A stretch of DNA of 64,000 nucleotides from Massariosphaeria phaeospora (lineage: Eukaryota; Ascomycota; Dothideomycetes; Pleosporales). Where the stretch lies: NCBI GenBank assembly GCA_011032825.1, contig JAADJZ010000020.1, positions 372,001-436,000 of the forward strand. Direction: 5' to 3'. The notes under the pieces were generated by a model. The model was not told where the DNA came from. It did not search any database and saw only the letters and a program-made list of their open reading frames with translations. Numbering within the stretch: the first letter of the stretch is position 1; the number at the start of each line of letters is the position of its first letter. Below are positions 1-64,000 of the stretch, piece by piece. The position numbers and the translations under genes were made by a program.

Positions 1-249
1 CTGGCTCGCCGCAACGGGGGCGCGATCGTTGGCGGATGTAGGTTCGAGGGGCATCCTCGCGGGAGCTCGTTTGCTGACTTGCCTAGACCTACTACCTGCC
101 TTTTTTGGTGTCCCATTGTCCGGCTGGGTCTCGTTGATAGGCGCCTTGCGTTTGCCTGCTTTTTTCTCTGTGGGCGGGTTCCTCCCTGCGTCGAACGCTA
201 CGGGTGGCCGCCTGGCTCGAGAGGCTCGTTGGGTGCCGTTTTCGTCCAT
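1..249 (-). CDS. partial ORF at left edge, N-terminal part, unknown function
   Basis: An open frame runs on the minus strand from an ATG at 249-247 to the window edge (83 codons, no stop). It begins MDENGTQRASRARRPP and is rich in Arg, Lys, Pro and Gly, so it looks disordered and nucleic-acid-binding in character. This stretch is clearly GC-richer than the 1.7 kb to its right, as expected for coding DNA next to decayed DNA. No domain is recognised. It could be the start of a real gene or of a transposon protein; the remainder lies outside the window. Confidence 0.35.
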   Translation of the reverse strand, partial: MDENGTQRASRARRPPVAFDAGRNPPTEKKAGKRKAPINETQPDNGTPKKAGSRSRQVSKRAPARMPLEPTSANDRAPVAASQ

Positions 250-1945
250 CCGAAGTAGCCCCGGGCGCCTATCACAGTCAATTATCACACAAAACACCAA
301 AAAGCGGTTACTGACGTTGATATAGGCAAAAGGTGAATAGATTTGATAACCTAGGGCCTCTACGACCTCGAATACATGGTTCCCTATACAAGAACGCTAT
401 GACCAGGATGGCTCGGTGGTTCGGCGGTACCTACTTCCTACGCACGTTCCACCCTCAAGGTGTTTTGGAAAACACCAATAAGGTCTGAGAAGTCGAGAGA
501 GAAGTCGTCTTGTGCTAGCGCAGTTGAAACCATTTTCTATTTGTAAGCGAAAGATAAGAGAGCTGCGCACAGGCTTAGAGGGGGACGTCCCCTCAACAAC
601 TAAGCTAAGTAGCATGTTGTGTGGCGTATTAGTTGTCGCTGCTAGAACCTGAACACGGGGTCGTGATTGCTGTTCAACGCCGAAGCTTGGCAAGCCCGAA
701 TTAGGTTAGAGGCTAATCTGCTTACAATTTCGGGCATTCCCGTAAACAGTAGATTTATCAACATTTTCAACCACAGTGTAGGTAACAACAGAGCTTCCCG
801 TTCGCTCAGCTGTACTTAAGCAGTGTACCGGCGGATTAGTAGTTAGGTAGGTGACCACTAGCGAATACCCGCTGTTGTATGTTTGTTGTTGCATTTTTTG
901 CCTGTGTAATGTGCGGTGAGATAACAGTCAACAGATGCAGTGTCGCGGATTGGGGAAGAAGTTGAAGATTGTACTGGGGTTGTATTGTAGGAAGCTACAG
1001 ACATTCTATCTAGTGTGTGCTGACAAACTATACTAGTCCTGAATAGAGTAAGAGGCCATGAACCGTGACATGCAGTCACTTGTGTTTATCTTTTAGACAC
1101 AGATATATCAGGTTATCAAGTGCTCTTTGTATATTTTGGACGCACTAGCAAGACTCAAATCTTGAGCTTCTCGCTATCTAGATATTAATTGACTAATGCA
1201 ACAACATAGCAGTGTGTCCCTTTTCTTACAGACGGTGTAGCTTCCAGGTTTTTGTACTTCATAGAATTGCGTGTAGGTGGCCTTTTTCACTGTAGTATAT
1301 AACGACATCAACGTGTTATATGCTTTCAAACGTTTCAAGTCTACGCTTGGCAAACACATAGGAAGGCCTATGGAAGGATTTTGTTTCTTCCGAGAGCCCA
1401 GCTCATGGAGAACAATAAGCTCGGACTTTACTTCCCTAGAACCGAGACTCATGACATCTTGTCCTCCGGAATATTAGAAGACTCGCAAGCCGTGTGTGCG
1501 TCAAACATCATTCATCCTGCATGCGTAGATCGAGTAGTCACTTTGCTTATTCTTTTCATTCTCTTATCTTAGCGGCAGGTTCATACTTGTATGCGAGATG
1601 CGTTTTGCTCTCGGCGCAAAGAGACATGGTGGAAGCCGGCAACGTTTTCAACGCCCTGATAGGGACGTGTAGTCTAGGAAATGATAACACCGAGACCATT
1701 AGAGGCATTATATAGCCAGACTCTGCGCAAGAGGCAAAATAGCTGCTGCGTTCTGTAGTACACCTCTTTCTTTCCCAGCTCGAGAAAAGGTCATCAGATG
1801 CACGTTCTTGCAGTTTCCCCTTACCATGGATACATGTCCCAATCTGCTGTTTGTTTTTAGGAAAGATTCGACATCCATGTGCAAGAAAATTTCTAGAAAC
1901 GGACATGGGGAGGGCTTCTACATCTCGCCAAACATGTATTAGTGG
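250..1945. other. gene-free, AT-rich intergenic DNA
   Basis: Short ORFs occur on both strands but none shows a domain, sustained codon bias or convincing splice structure. It lies between the edge ORF and the inverted-repeat element that starts near 1946. Confidence 0.6.
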
Positions 1946-1984
1946 GTATTCAACATAGTCAGCAATGACTGCACGACTCTAATT
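1946..1984 (-). repeat. left terminal inverted repeat
   Basis: Reverse-complement partner of 4148-4186: 31 bp identical (1954-1984), and the outer 8 bp differ at two positions. Confidence 0.7.
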
Positions 1985-2144
1985 GATCAATTTAATTGTA
2001 CTACTATGGTCTTTCTCCTCAACGCTATGTTGTAACTGCTCAAAATTTCGTTCACAGCTACTACGCACACAGACATAAGTTAGCTGCGATTACATCTTAG
2101 ATCCCTTGACAGTAGGGTGTAGCAAACATTTAAGAACAGGCAAT

Positions 2145-3440
2145 AGGCGGAAGAGAGACTTATACGGCTCCTACTCCTCACATACCCACAGTAGCATGAA
2201 TGCGGTGCTGAGAAGTTTTATTCCGCCCAATGAAGAAGCAAGTCCATGCTTTCGAGCTGCTGATATCTTATTTTCTCTCGCGCCGAAAGACATCCGTACT
2301 TTGTACAACTAATTTGAAAAGTGTTGACTGTGTGTAGTCGAGAAATCAGAACAGTAAGCCTATCACTACATTTTGCCTGGTGTTTCGTACAGTTTCGCAA
2401 ACACAGTAGCATGTACGACGTCGTTTTGGTCGTTTTGTTGGCATCTGAGAACAGGTCAGGTGACCATCATGCGTTTTCAATCCCCCTTCTTTATCTTGCC
2501 GGCCGAGAACCATGAAGTGTTCTGCTTTATAGTTTAAGAGACGCTAATAGTAGCATGCAATGTATAATGCGGAAAAGAAAGATCATTAAGGGGGGTTATC
2601 GAGTTTCCTAGCCGGTTTTATCGCGCGGAGAAAGAAGCCCGGCCAGTGTTGGCCCCTGGTTTGAACTCTGGTCTCGAGCAGAGAGACATTCGCTGGTGTT
2701 TTTCGGCGTTTTGGAGCCCTCAACAATATTGTATAGTAAAGTATTACAGAAGAGAGTGTGCATACGCACAACAGCATATTATCTAGGTGCTATGGTCTTA
2801 CTGCTCCAAGCAGGAAACTTCTCCATAATTGGTTGAAACCTGGTTTCGTTCCGATCCAGAAGACATGTGTAGCCGAGTTTGAAGTTTTCAGAACCCTTCG
2901 CTAGTATCATGCAGTGAAGGATCTAGAGAGAAAGAGAGAGAGCTTTCATAGCGCTACATATTCACACATGATCCCAACGCCATTCATCTTCGTTCGCCCC
3001 GTTTTATCGCGTATAGGAAGATGCCCGGTCCATCAATGATTTCTCTCCCCTGTTTTATTTCCCGAGCAGAAAGACATGCCTGGAAGCATCCCGCCTTTTA
3101 AAGCTGTCCGGACCGGTATTGTGCTGTATAGAGAGGGGGAAGAGAGACTGGCGTTTGGGCTATATATCTCTTCTCTAAAACGCAGTCAAAACGCGGGCCA
3201 TATCCCGCAGCAACCGGTCTTTTCAGCATTACGTTCCGATGCTACCAAGATCCCAGCTTGTCACTTCTCTCAATCCACGAACCCAAGGTGCCTACATCTA
3301 TCCGATCTTTTTCTCCGCGGTCCCGCGCAGAGACATGAAACATCGGTCTCCTGAATTTTTTTTAGAGGCTGCAGGTTGCAGATCGCTGTGTAATAGGAAA
3401 GAGAGAAGAAAAAGAGTGGGGACGACGTTGCTTATATAGA
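2145..3440. repeat. diverged, irregularly spaced repeat boxes inside the element
   Basis: Four short boxes recur. CACAGTAGCATG-like sequence is at 2187, 2402, 2546 and, weaker, 2767 and 2901. GTTTTATCGCG-like sequence is at about 2214, 2614 and 3000. A GCAGAAAGACATG-like box follows each of these by about 55 bp (about 2272, 2669 and 3054), with related copies near 1606, 2842 and 3310. A purine-rich GAAGAGAGA box lies about 65 bp before some units. The unit spacing is about 140-400 bp. They could be subterminal transposon repeats or decayed tandem copies of something longer. Confidence 0.4.
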
Positions 3441-3721
3441 CGGTGGGGAATGCCCAATGCAGCAAAACTAAGCAGAAAGCAGCTATTCAAGATGCGACGA
3501 ACCAACTTTATTACATCTCGGTGGTCATCACCATCATCATTACCAAACCTCCACATTTTCGTCGTTAAGATTTTGTAACTCGTGCATTACCCATATCCGC
3601 ATTCCGCATTCCCTATCCTATTAGTAGCAGCAGTATACATCCAAACCCGGGTATACCATTCCCACAGCACAAACGCAAACAAGAACCGCAAAAGCGCGTA
3701 AATGCAAGAATAATCACTGCG

Positions 3722-3877
3722 CTATTGCATTGGCAGACTCATCCAAACTTCATGCGTTGCCATGCGAGTGGGTGGTTCTGCTGCGGCGGCTGCAGCTTTG
3801 AATTCTTCGATGAACTTGACGAATTCGAGGCGGTCTAGAGGAGTCAGTGGGGTGCTCCCACGACCCGTCATCACCAT
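3722..3877 (-). CDS. 51-codon ORF inside the element, unknown
   Basis: On the minus strand an ATG at 3877 opens a 51-codon frame that ends at TAG (3724-3722). It reads MVMTGRGSTPLTPLDRLEF and then an acidic/alanine helix-like stretch KFIEEFKAAAAAAEPP. The composition is more protein-like than neighbouring frames, and an in-frame TGA lies just upstream. It may be the surviving last exon of an element-borne gene. No family is recognised. Confidence 0.25.
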   Translation of the reverse strand: MVMTGRGSTPLTPLDRLEFVKFIEEFKAAAAAAEPPTRMATHEVWMSLPMQ

Positions 3878-4147
3878 TTCCTCGACTCACATATTACGTG
3901 TTCAAACGTCAAAACCAGCTCCGACTGTTCATCGTACGCCCCCGACGTGCTTTTCGAGTGCGCATGTTTAGGCTGTCTTTGATTTCCGCTCGCAATCGCA
4001 ATCATTGTCCGCACGTCTAGCCATCGGCCCCGCGTTTTGTTAGATACGGTGATTGTGGCATCCAAGTTGTTGGTTGTCGTGCAGTCGGAAAGTGACCATT
4101 GTCCCGCGTCCCTGGTAGCACGGCACGCTCGAAGAATTATAATGCTT

Positions 4148-4186
4148 AATTAGAGTCGTGCAGTCATTGCTGACTATGCTGACTAC
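4148..4186 (+). repeat. right terminal inverted repeat
   Basis: Partner of 1946-1984. The full right end matches the dispersed copy at 46248-46288 better than the left end does, including the outermost GCTGACTAC. Confidence 0.7.
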
Positions 4187-4245
4187 GCTCGACACCCTCA
4201 ACTCTCAATAGACACCCACGATCGAACAGCTGAACGGCAACTCGT

Positions 4246-5935
4246 TTATACCGTATACCTGAACCAGGGCACGTTGTCCGCTAGTTCCTGCTCCAACTTC
4301 TTCTCACCCTCTGTCAACTCCCGCGGTCCCGTTTCTCTCATGATTTTCTCTCGTCTCTCGTTCTCCGTTTTGCACCACGTCGACATAAAGAGTGTCAAGA
4401 AGAAAGCCATACTAGACCACATTGTCAGCGTGTTTTGGGGGCTAAAACGCAACTGTTGGCTGACCTGATGAATCCAATCAGGATGCTGTGTCCGACAATG
4501 TACCTTGGACCGTCGCGGCTGAGATAGACATACGACGCGATAATGCCGCCGCAGTTGCCGCCCATGACCTGCATCGCAATTCCGGTCCCGCGCTTGAGGC
4601 TGCCGCCCAGGTTTCCGCTATTCCAGGCCATGCCTAACGGGATCTGGGGGTATATGCCTACGAAAGCTGTTAAATATGGTCCTCGTCCAGGCTGATGAAT
4701 GAGAGAGGCATGACCTACCGATGGCGGCAAACACTGTTCCAGTGTACTGCACGCTCGCTCTCCCGCTGCCAGCCAGTAGTCCAAATCCCACAATCGCAAC
4801 CAACTGGAACCCCATCAAGAATACTCCGCGCTTCCGCACTCGGTCGGCGTAATAGCTCGCACCTATCGTAAAGAAACAAGCGAACACGTAGGGCGGCACG
4901 CTCATCAGTTGAGCGTTGTTGGCGGTATAGCCCATGGATTTTATGATGGTTGGGAGGAACAAAGCGAACGAGTATATGGGACAGAAGCCGGCCATGCAAA
5001 TCAGCATGTGGATGTACACCTTCCAGTCGCCGATTGCTTGCCAGACGTACTTGACGTCGAACTCGTTGGACAGGTGACCGTGGTCGGCACGTAGTCGGTG
5101 TCCGACTTCATTGCGTTCTTTCGAGCTTAGGAAGGTTGCTCTGTATCGGATTAGTACTATCGGCCGAGCATCTGGCGCGGATCTTACGTTGCTGGGTAAT
5201 CGTAGATACACCAATAGGCGGCTGTCGAGACAAGAATGCTGAGCAACCCTTCGAGAATGAAGATCCAAGCCCAGGCCGCGATACCGCCCGCCCCGTCCAT
5301 TTCCGCAATACCTCTCGCGAGAATCCCGCCAAAAGCGCCGGCAAGCGTTGCAGCCGAAAAGAACAGCGCCATTCTGAATCCGCACTCGTGTCTGCAGTAC
5401 CACTGCGTGATGTAGTAATTCACTCCTGGAAACAGACCGCCCTCGAATACCCCAAGGAAGACTCTAGTGGCCAGAAGACCGGAGTAGCTCTTGACAAATC
5501 CCTGGCCAATCATACAGGCGGACCAGAAGAACATGATAAACGTGAGCCATATAGCGGGCCGGGTGCGTTTCATCATTATATTCGATGGGATCTCGGCAGC
5601 GATGTAGAACGGGAAGAGTATGGCGAGACAGTCGTTGTATTGAAGACCGTGAAGATTGAGATCCCGTTCTAGATGGTCGAGACGCGCGTTTCCGATGTTG
5701 GTGCGATCCAGGAAGCATAGTCTGTGTGGCGTTGGAAAAATAGCTTCGATTGTAAAATGTGGGAAGGGATCACGTACAAGTATATCAGAGACATGAAAGG
5801 TATGATATGCCAGTCCTGTCGCCGTAGGAGCTTCTTGGTGGCCTTCGCATCAAAACCCTGCGGTTCAACATCGCCAACCAAGATGTCGGATGAGGCTGCG
5901 ACTGCGGTCTCGACAGGGATCTTCTTCTCATCCAT
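4246..5935 (-). CDS. MFS anion:cation symporter (allantoate permease, Dal5/Tna1-like)
   Basis: Exons read on the minus strand: 5935-5778, 5721-5188, 5140-4719, 4666-4465 and 4411-4246, with introns of 47-56 bp and matching phases, giving 493 residues. The first helix is followed by DRTNIGNARL (from D58), the family hallmark. TRVFLGVFEGGLFPGVNYY and DYPATATFLSS also fit the ACS family of organic-anion/vitamin/nitrogen-source permeases. Twelve membrane segments can be placed. The last intron ends at TAG 4414-4412 after a CTGAC branch site; this choice restores GFIS-MAFFLTLF. Substrate is not predictable from sequence (allantoate, nicotinate, pantothenate and others occur in the family). It lies next to the decayed transposon and has a long upstream region. 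Confidence 0.9.
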
Positions 5936-7541
5936 CGTGGTCGTCGTTGAAAGCAGTGTAAAATATGCGGGAGAAAGAGTCTTTATACTTACGCCTTCCG
6001 CATTCTTCCCCTACACACACCGCCGGATCGACGCACGTCTGACACCAGATGATAGGACTTGGTCGGCTCTAGATAGCTAGATTACCATGTAAGCGTTATT
6101 GAAGACTAGTCCAGACTCCAATCGAATTCCAATGAGGTGGTACTGGTGTAACGCGCTTCTCATGCTCACCGCTCCACAATCAGCAGCTATCTTGCGCGTT
6201 ATTGGCCGGTACAACTACACAGGCAGAAGTCGTGCAGTCAGATATGCATCCGCATGTGGCGTGGAAGTCGACCATATCCTATCAGCTCCGCGGGTTTGCA
6301 ATGAGAATCTGTCCGCTTCGGTCTGGGAGGACAGTCTGAAAGACCAGTAACACGGATTGTTCGCCTACCAGCTTTACTTCAAGGGCATCAAAGGATGTAT
6401 CCGGATATTTAAGTGGGGATTACTCTGCAGGTTAGGTTAGCGGGGAAAGAACGCTTGAATGCAACAAGCATGTCTAAGCTTATCTTGTGTCACCTTCTCG
6501 ATCTGTCACCCTTGAGAGCAATTGCAGCCAACCAATAGAGAATTGTGTGACCTTGTTAAGAATCATGTACGTCCTCTACAGTTCTACAAACCATCCGACG
6601 GACGGCTTATTGTGGGTCTTTTGAGATGGACAAAGATTTCGATCTGACCAGCATCTCCCACTAGCACGGTAACTAACCATAGCGATGTTAATATAGACTA
6701 GGGAAGAAATCATGATGGTAACCCTGGAGTCGTAGACGTTGTCTTGTGTAGTCTGCAACCGCTGAACGATTGTTTAGGTCTTTCCTCATAGACCAAAATC
6801 TCGACTTGACCAACATTTCACATATGCACAAGTATAGTAAATTACCATTTTATAGACGGATTAAGAGGGGAATTCTCTATCATACCTCTCGATCGTATGT
6901 GTCGTTGTGTCGTGGGTAGCCTTCGAAAAGACCAAAACAGGGATTCGTGAAAATTTCTAAGGGCTCTGAATCACCGACGCCTATTTGTAGAACCCGGCGA
7001 AGTCGAGGGTGCACCGAGAAATAAATATTTAGCGAACCGTAGTGGTCTGTTTGCGGGTGTAGGCAGTGTCGAGAAGAAGTTATTGGGGTGGTTTTCGCCG
7101 AGGACAAAAATATCTCGGTTTTTACGAGGAATCGACAACGAAGGCTCGGTATTTACGAGCCACTGGGCCTCAACGCCTCGGAATTTCAGACGGTGGAACT
7201 GACTCGTTCCAATGTTGCCACCATTTTTGACGACACTTTACACATCCTTCCAGTATCGTCCAGTGTGAACCCCTTGGCATATTTTCGACGGATATTCCGG
7301 TCTGTACAAAGCCCTATTGTAACTATCACGCTAGATCTAGTTTTGAAGGTCGCTCGGCAATGGCACAGGAGCCGGCAAATAGAGGATAGCGTGCCACGTG
7401 ATGTTATCTTTCGGCCAAAAACGCGGTTCTGCCAGATCTGAGTTTTCATCCTTTGCCATCCCACAGCACATCTCCATCAACCATCCTCTACCGCACCCAC
7501 ATTTTTGTTCCAAATCTCCCCAACGCACGCGAATTGTCGTA
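5936..7541. other. intergenic region, divergent promoters
   Basis: About 1.6 kb between two divergently transcribed genes. Short ORFs here carry no recognisable domain. An imperfect direct duplication lies at 6616-6857. Confidence 0.6.
6616..6857 (+). repeat. imperfect ~80-bp direct repeat pair
   Basis: 6616-6698 and 6778-6857 align over their full length. Both start GTCTTT, share TCTGACCA/CTTGACCA, CATCTC/CATTTC and TAACCAT/TTACCAT, and end TATAGAC. Many differences are transitions. This is an old local duplication of unknown role. Confidence 0.45.
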
Positions 7542-9494
7542 ATGGCAGCAACACGTCCAGTCAAGCTTAGGTCAGCCTCGAAGGCCAAGCAGAACGACCC
7601 AAAGCCACCAAAGCCGCATGATCAAGTCTTGGCGGAGATGTGGGCTGATATCAAGCCTACATAGTGAGTATTTTGCAAAGCTATATACTGCGTATTCTCT
7701 GACGAGCTGAAGTGATTTAGGGAACGACAGTAAACGGGCGCGGAGCCTGTCCACCGCATCGACTCCTTATGACGATTTCGTACCGAACGGTAAAAGACAA
7801 CGGCGCCTGCCCAGCACGCTGGATGATGACGAGATGGAGGAACAAGAAGAAGATGAAGAAGAAGAAGAAGAAGGTGAAGATGATGCCGAGAGTAGTTCCG
7901 ATGATGATGATGAAGAGTCGGTCGGGTCCAAGGTCGACTCGTTTCCCAGCGTCAGATGGCTTGAACAAATGGCTAGCTATATTGAGCTTCAAGGCGCACG
8001 CATAGGCCAGTGCGACGCCATGTTGATCAGACGAGCCAACATCAGACACTTTTGGGAAGGAATGGCAAGGGGACCCCGAGTAACTAGTGATCTTGGATAC
8101 GAACTGTTCGACCGATACGGACGGGTGGCAATCGAGCACAAGACTCATACGTACAAGAAAGGGAGCGGTATATGGGGCTCTGAGTTTGACACTGGTGACC
8201 TTCTCTTGATTACAGAGATATCAATCGAGAAGGCATATCGGCGACAAGGTCTTGGCACTAGTATCGTGCACGCTCTGTTGGAGAAAAGTCGAGGCACTTC
8301 TTCGCCGTCGCAGCTCCAGGCAAATGGAGTGGTGAGGTCAATGACATATGTCTAAAGACCGAAGAAGCTTTTTGGCGTTCGGTAGGATTCAGACGCGTTG
8401 GCACATCACCCTGGCTGGCGTGGGCTAGTGATTCAAACCACGCGTGCCATGGCCTGGATGCCCAGTTAGATTCCGATCTCCAGATTCAAAAACCTATCAG
8501 ACACCCCACCATGGAACCGATATTTGCGCGCACGAGCAGCTACACGACCCGAGTTACCGACAACGCCTTAGTCCATCTCCTGATGCAAGCGTTGCACGAT
8601 GCTGGACCACAAGATCAGCGGTGGAGAGCAACAGACGAAGACGGCCTCACGATACTCCACAAAGCTGCAATCATGGGCAAAGTCCAATCCGTGTCCTGGA
8701 TACTGAACCAGAACCCAGGCCTTCTAGAGGGCCGTAACGACCGTCAAGAGACAGTCCTGGAAGTTGTCCAAGAGCAGCTTGACAGAGATAGAACGGGGCG
8801 AGACATAGCAGCCGTGGTTGCCCCCGATTTCACAGGCTGGGATGAGAACATCGTGGCCTGTATGGTACTTTTGAATAAGCTGGTAAATCCATCGAGGTCC
8901 ACAAAACTCCGCCTTAAGTACGGATGTACTTGCGGCCAATGCACAGCCGGATTTCTGAGCCATCGTATGCGCTATACGCTGAAGGGGCAAGCGGGAATGC
9001 TTCACGGTGTGAAAAAATTGTTGATGGATGGGGACACAGGGGAAGAGTTCGTGGAGTTTCAATCCGAGCCTCTGAGATTCGTCAAAGAACATATTAGGAA
9101 TCGCATGGAGTGGGACAAGTATCTACGCCAGGGCTTCATCGACCTCTTCTCGGACTTTGCAGACTGTCTGTAAAGAGAAAGCATGGCAGGCCTCCCCACG
9201 CCAGAGAATGTGTTGCAACTGGTCAATTCTAAATCAGGGCCGTGTGCAAAGTACTTTATCCTGCGAGGCGGCGAGGTCTTCCCTATCGGCTCTCACGTTT
9301 TCAGTGTGGCATTAGAAGAGGATCCGGTTGCTGGATTCGGTAACGGTCTTGGTGACGAGACGGATCCGAAGTTAGAAAGCATGCCTGAGTGTCGAAACGA
9401 TCGTGAGTATAACTTCGTCAGCCGAATGTGTGGCTACTGGGCACCCTGCGAAGAACTTAACGAGCTTATCCTCGCTGATATGGGCTACGTGTAG
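7542..9494 (+). pseudogene. GNAT-ankyrin repeat protein, interrupted by a frameshift and an in-frame stop
   Basis: Exon 1 is 7542-7663 and the intron is 7664-7730 (GTGAGT..GACAG). Exon 2 opens with a basic segment, then a long Asp/Glu run. It continues into a GNAT acetyltransferase fold with the acetyl-CoA loop RRQGLGTSIV. Just after HALLEK the frame is lost at an A4 run (about 8292-8298). The next frame continues the family sequence (HFFAVAAPGKW), then an ankyrin-like region (GLTILHKAAIMGKV) and the Cys motif KYGCTCGQCTAGF. A TAA at 9171-9173 interrupts the same frame 12 bases before MAGLPTPENV, and the C-terminus runs to TAG 9494. One added A and one sense codon would restore a protein of about 630 residues. 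Either a pseudogene or, less likely, sequence errors. Confidence 0.75.
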
Positions 9495-9825
9495 CACGTC
9501 AAGGGCTGTGGATGGTAGTCCGGGCGGAGTAGCGGGAGGAGTAGCGATTTCCAATCTTCCAAGTCTTCCACGTACGTTCGCTATTGCCTTAGCCATTCCG
9601 CGAATTTTGAAAATGTCACTATTCCTCGGATTTGTGCTAACACACGCTTTTCCTTCTTTGGAAACGTACGTCCTGGATTACTGGACAACGAGTGTTATAG
9701 CTAGAACTTCATATCCCGAATCTTTCAGTGCCTCAAGGAGGGCCGTATTCACGCTCGTGACGAGATTTGACCCAGAGACGGCATATCACTCTCATAGAAC
9801 CAGATTGAACAAGTACCAATGCATT
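9495..9825. other. short convergent intergenic region
   Basis: Lies between the 3' ends of two convergent genes. A long plus-strand frame crosses it but is antisense to the next gene and shows no domain. Nothing else is seen. Confidence 0.5.
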
Positions 9826-11112
9826 CTATGTCTTCGGTACGCCTTGCGGGTGGGTAGCAGCCCAGTGCTCTGCCTTCAAAACCTGCGGATCAAACTTCTC
9901 GAATCCGAAATTCCAAATCTTCTCCGCAACGCTCCGCCCATGTTTACTAGCGGGTCCATAGTCATCGACCTTGCTGCTCTTCCCGCCCACGTGCTGGATA
10001 ACGCTCGGCGTAAGCGCCCATCGCAACTCGTCGTGCTGATCTGCGTATTCTTCTGTGATCACGTCGACGAACCCGACACGCCGTTCGCGGTAGTAGTTGA
10101 TGAGCGTCATGGCTTTGTCGCGCGGGAACACGAAACCTTGACTGCAGCACCCATACTGGGGCATGTAGTTTATGCCGGCGGGGAGCGGGCGGACGGTTGC
10201 TCGGCCGAGAGCGAAAAAGAGAAGGATGCAAGTGACTGTTGTACCGCCTACGATGTAGATAACTCGGTCCGTAAGAAGGCGCTTTGTGAGGGGAGAGAAG
10301 AAACGCAGTAATAGAAGTAGAGCCGCTGGACATGCGAGGAATAAGCTTGAGTATAAAAGATACGTCCCTGCATTTTCGGAGTTCCAGCCCAGGAACTCTT
10401 CCGTATAGAACAAGCGCAGGTAAAGAAACTCCGGTGAAGCTCTGGTTAGCGCGGACAACTGCTCCGCCTGCTCGATTCCCGCCATGGTTCTGTGATACCA
10501 TCCGTCCATGGCCACGATATCGTCCTCGAAAACGGTAATGTATGGTGTATCGCGCTTGTGACAGGCCGTCACCAGGTACGAATAGTCATACAAGCCCTTT
10601 TCCAGGAAGAGCCCGCCTTCCTCCTCCATCTGCTGGATGTGCGTGTTATTGCTGTCCATGACATTGTACGTCAAGATCTCGTCCGCGAGCTCCTCGAGCC
10701 AATGTTCGGTATAGGCAGGATGTATGCTCGGATCCGAGTGTGGGATGAAAACCATCAGGTAGATTTCGGCGCGCTCCTCGGGCGTCAGCCCCTCCAACAG
10801 CGACCCCACGGCATCGCGCAAGTACCGCGTGCCATTGCGTGCGATGGAGGGTATGCCGACGCAGAGTTTCTTCCCGGTGAGCATCTTATCCGGCGAGCCC
10901 GTGCCCTGCTGGTTGCTTGAAATGGTACCATTCTCGACGGCCGATATGTACTCGAGGGCCTGCTGCTTGCGGAAGGCCGAGTAAGACGGGGTATAGCCAG
11001 TCCGCGGGTTGAAGAATAGGGAGGTGGGGTCGCGCGACGAGACCGAGTGGAGGCGGTAGACGAGGACGAGGGCGACGAAGAGGAGGACGGCGGGGACGAG
11101 GCGCGGGACCAT
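9826..11112 (-). CDS. PGAP4/TMEM246-like GPI-GalNAc transferase
   Basis: Intronless, 428 residues. An N-terminal signal-anchor helix (about 5-20) is followed by a luminal GT-A-like domain with the acidic metal-binding motif EDD (196-198, in VFEDDIVAMDGW). A pair of hydrophobic helices (about 250-271 and 283-302) is inserted in the catalytic domain and is followed by GCCSQGFVFP. This transmembrane hairpin inside the glycosyltransferase domain is the signature of animal PGAP4 (TMEM246), which adds GalNAc to GPI anchors in the Golgi. Fungal relatives are usually only annotated as integral membrane proteins. Family is well supported; the donor sugar in fungi is inferred. Confidence 0.8.
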   Translation of the reverse strand: MVPRLVPAVLLFVALVLVYRLHSVSSRDPTSLFFNPRTGYTPSYSAFRKQQALEYISAVENGTISSNQQGTGSPDKMLTGKKLCVGIPSIARNGTRYLRDAVGSLLEGLTPEERAEIYLMVFIPHSDPSIHPAYTEHWLEELADEILTYNVMDSNNTHIQQMEEEGGLFLEKGLYDYSYLVTACHKRDTPYITVFEDDIVAMDGWYHRTMAGIEQAEQLSALTRASPEFLYLRLFYTEEFLGWNSENAGTYLLYSSLFLACPAALLLLLRFFSPLTKRLLTDRVIYIVGGTTVTCILLFFALGRATVRPLPAGINYMPQYGCCSQGFVFPRDKAMTLINYYRERRVGFVDVITEEYADQHDELRWALTPSVIQHVGGKSSKVDDYGPASKHGRSVAEKIWNFGFEKFDPQVLKAEHWAATHPQGVPKT

Positions 11113-11658
11113 GGCGGGCGAGGAATAGATAGGTGGTAGCTGAGGGGGCAGAGACGCAGCATTTAAATCATGGCGACAGACGGCCAGACGGTGAGAGGCG
11201 CCGCGGTGTATAAAGATCAGCTAGTTGTGCAGGCTGACGGTTGCCGAGGTTCGCATGCTTCGATTTTGAAGCCAGTGAATGACAGAAGGGAGAGGTAAAA
11301 CGAGATGTTCATGGAGTAGTATAGTGTAGCTCCCACGGAGCTAAAGTCAGGAGCCCGGCTCTCTCACGGCTGCACGGCCGCTCAGGCCTGGAGATGACTT
11401 GCGCGCCTCGGGCGAGTCGGCAGGCAGCGGAAGCGGAGAGGCAGACGCGGGCGCCACACGGTGAATGCACCAGCCACACCCGTTGGCCCCGCGGGGAAGT
11501 GGCGCTCGGTGATGACGCGCCACTGCGATCCTCTTGACTGCCTAGGAGATTCTAGCAACACGTAGGTTGTCGACTCTTACTACAACGCACTACTGTATCT
11601 AGCATACTGGTATTGCAATCTATCGTGTTCTACTGTCCTAGGTTTCTGGCATTACTCG
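11113..11658. other. divergent promoter region
   Basis: 546 bp between the PGAP4-like gene and the next plus-strand gene. GC-rich in the middle; no ORF of note and no clear TATA box. Confidence 0.5.
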
Positions 11659-13301
11659 ATGCCCAAGAAACACGCCCCGGCCTACACTCACACCAAGCCG
11701 ACCTATGTCTCTCGCCCGGGCGCCTCGTCCGCCGCATCTGCGGAGCCCCCGACGGTCAACGAGCGTATACAGCAGCTGCGCCGCGAGCAGACACCCAGGG
11801 CGACAGTAGAGCGCAGGAATGAGGTCACGGAAGTGGTAACACACCGCACCGTTCCGCCGGAGCTTCGGCGTATATTGCACATGGCTGAGGTTGACGCTCC
11901 ACCCCCGAAGCCAGGCACTCGAAATCGACTCCTCGGCAGACGACCGCCCCCGGGACCAGCTGCACCGGGCAGCTGGCTACAATCGAGTCGATATGCACCG
12001 GCGAAGCGGGCACAAGGCGAGACGGGGCCGGCGAGGTTCTGCGCGCTGGCAAGGGCGAATGATGCCGAGTTCAAGGTAGGCTCTCACGCCTCCACCGGCA
12101 GCACCTTTGCCAAACTTGACGAGTACATCTCTCACTGCTGCAGCGCCTCCCGCCGAGTCGCAGTCTAGTGCACCACTGTCTGCGGACCTTTGCCTTGCAC
12201 TGGGAAGAGCTCTCCGAATATGAGCAGCACCACCTCCCCGCCCTCCCCATCCCGCTCAAAGAGGCATTGCTGAGCTATCTCTCCCTCTACGGCCATCGAC
12301 GAAGCCTGGACTTCAGGTCCTTCAAGATTATGTTCCATGCTGCGACCGGCTCCGAAGACATACGGTTTCTGGACCTTACAAACCTACTGAACGACGGATT
12401 TGCAGTAGGGGATCTGAAAAAGTGCTTGGCTCGCCCATTCCGCGATACTGATGTCGTCACTGGCCTGGGCAACGTTTCCTTGGGGGCTAGCAAAAGTAGC
12501 GGGAAAACGCCAGTTGAAGTGGCCGATTCGTGGGACGATGAAGCTGAAGAGCCGACTGTGACTGTACCATTAACTCTGCGTGTTCCCACGTTCCCGAACC
12601 TCACACGGCTCTCGCTGGCGTATCCTGGGGCCTCTGGCTCTTGGGCCGATCTCCTGACACTCTCGTCAAGTCTAAAGAAACTCACGCATCTATCGCTGGC
12701 CTACTGGCCACGCCCCTCTATGACGCCGAATGCCGTAACCGCGTCCATGGTCTCCAAGCACAGCGCCCCGATCTCGCTCGGTGGCTCCCACTTTTACTCC
12801 GACCTGGACGACGACTGGCACGAGGCAGCGAACATCTTGCGCCGCCTCTCGCTCAACACCTACTCGCTAACATGGCTAGATCTGGAAGGCTGCACCTGGC
12901 ACAAAGCATTGACCGTGTCCGACGTTGGCCAGGGGAGCACGGCGGCCAGAAGAGGGAGACTAGATGACTGGGTCCAGCCGATCACTGCACCCGGTCCCGA
13001 CTGGAATACTGCATGGCGGCAGATCGAGTACATTAATCTCTTCCAGGGCTGGATCCCGGGGAACAGACCCGCGCTACAGAGCATGCCCGCGGGGGTCGTG
13101 GCGGTACAATTGATGCGCTGGTTGAGAGACAACAAAGATGAGAGCGATATGAAGGCGAAGGTGAGTAGCATTGACACGGGATATGTGGTTGCGCAGTGGG
13201 TGGATCGTGAGAAGGAGGCGAGGAGTGTTGGGGCTAGTGTACAACGTCTGAGGAAAGCGGCGGCGGGGAAGTGGTGCGCTGTTGACCATGGATGGGGTTG
13301 A
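11659..13301 (+). CDS. conserved fungal protein with leucine-rich C-terminal half
   Basis: Exon 1 is 11659-12075, the intron 12076-12143 (GTAGGC..CTGCAG, phase 0), and exon 2 12144-13301, giving 524 residues. The N-terminal part is basic and disordered, with NERIQQLRREQTPR and VPPELRRILHMAEVDAPPPK. The C-terminal part has repeated leucine-rich steps (LTRLSLAYPG, LKKLTHLSLAYW, LTWLDLEGCTW), as in irregular LRR folds. I recognise this architecture from hypothetical proteins of filamentous fungi but know no function. Without the intron the first frame would stop at 12168. Confidence 0.75.
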
Positions 13302-13580
13302 GTGACTATGATCCAAATGGAGTATTCTTCAGCATACTTTAGCTATAGAACCGTGTTTGGAGACCAGCTCAGCTCATGAGAAGCCACACGCCAAGGGACT
13401 TGTCAAGATAACAAAGCTACACGAGGGCTTCCTCGGGTAGTTTTGTCGCGGGGCACGTAGGCTCGAGCCTCGTCTCTGGAAATCTGTCCTACGGCTAGAG
13501 GAAGGCGATCGTTGTACGATTCGGAGAGGGTATTAAGAGAGAGTTAGAACTCAAAAAAGGGTACCCATCCCTTGTTTATC

Positions 13581-13594
13581 ACCTACTAGTAGGT
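13581..13594. repeat. perfect palindrome ACCTACTAGTAGGT
   Basis: 14 bp, fully self-complementary. It lies 79 bp upstream of the hairpin at 13660. Could be a dimeric regulator site or chance. Confidence 0.4.
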
Positions 13595-13659
13595 TCTCAG
13601 AGCCAGAAAACACTCGTGTCTACCTCGTGTACAGCCCACACCAACTCGCGGAGGGGCTC

Positions 13660-13696
13660 AAGGTTGATGACCCATCACACCTGGGTCGTCAACCTT
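13660..13696. repeat. inverted repeat with 15-bp arms and 7-bp loop
   Basis: Arms AAGGTTGATGACCCA (13660-13674) and TGGGTCGTCAACCTT (13682-13696) pair at 14 of 15 positions plus a G-U pair if transcribed. It lies 360 bp after a gene end, so it is not an obvious terminator. It may be a small mobile-element remnant. Confidence 0.5.
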
Positions 13697-15209
13697 GATC
13701 GTGTCGGCCCACTGCCCCGATGGGACTGTTGACAGTTCAGTTCCACAATTGGCTATCCAGGTGCTCGCCATGCCTAAGCGGAACGTTCGAACGCTACTAG
13801 GCATAAACAACGGCGTTTAGCAACGCATCCCGCTGACTACGTCCAATTTACCAGACGTTTCCGCGCGGTTCAAGGGGAATGTAGCGCTGGAGGACGATAC
13901 GATGAAACCCGAAGCCCCGAGCGAGATATCTACGAGCATGTCTTGGGCTACGCGGTTACCGCGGCTAGGGGTATACGAAATTTGGGATTTTGGCGGTTGT
14001 GCTGAGATGAAAAGACCACGGTAGCTGTGGAAAGAAAGAAGACAGGGTAATCTAGCCAGTGTATCGGAGTTGCAGTATCGGCTGATAGAGACAACGGAAA
14101 AAGGATATCGTTCAAGAAGTGGGGACAGTGTGTGTATCCATGGCGTCCGCATGAAATGAAGGTGTAGTACCTAGCCGTTTGGCCGTTATAACGGAGTAGT
14201 ACTCGTTACACACGATGGTCTAGTGCTTTATTGTCTCTCTTGCGGGTTGGGTTGGGGAAGGTCACACTGCCGCGACCGACTGTACGCTCCACCGTGAAGG
14301 AAGTGGAACTTCTTTAGAGGTTAAAGTTCCGCCGCAACTTTGCGTAGAAATAGGCTACGCGGCCAACGCGATAGCTGTACTCCGTAAATAGACCAGAGTC
14401 CGAAGACCGGATTGCTGGGTTGGGGTTGTCCCCCAATCTATGGTTCGCTTGACTTGAGATAGTTGGATACAATGGCGATGGGGAGGGTGTGAGACAAACC
14501 CCGCGCCTCAAAACCGTTGAACGAACGTTGAAACTTGAAACCTTGGTGCTGGGGCTCGCTGCGACAAAAAAAAGAAAGAGAAGCTGGCGCTGGCGCTGGC
14601 GCTGGCGACGAGACCGCAGAATTGTGCGACAAGACGACACAGGCGCGGAATCGAGGGATCTGGGTCGGGTCCGGCTGCGTAGAGCGCCTCTAGTAAATCG
14701 GACTCTGGAAGCTTTCCCAGACCTATGATGGAACAAGCGGAAACACCATCATACGCATCATCCTCATGCATGACGACGCTCGCACAGCCTCAAGTTTCAA
14801 CACACACCACAATCAGCAGATGCCAGAGCCTGTCGATAAATTGTAAAGGGCGGAAACTCGGGAAGCCGGCCATCTCTCGTTTCGTCATAATGCACCGTTA
14901 ATCTGCACGATAGACGAGGTGTCGATTGCTGAGCCTGGGAAACTGAATCTGGATGTATGGGGGTGAATATAAGGTGCAGCGACTGAAGACAGGGTGGTGT
15001 GGAAAATACTGCACCTGAGGCGATCATTACCTTTTGTTGGTGCTGGTGAGTACCAGTCCAGTACGCAGTCCGATGCAGACGTGGGGGATAGCTTGGCAGT
15101 TGGTCTGCCCTGCTTACTAACATATGGCCTGTGCGATGCGGCCGATTTGATATTGATCTTGTGCGGGGATCTCACCAGGCTCCCGTCGACGACTTCGTAC
15201 CCAACCACC

Positions 15210-16490
15210 ATGGCGTCTTTCCTCTCCCTCCCCTCGGAATTACGCGACGTCATCTACGACTACTGCTTCCTTGACAATACGTACCTGCTCAACGAGCGCG
15301 ACCATTGGTATGTCCTCCGCTACAAAAGCCAGCTGGGCCGGCGTCACGAAACCGGGTTTGAGTGGCCATGGGCCTGGCATCCGGAACATGCGCCCCAGTG
15401 GATGAGAGCTAGCAAGCAGATCTTGGAAGAATCGCGCGCGCAATTCTATCGCCATGCTGTCTGCTACGACTTTCTAGACGAAGAGCAGCATCGCGGAGGC
15501 GGCGGCAAAAGACGCTGGAGTGACAAGAGGGGGCAGCCTGCAGAGTTCAAGACGCTGGTTACGTGCGGGCTGTTCAACTTTGAGTTTGTTAAGTTCCTCG
15601 ACTATGAGAAACACGAAGACTGTGGACTGTACTTGGTGTCGGATGTGAAGATGTTTGGAGCGTTGGACAATGGCGGGGAGAACACCGAGGAGATACAAGA
15701 CGCGGACCCTACCGACTGGCAATACCGTGGTATGACCATCACGGCGGCACCGTACCGTGATCATGATCGGAGCCGCCCTCCCCTCCCTCATTTGCACTCG
15801 CTGCGAACGGCCGTCGTGCCCTTGGAGTTGACCATGCGGGTGTCGCTCAACTCTGGCTGGGTAGCATGGGATCCGATTCGCCCGTACTATCGGGCATTCG
15901 ATCTCTCTTATCTGGAACAAGCAGCCGCAACACCGCCCCTCTTCTCTCGCGTTGAGTTTGTAATCCATGAGCCCATGTACAGCCCTAGTGGCCTCTCGCC
16001 ATTGGATTCAACGCTGGACGATGAAGTTGAGGCCATGCCTCTGTTTCAGGTTGAATTAAAGCGTATTATCAAACTCCTTGTTAAGTCGGACGGCTGTCAT
16101 GTCCGCCAGTGGTTCTCGCCAGAGACGAAGACAAGCAGCGGCTATTTCGTTGGGGAGGACAGCGATCAAGAGTACTTTCCAGGACGCGTATTCACAACCC
16201 AGAAGTGGCATGTGGAAGCACGACGGAGTGTAGATGGTGCTGGAGTTGTGGAAGAGACGATAGAGGGGTGGAACAACGTTCCGGGGCTGTGGGCATTTCA
16301 TGGCGGGATGGGGGACATGTACAAACTGCGAGGGGAGAGCGAGGGGATGCTGATGTACGAGAACTTCAACTCGGACGGGATTGAGCAGACGGGAATTGAC
16401 GAAGGGAAGCGGTATGAGGTGCTGAAGGTCAAGAAACCCGCTATGGCAGGGTGGTCGGATCCAGGCTATGGCAGGATCTCGTCAGCGTGA
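15210..16490 (+). CDS. fungal protein with F-box-like LPSELRDxIY N-terminus
   Basis: Intronless, 426 residues from an ATG in the context AACCACCATGG; a longer upstream open frame exists but lacks this start context. It begins MASFLSLPSELRDVIYDYC, the F-box-like (2EXR/DUF7730-type) opening of a large fungal family. The rest is acidic and Trp/Tyr rich with no catalytic motif. Family members are of unknown function and may act as protein-interaction modules. Confidence 0.8.
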   Translation: MASFLSLPSELRDVIYDYCFLDNTYLLNERDHWYVLRYKSQLGRRHETGFEWPWAWHPEHAPQWMRASKQILEESRAQFYRHAVCYDFLDEEQHRGGGGKRRWSDKRGQPAEFKTLVTCGLFNFEFVKFLDYEKHEDCGLYLVSDVKMFGALDNGGENTEEIQDADPTDWQYRGMTITAAPYRDHDRSRPPLPHLHSLRTAVVPLELTMRVSLNSGWVAWDPIRPYYRAFDLSYLEQAAATPPLFSRVEFVIHEPMYSPSGLSPLDSTLDDEVEAMPLFQVELKRIIKLLVKSDGCHVRQWFSPETKTSSGYFVGEDSDQEYFPGRVFTTQKWHVEARRSVDGAGVVEETIEGWNNVPGLWAFHGGMGDMYKLRGESEGMLMYENFNSDGIEQTGIDEGKRYEVLKVKKPAMAGWSDPGYGRISSA

Positions 16491-17856
16491 TAGACAATAT
16501 CTAGTATACTAGATACAATAGGGCTTTGTAAGGATAGAGATAGATTATCTACCTGTTGCTCAAATCTCTTAGGCAGTCAAGAGGATCGTCTAAAGTCCTT
16601 GTTTGACGTGAAGTGGCTCGTGCTAGGCCTGTAATCCGGTTCTTAGCTAGAACTTGAAGTGAAATGGCCAAGGGGGCAGTTCCGAATCGAGCAGGTGGAG
16701 TTGAGAGTCGTGCGAGATGCTACCGGGCGTTATACAGCCAACGGCCATGATGCCAGCGCTAGAAGCTGGAGGGCAGGCGGTGGTTTTGGATATATTCCTA
16801 TCCCAGACGAGTTGCCAGAAGTGGATCGGAGGACTTGGCCGCGAAGCAGTGGCTACAAATGGCGAAGACTAGCCGGGAGCGCTAAGGCGGAAACGGGAGG
16901 AGGCTGCTTGGCCGTAATGTTTCAGCCTGCCGCCGCCCAACAGCCGCGCCGTCCGAGGTTCGAGGTTCGAAGCAGACAGATGGCGCTCTGACGTTAGCGT
17001 CTGCAGTCTGATGCTAGATACTACTGGGATGCTGCGGCGTGGAGAGGGCAGCATCCGGCACAGCCCGGCGTTCGTAACTTCGTAACATAGCGACGAGCCA
17101 GCGTCACCGAATCACGGCCGAATGCAGTGCGTGGCGCTTCATTGACAGCCCCTCGTAGACGCGTCGCCCCCTTCAGGGTGGAGGCTGGCCGAGCGCCCTG
17201 GAATGTGGAGTGGTGGTCATGATTAGGTACGCAGGTGAGGCATAGCAGTGCGCATGCGGCATAGCCTCCACAGACAGCCGCAGAGATAGCATATGAGAGC
17301 GAGCCGTTGAAGCGCGACACCCACCTCCTGCTCACGCACTCTCTGGCTGAATTCGGACTCGTTGACAATACAATTGCAAAAAGAGCCCACGCCTGGCCGA
17401 GATAGAGACGACGTCGACTGTCGTCCACTCATCGCCGGCGGAGGCGTCAGCGTGCTAGCGCCGCCTACCTGAAACACGGTCCTCGCAACCCTCAAAAACT
17501 CGAGGGGCCTGCATCTCGACGACAAGCACATCGCACATCGCACCAACTGTGTCCTCTCTTTTTCAACCCCAGCACCACCACCACACTCGCTCGCTGCTTC
17601 ACCCCGCCCGTCTGATCACGTTCCGCCTGCCGATAACGTCTGCAGTTCCCCGGGCCACGCCTTCCCCCGTCCACGGCTCCACGCAGGCCCGCGCACCCAC
17701 CCGGCCAATTTATTCGAGAGCAGGGGCCGCTGCACTTCCCCCCAACACTTTATATCCTTACCACGGCTCTTGCACGCCCTCGCGCCCTCACCTCCATCGC
17801 TCCCCTCGCGCCCTCGTCGCGCCCGCATCGCCTCCCAAGGCCAGCCACCGGCCACG
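16491..17856. other. intergenic region upstream of OCH1
   Basis: About 1.4 kb. The ORFs here (e.g. 16659-16991 plus, 17021-17428 minus) have no domain or start context. The last 350 bp is C-rich and pyrimidine-rich, typical of a fungal promoter/5' UTR. Confidence 0.55.
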
Positions 17857-19081
17857 ATGCTCTCCTTCAAGAAAGCCCTGATCGCCTCGCTCGCCGTCCT
17901 GACGCTCTTCTTCATCTTCAAGTCGCAGCACTCGCCCGGCACGCAGCCCGCGCCCTTTCGCAATGCCAACGACATGCCCAAGCCGACCCTGCTCACGACA
18001 CCGAAATCCGGCTCCCAGCAGCCCGCGAAGCAGGAAACCAGCCACACCCCGACCCCGAAGGCTCAGACAACCGCGGCCGACGCCTTCAACACGCCCGACG
18101 CGCCCAAGAAGAAGCCCAAGACGCAGGTCACCATGGACGAGCTGAAGACGAAGCCGCTCAAGCAGCAGCTCGAATACCAGTTCCCCTACGACGTCGAAGC
18201 CAAGTTCCCGGCCTTCATCTGGCAGACGTGGAAGTACACACCCTCGCAGGGCGAGTTCTCCGAGGAGTTCCGCGAGTCCGAGGCCAGCTGGACCGTCCAC
18301 CACCCGACCTTCGTGCACGAGGTCATCACCGACAACGTCGCCGTGCATCTCATCCGCCACCTCTACGCGTCCGTGCCCGAAGTCCTGGAAGCCTACCACG
18401 CGCTGCCGCTGCCCGTCCTCAAGGCCGACTTCTTCCGCTATCTGATACTGCTCGCCCGTGGCGGCATCTACTCGGACATCGACACCACGGCGCTGAAGAG
18501 TGCGGCGGACTGGATCCCGCACGACGTGAAGAGCAACTCGTACGGCATGGTCATCGGCATTGAGGCCGACCCCGACCGTCCGGACTGGGCCGACTGGTAC
18601 TCGCGCCGCATCCAGTTCTGCCAGTGGACCATACAGTCCAAACCCGGTCATCCCGTGCTTATCGAGGTCGTCGCGAACATCACCAAGGAGACGCTCCAGC
18701 GCAAGGCCGAGCACAGGCTCACCAAGGACCACAAGGGCATCATCGAGTTCACCGGGCCTGCCGTCTGGACCGACACCATCTTCTCGTTCTTCAACAACCC
18801 CGATTACTTCGACTTGAGCTCCGGCAAGGGGAACGTGACCTGGGAGCACTTCACCGGCATGAAGGAGCCCAAGAAGATCGGCGACGTCATCGTTTTGCCT
18901 ATTACGAGCTTCAGCCCGGGCGTCAAGACGATGGGCGCCGGCGAGGAGGACGACCCGATGGCGTTTGTCAAGCACAATTTCGAGGGTATGTTGTTGTGAT
19001 TTGGTATTGTATTAGTGCTAACCGCCCCCAGGCACGTGGAAGCCCGAGAGCGAACGCCACATCGGCGAGATCTTCAACTAA
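17857..19081 (+). CDS. OCH1: Och1-like initiating alpha-1,6-mannosyltransferase (GT32)
   Basis: Exon 1 is 17857-18985, the intron 18986-19031 (GTATGT..CCCCAG), and exon 2 19032-19081, giving 392 residues. It is a type II Golgi protein: a short cytosolic tail, a signal-anchor helix (about 6-22) and a Pro/Thr/Lys-rich stem to about residue 105. The GT32 domain carries KADFFRYLILLARGGIYSDID, shown here as its parts KADFFRY and GGIYSDID; D207-I208-D209 is the DXD metal/GDP-mannose motif. The tail NFEGTWKPESERHIGEIFN is typical of fungal Och1 and is only reached by splicing. It starts outer-chain mannosylation of N-glycans, downstream of the OST that contains WBP1 (27-29 kb). Confidence 0.92.
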
Positions 19082-19896
19082 TCGACGATGCAGTTTAATG
19101 AAACGATGCCTTATCCTACCGAAACGACGACTCTTTCTTGTACATGGTTGGTCTCTTGGTCTCACAGAACGGAACACACATAGACGGATGGTTAGACGGG
19201 TACCGCAGGCGGTCTTGCGGAGATACACAGCAACGACGTGGGCATAGCTGAGATCGAGCGGGTCACTAACGCATATAAAGGTCCACGCTGAGCCGCCGCG
19301 TGCGAGCAGCATCGCCTGACATATCGACCACCCGGACTTCCTCCGACCAGAACTTCAAGCGCTGAAGTTTGGCGAACGGAGTTTTGAGGGCGTTTATCTG
19401 GCGTTGCAAAAATATTCGAGAAGTCTTTTTTTTTCTTTTTCTGGGTCTTGTAAGAATATGCGGTCGGCGGCATGACGCACACGCGAGTCACGCGCGAGTC
19501 ACAAACGGGCATGTACGGTAGCGGGCTGTATGAGGAGCGGTGGAGTCGGGTTGGTTGTTATCAACTGAGAAATAAAGAAGAAGAGTTGGCAGTATGCAGT
19601 AAACGTCTTGCGTGAGCTTGTGAGATGTGCTGTGTGATGGCCGGTACGGTACGCCCGGCTCCGCATCTTTGCTATACATACATACTGTGTATGAAAAAGA
19701 AGAGCGAAAAAAGAAAAAGAAAACAAATCGCTGAGCTATAAACCCCTAAGCCAAAATCACATACACCATCCATCCGCACAGAATCCCCGCGGAATCCATC
19801 CATTAACTTAACTTCCCCGTCCCTGGTTTGGTTTGGTTTTTTATCCAGCCCCTCGCACTAGAGAGTCTACCATCTACCCTTAGACGTGACTGACTA
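19082..19896. other. convergent intergenic region
   Basis: Between the OCH1 3' end and the 3' end of the next minus-strand gene. AT-rich stretches and a T-rich run near 19425; no gene seen. Confidence 0.5.
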
Positions 19897-20403
19897 TCAC
19901 CGTCGCCCCGGCACCAAAATCCCCTTAATGAAGCTCAGCGTGTCGTACAGCGTGTCCCCCAGCGTAGGCCGGTACTCGAGTTTCTTGTCGCGCTTGATGC
20001 AGCGCCGCTCTTCGCGGGCTTCTGCGCGTCTGCGCTGCGCTGCTTCTTCTTCTTCTAAGAAGCGTTCGGAGGAGCAAGGAGAGGCGCGGGGGTCGTAGTA
20101 GCGGGGGGAGGTGTAGGGGATGGTGGTGTAGCGCTCGTTGGTGTAATCGTTGTAGTAGGATTGGGGATGCGGATCGGATTGGGAACGGATCGGGCGGGTT
20201 AGAGGGGGGGTGAAGTATGGCGAGGGCGAGGACGGGGAGGCGTGTTGGTGGTGGTGGTGCTGCCGCTGGCGGGAGTGAGATGTTGAGGAGGAGCGGCGGC
20301 GGCGGGGTGGAGATGGGGCGCGAGGGGGTACGGTGCGATTTGGGCGGTTTTGGTACGCGTTGTAGGGCGACTGGGTGTATGTGGGGGTGTAGGAGGATGG
20401 CAT
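19897..20403 (-). CDS. low-complexity protein with conserved C-terminus
   Basis: From ATG 20403-20401 the frame gives 168 residues. The frame stays open upstream to about 20600 without an ATG, so a 5' exon may exist. The N-terminal two-thirds is rich in Pro, Ser, Tyr, Arg and His (HHHHQH run) and looks disordered. The C-terminus is structured and charged: FLEEEEAAQRRRAEAR, then RPTLGDTLYDTLSFIKGIL. This split is typical of fungal proteins with one short binding helix at the end. Function unknown. Confidence 0.6.
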   Translation of the reverse strand: MPSSYTPTYTQSPYNAYQNRPNRTVPPRAPSPPRRRRSSSTSHSRQRQHHHHQHASPSSPSPYFTPPLTRPIRSQSDPHPQSYYNDYTNERYTTIPYTSPRYYDPRASPCSSERFLEEEEAAQRRRAEAREERRCIKRDKKLEYRPTLGDTLYDTLSFIKGILVPGRR

Positions 20404-21385
20404 CGTAGTCGGTTCGAGAGTCGGGGTCTGAGCTGCAGAACTTGGGCGCGGTTCGTAGGGGGAAGCGATAGCTTGTAAATTTGGTTGCTTTGTTGGCGAT
20501 GGAGAGTACAAAGGGGTATGTTTGTGGTATAGGGGTTTTCGGTAACGAGACTGTATAGTGGTGGTATGGTGAGAGCGTGCAAGTGTTCGAGCGAGCGGAA
20601 TACGTTGAAGTTGATATACTCATCGGTACCATGACGCCTCTGTCGTGAGTCTTGACCAACCTTGACCTTTCGAGTCCTCGTTTTTCAACAGCACTTATTC
20701 CGGTCACTGATGCGCAGCAACCTTAGACCGGATAGTCACCTGATCCTCTCCTTTGGGTGTGCATCTCGTAATGGCGCACACAGCCTGGTTGATCTTCAAG
20801 GCTCGTCCCATGTATATGGTGCTTCACCGGTCCTGGAGAGGGAAGGCTGGCAGGGGCGCATATGGAAGCGGGCTTGATTGGCTGGGCCAGTTGCACAGGG
20901 CGCTGGAGACCTGGGTCGAGTGCGGAGATGGGTTGATCTGATGAACGCCTTAGTTAGCAGTGGTTCTGGCGGACCGGTGAGGACGTCAGAATGCTGAGAG
21001 GAGAATGCAGTGTACGCTGAATTTGATTGAAGAATATGAGGCAGAAGTTAAAGAGACAGGCTACCGTATAAACCTTGCCAATATCCGCTGAACGACCGAG
21101 TTCCATCATCCAATTGGAGGCATAGAGCAGAGAAGGGTTTAGGTAGTGATGGTACGATCTAGATAAGTAGCCTTGAACGAGGTGTGATGACGCTCAGATG
21201 CACGTCCGCCTCGTGCCGCGAGAGCAGCACGGCCTTGTGTCAATGGCTAGTTTGTGGGGTACTACTGAGATTGAATGTTTTGCATGGATGTCGATTAAAC
21301 GATCTTTGGTTGACTAGATATTGGGGTCTCAAGTGGAGAGCGGACCCTTTATAAGTCGCACGGACTCTGATCCTATCTAAGCGAG
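20404..21385. other. intergenic region
   Basis: About 1 kb with no supported gene; possible 5' exon of the minus-strand gene near 20410-20690. Otherwise nothing seen. Confidence 0.45.
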
Positions 21386-22236
21386 ATGCGTCACCTCAAG
21401 GTCGGACTCGGAACTTCCACTCCGACATCGTCGAAATGCTTTGACTGTACGGAGTGCCTAGCAGCTGCCACACTGTTGCCGCGATTATGGGAGTCTATAA
21501 TCTATCGCTCATATATTGTGCAGTCCATTGACTCCTGCAGGTTTTGAGTACCAGGGAGTCGGTCGACTGCACACGATGACACTACCGACGCGTATGGCTC
21601 GAGTCATGCGAATGTTCGCGACGAGGACTCACAGACCAAGTTCCCTACGAAAACTGCCTACATACTCTTCTCCGTGGATGCAGAAGATTCTATTCCCATT
21701 AGCTCGGCAGTATGTGCTCGTTGCCGTCCGTTGGAGAGACATGCGCGACGGGAACGTTCCAACACTACCCGGTATGACCACCCTGACTCACACTGAGTCC
21801 TAGTCCGATACTCGACCAACTCCTCAACCAACTCAGCCTAGCAGCCCCAGCCATCCCATCCACCGCAGACCATCCTCACATCGTCCTCTCCACAAGCAAG
21901 AGCCTTCGCCTTCAACGCGCCCTCCGCAATTACGAGTATAAGAAGATCGACCTAGCCAGGAAAGAGGAGACGACCAAAAAAGTTCGAAAGTTCGTCAGAA
22001 ATTTATTGGACACACCCGAACCAAAAGAGAGTATTTTCTATAGATTTGACAAGATTCTGCTAAGGTTCTGTCTTTGGGGGTATGCTAAAATGGAGGAAGA
22101 TCTTGCAGAAACAAGGATGGAGGTCGAGCGAGAAGGGGAGAGGCTATGGGACTTCTGCATGGAGGAGGAGGGGCTGGCGAAGCCGAAGAAGAAGGAGGGG
22201 GCGAATACCAAGAAACAGGACAGCAAGGGCAAGTGA
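21386..22236 (+). CDS. orphan three-exon gene model, unknown function
   Basis: Phase-consistent exons are 21386-21446, 21555-21771 and 21804-22236, giving 236 residues. Intron 1 is GTACGG..TACCAG (108 bp). Intron 2 is only 32 bp (GTATGA..CCTAG with a CTGAC branch site), unusually short, so the model could instead mark a broken gene. Exon 2 reads TKFPTKTAYILFSVDAEDS and CARCRPLERHARRERS. Exon 3 reads ILDQLLNQLSLAAPAIP, then an amphipathic acidic/basic helix and a Lys-rich tail KPKKKEGANTKKQDSKGK. No family recognised. The last exon alone is open for about 145 codons. Confidence 0.4.
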
Positions 22237-23132
22237 GAGACGCCTTATCTGCCGCCCATTACGGTCCTTGAGCAATTGATCGACTTTCTAAAACGCTAGA
22301 ATTCGGGGTTATTCATCAACGCCTAGATTCGCAAGTCAAGAGGTTAGGTTCAAGATAAACTAAGCAATTTCGGCGCAGGTACCCCTGATGTCTGGCATTC
22401 TAAGACTGAAGCAAGAACAATGTGCTCGCATTGCCTGAGTTCGAAATAGAACAAGAAGTTATAAGCTCCATGGATGCCGAAATACATTTTACCGGTCCCG
22501 ATAGAGTGATGCATCTAAGTGGACAGAAAACGGAACGACTTCGGAGCAAAGTGGTATGTACAGGGTTGGTATAGATTATAGACAGAATCCATTAGAAGCT
22601 CAAAGAATGCAACGCATGGGGACGCCTGACGCACATGCGAGCCCCCCTCTTCCCACCCAAGGACTCCTAAAGAAGACCAATCCGAACTGGCTTCAAACTA
22701 TCTTCCAAACTCTTTCTCCCACTTCTAACCTCCAACTGACACTTTACTTCTGACTTGAATCATGTCGAGTTGAACTAGACAGGCAACAGCAGGTAACCAA
22801 TTAGCAAACACCTATAACCCTTATGGATATATCACGGGGACAATGATATGGAAATACGTTAGTCATGTTATCAGACAATCACTATTCGCGTGGATTTATG
22901 ACCATATCAATGTCAATTGCTGTAGACAGCAAACCAGCGCAGCTCACCTCACCTAAAACTATAAAACCCCGCCGGCTATCTCGATTTTTCTACCATAGAC
23001 CTCACAACCTTCGAGGCTAAATTCGCTTTACCTCGACGTAAGTGGCCGAAATCCTACGCACAGGGCATGATTCACTGCTAACATCGGCCTGTCTCTAGGA
23101 TCTCTAGCCATACGTGATCCAGTCAACAACTA
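22237..23132. other. intergenic region with promoter of the next gene
   Basis: AT-rich. A TATA box is at 22960 and a 5' UTR intron at 23038-23098 (GTAAGT, branch CTAAC, TCTCTAG). No other gene seen. Confidence 0.55.
22960..22966 (+). promoter_or_regulatory. TATA box TATAAAA
   Basis: TATAAAA lies 173 bp before the ATG at 23133. A pyrimidine-rich stretch and ACC/CAC sites about 30-45 bp downstream fit a transcription start, and the 5' UTR intron (23038-23098) follows. Confidence 0.5.
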
Positions 23133-23711
23133 ATGTCGGGCCTTCGCTTCACCGGAGACCCTTTCAGGGGAGACGCCTCTCGCCACGAGGGTGCCGCAAG
23201 TGGTGTGCTACCAACCTTTCCAACCCTCGCCGCGAGCGACGAACAAACAAGCCCTACTCAGCGAGATCCGCCCGAAGGCACGAACTCCTCTCAGCAGAAC
23301 CCGGAAGGAGTCTCGAGTCCATCGCCACCTATCCCAGCTGCTGCAGTCACCCGTCCCGCACGCCCTTTGTCGCCAACTTTACCACCACGACCCCCATATT
23401 TACCACCGCGCCCCCCAACCCCAATAACCAGCGCGCCACCATCTACCAATCTCCCCATCAAGCCGAAAGGACGTTACGAGTCGCCGGAACACTACGAGCG
23501 CCGCGTAGCCGCCGCAAACGCGCCGCCAAACGGAGGCAACAAGCGTCGCGCATCCTCATCTCCTGAGCACCATGAAGCAGAGACAGCGGCACTGTTGGAT
23601 ACGCCGTTCTCGTCTGAGCCCGGTTCCGAGCGCGGGCCAGCTACAGTGGTGGCGGTGCCAGAGTTTCCGGGCATTTCAGCGGCGCAGAAGCACACTGAGG
23701 CCAAGAAATAA
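23133..23711 (+). CDS. proline-rich disordered protein
   Basis: One coding exon of 192 residues after a 61-bp 5' UTR intron. It is Pro/Ser/Thr rich with PPRPPYLPPRPPTP-type repeats, then a small charged motif KGRYESPEHYERRVAAANA and a stop after KHTEAKK. There are no membrane segments or signal peptide. Polyproline runs suggest SH3/WW-type binding, but this is inference. TATA box, UTR intron and clean codon use support a real gene. Confidence 0.65.
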   Translation: MSGLRFTGDPFRGDASRHEGAASGVLPTFPTLAASDEQTSPTQRDPPEGTNSSQQNPEGVSSPSPPIPAAAVTRPARPLSPTLPPRPPYLPPRPPTPITSAPPSTNLPIKPKGRYESPEHYERRVAAANAPPNGGNKRRASSSPEHHEAETAALLDTPFSSEPGSERGPATVVAVPEFPGISAAQKHTEAKK

Positions 23712-23869
23712 GTATTTCGAGGCTACGATCTCACACCAGGAGAGGCAGCCAATGTTGTCTTTTAGGTAACTGGTGTGGGTAGCGCAGGAGGCTCTACGCC
23801 GTGGACGAAGGGAAGGGGGCCGCGGAAGGCCTGCAGATATCGGGAGAAGGAAATCCTCATAGCAACTTG

Positions 23870-25447
23870 ATGGAATATGCTTCAGACAGCGAGAGAAGAC
23901 TTCAGCGGCAGAAAAGGAGGAAGAGACGGCGCCTACCCAATATCTTCGTATGTATCTACCAGTTAGAATGGGACGAAGAAGCGGTCCAAGCGTTGGCTCA
24001 GTGTACATGTGCAGAATGCGATTTTACAAACAAACAGGATTAGAACACCCGCCTTCCGAGTCTGCAAGCAGATAAATGTTGCGTCCGACCCATTAAGAAG
24101 GCCGCGCACGGTACGGTGCTTGTCAATGTTGCTGGTATTTGTGCTAATATCCAACAGATTTAGTGATAGCAAACGCACAACGGGCCTCGAAGATCATGAC
24201 CCCCAACAGCTCATACACTACTTTCAACGCGGTAAAATCCCACGTTCGCATCCAAGTACAACACAAAGGGTTTGAATATGGGAAAGTCTACCAGGACCCA
24301 GAGAGTCGCGCTGTCTGGCGTCATCGCCACAAGGTTCTGCTCCAAGATCAGAGTCGCTTTGTGGTACAGCCCGCAGGTTCTGAGCTGCCGCTGACCTTCG
24401 TGGATAATAACTTAGTTCCTGCAGAAGGAGACGAGCAGGGAGGAGAAGGTACGGCTCCTCTACTACAGTCTAGCGAGATATCAACGGCACAGCACAGCCA
24501 GGGAAGAGAAGGTACAGCTTCTCCGCTACAGTTAGGCGAGATATCAACGGCACAACACAAACAAAGAGGAGGTAATCTAGTGTTCCGCTACAGCCTAGTG
24601 AGAACTTCTCAATGGAAGACGACAGCTTGCAGTCAGCACCCATGGTATGTACAAGCACCTAACATACACGGCGCGGCCAACATCGTAAAAGAAGGCGTCA
24701 GATCATGCAGCTCTACGAGACATCCAGCCTACGCGAGCCTTACCTGCGAATAAACGTACTCAGAATAGCAAGCAGCCCAAGGCATTGGCAGCACATCAGC
24801 AGACACGTCAAGTCTGGCATGCGGAAGACACAGAAGATGAGACAGAAACGCGAACTACGAAGACACGTGGCAAGCAAATGCAAACCACATTGGACAGCAG
24901 GCTGTTACTCACTAAACGCACCACTGGCAAGACAAAGAAGCATAGAGAGACATCAAGTAACGGACCCCTAGCCGGACATAGGTCCATCAAATCAGCTTTC
25001 GCACGTGCAACTACTACACTACAATTCCAGCCTGATCTGGACCCCGAGATACTCTCTGGAGCGTATACTAGGACTTATACAGCGGAGATCGAAGTCCTAA
25101 CCAACATCCGCGATTGGTTGGATGTTGCAAGCCCACCGACTGGCAGTATTACGACGACTTCATCCAGCAGTTCAAGCTAGGACACGGAACACAGCGCTGT
25201 TGTAGTCACGAGTAGTTTCAAAAGTGATTTTTGCCATTACAGATTCACTGACGCCACTGCTATCAATGCTCTTAATACAACATACACGCCCGCACAAATC
25301 ATCCCTAACGCGAAGCAAGTCCGCAGCAGCAACCCCCAATTGAACTGGGACAAGACATCAGTGCAAGCGTGGCTCAGCAGCAACATCGAAGAATGCAGAG
25401 AGCATGGTCTCTTCAACAAGCACGACCTGCAAAAGCTGGGATTCTAA
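23870..25447 (+). CDS. orphan multi-exon gene model, unknown function
   Basis: A phase-consistent model uses exons 23870-23947, 24044-24110, 24164-24571, 24702-25123 and 25181-25447, giving 413 residues. Donors are GTATGT, GTACGG, GTAATC and a weak GTTGCA; three of the acceptors are TAG. Without the last intron the gene ends at TAG 25178-25180 (343 residues). A 12-nt micro-exon (24633-24644) is possible inside intron 3. The N-terminus is very basic (RRLQRQKRRKRRRLP), followed by CCVRPIKKAAH, a compact region (VRIQVQHKGFEYGKVYQD), a 63-bp tandem repeat and a C-terminal helical part WLSSNIEECREHGLFNKHDL. No family recognised; it could be a fast-evolving gene or a transposon relic. Confidence 0.4.
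24448..24573 (+). repeat. 63-bp coding tandem repeat, two full units
   Basis: Units start at 24448 and 24511 and encode a 21-residue period with the shared peptide EISTAQH. A third, diverged unit starts near 24571. The proposed intron donor (G|GTAATC) lies exactly at the start of this third unit, where the first two read GGTACGG/GGTACAG. Confidence 0.6.
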
Positions 25448-25504
25448 ATGTGAACCCAAATACAGTCAGACGTCGCACCTAAGCGTTGCTCTACCGCACT
25501 CACC

Positions 25505-25846
25505 ATGGAGCTTGCGCCTCAGACACAACGACAGCTGTCACACGAAGATGATAGACCAGTAGGCCCACCAAACTACGCGCATGCTATCTACAACTAATAC
25601 GACTTGCAGACCTAGTTAGACGGCAAACGCAAGAGCATCAAGCTCCCAACCAACAACAACGCGACGACGAACAAAGCAGGCTTTACTGCGACCGAGGAAG
25701 ACGCTTCCAAGAGCGATTGGCCTATACTAACATGCCCGAACGTTCAAAGTTGTAAGAGGAGTAAACCAAAGCGTAGAGTTCCTAGATCGGGATTTGTGCC
25801 ACTCATGCTAGAGAATCCACGCTTCCTCCCACTGTCTCGCGACTGA
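25505..25846 (+). CDS. small two-exon ORF, unknown function
   Basis: ATG 25505 stands in the context CACCATGG. Exon 1 (25505-25558, MELAPQTQRQLSHEDDRP) is joined by a 57-bp intron (GTAGGC, branch CTAATAC, CCTAG) to exon 2 (25616-25846), giving 94 residues with a basic C-terminal half (SCKRSKPKRRVPRSG). An AG-rich segment and a further open frame (25847-26178) follow, so this may be the start of a longer gene whose next splice I cannot fix. Unrecognised. Confidence 0.3.
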
Positions 25847-26178
25847 CTACGTACAGAGAGTACCAGACCTCCACTGCCACGGACACCCAGTTCTATGTCG
25901 GCTGGGACCAACTAGTATCTGGCTTCTTGCGCGTGGCGAGGCGGGTTGAAGTTTCAAACAACATGGCTACTACACCATTCTCCGACTTAGCCATTACTTA
26001 TATCCAGTTCGCATCGGAATTGTGCTACACGATGCGATGGAGAGCCCACGTTCGTTGCAACTGTGCTACATGTGCGACGACGAGCGCGATCGATGGAAAA
26101 ACTGTATGCCGATGGTGCAGAGGACGAGGACGAGAGCGGGGACGCGGATGCGGATGGGCAGGATTCTGCAAGGTATGA
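25847..26178 (+). other. open frame with protein-like hydrophobic pattern, probable exon
   Basis: A frame open from about 25781 to TGA at 26178 reads TDTQFYVGWDQLVSGFLRV and SDLAITYIQFASELCYTMRW, then a Cys/Arg/Gly-rich end (RCNCATCATTS, GRGRERGRG). The alternation of hydrophobic and polar residues suggests genuine coding DNA. No convincing start or donor ties it to the exons upstream. Confidence 0.3.
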
Positions 26179-27107
26179 TGAACTGTTAAAGTATAGTGTA
26201 CTTTTATTCACAGTTTCAAAGCCTGCCCCGCGACAGCCTCTCTACTCGAGACAGCCTCGATGCTCGCTTAACGCGGTGCACGACATTGTGTAGTGAGAAA
26301 AAGACTGCAGTAGGTATCCAAGTTCAGCCAAATCACCCAATAGACAACCAACCAGCCCTCTTGTGTTTATCTTCTATAGTATAGTGCACACTGCCAGCGA
26401 GTAGGTATATCGATATCTATCATAGACTACAACCCAACTTGATACCCACCCTCCCCCCTAGCATCCCCCCACCTCCTCACCAACACCCACACTCCTCCTC
26501 CTCAAACCAACCAACCACTTAAACCAAACAAAACTCGCAGTGCTGTACTTACTATTTATCCCTAGCAAACCAGCTTTTCGGGCGATCCTTCCTCTTGCCC
26601 GTCTAAGCCTTTTCAGCAACAGGTAGATAGGACAGCTTACCCCTGTGCTTTACAACGCCCTGGTGTAGCTACTATACTGGGTAAGGTATTGTCTATGTAC
26701 ATTGTAGGGCTTTATAGAGGAAGAAGGGTTGGGCTGGGCTGTAGTGCCTAACTAGCTAGGTGCGCATTAGAAACGAATCCATGCTAGACGGGTATAAGTG
26801 AGCGGAGCTCAGGGCGTCAGCCAGCACTCCACTCCATATCCATGGTACCTAGATAGATAGACCGCACCACAAATCGAGCATTCGTTCGCGAGACAGCACG
26901 TCTTTGAATCTTTGAATCTTCAAACCCTGCGCTTTTGACATTGATTGCATGGCGAGCCAGCCTATACTCCATCCATAATGTTACAAGCATCATCCATCGC
27001 ATTTGCAACTCCATGCCTGGGAATCTTATTCCTGCGCGTCCTTCAACGAACCCGACTCATCCCTTCACAATCCCGTCCATCACATCCACGCACCCCCCCC
27101 TCAGAAT
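26179..27107. other. intergenic region with a transposon scrap
   Basis: C-rich tract near 26440-26520, then a degraded minus-strand coding remnant (26552-26690). Otherwise no gene. Confidence 0.45.
26552..26690 (-). mobile_element. remnant of a transposon ORF 3' end
   Basis: Minus-strand frame reads VVKHRGKLSYLPVAEKA, a TAG, then TGKRKDRPKSWFARDK and a stop. Two more TAGs precede it. The in-frame TAG codons are what C-to-T change (as in RIP) makes from CAG. It resembles the basic C-terminal tail of a transposon-encoded protein, but the class cannot be named. Confidence 0.3.
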
Positions 27108-28756
27108 CTACTGCGTCTTCTTGCCGCTCCTCTCCATCGTCGGCGCACTATACAACCACACCGCGACAAACGCCAGCCAGCCCGCGACCGTAACGCCAAT
27201 ACCCGCGATCCAGACCCAGGCGGCGCTGATCTGCCAGCTGCGCGGCCACTCGTCGTGGGCGAAGTGGCGCACCGTGACCTGCCGCTTCTCCTCGATGTTG
27301 GTGAGGAAGGGCCGGCGGTAGTTGATGTAGAAGTTGAAGATGCCGTGCTGGTCGGGTGTCTTGAAGGAGACGCCGAAGAGGGTGGCGTTTGCCGTGTGCG
27401 AGATTGGGGTCAGGTTGAGGCGGTGGAAGGGCGAGAGCATGCTGAATTCGAGCTGCACGGCGTCGGAGGGGGCGGGGACGAAGGGGGTTAGGTGGTCGTA
27501 GGAGTACTCGGATATTTCGACGGCGAAGTGCTGGGGGAGGTTAGTTAGGCTTCTGAACAGGCTTCTGCGGCAATGGACTTACGACGTCGTTCTTGATGCG
27601 GTAGATGGTGGGGTTGTGCTCTGGAATCGCAGCGCTGGTGTTGATCCTCTTGCTCACACCATCATCGAGATAGTGCACAAACTTGCCCACCTTGAGCACG
27701 CCCGTCTCCTTGAAGGTCCAGGCCGTCAGCTTCTTGGCGAAATCGCGGTTCTCCGTCTTGACCGCCTTGCCTGCCAGAGTGGCCTTCTCGGCAAACCACT
27801 TGTTCTGCAGTGACTCAGCTGAGCCCACAACCGTCAGGCGGGCGGAATTGCGAGCCTGCAGCGCAGAAACGAGATTGAGCTGTGTGCCAACCGCGAAGGG
27901 GTCCTCGACGACGTCGGCCTCGTCCTTCGGGTTGTAGCTGTATGCCGTGCTCGGTGCGCGGAGGATGGGCGCTGTCAGCGGGGATTCGTTTCCGAGCGTC
28001 TGGCCCACAGCGCGGGGGAAGGCGATGAAGCCGTCGCCGCCGAAATAGTTCTTCAGATCGGGCTTCAACGCGGCCGGGTACGGGAGCAGCAGGACGTCAT
28101 GTTTCTCGCTCGCCGACGCCGAATCGTAGTTGAAATGGTCGACGACTAACGCGCCCTTGTCGGATGGGATGTGGATGTCGAGTTCGAGGAGGAGCGACTG
28201 CACGGCGGTAGGGGTCGCGTATTCGCTCGAGAGCGCAACAATCACATTGCCTTCTTTCTTGAGGAAATCGAGGAAGTTGTTTGCGGTCAGGGCGGGTCCG
28301 AGGCCCTTTGATTTCGCGGGGAGGAGGATTACGTGGTCGTAGCCTCGTTCGCCGTGTTTGAAGAGGGAGAGGGACTCGCTTTTGGGGGATTCGATGGTTG
28401 TGTGGTATCCTCGAGCTGTGTGTTATGTTAGTACTTGAATAGGTAAAGAATAGTGTAGTACACTATGTTCACTCTAGACACTCTAGAGCAAAGTCTCCAC
28501 AGCTTGGAATCCGGAGTCCAAACACCAGGACGCTGAAAAGCGCACATCTTCAAACTACAAGTCAAGGGTGTCATAGACCTCCTCAACGCTTTAGACAGGA
28601 GCAATTCCACTTACCGGTCAAATCCTCCAGCAACACACTATACTTCTCCCGCTCGCTCTCGTCCTCCAGCACCACCAACAGCCTACTCCCCGTATAGCTG
28701 GCGGCCTGCACGGCGCCCAGCAGCGCAAATAAAAGAAACGAAAATAACCCCCTCAT
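27108..28756 (-). CDS. WBP1: oligosaccharyltransferase subunit Wbp1/OST48
   Basis: Exons on the minus strand: 28756-28615, 28415-27583 and 27530-27108, with introns of 199 and 52 bp, giving 465 residues. A signal peptide (MRGLFSFLLFALLGAVQA) leads into the luminal domain with SRLLVVLEDESEREKYSVLL. Later come KGLGPALTANNFLDFLKKEG and the membrane-proximal KTPDQHGIFNFYINYRRP. A C-terminal transmembrane helix (WIAGIGVTVAGWLAFVAVWL) and a short cytosolic tail ending KKTQ follow. It is a subunit of the ER oligosaccharyltransferase that transfers the lipid-linked glycan to Asn. The length matches the family (about 430-470). It shares a 320-bp promoter region with the divergent complex I gene. Confidence 0.95.
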
Positions 28757-29076
28757 GATTGATCGAGTGGTGGAGTTTCAGTTCGAGCAGCCTGCGAAGA
28801 GTCGACGCGCCCGCCGCGGCAGAGAGCTCAATCGGAGACGTATGCAACGCCAAGCCCTGCACCCCCGGCCGGCGCCCGGAGAATCCGCGCCGGGCGCTCG
28901 ACAACCAACCTCACCGTCAACCTGCGACGACGACGCCGCACGATCGCTTCTCGCCATTGAGCACCCGCACACCACCGTTGAACTGCTGCGGCGCAGATAC
29001 AGTGAGCCCGGCCGCCTCTCGCCACGATTCGGACACCGCTAAAGCAAGCAAGCTGCCACTGCCGACCAGCCCCGCC
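28757..29076. other. bidirectional promoter (WBP1 / complex I 9.5 kDa)
   Basis: 320 bp separates the two start codons. It is GC-rich with no TATA box, as usual for housekeeping promoters. Confidence 0.5.
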
Positions 29077-29437
29077 ATGGCCGCCGCCAACCCCCTCTTC
29101 TTCAAGACGCCACTGCGCTACCTGCGATGGGCGTCCATCAACAAGCCCGCGTACTTCTACTCCATTATCATCGGGTGCATTGGGCCGGTCATGATGGTGG
29201 TGGTGCCGCCGGTGCGGACTTACCTGGGCGATGGGAGGAGGCCCAGGATTCCGATGACTTATCCGAGTAGGTTTCCCTAGCGCGTGCGTTGTGTGGTGTG
29301 AAGCGGAGAGGGGCAGAGGAAAGAGGAAAGAGGAAAGAGCTGGATTGGAAGGAGTGGTTCCCGAGGACGATGTGGCTGACTGTGCGATAGTACCCAAAGG
29401 AGAGCGACCGCGGCCAACGGGCTTCGACGACGAGTAG
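29077..29437 (+). CDS. nuo9.5: NADH:ubiquinone oxidoreductase 9.5 kDa subunit
   Basis: Exon 1 is 29077-29266, the intron 29267-29390 (GTAGGT, branch CTGAC, GATAG), and exon 2 29391-29437, giving 78 residues. FFKTPLRYLRWASINKPAYF is followed by one hydrophobic helix (SIIIGCIGPVMMVVVPPV) and the end IPKGERPRPTGFDDE. This is the small accessory subunit of mitochondrial complex I known from Neurospora (9.5 kDa) and related to NDUFA3. Length and the single inner-membrane helix match the family. Confidence 0.9.
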
Positions 29438-29812
29438 GAAGGGGGGCATGGAGCGTTGGAGGGAGGCGCAGGGGCACCAGGGAGCGCAGTACGATATCAC
29501 GGGCAGCAGCACAAGGTTGGAGCGAGAGAACTAGCGCATGAGGAGAGAGCATGAATTATGGGACTAGCCATAAGGACCGAGATCCTGTACTATACAAAGT
29601 CCTTTCCTTTGAGCCCCCAATACCATCAAAGTAAAATCAGCACGCCGTCCAGAGCTCCTTTTCCGTTACGCCATTGCCCTGTTTGCCGCCGACATTGCGC
29701 GACGGAGACGCCAACGCACCCAGCATCCCGGAGCCCAGTACCACTCACCCTACTTGACGTAGAATGCAAACCATCTGTGTATCAGCCGGCCTGGAGGGCT
29801 TCAGTGCGCGAC
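29438..29812. other. convergent intergenic region
   Basis: 375 bp between two convergent genes. Purine-rich start; nothing else seen. Confidence 0.5.
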
Positions 29813-31243
29813 CTAGAAGCCAGTGGCTTGGGGCAAGCGAGCCCGCTTGTTGCGAACCGGCGCATCGTCGAAACCGGCGCTGTCGTCGTCCGAATCCGAC
29901 GCGTCGCCCGCAGCACGAGTCTGGCCATGCGCCTGCGCCTCAGCCAGGTTATGCATGACGATGTCGTTGCCGCCCGCGCGCCTGCCGTGCTTGCCTACCA
30001 GCGCCGCCCCGCCCGCGCCGCGCTTCTTCAGCCACGGCAAATCGGCCCGCACGAAGTCGACGCAGGTGAGGTAGTCGGCCGGGTAGCGGTGCACGTCGAG
30101 CTGGCAGTTGGGCTTGAGGATGGCGGACTGGTCGATGAGGTTGCGCATGCACTCCTTGATCTCGAGCAGGTGGTTCTCCAGCACGTTCATGGCTTTCTTG
30201 GTCATGGGGAACTTGACGTGGAACTGGTTGATGACGGTTTTCTCCATGTAGGCGTCGCCCGCTTGGCCGATCATGCGGAAGAGCGCGTAGCCCTTGTCGG
30301 GCGCTTGGTGGCCGCGCTCCGTGATGATGCGCTGGCCGAGCCAGTGGCGGAAGAAGGTGAGGGCCATCCACACGAGGATGTCCTTGGAGTATTCTTCGCG
30401 TTTGATGGGCAGGTCCTGCGTTGGCTCGCACATGTCGCCCGGGTAGGTGCTCATGAGGGCCAGCTCGAGTTTCTTGCTCTTGGACACCAGTATCTCGTGG
30501 TACTTCTCGCACAGGGCCTGGATGCCCGGCACGTCTTGCATCTTCGGGATCGCCGTGTCCTTGACGCGGTTCCAGTTGCCGGCAAGGTGGATGATGGCCT
30601 CGCGGAAAATCAGCTCCGACTTGAGGCGGTGGGCCATGACGATCCAGAGATACGGGAGTTCTTGAATGCCGCGGAAAAGCGCTTGGCCTTGCTTGACGAG
30701 GGCGACTTCAACAGGCTTGCTGATGACGGAAACGCAGCCCAGGTACTCGGCAATCTCGATCAGGTGCACGGCGTCAGTGAGTGCGGAGCCCATGTCGTCG
30801 TCGCAGATCTCAATGTCCTTGGCGTAGAAGGCATAGAAGATCGACTCGTAGTACTCGAAGGTTTTAGTCGGGATGCGGCCGTTCTCATTGATCACCATGC
30901 CGCTGCGGCCATCGGCGCGCTCGCCCATTGGGTTGAGGGGCTGGCGTGTTTTTGTTAGCAACATTCGATTCTCTGGACTGCCTACGCGATTCCAGGCAGT
31001 GGCAGGTGAACTTACGACGAGGGCCAATCGGCCGGCCGGAAGGTCGACAGAGGGCAACGACTTGAGCTCTACCATCCAGCGAACCTTGATACCGGCATTC
31101 CTGGCCCGGTTACCGAGCTTCGCGGCGGCCGGCTCCGTCAGTAGCTGCGCGAACAGCGTCGAGTTTCGGGCCAGGGTGCCAGAGTGAAACTTGTAGATAC
31201 GATCGTGGGCGAGGATGACCTCGACGTCCTCTGCCTGGTTCAT
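29813..31243 (-). CDS. BTB/POZ domain protein
   Basis: Exon 1 is 31243-31016 and exon 2 30940-29813, giving 451 residues. The intron (31015-30941, GTAAGT..CGCCAG) is 75 bp and free of stops, so a retained form of 476 residues would also be in frame. The N-terminal BTB fold is seen in VEVILAHDRIYKFHSGTLA and FYAFYAKDIEICDDD, with helices continuing through VHLIEIAEYLGCVSV. A long helical C-terminal half ends in an acidic (SDSDDD) and then basic (RNKRARLP) tail that could be a nuclear signal. It could be a CUL3 adaptor or transcription-linked; no second domain is recognised. Confidence 0.8.
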   Translation of the reverse strand: MNQAEDVEVILAHDRIYKFHSGTLARNSTLFAQLLTEPAAAKLGNRARNAGIKVRWMVELKSLPSVDLPAGRLALVVSSPATAWNRVGSPENRMLLTKTRQPLNPMGERADGRSGMVINENGRIPTKTFEYYESIFYAFYAKDIEICDDDMGSALTDAVHLIEIAEYLGCVSVISKPVEVALVKQGQALFRGIQELPYLWIVMAHRLKSELIFREAIIHLAGNWNRVKDTAIPKMQDVPGIQALCEKYHEILVSKSKKLELALMSTYPGDMCEPTQDLPIKREEYSKDILVWMALTFFRHWLGQRIITERGHQAPDKGYALFRMIGQAGDAYMEKTVINQFHVKFPMTKKAMNVLENHLLEIKECMRNLIDQSAILKPNCQLDVHRYPADYLTCVDFVRADLPWLKKRGAGGAALVGKHGRRAGGNDIVMHNLAEAQAHGQTRAAGDASDSDDDSAGFDDAPVRNKRARLPQATGF

Positions 31244-32231
31244 CTTGACGTGCCGTCGGTGGTTGTAGTGGGGTGGAGGGGTTGTGTAGTGTCGGGGTAG
31301 AGGTCTCGGAGGGGGCCTGTGTGGAAGTAGAAGGGCTGGAGAAAGGCGCTAGAAGCTCAAAGATGAGCTAATCAGTGGTTGCTCAGGTGACGAGGTGGAG
31401 GGAGAGGCCTGCGTTTGTGTGGGGCTGGAGGGAGAGGGTGGAACGGCCGGGTGAAGGAGAGGTAGGATGGGCTGGGTATACGCCGGCTAGATGCCGCTTA
31501 CCTTGTTTTGTGCTGTCAATCAGATTTGCTCAATGGGTGCTGAAGGGCTTGCGAGTGGGGGATGTATGTACCGGTTCGCATATTAATGAGGAAGGTTTTG
31601 ACGGCTGGGTGCTCGAGAGAATCAAGCGAACGGTATAGAAGAGAGAACACTGGAGCCTAGAGCGACAGGGGATAGCCTCGTTACGACAAGAAAACTCCAG
31701 AAGCGAAGCAAGTGAAAGAGTATAGTGTTGTCATAAGTGGAGACGCATGTGAAGATCCTGTTTTTGCAGCCAGGGCTTTCCAACCGCAGGGCTATGCTGT
31801 CTTATCAGACATGTGGACAGATCCCGTCAGTCGTTCGCTCACATGACGACAAAACAAACGCTCACCTCGCAGACTGCTTCTTGACCGCTTCTCGGAACTG
31901 TTGAGGGTTCTACGACACAATGCATACTAGACCCATCCATGAACGTCACAGAACAACTGCGGGGATACGTTCATAGTTGAGTGTCGTATGACGAAGTGAG
32001 CCGCCCTCAGTACCGCGGTATCTGCACGTGAAAAAGACATAACAACGAGGTACCATAAGCGGCTATGCTCAGAAAACCGAATTGAAAGATGGAGTGACGA
32101 AGGATTACTCTATTAATATATAAAAAGGGTAATAAGTGATGAGATCGTGAAGTGTCTAACCTAGGCAGGTCTATGCGTTGGCCATTTCATGTTGACTGAA
32201 AGAAAATCTATTTGAAGCCTCGAGTCTGCTA
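31244..32231. other. intergenic region
   Basis: About 1 kb; no domain-bearing ORF and no repeat noted. Confidence 0.5.
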
Positions 32232-33346
32232 CTATTTTGCCTCTCTCTCAACATCTTGGCTACTCATCGCCCCACTTCCTGTGCTGTCGACGCTCTTCTT
32301 CCGTCGTCCAAAGCAGCTGCATCCTCCAAGCTTCGAGTCGTATCCTTCGCTGAAGCACAATCCAGGATGGAACGCGTTGAGTGCGAGTACCGCAGCGCCG
32401 ACGATGGCTCCCTCTAGTCCGATGAAATAGCTCTGGGTCTTGATCAACCGGCCATTCCACCCCTCGCTCAGCTCAGCAACACGATAGACGGAACGCGTGA
32501 AGATGCAGAGCGTAGCGAACGCAAGTGCAGCGAGAAATCCTTGGAATGCCCAGCTTGATCGTAGTCTGGCATGCGTTTGATCGAGGGCGTTTTGTGACCC
32601 AAGTTCTTTGATACGACGGTATGTGCGCAGGGTGAAATCAAGAGCGAGGATGATAAAGATCAGGAGCGTGACGACTTGGATGGTGAGACCTGCGATCATG
32701 ATGTTGTTACCCACAGTAGGGTCTTTGTCCTGGTGCGATGCGGAAGAGGCGATGCCACCACCTGCTGCTTGAAGCATGAGGGATGCAAGATCGCAAGGGA
32801 TGAAAATGCGCGGGTAGGACAACGGCGCGATGCGGGAATTGTGCGCACCGAATGTGAGGACAATACGGGATAAGCAAAGGTAGATGCCGGCAGCGAGGAA
32901 GGCGGGAGCGATAGTCAAGCAGATGATTTGAATTAAGAACGGGTTCTAAGCGGTTGGTAAGTGCATATTCGGGTACTTTTGACTCGCAGAACCATGATAG
33001 CGGACCAAATACTTACTTCGGCAAAGGGATTCTTGTAGCTCAACGACCGGCCAATATATCCTATCACTTCCAGAGCACATCCAGACACCATGGCTACGGT
33101 GAAGCCCAGGAACCGTCTTGAGAAAGCACCCTGTGCGATGAAAAGAACAGTCGAGAGACCGAAAAGGGCGGCAAACATGGCGTTAGCGGGCAGTGAGGGC
33201 CTGTAACCCCAGAAGGATAGCTCGAGGGGACATGTTTCTAGAGTACAAGTGTCGCGAAAGTTCTTCCGGTCGTTGTAGGATTCCTCTGTCTCGCGGGCCA
33301 CTAGCTCCAGCGCCCTAGAAAGGAGGTGATGTGCTAGAGTTGCCAT
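32232..33346 (-). CDS. RTA1-like seven-helix membrane protein
   Basis: Exon 1 is 33346-33017, the intron 33016-32946 (GTAAGT..CTTAG), and exon 2 32945-32232, giving 347 residues. The ATG at 33346 is preferred to a GTG 9 bases upstream. A Cys-bearing extracellular N-terminus (CTLETCPLELSFWGYRPS) is followed by about seven transmembrane segments. RTA1-family motifs are present: FWGYRPSLPAN, GCALEVIGYIGRSLSYKNPF and APAFLAAGIYLCLSRIV. The tail is Ser/Lys-rich. Fungal RTA1/RSB1 proteins are linked to resistance to 7-aminocholesterol and to export of long-chain bases from the plasma membrane; the specific ligand is unknown. Confidence 0.9.
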
Positions 33347-36282
33347 GGTGCACACAGCGAAATATGGTGAGAAAGCGGATATGGAATAAACTGGGTGGCA
33401 ACGACGCTTTATCTGAACAATCTGGAAGGGCCTTGGGGGGGGGCGAAGTACGGCAGAGATTACGTGCCGCGAAGGTACTCCGTATGGGGGCGATATGATG
33501 TTTAGGTTGGCGGATGATGTTGAAGTAGCAAGATGTTGGTAGACCCAAGAGGGAGGTTCAAAGAGAAGAAATGGCCAGCAAGAACTGCAACAATTTAGCT
33601 TACCGGTCGTCTACTTAAGGCTGCCATCAAGGCTTGAATGAACATCGCTTAGAGTCAGATTGTCATCATCTCCGCCGATGCATCTCGAACGTTTCGTGTC
33701 GATGGCTGGGCCAGCTGCGGGTGCGATTGGCCGACTCTGCAAGCGACGTCGATGATGAGAGTGCTAGCTCGCGCCATGGTCCGCTTTGGGCGCCGGCTGC
33801 TGCGGCTTCCGAGCTGTCTGTCTTCTAGCGTCACCTCGCTTGGAGCTGCGACCCGGTGAACGGCTATAAGGCTGAGGCGGCCGACGAGATCGAGAATGGT
33901 TTCGTTCTAGGCCCTTCACCGGACTCTCTTCACATGACACTACAACTGCCCACAGTACCTGTCGAACAGCTTCCTGTTGTACACTTAGCTTGGCGACACT
34001 GCGAATCGGTCGCCGGCGTCATGAAGCCACAGCTGATGCAGAGGTTATCAGGAACAAAGATATGTACCCGGAGTGCCATCACCGTTCTTTGTCCGCGACC
34101 AAGCCACGTGAAGCGCGGTCCAAGTGCCCTGTTTAAAATCAATGCCTACATTCAGAGCGAACGGCACACTGTGGTCAGATGAAAGCCAGTAGTGAGTGAA
34201 GAACGAAACTTGGTATATGATATCGAGGATCACGATCCTGCTGGTATTACAACGACTGACACCACAGTCGGAAGGAAAGAGGAGCAGTTAGTGAGCCCGA
34301 CTCGGCATCTCTATACATGCGCCTAGTCCGTAGTGAAGTGAAGTGAACTGGACGAAAGGCGGACGGGAGTTTGTGAGGTGAATACGCAAAAGTTACCACC
34401 GAGGACTGGTTCTGGCGCTTTCAGGCTATGACGCGCCAATCATGCGCTCGCCGTACGGAGAATTGCTGTGACCGGTGTCAAGAAGATGCATGCGGCGTGG
34501 ATAACCACCCGGTTACCGAAAGCTTTCACGCCGTGCCATACTGCCCCGCAAATAGCCTGAGTTTTGTTAGCATTCCCCAGTGACATTCATAATGGAGGAT
34601 TGGAATATAGCGCAACACGTACACCTATACAAAAGGCACCCCCAGAAATCACTGAGAGGAACCCAGGGGCAAGGGTCTCTGAAGTGAATCATAAGGGGAG
34701 CTCAAGGGTGTGGTGATAGAGGGGACGTGGGGGAGCTGGAAGGAAGGACCTGGCGGGGTAAGCCGGCTGCCAAGCCCACGTGAGCAGCTCTCAATGTAGG
34801 TATTGGTTGAGTAGCTAGATACTGTCTAGAAATTATTTGGCTGTACACTCTCTAGAGGTATGCTCAAAGCGATACTGTACCGGATAGATGCTGCTGGTTA
34901 GGCGCTGCAACGCCTTGATGTGACGTACGTACACGAGTCGGATGCCCGAGAATAGAGCTGTGGGCACTATCATTCAACCAGCTGGAGTAATGACCGCTAA
35001 CAACTCAAGCCTGTGATGTATACTGGATTGTTCCGAGTCCCTCAGGGCCATGAGCCAGATACTTCTTGTGGTCTCTCATTCGGAAATCGTGTCAAAGAGA
35101 AAATGCGTCCCATCCAAGACCAGAGGATTAGTGTATTTTTCCCCATACCTCGTTTTTTGCATCTCAGTAAAGATGAAGCGTATGTTGTGCATAGGTAATC
35201 CGCAAATTGACAGGCCCATGGTCGAACCTGGTACTGCCGACCTTGGCATGTTTGGAACCAATATCTGAAGAAATGCAAAGCCAGACCTGTCAGGTCCGTT
35301 ACATCAAACTGCGACAGTGACATACAGCCTTACGACGTCTGCATCTCATTCCCAGGCTGATGTGCGGCCATTCCATGAAACGGCAACGGTCTTGGTCCAA
35401 AGATTTCGAGGCCTTGTCAGCAGCACAAGAGATGAATGCAGCGGCTGCGCCTAAAGTTCAAAAGCAATTGAGACGCCGGTATGCATGTCAAAGCGTAACA
35501 ATAGCGGGACAGGGGCAACAAGACAAAAAAAAGGAGAGATCGAGACAGCGAGAGTGGCGAAATGGGGTTTGAAGGAGGTTGCCGGGAGAGATTACCAATC
35601 CCCTTTTGACTTTAGCGCCATAGCACGGCCTTCTGTAAGACCGTCCTGCAAGTCAACGTCGACATCCCTCCCACCGTCGGTATACGATCCGGACTATTTT
35701 CCATCGTCATACATCTCCCCCTCGAGCTGACAGCTTTGACCGGAAGCGTTTGCTCGTGTGCTGGTCGTGTTGCCGGTTCGATAGGCTTCCGAGACACTCC
35801 ATTCTGCCTACGTGTGTCCTTGGCAATTGGCGAACGTGTACTCGTCCATTTCTGGATTCTGATCTCTCAACCTCTTCCCCTCACCGAATACGACTGCTGT
35901 TGGGTTGCTATCATCAGCTTGAGCGCGGGTGGCTCACATAACAGTCTCAGTGGCACAGCATCTCCCGTCAGTCAAAATACCGAGGAAGGGGGCGGGGCGC
36001 CCACAAGTACTGATTAGCGAGCAGCTCCGGCACTGTCGTCTGCGCACGATTCATCCGAGAGGTGTGTATAGTCTCAAATTCGACTGGAAAACACAAGGGG
36101 TCAGCAGCGGGAAAAAGAGCCGGCGGGGGGAAAGGTCACTCGACAAGCTAACAGCAGGCAGTTGCAGACGCCATCGATCCTACCCCGAGCGAAACGACGT
36201 CGACGCTGGTGGGACGGGAAGGGAAGGCGCACACTTGCACGGCGAGATTGGTGCCTGTGGGGAAGGCTCGAGGCTCGCCACC
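33347..36282. other. long intergenic region
   Basis: About 2.9 kb. Apart from the remnant at 33611-33963 no supported gene was found; short ORFs lack domains. Confidence 0.5.
33611..33963 (-). pseudogene. remnant of an Arg/Ser-rich coding exon
   Basis: A minus-strand frame reads EESPVKGLERNHSRSRRPP and YSRSPGRSSKRGDARRQ, then PAPKADHGAS, a TAG, and HSHHRRRLQSRP and GGDDDNLTLSDVHSSL before its end at 33611. The same frame is kept on both sides of the TAG. It looks like an SR-rich nuclear protein fragment broken by one nonsense codon. No start was found; family unknown. Confidence 0.3.
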
Positions 36283-38188
36283 ATGGCAGCGGCAACAGCT
36301 GGTAAGTCGAGGGGTCGTTGCGGGACCGCCGCAGCTTCTCTGAATTTTGTCCTCTCCCTGCACCCTCTATCATGGTCTTCGGAGGCGTATTCCACACCGT
36401 TGCTGCATATCTGACATTGCTCCTCGAATCCGCAGGCTACGAGTGGTCGCACTCCTCGCCGCTGCGCTCGTCCCCGGACACCGTGTCTCCGATGTACCCA
36501 GATCGGCCCATCCGCCCTCTGCCCACACGCCGCCTCCGGGCCCGCCTGTCGCCCGAGCAGGCTGACTCGATCGTCTTCCCGCCCGCTCCAGCCTCCGCCG
36601 CGCCGCTGTTCAACTTTCCATACTCGGCGGCGGAGCGGGGAGGGCGGTCAGTGAGTCAGCGGCGGGGCGAGACGGACCACCACGCCTGCCACTGCGGCCA
36701 CACGCACTCGGAGGTGGAGAGCGAGGAGGACGAGGAACTGCCCCCGTCTCCGAGCTACCACGCCAGCCGCCACCCGCCGCCACGAACCGTCCTCTACGGG
36801 ACCGGTGCCTATCCCAAGCCCGCCGCTTCCACGTCATCCTCCGCCGACGGCTACGACTCTTTCGAGAACACAAACAACAAGAAGAAGCGCAAGATCCCCA
36901 ACATGGGCAGCATGAGCACACACCACACCGCCCTGGCGGCAGAAATGGCGAGCATGGGCATTTCGCACGCCCACGACGCCACAGGGCTCGAAGACGGAGA
37001 TGGGTCGGGTCGCTACTACGCGTCGGCGCCATCCACGCCGCAACACAGCAGTACAGGTACGGGCATTGCGGGCGCGGGCAGAGGCCGGTTTGGTCGATCT
37101 GGGTCTGGGCGGTCAGAGCGGCGGGTTCTGGCCACATCGACGAACCTCGTCAACGCGAAGGCGAGCAGCAAGCGTACGAATCCCTTCAGCTTCATTCACT
37201 CCGCTTCGGGGTCTTAGCTCCCAAAACTACGTCCGTGCGCTGACTATTTATTCTAGGACCTCCCGACCAGGGCGGCATCATCTCCAACGCAATCGCCAAC
37301 GCACAGGCAACTACACCCCATTCCGGCAGCGAGAACGTGAGCTTGCTCCAGCAGGAAGCTGCGAAAAACAGCGCCAACAAGACGCAGTTTACCTTCACGT
37401 GCGGCTCGAACTCGTCGAACAAGATGGTGTGGCCAGGCCAAGAAAACGGCGGGTATCCAGAACCTCCGGGCTCGTATCCGACGGCAGCGCCAACGCATCC
37501 CCAGACTGCGCGCGCTCGGCCCCCAGTCCGCCCGGATGCACCCATGGTCTCGACCCAAGGCACCCAGACGAGTCCAAACATCAACGGCGCGTCCCAACCA
37601 CCTGCCGGCAAGGCTGCACCACCGCAGAAGGGCGGCCAGCCTACTCCGCAAGCACCGGCACCGCGGAAGCCGCGACGTAGTGCTTCCAAGCTGTATGTTA
37701 TTGCTGCCCGGAAACGTCGAATCCAGCAAGAGTACAACAACTTCCACAGCCCTCCGAATCCCATGTGGATCTGCGAATTTTGCGAGTACGAGGACATATT
37801 TGGCAGACCTCCGGAGGCTCTGATCCGGCAATATGAGATGAAGGATAGGAAAGAGCGCAAACGTGCGGCTGAGAAGAGACGTTTGCTGGAAAAGGCTAGG
37901 ATGAAGGGTCGGAAAGGAAAGAAGGCAAACAAGAAGGCACAGAACAATGCCAACAATGCCCAGCAGAACCAGAACCCCCCTCCAGGCGGCTATGACAGAC
38001 GCATGGATGACGGCGTGGATGGTCAAGAGGAGGATTACTACGATGACGAGTACGACGACCCAGCCGTCCAAGCACCCGTCAGACCGTGTGAACATGCGCA
38101 CTGCCATCATCACCACCACCCAAAGACTCCAGCGCTACCTCCCGATGACTTGCGCGGATGTGGCAGAGCTGTCGCCAATGGTGCGTAA
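36283..38188 (+). CDS. conserved fungal protein, disordered with a basic coiled-coil C-terminal part
   Basis: Exons are 36283-36301, 36436-37173 and 37257-38188, giving 562 residues. The start ATG in GCCACCATGG has a consensus context; the first exon codes only MAAATAG and is followed by a 134-bp intron (GTAAGT..CCGCAG). The second intron is GTACGA..TTCTAG with a GCTGAC branch. The protein has RRLRARLSPEQADSI, a His/Cys patch (HHACHCGHTHSE), MWICEFCEYEDIFGRPPEAL, then KDRKERKRAAEKRR and a C-terminal CEHAHCHHHHHP. The Cys/His clusters could bind zinc or copper. I recognise it only as a conserved mould protein of unknown role. Confidence 0.75.
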
Positions 38189-39310
38189 CTTGGGGACATG
38201 ACGGGGTGGGCCGTCTTTGTTCTCGCATTATCCTCTATCTGTGCTCTGTTCTATTCCATTCCGACCACGGTCGAGGCTTTCCACGTGTACTATCAAGTTC
38301 AGGCCTTGGTGTCACCGGTCCCCGCTGGAGCACCGTCAGATTAGCAAGTCTCTCGAGTCTTACTTCGGGCTTGCAAGTGTCGGCACTAGTATTTGTGCGC
38401 AATACTCCGTCACTTTAAGTGTGCGTCTCGGGTGACGGTAGCCACAATTGGCATGTTATATCGGACCTTTTGGATACCATTCTACCACCAACCGATTGGT
38501 GGGAACACCTCGGCCTGGGAAAAGCTTTTTTTCCTTTCTTCATTTGCAGCGTCTCAGCATCCCATACATCATCCAGCATTTCCCCGGAGCCCGTCTATCT
38601 CAGTCATTTCCGTTCCCCGATTCACCACCATCCTGCATCCACCAACGACTACACAATAGACCGAAAACCCCATACTATTCTACGTCTGGCGAGATGAAGC
38701 ATCCCCATCCCCACTCTGCATCAGAATGTCAAACGATTCCTCGATGGACTAGATACTTAGCCGTTGGAATGAAGACCCGAACGTCTGCAACCGACAAGAA
38801 CGATAGGATATAGCGAGTAAGGCTGTCTTATCGTGGAAGAAGTTCGACCATACTTGAGCGCGCCTGGTAAAACAACTGCTGCCTACGGCGAATTATTCTA
38901 CTTTCATGTAGCATAATAATTGACACCTGTCTGTCTCCTCATCCCGTCCGTTGACGCGATCTGTTCGTGATGCAATCCACAAATCTACACTGACAAGTAG
39001 CTAGGCTGCTCTAGTGAGCTTTTTCGTTTAGTAGACCTATGGCGATCATCAGAAAGCAAGACACTGTGTGTAGTGGCTGTGAGTCTTGCATTGTGCACCA
39101 CGCCTTGGTCGCCCGAAGGTGTCTCAAAACACAAACAACCTCAGACTGACATTGTACTTGCACAGAACGAACCACTTTTTAAGACATAAAACCACTCTCT
39201 TCGCCCCAACCAAAGACAGACCAGATCAGACCAGAGCGACCTACTCACCCTCAGCAAAAATAACCATCTCTCACACATACCACCTCATCCCCAGGCACAT
39301 CCAATCCACC
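38189..39310. other. intergenic region
   Basis: About 1.1 kb of 3' and 5' flanking DNA. Overlapping short ORFs show no domain. A C/A-rich 5' UTR-like stretch precedes 39311. Confidence 0.5.
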
Positions 39311-40399
39311 ATGTGTCAATTCATCTACCAAAGCCACGCCTATTGCCCCCACCGCACCCTCCTCACCAGCCCCCAAACCACCGTCCTCTGCGACCTAGCT
39401 CTGAACTTCAACCTCCGCCAAGGCATCGACAGCGCACCCGTCTCCTGCATGCCACTCTCCCACAACCCCACCTCCGCCTCTCAGATCGCGTGGCACAACC
39501 TAGTCCTGACCCCCTGCCCCGCCTGCCAGCCCTCCGACCTCTCCGTCGAAGCCGCCTACCTCGCGCCGCCGCCCTCGTCGCGCTCCACATACTCCGTCTC
39601 CAACATCGAAGCCGTGCAGCGCCTAGCGCGCGACGTCGACCGCCGCGCCTACACGGCCGCGCAGCACATCGCCTTCTTCCACGAGCCGCGCATGCAGGCC
39701 GTGCTGCCGCTGCTCCGCAACGCCTGGCTGCGCGCCTGGCTGTCCGGCCAGGACCCGCATAATGACCGCTTCGCTGCGCTGTTCGGAAATGCGCTCGGCG
39801 AGGCGCGCGACTGGGCAAGGCATCTTCGGATGTATGTGGAACTCGGGGCGCCGCGCGATATGTTCGTGAGGGGGTATGCGTTTGTCAAGGAGATGCTTGT
39901 GAGGGCTGCGGAGAAGATACGCGCGTTTGGGGGCTTGATGCGTTTGTTGTGGGAGATGGATGAGGACGAGCAGATGGGGTTGGAGCGCGCGGCGGGGGAG
40001 TTCCGCGGATGGGTGCAGGGCGTGGATGAGGATGAGGAAGTGCAGGGGCGACAGCAAGTCCCTGCGCAGTTTGCGTATCTGAAGTTCGACGACGACGAGC
40101 GGCTTGTCAGCAGCATGCGCCACGACATGGAGAAGTCGCGAGATGTGGTGCATGAGCATGAGCGTCCAGCCGTGCGCGTCCGCGGCGCCAGCCAAGTCAA
40201 CAACGCTCTCTGTGACGTCACGTATGCGGCGGTGGTGCATAAGTCGCCAGCTGCACATACACATTCACATGTGCTCGCTGTGCCGAAGCGCGCGCTCTCG
40301 CCGTCTGCGCTGCGGTCGCCGCCGCCGGGCAAGAAGCGCATGCTGAACTTTAAGCGGTTGAGCGTGGGGATTGAGCCGTATGATGAGCGGTATGATTAG
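39311..40399 (+). CDS. conserved Pezizomycotina protein, Cys-rich N-terminus, helical core
   Basis: Intronless, 362 residues from ATG in TCCACCATGTG. The N-terminus MCQFIYQSHAYCPHRTL and later TPCPACQPSDL have Cys/His pairs that may form a small metal site. The middle is Ala/Arg/Leu-rich and strongly helical (RMQAVLPLLRNAWLRAWL). The tail is basic (PPPGKKRMLNFKRLSVG). The upstream frame is open but the consensus start decides. Function unknown. Confidence 0.75.
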   Translation: MCQFIYQSHAYCPHRTLLTSPQTTVLCDLALNFNLRQGIDSAPVSCMPLSHNPTSASQIAWHNLVLTPCPACQPSDLSVEAAYLAPPPSSRSTYSVSNIEAVQRLARDVDRRAYTAAQHIAFFHEPRMQAVLPLLRNAWLRAWLSGQDPHNDRFAALFGNALGEARDWARHLRMYVELGAPRDMFVRGYAFVKEMLVRAAEKIRAFGGLMRLLWEMDEDEQMGLERAAGEFRGWVQGVDEDEEVQGRQQVPAQFAYLKFDDDERLVSSMRHDMEKSRDVVHEHERPAVRVRGASQVNNALCDVTYAAVVHKSPAAHTHSHVLAVPKRALSPSALRSPPPGKKRMLNFKRLSVGIEPYDERYD

Positions 40400-40664
40400 A
40401 TTGAGATATGGGTCCATAGGTAGATTGATGCGGCATACAGCAGGCTGTTAGTTAGACAGGATAGGAGTGTGCTTTTCCGGCGGGCTTGCTGCGGGTCAGT
40501 GGGCGCGAGGGTGGTTCTCCGGTTGCAAGACGATTGAGGAGTAGGGTTAGAATTCAATGGTAAAGGTGCTGGTTGAAGATTGTATTGATTGATTGATTGA
40601 TTAATTGATTATTTCGTTAATGTGAGTTGTAGACAGTGACGCACTAAAGTAAACTCGATCAGAC

Positions 40665-42173
40665 TTATGTAAAAGACGGGATATTATCCGGACGACCAGG
40701 CCATATAACCTCCAACTCAATCCTTTCCAGCTCATCCAATTCCTCCAAACTCGGCTCCCCCATAGTCCCTCCAAGACTCATAACACTGCGCCGGAACCAC
40801 AGCGTAATGTCCGCGGCCTCGAGCGCCGCCCACGGAATCCGCGTATGCCACGAGTAGTCGTCATCATACTCCCGCAGCCAGACCTCCTTGAGATTGACGA
40901 AGTACGTATGTCGCGAATCAGCGAGCTCCTGCAGCAGGGGGATGATCTCGTCGTTGACGTGGTACATGTCGAGGACCTGCAGGCTGGCGGGCAGCTTAGT
41001 CGTTATGCGCGGGGGGCTGGCGGGCAGCTTCTCAGTCCGGTACTGTATGTATGAACTGCCCCAACTCCTGGCCTCGTCGACGATGGCCTCGGAGTATTTG
41101 AGCGCCCACTGCGGTAGCAGGACGGATTTCAGGCAGGCGAATTGCCGCAGTCCAGGGGATGGCGCTGGGTAGGGGACTTCCGAGTAGATCCTCCCTTGGT
41201 CGATGCCGCGCTCGTTGGGAACCCAGAGTTGCAGATGCTCCAGCGTTGGCGACAGCGACGCCATCATCTTGTATAGATTGCAGAATGACGCTTGGTCCCA
41301 GAGAGCCTCGGAATCGGGGTACGCAGTCGACGCCGCGAACTCGTTGAAGTATTCTCCCGTCCGCCGGAGATAGCCATACTGAGCATAGCCGGGCAGCTGC
41401 AGCCGGAACTTGGTCAAGCGGTCGAACTTTCGCAGGAACATGGTCAGGAGCGTGTCGTCGTCGTCGTCGGGCCTCGGAAGCAGGACTGAGCCGTTGCAGT
41501 TTAGGGTGAGTTCTCGGACCTTCGAAGACAGCGCGTCCGTGGAAATGCTTGGGCGAAGGAAGATGTTCCCGAGCTTGAGCGTCTGGAGGCTAGGCAGCAT
41601 GCACCAGTTCCAGTGGAGCTCTGCGTATGGAGAAAGAGACAGGTGTTTCAGTGACGCGAAAACGGGTGCGGATAACAGCGTCGAGAGACCTGCGTCGTGT
41701 AACGAAAAACATGACAGTGCCCGCTCTTGCACATCCAACCGTGTGAGATTGGTGGCTAGATGGATGAGCACGGTCATGGTTGTGTTGATATCCCACTTCT
41801 CCAAGTCCTGCCAGTCATCTGGGCGTAGTGTATCGGCTTTTACACTGTCCAAGATCCGACTGACGATAGCTTCACGATCATGCGACGCGCTACGCTGCTT
41901 CTTGAAGGCTTCGTCCCACCCCGTATTCTGGCCGATCTCGAGAGACCGCACTTTTGGTAGGAAATTTCGACATTGCAGAAGTGTGCGTGTGAAGCGGATG
42001 AACTTCTCCCAGGTGTTGATCACGGAGATGTCGTTATAAAGGGCTTCCTGCGCGGGGCCTCGGAAACGCCTCGAAGCCAGCGCGAGCATCCGAAGATCTT
42101 GGTGCGGTAGATTTGATCCGATTTTGAGCAATAGCTCATCGGTGAGGTCACTGAATTGAGCCCTCGCCTTCAT
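40665..42173 (-). CDS. F-box protein with leucine-rich region
   Basis: Intronless, 502 residues. An F-box occupies about residues 8-48 (FSDLTDELLLKIGSNLPHQD, then LALASRRFRGPAQEALY). Leucine-rich steps follow (LPSLQTLKLGNIFL, TLEHLQLWVPNE, SLQVLDMYHV), as in F-box/LRR substrate adaptors of SCF ubiquitin ligases. Substrate unknown. A TATA box lies about 135 bp upstream of the ATG. A (TGAT)n tract is found at 40585-40610, just beyond the 3' end. Confidence 0.85.
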   Translation of the reverse strand: MKARAQFSDLTDELLLKIGSNLPHQDLRMLALASRRFRGPAQEALYNDISVINTWEKFIRFTRTLLQCRNFLPKVRSLEIGQNTGWDEAFKKQRSASHDREAIVSRILDSVKADTLRPDDWQDLEKWDINTTMTVLIHLATNLTRLDVQERALSCFSLHDAGLSTLLSAPVFASLKHLSLSPYAELHWNWCMLPSLQTLKLGNIFLRPSISTDALSSKVRELTLNCNGSVLLPRPDDDDDTLLTMFLRKFDRLTKFRLQLPGYAQYGYLRRTGEYFNEFAASTAYPDSEALWDQASFCNLYKMMASLSPTLEHLQLWVPNERGIDQGRIYSEVPYPAPSPGLRQFACLKSVLLPQWALKYSEAIVDEARSWGSSYIQYRTEKLPASPPRITTKLPASLQVLDMYHVNDEIIPLLQELADSRHTYFVNLKEVWLREYDDDYSWHTRIPWAALEAADITLWFRRSVMSLGGTMGEPSLEELDELERIELEVIWPGRPDNIPSFT

Positions 42174-42597
42174 TTTCTTCTGACGTTGCGATAGGCGATG
42201 GGGAAGGTAGTGGTAGGTTGCGGCCTAACGGGGTGCCTTGTGGTCTTTGGCTGTGTGTGCTGGACGCGAGGTATTGTGTGGACAAAAGAATACTCGAGAG
42301 AAGAGAGGTTTTATATAGTCCTGGGGAACAGCTGACCAGTGCGTAAAACTTCGAGTGGAAAAGTGATACTTATCGAATGACTAGCCTGTCACGGCTCGCC
42401 GGATGACATAACGTTCGTACCGAGAGAAAGAGGTTATCACTTATCCCTGCCACTTCCGTGGCTGAGTACGTGCTAGTGACTGGAAAGGCCTGCTTGAAAA
42501 ACGATCCAGTCAACTGCCAGGGAAGATTACAATGTAATATACGATCCTCTATCCGCTCGGTAGTGCGGAGCACCAGTATATCGACCTAAGTGCTCTT
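42174..42597. other. promoter of the F-box gene and 3' flank of the phosphoesterase gene
   Basis: 424 bp between two minus-strand genes. A TATA box is at 42309-42317; nothing else seen. Confidence 0.5.
42309..42317 (-). promoter_or_regulatory. TATA box TATATAAAA
   Basis: Reads TATATAAAA on the minus strand, 136 bp upstream of the F-box gene ATG (42173). Confidence 0.5.
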
Positions 42598-44796
42598 TTA
42601 AGAGCTTCCTATCCCTGCACCTACAGGGCAGTTGGGCACATTCCCCTGCCAGGCAATCCTGGCATAGGCCGGCAAGTAGCTGTTCGTGGTAAAGCTCTTG
42701 TCCAGATAATACACTACGTCGTTATCTTTATAGTCCCCTCCTACATCTGGCTGATTCAGTGCATCAGTAACATCGCGGGCGATGAAATCTAGCATAACTA
42801 CATCCACGCTCTCAGGAGCCGTTCCATCCGCTGGGAATGACCCATTTGCTTGCAAGTTCTCAGGCTGTGGAAACGCGGGAATTGTCGAGTGCACTGTATC
42901 GTCTCCGTCCGTACCAAAATCGTCGGTCGTCGTGTATCCAGGTGAGGGAGTTGTCGATTGGCGACGGATTAGACGTCCGCCTGCTTTGGATCTCTTCTTC
43001 AGCCCATCATAATCATGAGTTAACGGAGGATCGATACAGATATCCCGATCCGCCAAGACTGGCGAAAAGTTGAAGTCGGCGGTCGCTAGGTCGCGCTTCC
43101 TTTTCTCAGACGCGCCGGCGTTGAGAATGTCGAGGACCTTCGAGGCTTGCGCATATGGCACATTTGGGATAAACTGGAACGCATCCGTAAAAGGTGATAC
43201 TATATAGGAGTCGTCGAGCGTGAAGGGGCCCTTGGCCAGATCGAATCGGACACTGCCGGTGTTGATGATAATGATACGTGGAATATCCTTGCGTGTATCG
43301 TTTACGACGACGGTGGACAGCGCTATTTGCAAGAGCTTGAAGATGTTCCCTTCCTCGAGAAAGGGCTTACAGACTTGGCAGTACGTTCGCGGCGCGCAAC
43401 CATACAAATCTGTGAGGTTGAGCCTCGCTCGCGCAGAGGTGATCTCAGATGTCACTGCTAGCCCTTTCAGAGTGTCGAATGAAGTATAAGGCTGACTGCC
43501 CTCCGCGTGATAAGAGAATGTCTGGCGGTTCCAGTCCAGATACCGCCGCGCGTAGCGCAGATTCGACGGCGTAGTAGAGATAGGGACGCTTGCGTTTCCG
43601 GTTCCTGTACTTGGAGGCGCAATGGCGCTTCGGGTAGGGTTTGGAACGCCCTTAGGGTTCTTACTCGCTGTGCATGTCGAAGATTTGATGCCAGACACGG
43701 CCAGCCATCCCAGCGTCTCGCAGTATCGCCCTGATTCAAGCCCTGTGGCTTTGTTGTCATACACGACGAAGTCCCTGATGTGTGTGTGACCGCCGAAAGC
43801 CTGGATTGGCACATCTGGCCTTATCTTGCGGATGGTGTTGAACAATGTGCCAAAGGTACTGCTAGTCACATTCGTCCGCACGGGATTGTGTCCGATGACC
43901 ACAAACAGATCGACTGGTTCGGTATAGTTGACTGCCTGCAGGAACCACTGCTCTTGGACCAAAGACGCTGCCTTGATGACCTTGGAAACATTGGAGTTGC
44001 CGGTGAAGTCAAAGAGGACGCCGAAAGCCATGATCCTCAGCCCTGGAAGTGTCAGCGTATACAAATTTGGTTCTAGCGGTACATACCTTGCTCGGTCGTG
44101 AAATACCGGTACTTGGATCCAATGTATTCGAACTGTCCCGTCGCTGGGTTGATAATCTGCACATTGCTAGTAAGGTATCTGTCACCATAGACTTTTGAAA
44201 AGTTGCTGAAGGTTTGGTATGCGATTTCTGTTACGTAGAGCTCATGGTTTCCAATAGTCAAAAGATCGTAGTCAATGTTCTCAAAGATGGCGTTGGAGAT
44301 GTTGCCGTTCGGGGTTGTGGCGTCGGTCAAACCAGCGCCATCATGCAGGTCCTGCATCCGTTAGCCACGCCGTCTAGTCGATAGAATATCCACGCGTCAT
44401 CTCGGATAACCCCTTGATTATGTCCGTGTCGCACAGTCACAGAATACGCACCCCTGTGTCAACCATGAGCATGTCCACGCCCAGATCTTGGGCCTTCTTC
44501 TTCATATGCTTCGTGAAGCTCACGTAGTCTCCCCAGTCTGCTCCGTAGTTCTGCTCTTTGATGTGCCCCTCCAGCCAGCCATGCGTATCGGTGGTATGTA
44601 GGAAGTTGATCTGACCCCATTCAAGGGGACCTTTCGGACCTGCTGTCGCATTCTGAGCATCAGGCTGCATTCGTCGGACATTACGAGTCAGTACAACATC
44701 ATCGCGCAATGGTCCGTAGCAGCCATGACTCCCTCCGCAGGCGAAAGAAAATCCAACAAGAGAGGAAGCCGTAGCAAGCGTAGAGACACGCATCAT
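42598..44796 (-). CDS. secreted 5'-nucleotidase-like metallophosphoesterase
   Basis: Exons on the minus strand: 44796-44452, 44351-44087 and 44042-42598, giving 684 residues; introns are 100 and 44 bp. A signal peptide (MMRVSTLATASSLVGFSFA) precedes a calcineurin-like phosphoesterase domain. Metal ligands appear in order: HTTDTHGWL (D-x-H), DTGDLHDGAG (GD split by the first intron), GNHELY (GNH), VVIGHNPVR and GGHTHIRDF (GHTH). The C-terminal domain has IIIINTGSVRFDL, like the substrate-binding domain of 5'-nucleotidases, and several N-glycosylation sites. It resembles yeast YHR202W and fungal secreted or vacuolar phosphoesterases. Substrate inferred to be nucleotides or related phosphoesters. 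Confidence 0.88.
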
Positions 44797-45998
44797 GGAA
44801 AGAATGAAGGGGAAGGAGTGTGAGGACAACGAGAAGGATCTTACCAGGCTTATAACGAGGGCTGCCGTGTCGGAACTGGCAGCGCCGGAGGCACAGAGCA
44901 CGGGTGGGCGTACAGAATGGGGGCGCAAACAAGCCTCGTCAAGCTCTTGCACAACGCGACGGCGCCGTTGAGGCAATGCTTAAAGCGCAGTGCACCTTCC
45001 TAGAATAGAAAGCGGCGCTGATTCAGCACCAATAGGCGAGCGGAGAGGACGGCACGGCTCACCAACACCAACACCATCACCATCAACTTCTCCGCATTCT
45101 TTTCATCAAAGGACGACCAGGCAATAAGCGTGAAATGTGGAGTGCTAGTCCACCTTTGCTTTTCGTTCGCAACCCCAACCCGCACGCACATGTGCCAAAA
45201 TCTGTCGGAGCTAGAGTGCAGATTCAGTTGAGACGATGTTAGATCATCTATCTACGAGGAACGTGCCCCCTATATATATGGCACAATGTGCTTGCTATCT
45301 AGGGCACGAGCACAAGTAGTAGTATAGTAAGTCATGAGACAAGCTATCAGAAGCCAACAGAATTGGGACCAACACAGGGGCGTAGACTACGTTCACCGTT
45401 CAACGGCTTCATCGGATACCTGCGGATGACGATCCAACGCAGTGTGACACCAAACAGAAATAGCACATGGCCCGATCAAGAATCTCCATGTGATGAGCTC
45501 GAACTGATCGAGTTCGGGACCCCGGACAGCAACAATCCTCGGATCTGGTCATGCGAGAGAGGGAGAAAAGTTCGTGTTGTCTACTCGAACATCTACTTGG
45601 TAGGTATTCAGTGCAATACCTAGCTTCAAGAGATATATCGCCAGTCATGACTCCACAAACATAGGATGATCCCTTTTCTTCACTTATTTCAATAGGGAAC
45701 CGGTAGCAGCCCTAAAACCTAAGAATCTCTTCGGCATGCAGGTCCAATAGTTACATTTTCTCTTCTACGTTGTATTTTCGTTATCCTCATCGTGAGAGCC
45801 ACTGCGTGGTTACTTATTAAGACATAATCTCGTAGGTCGATGATATCTTACACACTGGGCAATGCCTGGGCAGGGCAAGCAAAGATGATCAGCCTTCAGC
45901 GGAGCCGTATACTGCTAGCAACAGGTTCCTTTAGGCAATGGAGCCAAGCTCATACCCCGAATACTGGCAAGCCACCTCACTTCCCTCGTTGCTATTTA

Positions 45999-46189
45999 CA
46001 GCGCCAAGCCAAAAGTCTGGGCCACACTTCCGCACCCTGAATTTGACTAAATCCCACAGCCGATTTGCTTCACTCCAAAAACGGAATCTTAAAGTCAGGT
46101 TTACCCAGAGCGATATAAAGATTTATGGGACATAGCCGAAAATCCGGTGTTTTAAAAATGTGGCACGGACTTTTGGCCTAGTACTACTG
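45999..46189. mobile_element. 191-bp MITE-like element with TA target duplication
   Basis: Inverted ends GCCAAAAGTCTGGGCCACAC (46008-46027) and, on the other strand, GCCAAAAGTCCGTGCCACAT (from 46177 backwards) match at 17 of 20 positions. Outside them the ends read CAGCGCC... and, inverted, CAGTAGTACTA.... TA dinucleotides flank the element on both sides (45997-45998 and 46190-46191). TA|CAG...CTG|TA is the pattern of pogo/Fot1-type Tc1-mariner elements. It is far too short for a transposase, so it would be mobilised in trans. Confidence 0.6.
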
Positions 46190-46247
46190 TAGCTCGCCTT
46201 TCGCAAAGCAGTGAAATCAACGACGAACAACGGTTCTATACAATTAG

Positions 46248-46288
46248 TTAATTTTAGTCGTCCAGTCATTGCTAATTATGCTGACTAC
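46248..46288 (+). repeat. dispersed copy of the transposon end seen at 4148-4186
   Basis: It shares CAGTCATTGCT, ATGCTGACTAC and the TTAAT..AGTCGT flank with the right end of the 1946-4186 element. About 34 of 41 positions match. No partner in inverted orientation was found nearby, so it is a solo end. Confidence 0.6.
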
Positions 46289-46651
46289 CCAAAAAATTTG
46301 AACGCAACAGCTAAAATTTTCAACGAAGATTTTTCTTTTACAGATGATACTGCGCAACCACGGTTCGCAGGCTGAGGTTCGGCTCGAAAACCCGGAACGA
46401 TACTTGACGAACAACGTTGCCTAACGAAAACTTTTACAAACAAGTATAAAGTCTAGCCATTCACAAATATTTCTCTACGATAGTCCACTCCGCAGTCACT
46501 ATATATTTTCCACCACCGTACTACCCAACACACTCGATCGACTTTCACCTCGCCCAGGCCCACCACACTCCCAGAGAAAAGGGGTACGACACAAAGCGTC
46601 CACCATCCGCCGTCCGCAATACGTCCTGTACACCATCCGACTCGGCGAAGC

Positions 46652-47029
46652 ATGGCAGAACACATCCAACTCCCACGCGCTCGAACCATCCAACTCCCAA
46701 ACCACCGCTCAGAGCATCGCCGCTGTCGCCCAGCAAGCCCAGCCCCAGCTAGTCCGTCTAAATCGTTCCACAAAAGATCTCCCACGAAGTCGAAGAAGTG
46801 CGCTCGTCGCCGTGCACCATCTCCATATCCCCCTCGAGTCTCGACGCCAGACTGGATCATGTCTACGAGCTCTTCGCCACTCTACCACGATTATCTCGCC
46901 GGGCTGGATCTGGAAATGCATGTGCCTGTCAAGGAGCGTGTCAAACAGTGGTATAAGGGCAAGAAGAGCAAGGTAGTGCACGTGGCGGTCGAGGGGGTAG
47001 CTCGGTTGCATGGGTGGGTGGACAAGTAG
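46652..47029 (+). CDS. small basic protein, unknown
   Basis: A single ORF of 125 residues with an ATG in AGCATGG and TATAAA about 200 bp upstream. The first 65 residues are Arg/Pro/Ser-rich and disordered (KSFHKRSPTKSKKCARRR). The end is folded-looking: YHDYLAGLDLEMHVPVKE, then VKQWYKGKKSKVVHV and VARLHGWVDK. No domain recognised. Confidence 0.5.
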   Translation: MAEHIQLPRARTIQLPNHRSEHRRCRPASPAPASPSKSFHKRSPTKSKKCARRRAPSPYPPRVSTPDWIMSTSSSPLYHDYLAGLDLEMHVPVKERVKQWYKGKKSKVVHVAVEGVARLHGWVDK

Positions 47030-47241
47030 ACCTGCACATACACAGTGTAGGGTAACGGCGACGAGCTAGGCGCAGGACATGCTTAGAATCACTGTGGCCT
47101 AGATGCCATACTATATCGAATGAAAAAACTGTAATTAACGCATAAAATATCTGAACAACAACAATCAAGTGCTCTCTCTTATCTTATCAATTATTCAATG
47201 TTACGTATTCTCACACACGACTATGCCGCGAGTCCTCAAAC

Positions 47242-48231
47242 TCATCGCCTCTCGTGTTCCAACCCCGACTTCCGATACTCTTTCAACAACTTCCCCAGCG
47301 CATCCAAATCCTCACCCATCTGTCCCGTACCCGAGTACCCCTGTTTCTTGCGTAGGGTGCCGGTACGGGGACTAGCATGGTGGGTTGGGGCACGGGAGTG
47401 CTGGCTGACGTGCTGAGCCTGGGAGGCACGAGCACTAGGCGAGCTAGTATAGGAGGTGGAGGCACGAGGGTTCTGGCTGGCGTGCTGAGACGGACGTGTA
47501 CTAGCCGACGAGGTAGAATGCTGAGTAGACCGACCACCGCTCCCAGATACCTCCTTCCTATCCGGACGAGAAATCCCGTTCATGAACGCAAACGAGCTAA
47601 GCGGACGCTGAGTAGACCGACCACCGCTCCCAGAAACCTCATTCCTATAATCCGGATGAGAAATCCCGTTCATGAACGCAAACGAGCTAAGCGGACGCTG
47701 AGTCGCCCCAAGAGACTGACTCCTGCTAGACCGGGACGACGCATCTCGAACTCCAGAGAGTCGGTAAGGCGGGCGCGTGGGGTCTGGCGGCGAATATCCC
47801 ATTTCGGCCATGGCTGCGTCGATGTCGTACTGTCTAGACGGTCGCGTGGACTCTGTGGGATACGCAGTAACCGTCTTGTACCTAGGTGAGACAAGAGATC
47901 GAAGATCGGTCTCAGACCTCGAAGACGAGAGATTCCTACTAGACCTCGAAGACCGGAGATCTGCATCAGACCTCGACGACCGGAGATCGCCATTCGACCT
48001 CGAAGACGAGAGTCCAGCCCCACTGTCCGGAGAGAAAGCATCCCCAGACCATACATGGGGGGTGATCCTCGACGCTACAGTAGCACGTTGGCTCGGCTGC
48101 GCCGAGGGCGCGCTGCTAGAGGCCTGCTGTTGCGATGGCGGCTGCTGAGTAGAACGCTTACGTGGTCCCAGGATGACGATTGCGGTGGCGTGTTGACGCG
48201 GCTTGTACTCTGCTTTGGCGTTGGACCACAT
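47242..48231 (-). CDS. Ser-rich repeat protein with conserved C-terminal helix
   Basis: 329 residues from ATG 48231 (WSNAKAEYKPRQ...); an open upstream frame exists but has no better start context. There are repeated SSRSxxDLRSSRS units near residues 75-115. Two 29/30-residue repeats (RPLSSFAFMNGIS...VSGSGGRSTQ) follow, then Ser/Ala/Gln-rich sequence. The conserved-looking end is TLRKKQGYSGTGQMGEDLDA, then LGKLLKEYRKSGLE. It is probably disordered apart from the end helix; function unknown. Confidence 0.6.
   Translation of the reverse strand: MWSNAKAEYKPRQHATAIVILGPRKRSTQQPPSQQQASSSAPSAQPSQRATVASRITPHVWSGDAFSPDSGAGLSSSRSNGDLRSSRSDADLRSSRSSRNLSSSRSETDLRSLVSPRYKTVTAYPTESTRPSRQYDIDAAMAEMGYSPPDPTRPPYRLSGVRDASSRSSRSQSLGATQRPLSSFAFMNGISHPDYRNEVSGSGGRSTQRPLSSFAFMNGISRPDRKEVSGSGGRSTQHSTSSASTRPSQHASQNPRASTSYTSSPSARASQAQHVSQHSRAPTHHASPRTGTLRKKQGYSGTGQMGEDLDALGKLLKEYRKSGLEHERR
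47520..47696 (-). repeat. ~90-bp coding tandem duplication
   Basis: Units 47520-47606 (87 bp) and 47607-47696 (90 bp) are nearly identical and differ by one codon. Their similarity suggests a recent duplication. Confidence 0.7.
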
Positions 48232-48585
48232 TGTGGAGTGTATGGAATCGAGTATGATTATTGTGGAAAGGAGAGAGAAGTGGTTTGGAGAAGATCGCAT
48301 GGCTTCTATGTAGTTACAGCGTGTTGTGTGGGTGGTGTATTGTGAGGCTGACACAAAGAGCGATGTTTTTATGTCGTTCGATAAGTTTTTAGTTGGTGGA
48401 CATTGTGAGATGTAATCCAGAGGTCATGACGAAATAAGGAGATGAGTGGACGCAGACATTATACAATACATACATTATAGTGAAGTCGTGAAAAGAATGT
48501 ACAGAATCTAATTCGGCCAAAGCAGAACATCTACAAAGAATTCGTGGAATAAAAAATGCGAGAAGTCAAGCACAGAGTTCGTGGT
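48232..48585. other. intergenic region
   Basis: Promoter of the minus-strand Ser-rich gene and 3' flank of the AA9 pseudogene; nothing else seen. Confidence 0.5.
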
Positions 48586-48986
48586 TTACCAGGAAAAGAC
48601 CTTGGGACCGGGGAGAATGTAAGTAGGGGTCACATCAGATTAGTACTTTTCTTGATATGGTTATGAGGTACGTACGCTTATACGCATCGTAAACGATGCC
48701 CGCATCCTCAAGCTTGTAAGCGCCAGGGAACGAAACAAAACTGGTCGGGTTGGTGCTGCCCGGCCCTGTGACCTTAAGCTGATGGCACCCGGACTAGAAC
48801 TGCGCGCCCGGATACGAATAGGCAGCGTGAAGAGCGATGTTTTGGTGACGGACGAGGTACTTCCCTGGAGTAATATATGTGGGGACGGTGTGAGTGGCGA
48901 TAGCGCCAGCCTTCATGAGGGGAGTTGCGCCCCAGGTGTTAGAGGTACCTTCGCGGCCTTCTTCATTTACTTGAAACTAGACGGTC
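48586..48986 (-). pseudogene. AA9 lytic polysaccharide monooxygenase (GH61) pseudogene, 3' part
   Basis: Minus-strand translation gives EEGREGTSNTWGATPLMKA, TYITPGKYLVRHQNIALHAA, PGAQF, then SGCHQLKVTGPGS and VSFPGAYKLEDAGIVYDAY, the C-terminal half of an AA9 enzyme. TAG at 48979-48977 stands where the family has Trp (TV-W-F). TAG at 48796-48794 replaces the axial copper-binding Tyr after GAQF. A donor GTACGT follows at 48675, and a last exon YILPGPKVFSW with TAA (48586) exists, but no AG precedes it at the expected position. The N-terminal half with the histidine brace was not found. Living AA9 enzymes cleave cellulose oxidatively outside the cell. Confidence 0.8.
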
Positions 48987-49494
48987 CTAGAAGATGTTGT
49001 CAGTTTGAACACCGAGTCGGGGTCTGGAAATCGGACTCGGTTCCGGGCATGTAGTCATTGCATCCTGCAGGGGTTTCTACATGCATGGCGATCATAAAAG
49101 AGACAGAGACGATTGATTAAAGGAAACGCGCTAGGGAGGCATGGTGCGGTCTTGCGTACTTTACACTTCCGTGTATGCTGTTATGCGAGGATAACTTACA
49201 ACTTGGATTTTTGTAAGGATCGGTATAGCAAGAAACGGAGTGAACGATTGGTGGTTTTCAGTGTCGAATGTCCGTGTTGATGGGCATTTGAGTAAGTGCT
49301 CATAGGGCAGCAGCGACGGAACAGCATCGAGACGCCAGCTTGGAAGTTAGCATGCTGCCAGTGACTGATGTCTCGATGTTTTAATAGAACGTGGATACAT
49401 TTAGTGGCTAAGAGGCGCCATCACCTAGTATGATTAGTGGGGAAATACTTGACGGTATTAGATATCGTAAAAGTAGAGGCTCTACGTGACCTAC
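48987..49494. other. intergenic region upstream of the AA9 remnant
   Basis: No N-terminal AA9 sequence (His1 or HxxGP region) could be recognised here; the 5' half of the gene is lost or unrecognisable. Confidence 0.5.
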
Positions 49495-49655
49495 AAGGGG
49501 TAAGCAAAATAATTCTGAGCGTCACGTGCTGCAGGGGTAGGAACATCAAAACTTTGAGCACCAAAATAAACGAGGGGCAGATTGTGCAGCAGATCTAATT
49601 GGTTCAGACTCTCGCTTAGCAACACGTGACGCTCAGAGTATATTTTCTTACCCTT
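49495..49655. mobile_element. 161-bp MITE-like inverted-repeat element
   Basis: Arms 49495-49532 and 49619-49655 are inverted copies (about 38 bp) sharing TCTGAGCGTCACGTG and the outer AAGGGGTAAG/AAGGG-TAAG. Each arm contains the palindrome CACGTG. It has no coding capacity. It lies between the AA9 pseudogene and the GFA gene. The target duplication is unclear. Confidence 0.55.
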
Positions 49656-49864
49656 AGTTAGTAGTTTATTTTTGCATTCTGCTTGTTGGTCACTAACGCG
49701 GAGAAACCCAGGAAATTGAAATTAAGGTCATCTAAAGATACCCGGAAAGCCGCCTTCCGACTCCCTGGGATAGACACCGAAGACGACCGCACTCCTAGTC
49801 CATGGTTAAAGGCCGTCGATATTTTTGTGAAATACACTTACCAACGTGGATTGTAAAGTGTCGC

Positions 49865-50284
49865 TCATTGCTTCGGTTTGCCCCATGCAGGAACCTCCTC
49901 ATGTCTTTCAGCACCCCCAGGAATCGGCACAACCGCACTTCTGCAGAAGATATGCTTTGCATCCCCCCAGTTCAAGCCCTCTAACAGTCCTCCTTTTACT
50001 GCCACCACTTCTGGATCTCCACCTTCCACAATATGCGCGTGCAGGATCCGAGTACCGCATTTGTTGCAGAAGTAGCAGTTCTGCCTTCGCCCACTGTCAC
50101 AGGTCCGGGAGAAGGAGGACACGGCCGGGTTGTCGTCGACGCTGAAGAACGGGAAGATGGCAGAGGTGCCAAAGGCGCTCGCAGATTGCTTCCGGCAGTC
50201 GGTACAGTGACAGTGGTAAAGATTGAGGGGCTTGTCGACGGGGGTGGTGAACTTGACGGCGCCACATGCACATGAGCCGTTCAT
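49865..50284 (-). CDS. GFA/CENP-V domain protein
   Basis: Intronless, 139 residues. Zinc-binding cysteines of the GFA fold appear in order: SCACGAVKF (C5, C7), YHCHCTDCRKQ (C25, C27, C30), then FCNKCGTR (C73, C76). The FGTSAIFPF and later GLNWGDAKHIF segments are also typical. The family includes glutathione-dependent formaldehyde-activating enzyme and S-(hydroxymethyl)glutathione synthase-like proteins; most fungal members are of unknown substrate. Length matches the family. Confidence 0.88.
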   Translation of the reverse strand: MNGSCACGAVKFTTPVDKPLNLYHCHCTDCRKQSASAFGTSAIFPFFSVDDNPAVSSFSRTCDSGRRQNCYFCNKCGTRILHAHIVEGGDPEVVAVKGGLLEGLNWGDAKHIFCRSAVVPIPGGAERHEEVPAWGKPKQ

Positions 50285-50847
50285 GGTGTGTAAGTGCTGA
50301 CGATATTCGCTTCAATTCTCGAGGGAGAAGTGGAATGAGGAAAACCAGGCGCTCCTTATGAAGATGCCCCGCAACGCCTCCAGCCCCACGGTGCGGGGTT
50401 AAAACTGGAGGGGCGTTTGGATCCGCGCCCAGACAGAGAAGATGACACTCTTGTCGGATAGTCCAGGCAGGGTGGCTATGTATTAGGAAAATTACATCCG
50501 GTGACCACTACGACGAGATGGACTTCATCAGAGGCCCCTTGCTAGCCGATTGACTTGTCGGGTGCCATAATCGGTTGGTTAATGCTCACAGACTAGACAT
50601 AGTCGTGTGAGTTGTAGTATCCCAGCCAAGCTTCGATAAATTCGTGTTTGAATCGGTCCCGTGAAGTAGACGGGATGATACGGCGGGAGTGAAGGTGCGG
50701 TGAAGTGACGTGAGGGCACTCGAAAGTTCGACGTACACCGAGGCCCGAGCGCAGCCATCCCACTTTGACTGCCCCGCGCTGCCCTCAAACAAACACAGCA
50801 CTGCACGACAACAACCCACGGCTCGGAAACGCGCAGGACCAACCACC
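50285..50847. other. divergent promoter region
   Basis: 563 bp between the GFA gene and CDC37. No TATA box or repeat noted; short ORFs are antisense to exon 1. Confidence 0.5.
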
Positions 50848-52412
50848 ATGGTGATCAATTACAGCAAGTGGGTATGTATGCGAGCGGTCCCTCTGCTACC
50901 TCACCAGGCTCTTACCTTGCTAACCTGTCCTAGGACGCCCTCGAGCTCTCCGACGACAGCGACATCGAAGTGCACCCCAACGTCGACAAGAAGTCCTTCA
51001 TCCGCGCCAAACAAGCCCAGATCCACCAGGACCGCGACCGCCGCCGCCACCAGATCAAGACGCTGAAGTACGAACGCATCATCAACGACGGGCTGACGGA
51101 GCGCATCGGCCGGCTGCTGACGGCGCTGAAATCGCACAAGGGCAAGGATGGCAATGCGGACGCGCTGGTGTTCCAGTCGATGATGGAGGGCATGATGGAG
51201 TCGGGCGAGGACAGACCGCCGCCGCCGCCGGAAGGGGTGCACGAGCACGTCAAGGAGAAACCTACATACCCGCAGATGATGGCCAACATCGTGGACATGG
51301 TCAAGAAGGAGGTGGACGAGGTGAAGGCCGACGGCGACCGGTTAGAGCTCTTCATATCTGGTCTGGATAGACAGCGAGCCCACGTCGAGGACCTCCAGAC
51401 CCAGCTACTGGCCAAGCTCGCGGAGCTCGAACAGGAGGACAAGCGGCACATCACCAGCGACGACCTGCACGAAGGCTTCAGCTTTTCCAACGTGCGCAAA
51501 GCAGACGACCCGAAACCCGCCGCCGCGTCCTCCTCCACCAGCATAACAGACTCCACTGTCGAACTCTTAAACGCGCCTCAACGCCCCGACGCCCACCGCA
51601 CCGACACAGGCCAGTCCTCGGGCGCCGACGCCGACATCGAAGAAGGCACCGCCGTCGGCGACGACGACGACGACATCGAAGCCTCGCCCCTCGCCAAAAC
51701 CTTCGCAAAGATAAAGACCGGCGACCTCTCCTCTAGCATGGCCTTCCTCCGCTCGCACCCGCAGATCCTGCACGAGAAAGAGACCGACGGCCTGCTCGTC
51801 GAAGCCTTCACCGCCGAACTCGACAGCAAGCCCAAACACGCAAAGCAGTGCGTGCACCAAGCGCTGCTGATCCAGTACTGCCGGCAGCTCGGCGGCATGG
51901 ACGGCGTCGCGCTGTTCTTCAAGCGCATCACGACCAAGGGCCACCAGGCGCACAAGATGTTCACCGACGACGTCAACCAGACGTACCAGCGGATCCACAC
52001 GCGCGCCGCCGAGATCCTGAAAGAGCGCGCGGAGAACCCGCCGTCGGCCGAGGGCGTCGAGCAGATCCAGCTGCATGCCGTCGATCCGAACACAACCATC
52101 AACATCAGAGTGCCGCCCAAGGAGTCGCAAGAAGAAGACGAGGAGGTGCGCGCCGTGGAGATAATGGCGCGGGAGCTGTTCGAGACGTTCCCGCCGGGAC
52201 TGCAGCGCGCGCTCGAGAGTGCGAAGCTGGACGAGGTGAACAAGGTGCTGGCGAAGATGAGCGTCGAGGAGGCTGAGGAGATAGTAGGGAAGCTGGGTGA
52301 GGGCGGTATGCTGAGTATGGAAGAGGGTGTGATTGATGCGACTACGGACGAGGGAAGGAAGACGGTGGAGGCGATTGAGAAGACGCACAAAATGCCGGAT
52401 CAGACGGAGTAG
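50848..52412 (+). CDS. CDC37: Hsp90 co-chaperone Cdc37
   Basis: Exon 1 is 50848-50871 (8 codons), the intron 50872-50933 (GTATGT, branch CTAAC, CCTAG), and exon 2 50934-52412, giving 500 residues. The N-terminus MVINYSKWDALELSDDSD is the kinase-binding signature; Ser14 and Ser17 sit in acidic contexts as in the yeast CK2 sites. Coiled-coil and Hsp90-binding regions follow (FAKIKTGDLSSSMAFLRSHP, YCRQLGGMDGVALFFKRI), then an acidic C-terminal domain. It delivers protein kinases to Hsp90 in the cytosol. Length is typical for fungi. Confidence 0.95.
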
Positions 52413-52729
52413 AGCAGCACCCATCATCGTGTTGGCTGGGTCATGCAAACCGCAAACGAGTCACTGGGTCTGCAAGTCAGGCGGGAACTTTGCAAATGTG
52501 CATACTGTATGTATTATAGGTAGTTGATGGTATCTACGAATCATGCACTTCGAACCAAAAAAAACTCTTCATCGAAACAAATGTCGGCGTAGTCTGCCAA
52601 TTGTGTCCCCTCATTACCCCTTTAAGAAGAACCAAACTATCTTTGGAAGTGAATAAATCAAGTGCTGTAATCGTGCCTCGAATAGGACTTTACTACTCCG
52701 TTTCGAAATGTCGGTCTAGTTGAACCCGA
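52413..52729. other. convergent 3' flanks of CDC37 and RTT103
   Basis: 317 bp, AT-rich, no gene seen. Confidence 0.5.
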
Positions 52730-54306
52730 TCATGGATTTTTCTCAATCAACCTGCTGAGATTCGAGTCAATCCCGTCCATATCACCATCTCCCGCAAACG
52801 CCGCAAACTCGTCTTCGGTAGCACTTCGACTCATCTTCCGCTTCTTGTACGTGCTCTGGCTATATACCCCAGTCGCATGGCCGTCGTCATTCCGCGAGTG
52901 GGCGAATGTGCCCATGGTGTCCAGACCGGTAACGTTCGGCGCACCGATGACCGTCGCTGGGGCTGATAGTGCCGTGGCTCCCGGCGGGGCTGCAGCTGCC
53001 ATGGGCTCCACTGGGTTGGCAACCGGAGTCGGTAAAACATCATCGTCATCCGGAAGATCTGGTACATCTGGAGCCGTGGCAGCAGCAAGGTTCGGGGATC
53101 CGACGGGAGTGAAGGTCTCCATGGGCGGTGGAGTCAGTTCTTCGACTTGGGGTCTTTCCTGAGTGACGTCTTGTGCGTTGGCTGACAGTCGAGCTCCAGA
53201 CAAGACTGGGAGCGGCGCTGCAGAGATCTTTTGAGTCTCAGTCGCAGAGAGACCACTGAGAATGGCTTTCTCGACCTCGTCCCTGCGGCCCTCGATGGCG
53301 TTTTTGCGCGTCGTGATATCAGCAGCCAGCGCCTTTTCTGCCTCCAGTTTCAATTTGTTCGTCTCGAGTAGGTTTTCCATCCCAGTTATGAGTGCTTGTC
53401 GCGCCTTGACACATTCGGCGGCCGCGCCTTCAGCGACTGCGAGTTTCTTGAGAAGGGCTGCAAGACCAGCTGCATGCTTTGGCGCAGACGGTATGCCGTT
53501 ATTTGGGTTCGTCAGCTTTTCATAATCCTGATTCGCGTCCGCAATGGCCGGTTTGGCGTTGAGATCGGCTTTTTGGAGAGAGGTAGCGAGCGGTGCGACG
53601 GACGCCAACTCTGGAGGGGTGGCAGAACTGGAGAAAAGCGAACCACCGAGTGTAGGCTTGCGGCTAGACCGCGAGCGATCGAGGTCTGCGTAGGGTTAGC
53701 TCAGAAGATACCCGTGCTGCTGTTCGAGTCCCATACCATTGATTGAGCGCTCAATTCCGTCTTGAATAGGTAGCTTGAACACTTGCCGCTGACGCCAGAC
53801 TTCAACAACCCGGCGTATCTTATTCTGGACTTCCGGAGAGGAGCCCTTGTATGCGATGGTGATCGCCTCAACCATGACGGGATCGAAGGCTCTGAGGAAC
53901 TCGTCCTTCTTGCGTATTTTCGAGGTTTGCGCGACTTCTGTTGCCCATATTAGTGATTATTTATCAGAACAGCGTCGAGGACTGCCTACCGTTCGCAAGA
54001 TAGATGAGGTTCAGTTTCTTGCTGGGTGAGGCTTCTCGCAGCCGTTGCACCCAGACCGCGGTGATGCGCTCAGCATGTCGTCTGCTCACAAGATTCCATT
54101 AGCCTCTTTCTGCATCAGATGTGACGATATCAAGGGGGGTATCCGGGATGAATGGGTGCGCGCAAATTCCTTCATCGTTGACGCAGAATGTACATGGAGG
54201 GAGTTTACCTGTGGAAGAGCACCCATTGCCCGACAGCAGTGATGGACTCTTGCGTTTCATTGAGCGATGAGAGCTTCGCCCGGAGACCATCTTCAGTGAA
54301 GGCCAT
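52730..54306 (-). CDS. RTT103: CID-domain transcription termination factor (Rtt103-like)
   Basis: Exons on the minus strand: 54306-54209, 54081-53990, 53937-53737 and 53685-52730, giving 448 residues; introns are 127, 52 and 51 bp with matching phases. The N-terminal CTD-interacting domain reads MAFTEDGLRAKLSSLNETQ, then ESITAVGQWVLFHRRHAE, LNLIYLANEVAQTSK and RRVVEVWRQRQVFKLPIQ. A middle coiled coil (KARQALITGMENLLETN) and a Pro/Ala-rich acidic tail with a basic patch (YKKRKMSRS) follow. Rtt103 binds Ser2-phosphorylated RNA polymerase II CTD and recruits the Rat1 exonuclease for 3' end termination. Confidence 0.9.
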
Positions 54307-54721
54307 ATTGCAAGTCAAATCACAGAAAAAGCTGATGAACAGCGATGGCAAGACGATGAAGCCTTCGCTCCTGATGGGCACGCGAGTGATCTGTTGTCCT
54401 CTCGATCTAAACTCTCGCGAAAATCACACAATCCCAACCAACACTATCTGCTTGTACAAAGTGCACTCGCGACTGGAGTGTAGTGATGATGCAGTGGTGT
54501 GCGGTCGCTGTTGTAGGGAAGAAGACACGAAGTCGGAGCTTCGAGGTGACTTCTACGACCGCTTCCGGAGGCGGGCGAACTAATATCCGGGCTTGGCGCT
54601 GCATCATCCTGTCGCCGGGCGCGCAAGCTGCCTCACCGCAACAGCAAACCGGCAGAGCTATAAAGACGCCGCACCGTCCACCCGCTCTCCTCCGCTCTCC
54701 TCGGCACCTGTAGTATTCAAA
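54307..54721. other. bidirectional promoter (RTT103 / clathrin light chain)
   Basis: 415 bp between divergent starts. A possible TATA-like CTATAAA is at about 54658; nothing else noted. Confidence 0.5.
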
Positions 54722-55673
54722 ATGGCTGACAGATTCCCGTCATTGGACGAGATCGACGCCGGTAAGTGCAGCCAGCTGCTATGCAACCCCCGAAGCACCT
54801 CCACAGCGCTGACAATTCTAGGCCAGACGCAAACGCGCGGAGACGCCAACTTCGACCTTGTAGAAGGCGCCACGGATGGCGGCGACGACTTCCTCTCCCG
54901 CGAACGGGCGCTGCTCGGCGACGATGCGGACCAGTTCACGAACCACGCAACAGTTGAAGATGGCGACGATGACCTCCTTGGCGGCGGAGGCAACACTTCA
55001 CAGACCAATGCTGGCGGCGAGGACATGATGGGCTTCGAGGACTCGTTTCCGGCAATCGACACCACGAATGAGGTAAGCTTAAACTATTCTCCAGGCGCTT
55101 GCATGTCTTCTGTTGAGCAGTGGAGTAGCATAGCCTTTACTGATGCGCTGCTCTTTTCTTGGCCCACCGTCCCATCACAATTTCTCTAGCCAGCTCTAAC
55201 GAATACAGCACATGGCACCCGGTGGGACCATCACTGGCTCGAACCTTCCTTTCCTACCCGGCCAGCCGCAATCTACCTACACTCCTGCCCGATCAGACTC
55301 GCCCGAACCCGAGGTCATCCGAGCATGGCGCGAGCGTCGTGATCTTCAGATCCAGCACCGCGACGAGGTGTCCGCCGAGCGCAAGGAGAAGACGGTCAAG
55401 GAGGCGCAACAGAACATCGACGACTTCTACGACAACTACAACAACAAGAAGGACAAGGAGCTGAACAAGTCGCGGAAGGAGGCCGAGGAGTTCCTCGCAA
55501 ACCGAGATGATACCACGGCAGGCGGCACCAGTTGGGAGCGCATCGCAAAGCTAGTGGATCTGAGCGGCAAGGGCGTGAAGGGCGGCGCGTCGGGCAGCGA
55601 GAAGCAGAGGTTCAGGGAGATACTTCTCAGCCTGCGGAAAGATGAGAAAGCGCCTGGTGCCACAGGATATTAG
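54722..55673 (+). CDS. CLC1: clathrin light chain
   Basis: Exons are 54722-54761, 54822-55072 and 55209-55673, giving 251 residues; introns are 60 and 136 bp. MADRFPSLDEIDAG is followed by an acidic N-terminal region. Then comes the light-chain heptad segment (EVIRAWRERRDLQIQHRDE, KTVKEAQQNIDDFYDNY) that packs on the heavy-chain leg. The C-terminus has TSWERIAKLVDLSGKG and SEKQRFREILLSLRKDEKAP, typical of fungal light chains. It acts in coats at the plasma membrane and trans-Golgi. Confidence 0.93.
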
Positions 55674-56350
55674 GAATTGATGCAAGACATTAGGGGCATT
55701 GATATACATGGCTATAAGTCAGCTCAGCGTACATGACCTTGGCAAGGGGGATCGCTGTACGCCTTCATGGCTTGGGAGTTAAATGGATAGGTTGCCGGTA
55801 CCCTTCATGTATCTGCGTTAACGTCTTCCTTGACCATTCATTCATTCCTCAGATGGCCTACCTGCTATAGCATCGCTCTACTAACTGGGAGTGTTATAAT
55901 CTATAAGAATGATAACTCAAAGCAAGACACAGACCGTTTATATCTTATGGCGCATTAGGGGTGGGCTAAAGAAATACATCACACTGTGTGTTAGTCTTGA
56001 TTGGAACAGGTTGCGGTCATTCTAGAGACCGCGCCCACGGTTCAGCTTCATGGTACCGAGGAGACCTATAAATAGCACTAGACCTCGAATCTTTTCCCGT
56101 CACTTTAGTTATTTTCTCTGTGTTCTTCTCTACCTCGCCGCATCCGGTTACTCGCGGCAAGAGCTCGTTCGGCTTTTTTGTTTTTGGAGCGGTGAAAGTG
56201 AGGTCGCCAAAGGTCGTCCGTCCGCCCGCCACCTACATAAAAAGCTTTCGCCTTCGCGAGACCGTCTTCCTACCCCCCACAACCCATTCAGATCGGCGCG
56301 CTACCCATTTCGCCTCGCTGGCTCGGCAAGAACAATATCGCAGCGAAGAA
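55674..56350. other. intergenic region
   Basis: 677 bp; no supported ORF. Confidence 0.5.
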
Positions 56351-57324
56351 ATGACTGCAGTCACTGCGGAAAAGACTGCGGACGCAGCGATGGAGAGCGC
56401 TCCTCGTAAACGTCGCAAGGTGGGCTACGAAAAGTGAGTACAAGTAGCGTATACTGCCGAAAAAGCGACTAATCCACGGTCAGCTACTACAACTCCGAAA
56501 CCTTGTCCGACGTCACGATCCGCTTCGGCCAGGAATACGAAGAAGTTTTCCATAGCCATAAGATCGTACTCTGCGCCAAGTCGGCTTTGTCGCCTGCTTG
56601 TAGATCTGCTTCACGATGTTGCGGAAGCCATCTCCATAGTTCGCCTCTTTTTTGGTTCCTACGATCTGGACTAGGTATTTGGCCATTGAATCTTCTAGGA
56701 AGGTTTGAAGATACTCGATGAGAGTAGGGACTTCGTACTTAGCAGCTAAGCGGTAGACGTCGATAGAGTAGAGAACCCGATCGACAGTCCCTTCTTTGGA
56801 AGAACAATTGATTTTGTCGTGGTACATGTAGTAGAGTACTTCCTCGAGGAGACCGGTGTCTTGGTCGTCCAACTTGATCTCGCGGGGACCGGTTTCCTGT
56901 CCAGGGTTAGCACTGCACCTCAGATCGCGATCAACTCTTCCGTCTTGAGCAGCCCACTTACTTCCGAGTCTTCAGTAAGCGCTTTTTCAAACCAATGGGA
57001 CTTCTCAGCACCCTCTCGTAGAATCCCTCCTCTGCGCACTGGAGGCTTGCAAAGCCATCCGCATTTTCGAAGGTTCTGGACTGCTGTATGATCTTCTCAG
57101 GACCACCACTGAGGAGATTCCGGAATTCGGCCGCGATATCTTCCTGGATGTGATCAAATGGACACAAGGTTTTCAATACGTGGGACTTGTCCGCAAAATA
57201 CACTGCTACAGATGCAATCAAAGCTGGATGGCACATTACAAGGGGGATGGCCGCTGTATGGAGTGTACACTGCAGGAAGCTCGCGAGGAAGCTCGCGAGG
57301 AAGGTCGGGAGGAAGGTAGATAGG
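56351..57324 (+). pseudogene. BTB/zinc-ribbon gene broken by an internal inversion
   Basis: Exon 1 is 56351-56433, the intron 56434-56483, and exon 2 starts at 56484 with YYNSETLSDVTIRFGQEY and VFHSHKIVLCAKS. After 56582 the plus strand is nonsense and stops at 56721. The missing middle is on the minus strand (56998-56583): HWFEKALTEDSE, a normal intron (GTAAGT..GGACAG), then REIKLDDQDTGLLEEVLYY to IVKQIYKQATK. The plus strand resumes at 57004 with QHPLVESLLCALEACKA and ends at TAG 57324 with the zinc ribbon CYRC..CMEC and an EAREEAREEGREEGR tail. Flipping 56583-56998 between AAGTC (56578) and GACTT (56999) restores frame at both junctions. It is a paralogue of 58412-59364. Confidence 0.85.
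56583..56998 (-). other. inverted 416-bp segment inside the BTB gene
   Basis: Encodes the middle of the BTB protein on the wrong strand, with its intron intact. It is flanked by a 5-bp inverted repeat, AAGTC 56578-56582 and GACTT 56999-57003. No frameshift or stop is seen within it. Confidence 0.85.
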
Positions 57325-58411
57325 AAGCTCGACGACAGGTATACTAAGCATAGCATGTATCTGGTCAGGTCGTAGGGTATTCGAGACATCCATGCCGTCG
57401 GTTGTAGCTCTTGACTAGAAGACTATCTACAACTTGTATTTTTTCTTTAGGGTTGTAGTACCAAACTAATACTCCATACAGCTGTAGCCTTCTGGATTCA
57501 CATTGCCACGTTAGCATCATTGTTTTGGAGACGCTCAGATTAACCTTGTAGTTCTGGAGATCTCGTTCGTAAGAGACTCTGTACTAATGTCTAAGTAGCC
57601 TCATCGTCCTCTCCTCACCGCAGAGTCATGCAACTCGCCCCGTCTCCTAGCAAGAATACCGCCAGCGCCTGTTACTCTTGGGCCTAACTAATCCTCCACT
57701 CAATCCCTGGTGTACTCTGTATAGCTGCTTTGGCTTCGATATGCCCCGAAGTCGAAGTATTGACACATATATGATGGTACACTGGACTCAGTCCGGATTT
57801 TGAACTCGGGTTGCATCGCAGCAAGTTGACCGGGGAAGATTGCTGGGTAGCTACATTCTATGGCTAGAGAGCGGGCGAGTTCGAATAGACGAATTTTAGA
57901 GCCGTTGTAGGCGAAAATGTTGAAGCCTTGTGCAGATGTCAGTTCCAGTTGGGGTAGAAACCCTCAGGTAGATCGAGAGGCTGATTTACTGGACGTTGAG
58001 TAGCACACTATCCTACTCGCGACGAGAATCATAATTCCCGTTATTGTGTATTTACCGGCCTAGGGCCTGTGTGTATAACAAGAGCGTGCAAGGGAAGCTT
58101 GACTAAAACAAGACCAGCTCATTGCGACAAGCTCACAACGAGTCTTTCACTCGTGCTCGAAACATCCCGAAACTTATTCAACGCAGTGAAAGATGGTGGC
58201 ATCTAGCTCACCGTAAGTGTATCCCATCAGTGACTCCGCCACTAGAGGGATCCGCGCTACGAAATGACAGTGAAAGCATCGGCAGTGGGCACTCATCGGT
58301 ATTTCTCCGTCTCCGATCCTGCGGCTATTCCACAAATTTTCGCTTGTCGAGCTTCACCACCTTCCACCACCCCACCTCCCACCCCAACCCAACGCGACAC
58401 TCTTCGGAAGC
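57325..58411. other. region between the two BTB genes
   Basis: Contains the minus-strand remnant 57700-57963. The rest shows no gene; a 12-bp (GAAGCTCGCGAG)-like run lies at 57277-57340 at the end of the first BTB gene. Confidence 0.5.
57700..57963 (-). pseudogene. 3' exon remnant of an unrecognised gene
   Basis: The minus-strand frame, bounded upstream by TGA at 57966 and ending at TGA 57702-57700, reads LELTSAQGFNIFAYNGSKI, LFELARSLAIECSYPAIFP, GQLAAMQPEFKI and YMCQYFDFGAYRSQSSY. The amino-acid pattern is clearly protein-like, but there is no start. An AG at 57965-57964 could be an acceptor. No upstream exon was found up to 58250. Family unknown. Confidence 0.4.
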
Positions 58412-59364
58412 ATGGCGACCGAGGCAACAGGAAGCTCAGTCGTCGTCGACGACGGCGAGAAGAAGGAATGCGTGAGCGACGCCCACAAGCGGCCCCAGCT
58501 AGGTTTCGACTGGTGAGTTCAATCAATATCGTTGAGATCCTCGCTAATATTACCAGGTACTGTAACTCCAAAGAGTTCTCCGATGTTACGATCCGATTCG
58601 GTGCGCAGGGCGAGCGTGTATTCCATGCACATAAAGTCGTTCTCTGTGCCCGTTCGCACTGGTTCCGGGCCGCTCTCAGTGGAAACTTCCAGGTAAGAAC
58701 TTTGCACTTCCAAGGTGCGCCTACACTAACCGATACGGCCACAGGAAGGGCACTCGAAGGAGATAGTGCTACATGACGATGATCCTGACGCGCTGCAAAA
58801 GGTGCTCGAACTTGCCTACGGAGAGGAAGACCCGTATATTGATCCGCCATCGACTATCCAAGAGGGAACTCATGAAGCGGTCCTCTATTATCTCGGTCTT
58901 CTTGAGGTGCCGACAAATACGACTTCGGTCCGCTTCTTCGTCGTGAAATCAACGCTCACCACCATCATCAGCTGATCATGTTCCATAAGATTGCTCCGGA
59001 TACAGACTTGAATTTCAAGGTCGACCACTGGCGGCAAGTGATTCACAAGATCTATGATATGCCTGTGGGACTCAGCAATGAAGTGCGGAGGTCTCTCTAC
59101 ATGGTGATCGCGGGAAACGGGATCTACGGGAAGGACATGGGTCCAGTGATCAAGGAAGTGGCGAAAGAGCACGCCGAGTTCGGTCGAGACCTCATGGTAT
59201 ATATGCTCGGAAATATGCAGTCCGGCGGACCAACGTCAACCACATGTAGATTGGGACTACTGGATAAACACATTTGTTCCAGCTGCGGTGTTGATTCGTG
59301 GATGTCCAGGGACAATGTGGCGTTTAGTTGCACACACTGTGGCTACTTCGACGAGGAAATCTAG
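58412..59364 (+). pseudogene. BTB/zinc-ribbon paralogue with a one-base frameshift
   Basis: Exons are 58412-58512, 58557-58692 and 58745-59364. The BTB part reads YCNSKEFSDVTIRFGAQ, RVFHAHKVVLCARSHWF and KEIVLHDDDPDALQKVLELA. After LGLLE (58906) the annotated frame stops at TGA 58974. One missing base at about 58907 would restore ADKYDFGPLLRREINAH and the rest to TAG 59364. The C-terminus has a four-Cys zinc ribbon (ICSSCGVD..FSCTHCGYF). It is the same architecture and orientation as the broken gene at 56351-57324, about 1.1 kb away: a tandem pair. It could also be a sequencing error. Confidence 0.75.
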
Positions 59365-60026
59365 AGTTTGGCCTACAACTTGTATGTGTCCACAGAGGTC
59401 CGCAATGTCAGTCAGAGTAAATCTGGTACAAGCAAGTTAGTTATTATATATGGCGAGACTTGTAGTGCTTGCCGAAGAATATCAGGCAAGGTCATACCGA
59501 GCTCTAGTCTTTCAGCTATCACTCTTCAGCCATACTTGCGCGAATTGTAGCAGTCGGCGGATTACTATCCATGCGGCAAGTTAAACAACAACCTCGAACT
59601 AAAATGATACATACGGAGTAGCTATTAGCCATATGCTGAAACCTAAGATGGAGGCTCAATGACAACGATAAATCATCGGAAGATGTCTTATGTTGCACGA
59701 GAGATTTTGAAACGCGGATCATGTGATTCTCCGAGCTCCGAGTGACGCTAGTGCAGCCTACCGTCTTCATCCCGTCGAGGGGTCAACACGACCCCAGACA
59801 CACTTTCACGACTTTTACGACCCATGACGACTCTCTTGACTACTTGATCTCTGCTGCATATTTTCTTGTATCCGGTGGCCTTCTTCCTCTCCTTCGCCTA
59901 CTGACCAGCCAACTGTCTTGCATTACCCAATCTTTTCCCGTTTCCACGGACACGGAATCACTTCCTTGAATAAGACTGCTAGCACGGCCGCCCACTCCAT
60001 CCGTTGCTACGCACACCACCGCGACG
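59365..60026. other. intergenic region, promoter of the WD40 gene
   Basis: 662 bp without a supported gene. Confidence 0.5.
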
Positions 60027-61035
60027 ATGCCTGGCGAAACAACCAAAGTCGTACCCTTGACCTGCCACGGTCACTCGAGGCCCGTCCCGCACATACACTT
60101 CTCGTCCCTCGTCGATGAGGACCAGTACTACATCATCTCGGCATGCAAGGACGGCAACCCCATGCTGCGGGACGGAACAACCGGCGACTGGATTGGCACT
60201 TTTCTCGGACACAAGGGCGCTGTCTGGCAGGCCAGGCTCTCGTCCGACGCCTCACTTGCGGCAACGGGGTCTGCGGACTTCTCCGCGTATGTCTTTACAC
60301 CGAGCGCGACATACTCCGCTAACCCTGCATAGTAAAGTGTGGGACACCCATACCGGCGAAGCGCTCCACACGCTGTCTCACAACCACATTGTCCGCGCGG
60401 TAGCATTCCCGAACCAGCCCTCGCCGCAAATCTTGGCCACTGGTGGCATGGAGAAGAAACTGCGCATCTTTGACCTCTCTTCCGCGTCTTCGACACCGCA
60501 AAGCTACGAGATCGGCTCCGGTGTACATGGCGGCACCATCAAGTCCATCGTGTGGACGGCGGATCCGAACATTGTGATCACGGCAGCAGAGGACAAAAAG
60601 ATCCGATGGTGGGATCTGCGATCGCAGTCCTCGGTCGGGGAGTACGCGGTTGAAGGAGTCGTGGGCACATGCGAGTTGGATAATACCTCCTCGGATGGCG
60701 TGCTTAGTGTTGCCGCTGGAAACAGCGTCTACTTCTTCAACAGCAAATCGCCCGGCTCTCTTGTCAAGAGCATCAAAACACCGTACGAGATTGCCAGTGT
60801 CGCGCTCCACAGTGGCCAGCGGAAGTTCGTGACTGGCGGTAGCAGTCAGAACGACACGTGGGTGAGAGTGTGGGACTTTGACGAGGAGAAAGAGTTGGAA
60901 ACGAACAAAGGACACCATGGACCGATCTGGTCTACTAGCTTTTCCCCTGATGCCAAGCTGTATGCGACAGGCAGTGAAGACGGCACTGTGAAGCTCTGGA
61001 AGTTCACCAGTGGCCCGTATGGTCTTTGGAGATAG
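60027..61035 (+). CDS. WD40 protein, STRAP/eIF3i-like
   Basis: Exon 1 is 60027-60286, the intron 60287-60332 (GTATGT, branch CTAAC, GCATAG), and exon 2 60333-61035, giving 320 residues. The WD repeats can be followed through LGHKGAVWQARLSSDAS, ATGSADFSAKVWDTHTG, ILATGGMEKKLRIFDL, EDKKIRWWDLRS, TWVRVWDFDEEKELE and LYATGSEDGTVKLWKF. The start PLTCHGHSRPVPHIHFS and the end WKFTSGPYGLW match the STRAP (serine/threonine kinase receptor-associated protein) group, close to eIF3i. In animals STRAP assists SMN and signalling complexes; the role in fungi is little known. Confidence 0.85.
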
Positions 61036-61774
61036 GACCGCTGCTGCAAACGGAAGTGTCTCCTTTCAATTACGAGCTGGGCAATTGTGTCGCGGAAAGA
61101 CCGTAGGAGTTGGCCATGTTTGACAGCGCTATTCGACGCGGGGAGCTTGTTCACGCCCCGACTCAAGCGGATCGCGATGATTAAATCTACAGATATATGA
61201 AATAAGAGTTCGAACACATACATCTTATCCTGCCCCTTAGTGTCTTTGCACAAAGTTAAAGGCTATCTAACACGAGTAGTTCTACTTAACCAGAGTCGAG
61301 TTCAAAGCTGACAGTCACAGCCGAGGCCAAATACCGAATTAGGAATTGCCGGTTGCATCGACGTCATCCACCCACTAGTAGGGATGGAGATAGACAAGCT
61401 TACACACCGCGAATTGCAGTTCGCAGCGAGCGATACGGCGAACTACGATAAGCATATTTTTCGGATGTTGGCCAGGCCAGGGACGGGAGGTGTTAAGGTT
61501 GAGTGGGACGGGGATGAGGCGGGCGGTGCGGGGGTGTAGGGAATAAGGGTAAAAGGTGTGCATATGTACCATATATCTCAGGTGGCACCACATACTCCGG
61601 GTCCTGGAATCAGATCGTTATCGTCGTTATCGTGCGGTTTCTTTGTGCGATCTTGTGTAACGTGTTGGGATGACCCCTCTCCTCCCCTCCCCTAACTCCA
61701 TTGCCAGAACCATATTTATTCGATTGATTCGGCAACCAACCTGTCAAGACTCAAACAGGCACTACGTCTTCAAC
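61036..61774. other. intergenic region
   Basis: 739 bp; no supported gene. Confidence 0.5.
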
Positions 61775-63544
61775 ATGGCCGAGAAAGTGGCGGACATCCA
61801 GCCCGCACCTAGCCCCAGCATCAATGAAGGGCAATTGGCAGCCGAGAAGCAGATGCGCGATATCGGTGCAGAGCTGTATCTCGAAGTGCGGCAGTACTCG
61901 CGGGCTGAGCTGGATGCGGAGCGGAAGGTTGTGTTGGGGAAGATTGATTGGGTGATTATGCCTATGGTGAGTGAGGCGATTGGTTGATGAGAGTGTGTGG
62001 TTATGGTTTTGGTTCTGGGTGCGTTATGGGATGTAGGTTGTTTGGAGAGAGAGGTGGGGAGTGGAGAGTGTTTGAGACGGAGGCTTGGGGGATGGGATAT
62101 TGATAGCAGGTATTGGTATTTGAGTTGGTGTTGACGGACGGACAGGTCTGCATAACGTACACCATCCAATTCCTCGACAAACTGTCTCTCAACTACGCGA
62201 ACGCGTACTCCCTAACACCGGATCTGGGCCTTTACGGCCAGCGCTATTCGTGGACAGCCGCAATCTTCAACTTCGGTACCGCACCCCCAATTCCCTATAC
62301 TCCTCAAGCGTCAAAAAACACACGTTCACTAACCCACCCCAGGCTACCTCTTCTGGGCCCTCCCCGCCAACTACCTCATCCAGCGCCTCCCCGTCTCCAA
62401 GTACACTGGCACCATGATCTTCATCTGGTCCGTGCTGCTCTGCTGCCACGTCGCAGCCAAAAACTACGCGGGCCTCCTCGTGCTGCGCTTTCTGCTCGGC
62501 ATGTTCGAAGCATCCATCAGCCCCGCCATCATGAACATCGTGTCCATGTTCTACACGCGGGCCGAGCAGCCTCTGCGCATGTGCGTGTTCCTAGCCTTCA
62601 ACGGCATGGCGACCATGGTGGGCGCGCTGCTGGGCTACGGGCTCGGACATGCGCATAATGCGCATATCAAGACGTGGCAGTTGATTTTCCTGGTCATTGG
62701 GTTGGTGAATTTCGTCTGGAGCTGGGTGTTTCTCTGGCTGATGCCGGATTCGCCGGCCAGTGCGAAGTTTCTGTCGCATAAGCAGCGCATTGTGGCGGTT
62801 GATCGGATTGCGGGGAACATGATTGGCGTCAAGACGAAGCAGTTCCAGTGGCATCAGGCGGTCGAAGCGCTGCTCGATGTCAAAGTCCACTGTCTTGCGC
62901 TGATTGCCATGTCGTGCGGAGTCATCAACGGCGGAGTGTCTAACTTTGCGTCTGCTTTGATAAAGGGGTTCGGGTTTTCGGGACTCAATGCGACGCTGCT
63001 GCAGTTGCCGACTGGTGCGTTCGAATTTGTGTTGGTGCCGCTGTGTGGGCTCGCAGCGGGATACTGGAAGGATTCAAGGTGCGCGATTTTGGCAGTTATT
63101 TGTCTTCCGCCGTTGGGCGGGTTGCTGGGGATTCGACTTACACCGTTGGACAAGCGGTGGAGTCTTGTGGGCTGCACGTGGCTGCAGTATCTGGTCGGCG
63201 CGCCCGTCATTCTCTCCTGGAACCTACTCACGACGAATATCGCGGGCCACACGAAGCGCTCCACGGCCAACGGTCTCTGGTTTCTTTTCTACGCTGCGGG
63301 AAACATAGCCGGGGCGAACATCTTTTTTGCACGTGAGGCTCCGAGGTACCTATCCGCACTCACAGGGCTGATTGTGTGCTACTGTGCAATGTTTGCGGTT
63401 GCATTGTTTTTGAGGCAGTATATGTGGTGGGAAAATCGGAGAAGGGATAAAATGTACGGTATGGGCGAGAATGAGCAAGCGATTGAGGACGGTTTCAAGG
63501 ATCAGACGGATGGGACGGCGAAGCATTTCAGGTATGCGTTGTGA
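61775..63544 (+). CDS. MFS anion:cation symporter (Dal5/allantoate permease family)
   Basis: Exons are 61775-61966, 62146-62275 and 62343-63544, giving 507 residues; introns are 179 bp (GTGAGT..GACAG) and 67 bp (GTACCG..CCCAG). After a cytosolic N-terminus, helix 1 leads into FLDKLSLNYANAY (from F73), the family motif. GYLFWALPANYLIQRLPVSK, RFLLGMFEASISPAIMNIV and SMFYTRAEQPLRMC are typical of fungal Dal5/Tna1/Seo1 relatives. Late helices include NLLTTNIAGHTKRSTANGL. It takes up small organic anions or nitrogen sources at the plasma membrane; substrate not predictable. It is a distinct subfamily from the transporter at 4.2-5.9 kb (FLDK versus DRTNIG). Confidence 0.9.
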
Positions 63545-63637
63545 GTTGGACGTTCTGCCTGCATATTTGCGGGGAGAGACTGCGGGGTGAATTATATCGT
63601 GGAGAACATAGCAACGCGGAAATCGGCTTCAGCGCCA

Positions 63638-64000
63638 CTACTTCTCCTCTGGTGGACCGACGGCCAATTTTTCCAATCCCTTGACCAATTCTTTTTCTTC
63701 CTCGTTCCGCTCTCCGTCGATCTTTCTTCCACTATCAAATCCGATACCATCGCAGCTACCTTCTTCATCGAACTGCACGCCAATAAGCTCACCAACCACC
63801 CACTGCGCCGTTTGAGTATGTAAACTTGGCTCTTTCAAGACTCTGTTGCTCCGCCCACCATCTACGCGACTTTGGCCTCTTGCCAGTGCTTGATATACCA
63901 CCAGCTGATCTCTCAGATACTCATCCACACAACCGCCATGCTCAATCTCCCCAATCAGATCCCCAGCCACTTTCTTGACAAGATTGGAGATCACGGCATC
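63638..64000 (-). CDS. RNA 3'-terminal phosphate cyclase (RtcA-type), C-terminal part
   Basis: The minus-strand frame is open from the window edge to TAG 63638 (120 codons seen). KKVAGDLIGEIEHGGCVDE, LRDQLVVYQALARGQSR and SLHTQTAQWVVGELIG match the C-terminal third of RNA 3'-terminal phosphate cyclases; the His in SLHT probably corresponds to the nucleotidylated histidine of E. coli RtcA. A charged tail (GERNEEEKELVKGLEKL) follows. The enzyme converts 3'-phosphate RNA ends to 2',3'-cyclic phosphates using ATP. The N-terminus lies outside the window. Confidence 0.85.
   Translation of the reverse strand, partial: DAVISNLVKKVAGDLIGEIEHGGCVDEYLRDQLVVYQALARGQSRVDGGRSNRVLKEPSLHTQTAQWVVGELIGVQFDEEGSCDGIGFDSGRKIDGERNEEEKELVKGLEKLAVGPPEEK

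What the first reader, a model, noticed from the sequence alone, without database searches (positions are those of the whole stretch)
56351..57324. A BTB gene split by a precise 416-bp inversion between 5-bp inverted repeats
Seen directly: N- and C-terminal coding parts lie on the plus strand, while the middle (with its own intact intron) lies on the minus strand at 56583-56998. The segment is bordered by AAGTC and GACTT. Flipping it in place restores the frame at both junctions (CAKS-HWFEKAL and KQATKP-TSQHPLVES) with no stop or frameshift in between. So the break is recent, is an assembly error, or is a reversible switch. A gene held in an 'off' orientation would be unusual in a fungus.
Basis: seen in the sequence. 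Interest (0 to 1): 0.92.

Follow-up and report, generated by a model that had tools for sequence, protein, structure and literature searches.

The report
Fungal BTB gene broken by microinversion
The middle 416 bases of a small fungal BTB-domain gene have been turned round in place between two 5-base inverted repeats, which probably killed the gene recently; it looks like an accidental small inversion rather than an on/off switch.

Summary
A BTB-domain gene at 56351-57323 has its ends on the plus strand and its middle (56583-56998, 416 bp) on the minus strand, between AAGTC (56578-56582) and GACTT (56999-57003). The two halves of the Pfam BTB domain are found on opposite strands. They tile on an Alternaria protein that also contains the WD40 (STRAP-like) protein encoded downstream here, which gives the original order independently. 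In this genome the neighbouring paralog and eight other BTB loci have both halves on one strand; the focal gene is the only exception among those testable. Codon phase agrees at both junctions by coordinates. No second copy was found in the 42-Mb assembly. A 5-bp repeat at the breakpoints is more than chance gives (0.5-0.6% of breakpoint pairs). Most likely a one-off replication or repair error left a young pseudogene. A reversible switch is unlikely: the repeat at the borders is only 5 bp. An assembly error is possible; no reads were available. The neighbouring BTB paralog also has a frame break, so the pair may be dispensable genes being lost.

The parts
56351..56433 (+). Exon 1 of the BTB gene (ATG to 5' splice site)
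   Evidence: Open from ATG; splice site GTGAGT at 56434 read
56434..56483 (+). Intron 1 (50 nt, GTGAGT...CTAAT...CAG), outside the inversion
   Evidence: Read by eye; not supported by transcripts
56484..56582 (+). Exon 2, first part: N-terminal third of the BTB domain, up to ..HKIVLCAK(S)
   Evidence: PF00651 positions 5-34 (the query began at 56473 and so held 11 intron bases); 0 of 500 shuffles reach its score against the neighbour paralog, P0013 and P0011
56578..56582 (+). Left 5-bp inverted repeat AAGTC
56583..56998 (-). Inverted segment, 416 bp
   Evidence: Opposite-strand halves of one BTB domain
56962..56997 (-). Exon 2, rest: HWFEKALTEDSE, now on the minus strand
   Evidence: Its first 9 residues (with S) align where the N piece ends in the neighbour paralog, P0013 and P0011; 0 of 500 shuffles each. 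Too short for codon usage (0.1; other strand 2.8)
56897..56961 (-). Intron 2 (65 nt, GTAAGT...GCTAAC...CAG) inside the inverted segment
   Evidence: Sequence; the neighbour paralog has an intron at the matching place, read by eye
56585..56896 (-). Exon 3, first part: C-terminal part of the BTB domain, 104 codons without stop
   Evidence: PF00651 positions 53-107; best codon-usage frame of six (25.4, next -24.5); aligns to P0013 residues 63-131, 0 of 500 shuffles
56999..57003 (+). Right 5-bp inverted repeat GACTT
57000..57323 (+). Exon 3, rest: C-terminal region with a Cys4 pattern (CYRC...CMEC) and a tail coded by a 12-bp repeat; ends TAG
   Evidence: weak match to the neighbour paralog (1 of 500 shuffles reach it; its other-strand reading 18 of 500) and to P0011 (0 of 500); none to the P0013 stretch used. 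Codon score 1.1, below the other strand's 11.1
58412..59364 (+). Neighbouring tandem BTB paralog, all parts on the plus strand in the original order; one-base frame break near 58908 (start codon read by eye)

Best explanation
A single accidental microinversion broke this gene. Most likely, during replication or repair of a break, a DNA end switched to the opposite strand at the 5-bp inverted repeat AAGTC/GACTT, copied the 416 bp between the repeats in reverse, and returned at the other repeat (microhomology-mediated template switching or break-induced replication). This cut a BTB gene into plus-minus-plus pieces. The plus-strand reading now stops after about 106 residues (stop at 56719-56721), a third of the way into the BTB domain, so the gene is a young pseudogene. 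Shown: the inversion in the assembly, the original order, the exact 5-bp repeat, no second copy found, pieces without stops. Inferred: the molecular mechanism, loss of function, youth. The stated confidence is for a one-off inversion that broke the gene; for the copying mechanism as such I would say about 0.55.
For: BTB halves on opposite strands. Pieces tile on Alternaria P0013: N to residues 17-50, H to 50-58, M to 63-131, each with 0 of 500 shuffles reaching the score. Of 34 loci tested (tblastn, E up to 0.05), 24 gave a hit and 10 had both halves within 450 bp; the focal gene is the one opposite-strand case, the neighbour paralog and 8 other loci are same-strand only. Phases agree at both junctions. 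Inverted repeat of 5 bp or more at breakpoint pairs: 0.51% (random) and 0.62% (local). In PMC8755829 all 59 definite human-chimpanzee microinversions (17-33 nt) are flanked by inverted repeats of 3-75 nt, 28 of them by 4-7 nt, 45 of 59 with no other difference; the authors propose microhomology-mediated break-induced replication. No stop or frame break in 864 nt of pieces; 95% bound on neutral divergence 1.9-3.8% for indel/substitution ratios of 0.15-0.05. One DNA match in the genome.
Against: 416 bp is over ten times longer than the microinversions in PMC8755829, and its authors doubt template switching at repeats of only 3-4 nt. No uninverted allele of this gene was found: two protein searches with the middle piece gave none. 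Age is bounded only under a neutral model that assumes an intact gene before. The C-terminal piece has no Pfam match, and its codon usage is better on the other strand (11.1 against 1.1). The M piece is weak against P0011 (10 of 500 shuffles reach its score). Inverted repeats of 6-7 bp lie within 60 bp of the borders though not at them (longest GGCTTTG 56583 with 57050). The breakpoint test is one event at P about 0.005.
Confidence: 0.82

Rival explanations
1. Assembly or library artefact: the strain carries the normal order and the assembled sequence was turned by chimeric reads or a processing step.
For: No reads could be examined. The neighbouring paralog has a one-base frame break, which could be sequence error and would make the local sequence less trustworthy.
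Against: Both junctions keep codon phase and share only 5 bp of repeat; assemblers mis-turn segments between long repeats, and whole-genome amplification chimeras usually give one junction with a deletion (both recalled, not from a call). The contig is 775,840 bases long in a 51-contig assembly.
Confidence: 0.1
2. Reversible switch: a recombinase or recurrent recombination flips the segment so that the gene is alternately on and off.
For: Precise flip, pieces without stops, frames that agree at both ends; fungi do have reversible inversions (S. sclerotiorum MAT, 3.6 kb, 250-bp repeats; Hansenula polymorpha MAT: title and start of abstract seen).
Against: 5 bp of inverted repeat at the borders and none longer there, no unusual fold (z 0.60), the same pair at similar spacing at 3 other places in the window, one copy in one orientation in the assembly. 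PMC8755829 quotes 50-250 bp as the minimum for homologous recombination. Recombinase genes were not searched for.
Confidence: 0.02
3. A variant of the best explanation with another mechanism: two double-strand breaks, one in each repeat, with the freed piece rejoined backwards by microhomology-mediated end joining.
For: At 416 bp two breaks are less implausible than at 20 bp, where PMC8755829 rejects them; 5-bp microhomology fits end joining as well.
Against: Cannot be told from template switching by the product; needs two breaks in one short stretch and recapture of a 416-bp fragment with codon phase kept.
Confidence: 0.25
4. The arrangement is old or functional: the pieces are separate genes, or the turned segment is expressed from the minus strand.
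For: The minus-strand middle is open and keeps a good intron; its codon usage is the best of six frames.
Against: The minus-strand frame that leads into HWFEKAL (ORF 57096-56920) holds no methionine; the N, H and M pieces are parts of one BTB domain that stays together in paralogs and in Alternaria.
Confidence: 0.03

Closest known systems
Human-chimpanzee microinversions (Potapova, Kondrashov, Mirkin 2022, PMC8755829)
   Same: Turn in place, inner edge of a short inverted repeat at each border
   Different: Those are 17-33 nt and were seen by comparing two genomes; this is 416 bp, inside a fungal gene, and inferred from gene order
Sclerotinia sclerotiorum MAT inversion (PMC3574095)
   Same: Segment turned in place between inverted repeats in an ascomycete; one gene is truncated by it
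   Different: 3.6 kb, 250-bp repeats, segregates 1:1 in progeny; nothing here suggests recurrence
Neighbouring BTB paralog (58412-59364) and the BTB parts of Alternaria proteins P0011 and P0013
   Same: Same domain order; same place of intron 2 in the paralog; the STRAP-like protein follows
   Different: All parts on one strand; the paralog has its own frame break; P0011 and P0013 are single predicted proteins that join BTB and WD40, read here as merged gene models

Membership tests
Microinversion at short inverted repeats | Segment turned in place, flanks unchanged | tested here: met
   Opposite-strand domain halves; collinear order in paralogs and Alternaria
Microinversion at short inverted repeats | Perfect or near-perfect inverted repeat with inner edge at the borders | tested here: met
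   Exactly 5 bp, adjacent to both borders
Microinversion at short inverted repeats | Inverted segment copied without other change | not testable with these tools
   No uninverted allele of this gene was found to compare
Microinversion at short inverted repeats | Length of tens of nucleotides as in PMC8755829 | tested here: not met
   416 bp; a size range of that study, not a rule of mechanism, so the claim is 'works like' rather than 'is one of that set'
Reversible inversion switch (S. sclerotiorum MAT type) | Long inverted repeats that allow homologous flipping | tested here: not met
   5 bp at the borders
Reversible inversion switch (S. sclerotiorum MAT type) | Both orientations in progeny | not testable with these tools
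   One assembly only
BTB/POZ domain protein | PF00651 above its curated cut-off | tested here: met
   Each half alone, 22.3 and 22.1 bits against 20.5
Pseudogene | No full-length product | not tested
   Inferred from the sequence; no expression data

The most novel reading that the evidence does not exclude
The inversion segregates or recurs in the population, so that the BTB gene exists as on and off alleles that interconvert through a 5-bp repeat: a new kind of gene switch in a fungus.
Probability: 0.03. Interest if true: 0.8.

Novelty: new member of a known kind. Interest (0 to 1): 0.3.

Why it matters
It is a well-resolved inversion of hundreds of bases inside one gene, with 5-bp inverted repeats at the borders. 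If confirmed with reads it would carry the short-inverted-repeat pattern described for primates (PMC8755829) to a fungus and to a size over ten times longer, and show one way in which members of a gene family are lost. It is not evidence for a new regulatory system.

Tried and rejected
Protein searches with the middle piece found no relative (2 and 9 word-sharing candidates, none scored); the same database does hold Dothideomycetes proteins, so the gene is too divergent or too narrow for that tool. Own-genome searches found the C piece only at the gene itself and the middle piece there plus three weak hits. A fold that could bring the repeats together: none unusual (z 0.60). Longer repeats: none of 12 bp or more at the borders; 6-7 bp inverted matches exist within 60 bp of both borders but not at them. 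Coding score: clear for N and middle, not for H (0.1 against 2.8 on the other strand) or C (1.1 against 11.1), so C rests on its place, its Cys4 pattern and weak homology. Literature searches on microinversions or intragenic inversions in fungi returned 1, 0, 3, 4, 0 and 5 papers; none of the listed titles and abstract beginnings describes such a case, and of them I opened only PMC8755829. A search on BTB gene families in Dothideomycetes was seen as a listing only and not used; of the 58 papers matching, 12 were listed. Organism not named: the 5.8S search gave one match with only 39 of 1325 candidates scored; in the top 20 relatives of the STRAP-like protein (79-86% identity) most named rows are Pleosporales by my recall.

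Full report
What is there. The window is C13:372001-436000 of a 42.1-Mb, 51-contig assembly. The host is a filamentous ascomycete: the WD40 (STRAP-like) protein downstream matches Dothideomycetes, mostly Pleosporales (Zopfia, Periconia, Lophiotrema, Alternaria and others; identity 79-86% in the top 20 rows; placement of names from recall). At 56351 a small gene starts: exon 1, a 50-nt intron, then ..YYNSETLSDVTIRFGQEYEEVFHSHKIVLCAKS, the first third of a BTB domain. At 56583 the reading is lost. The continuation, HWFEKALTEDSE, a 65-nt intron and 104 further codons, lies on the minus strand from 56997 down to 56585. The C-terminal region resumes on the plus strand at 57000 and ends at TAG 57321-57323. 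The turned stretch is 416 bp, bordered by AAGTC and GACTT; the repeat at the borders is exactly 5 bp.

Was the order once different? Four tests. (1) Pfam BTB: the plus-strand piece matches positions 5-34 and the minus-strand piece positions 53-107, both over the cut-off; the C piece has no Pfam match. (2) Outside order: two Alternaria proteins, P0013 and P0011, hold a BTB domain followed by the WD40 protein that lies downstream in this window; I read them as merged gene models of neighbouring genes. On P0013 the pieces tile: N 17-50, H 50-58 (sharing one serine), M 63-131, with 0 of 500 shuffles reaching each score, while N and M read on the other strand score like shuffles (374 and 471 of 500). 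On P0011 the order is N 18-50, H 50-58, C 107-146; there M is weaker (10 of 500 shuffles). C does not match the P0013 stretch used (residues 1-132) (all). (3) Inside order: the tandem paralog has HKVVLCARSHWFRAALSGNFQ in one plus-strand exon and an intron at the same place. In 34 BTB-related loci of the genome (tblastn, E up to 0.05), 24 gave a hit and 10 had both halves within 450 bp. Nine have only same-strand pairs (one of them, L010, is the neighbour paralog again); the tenth, L001, holds the same-strand neighbour and the opposite-strand focal gene. (4) Codon usage: N and M score best of six frames on their called strands (12.8 and 25.4); H and C do not (0.1 and 1.1 against 2.8 and 11.1 on the other strand). 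C therefore rests on weak homology to the paralog (1 of 500 shuffles; its other-strand reading 18 of 500) and to P0011 (0 of 500), and on a C-x2-C..SWM..C-x2-C pattern shared with the paralog.

Phases. The turned sequence was not built. By coordinates, the plus frame before the left border leaves two bases and the minus frame's next codon begins one base in from the segment's end; at the other border two bases are left and one base stands before the plus frame of the C region. Both junctions therefore close a codon.

The borders. Of 400,000 random breakpoint pairs in the window 0.51% have an inverted repeat of 5 bp or more, and of 370,020 pairs inside the gene 0.62%. The 5-mers themselves are ordinary: the same pair at 410-420 bp occurs at 4 places in the window (shuffle mean 0.65, 0 of 100 shuffles reach 4). 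No repeat of 12 bp or more borders the segment. Within 60 bp of both borders the longest inverted matches are 7 bp (56583 with 57050) and 6 bp, none at both borders. No unusual fold was found (z 0.60).

How it most likely arose. The 59 definite human-chimpanzee microinversions are all flanked by inverted repeats (3-75 nt; 28 of 59 have 4-7 nt), almost all with inner edges at the borders, and 45 of 59 show no other difference; the authors explain them by microhomology-mediated break-induced replication and allow template switching for longer, perfect repeats (PMC8755829; abstract and sections 6 and 7 read). The present case has the same anatomy at 416 bp. Two breaks with backward rejoining would give the same product and cannot be excluded.

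What it does. The plus-strand reading runs into a stop at 56719-56721, about 106 residues in; the minus-strand frame that leads into HWFEKAL holds no methionine. Loss of function is the simplest reading; no expression data were available. The pieces hold no stop or frame break; if the gene was intact before and neutral since, divergence since loss is bounded at 1.9-3.8% depending on the indel rate assumed. No second copy was found in the assembly. The neighbour paralog has a one-base frame break near 58908, so the pair may be a family segment under loss; or the local sequence may hold errors, which is the main reason to keep an artefact in mind.

Not a switch. Reversible inversions exist in fungi: the S. 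sclerotiorum MAT segment (3.6 kb) flips between identical 250-bp repeats and truncates MAT1-1-1 (PMC3574095; abstract and section 17 read), and Hansenula polymorpha switches mating type by inversion (title and start of abstract seen). PMC8755829 quotes a minimum of 50-250 bp for homologous recombination. Five base pairs and a single orientation in one assembly give no support for a switch; I did not search for recombinase genes.

Verdict. Confirmed observation, ordinary cause: an inversion inside one gene that probably killed a BTB gene. Its size and the precise short repeat make it a good specimen, worth one read-mapping check.

Noticed in passing
58412-59364: A tandem BTB paralog with the usual part order; its reading frame shifts by one base near 58908, between stretches that are coding-like on both sides (..LYYLGLLE / ADKYDF..), so it is a second broken BTB gene or a sequence error.
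   Followed up: partly
60061-61035: The WD40 (STRAP-like) gene lies downstream; at least 3 of the 120 listed database relatives (two Alternaria, one Pycnora) also hold a BTB domain, which suggests that a BTB gene is an old neighbour whose model was merged with it.
   Followed up: partly
57274-57331: A 12-bp tandem repeat (4.8 copies, AGGAAGCTCGCG) codes the AREE/GREE tail at the end of the BTB gene and runs past its stop codon.
   Followed up: no
22333-22756, 40241-40666, 43769-44194: Three further AAGTC...GACTT pairs at 410-420 bp, with the focal one more than shuffles give; probably chance found after the fact.
   Followed up: no
L037 (G000:C23:1474287-1474440): The one 5.8S rRNA match found (39 of 1325 candidates scored) lies in sequence that looks very AT-rich by eye, as repeat-induced point mutation would leave.
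   Followed up: no
G000, 41 matches to PF00651: The genome holds at least 41 BTB-domain matches, 4 of the 41 with an in-frame stop (which may be introns read through).
   Followed up: no
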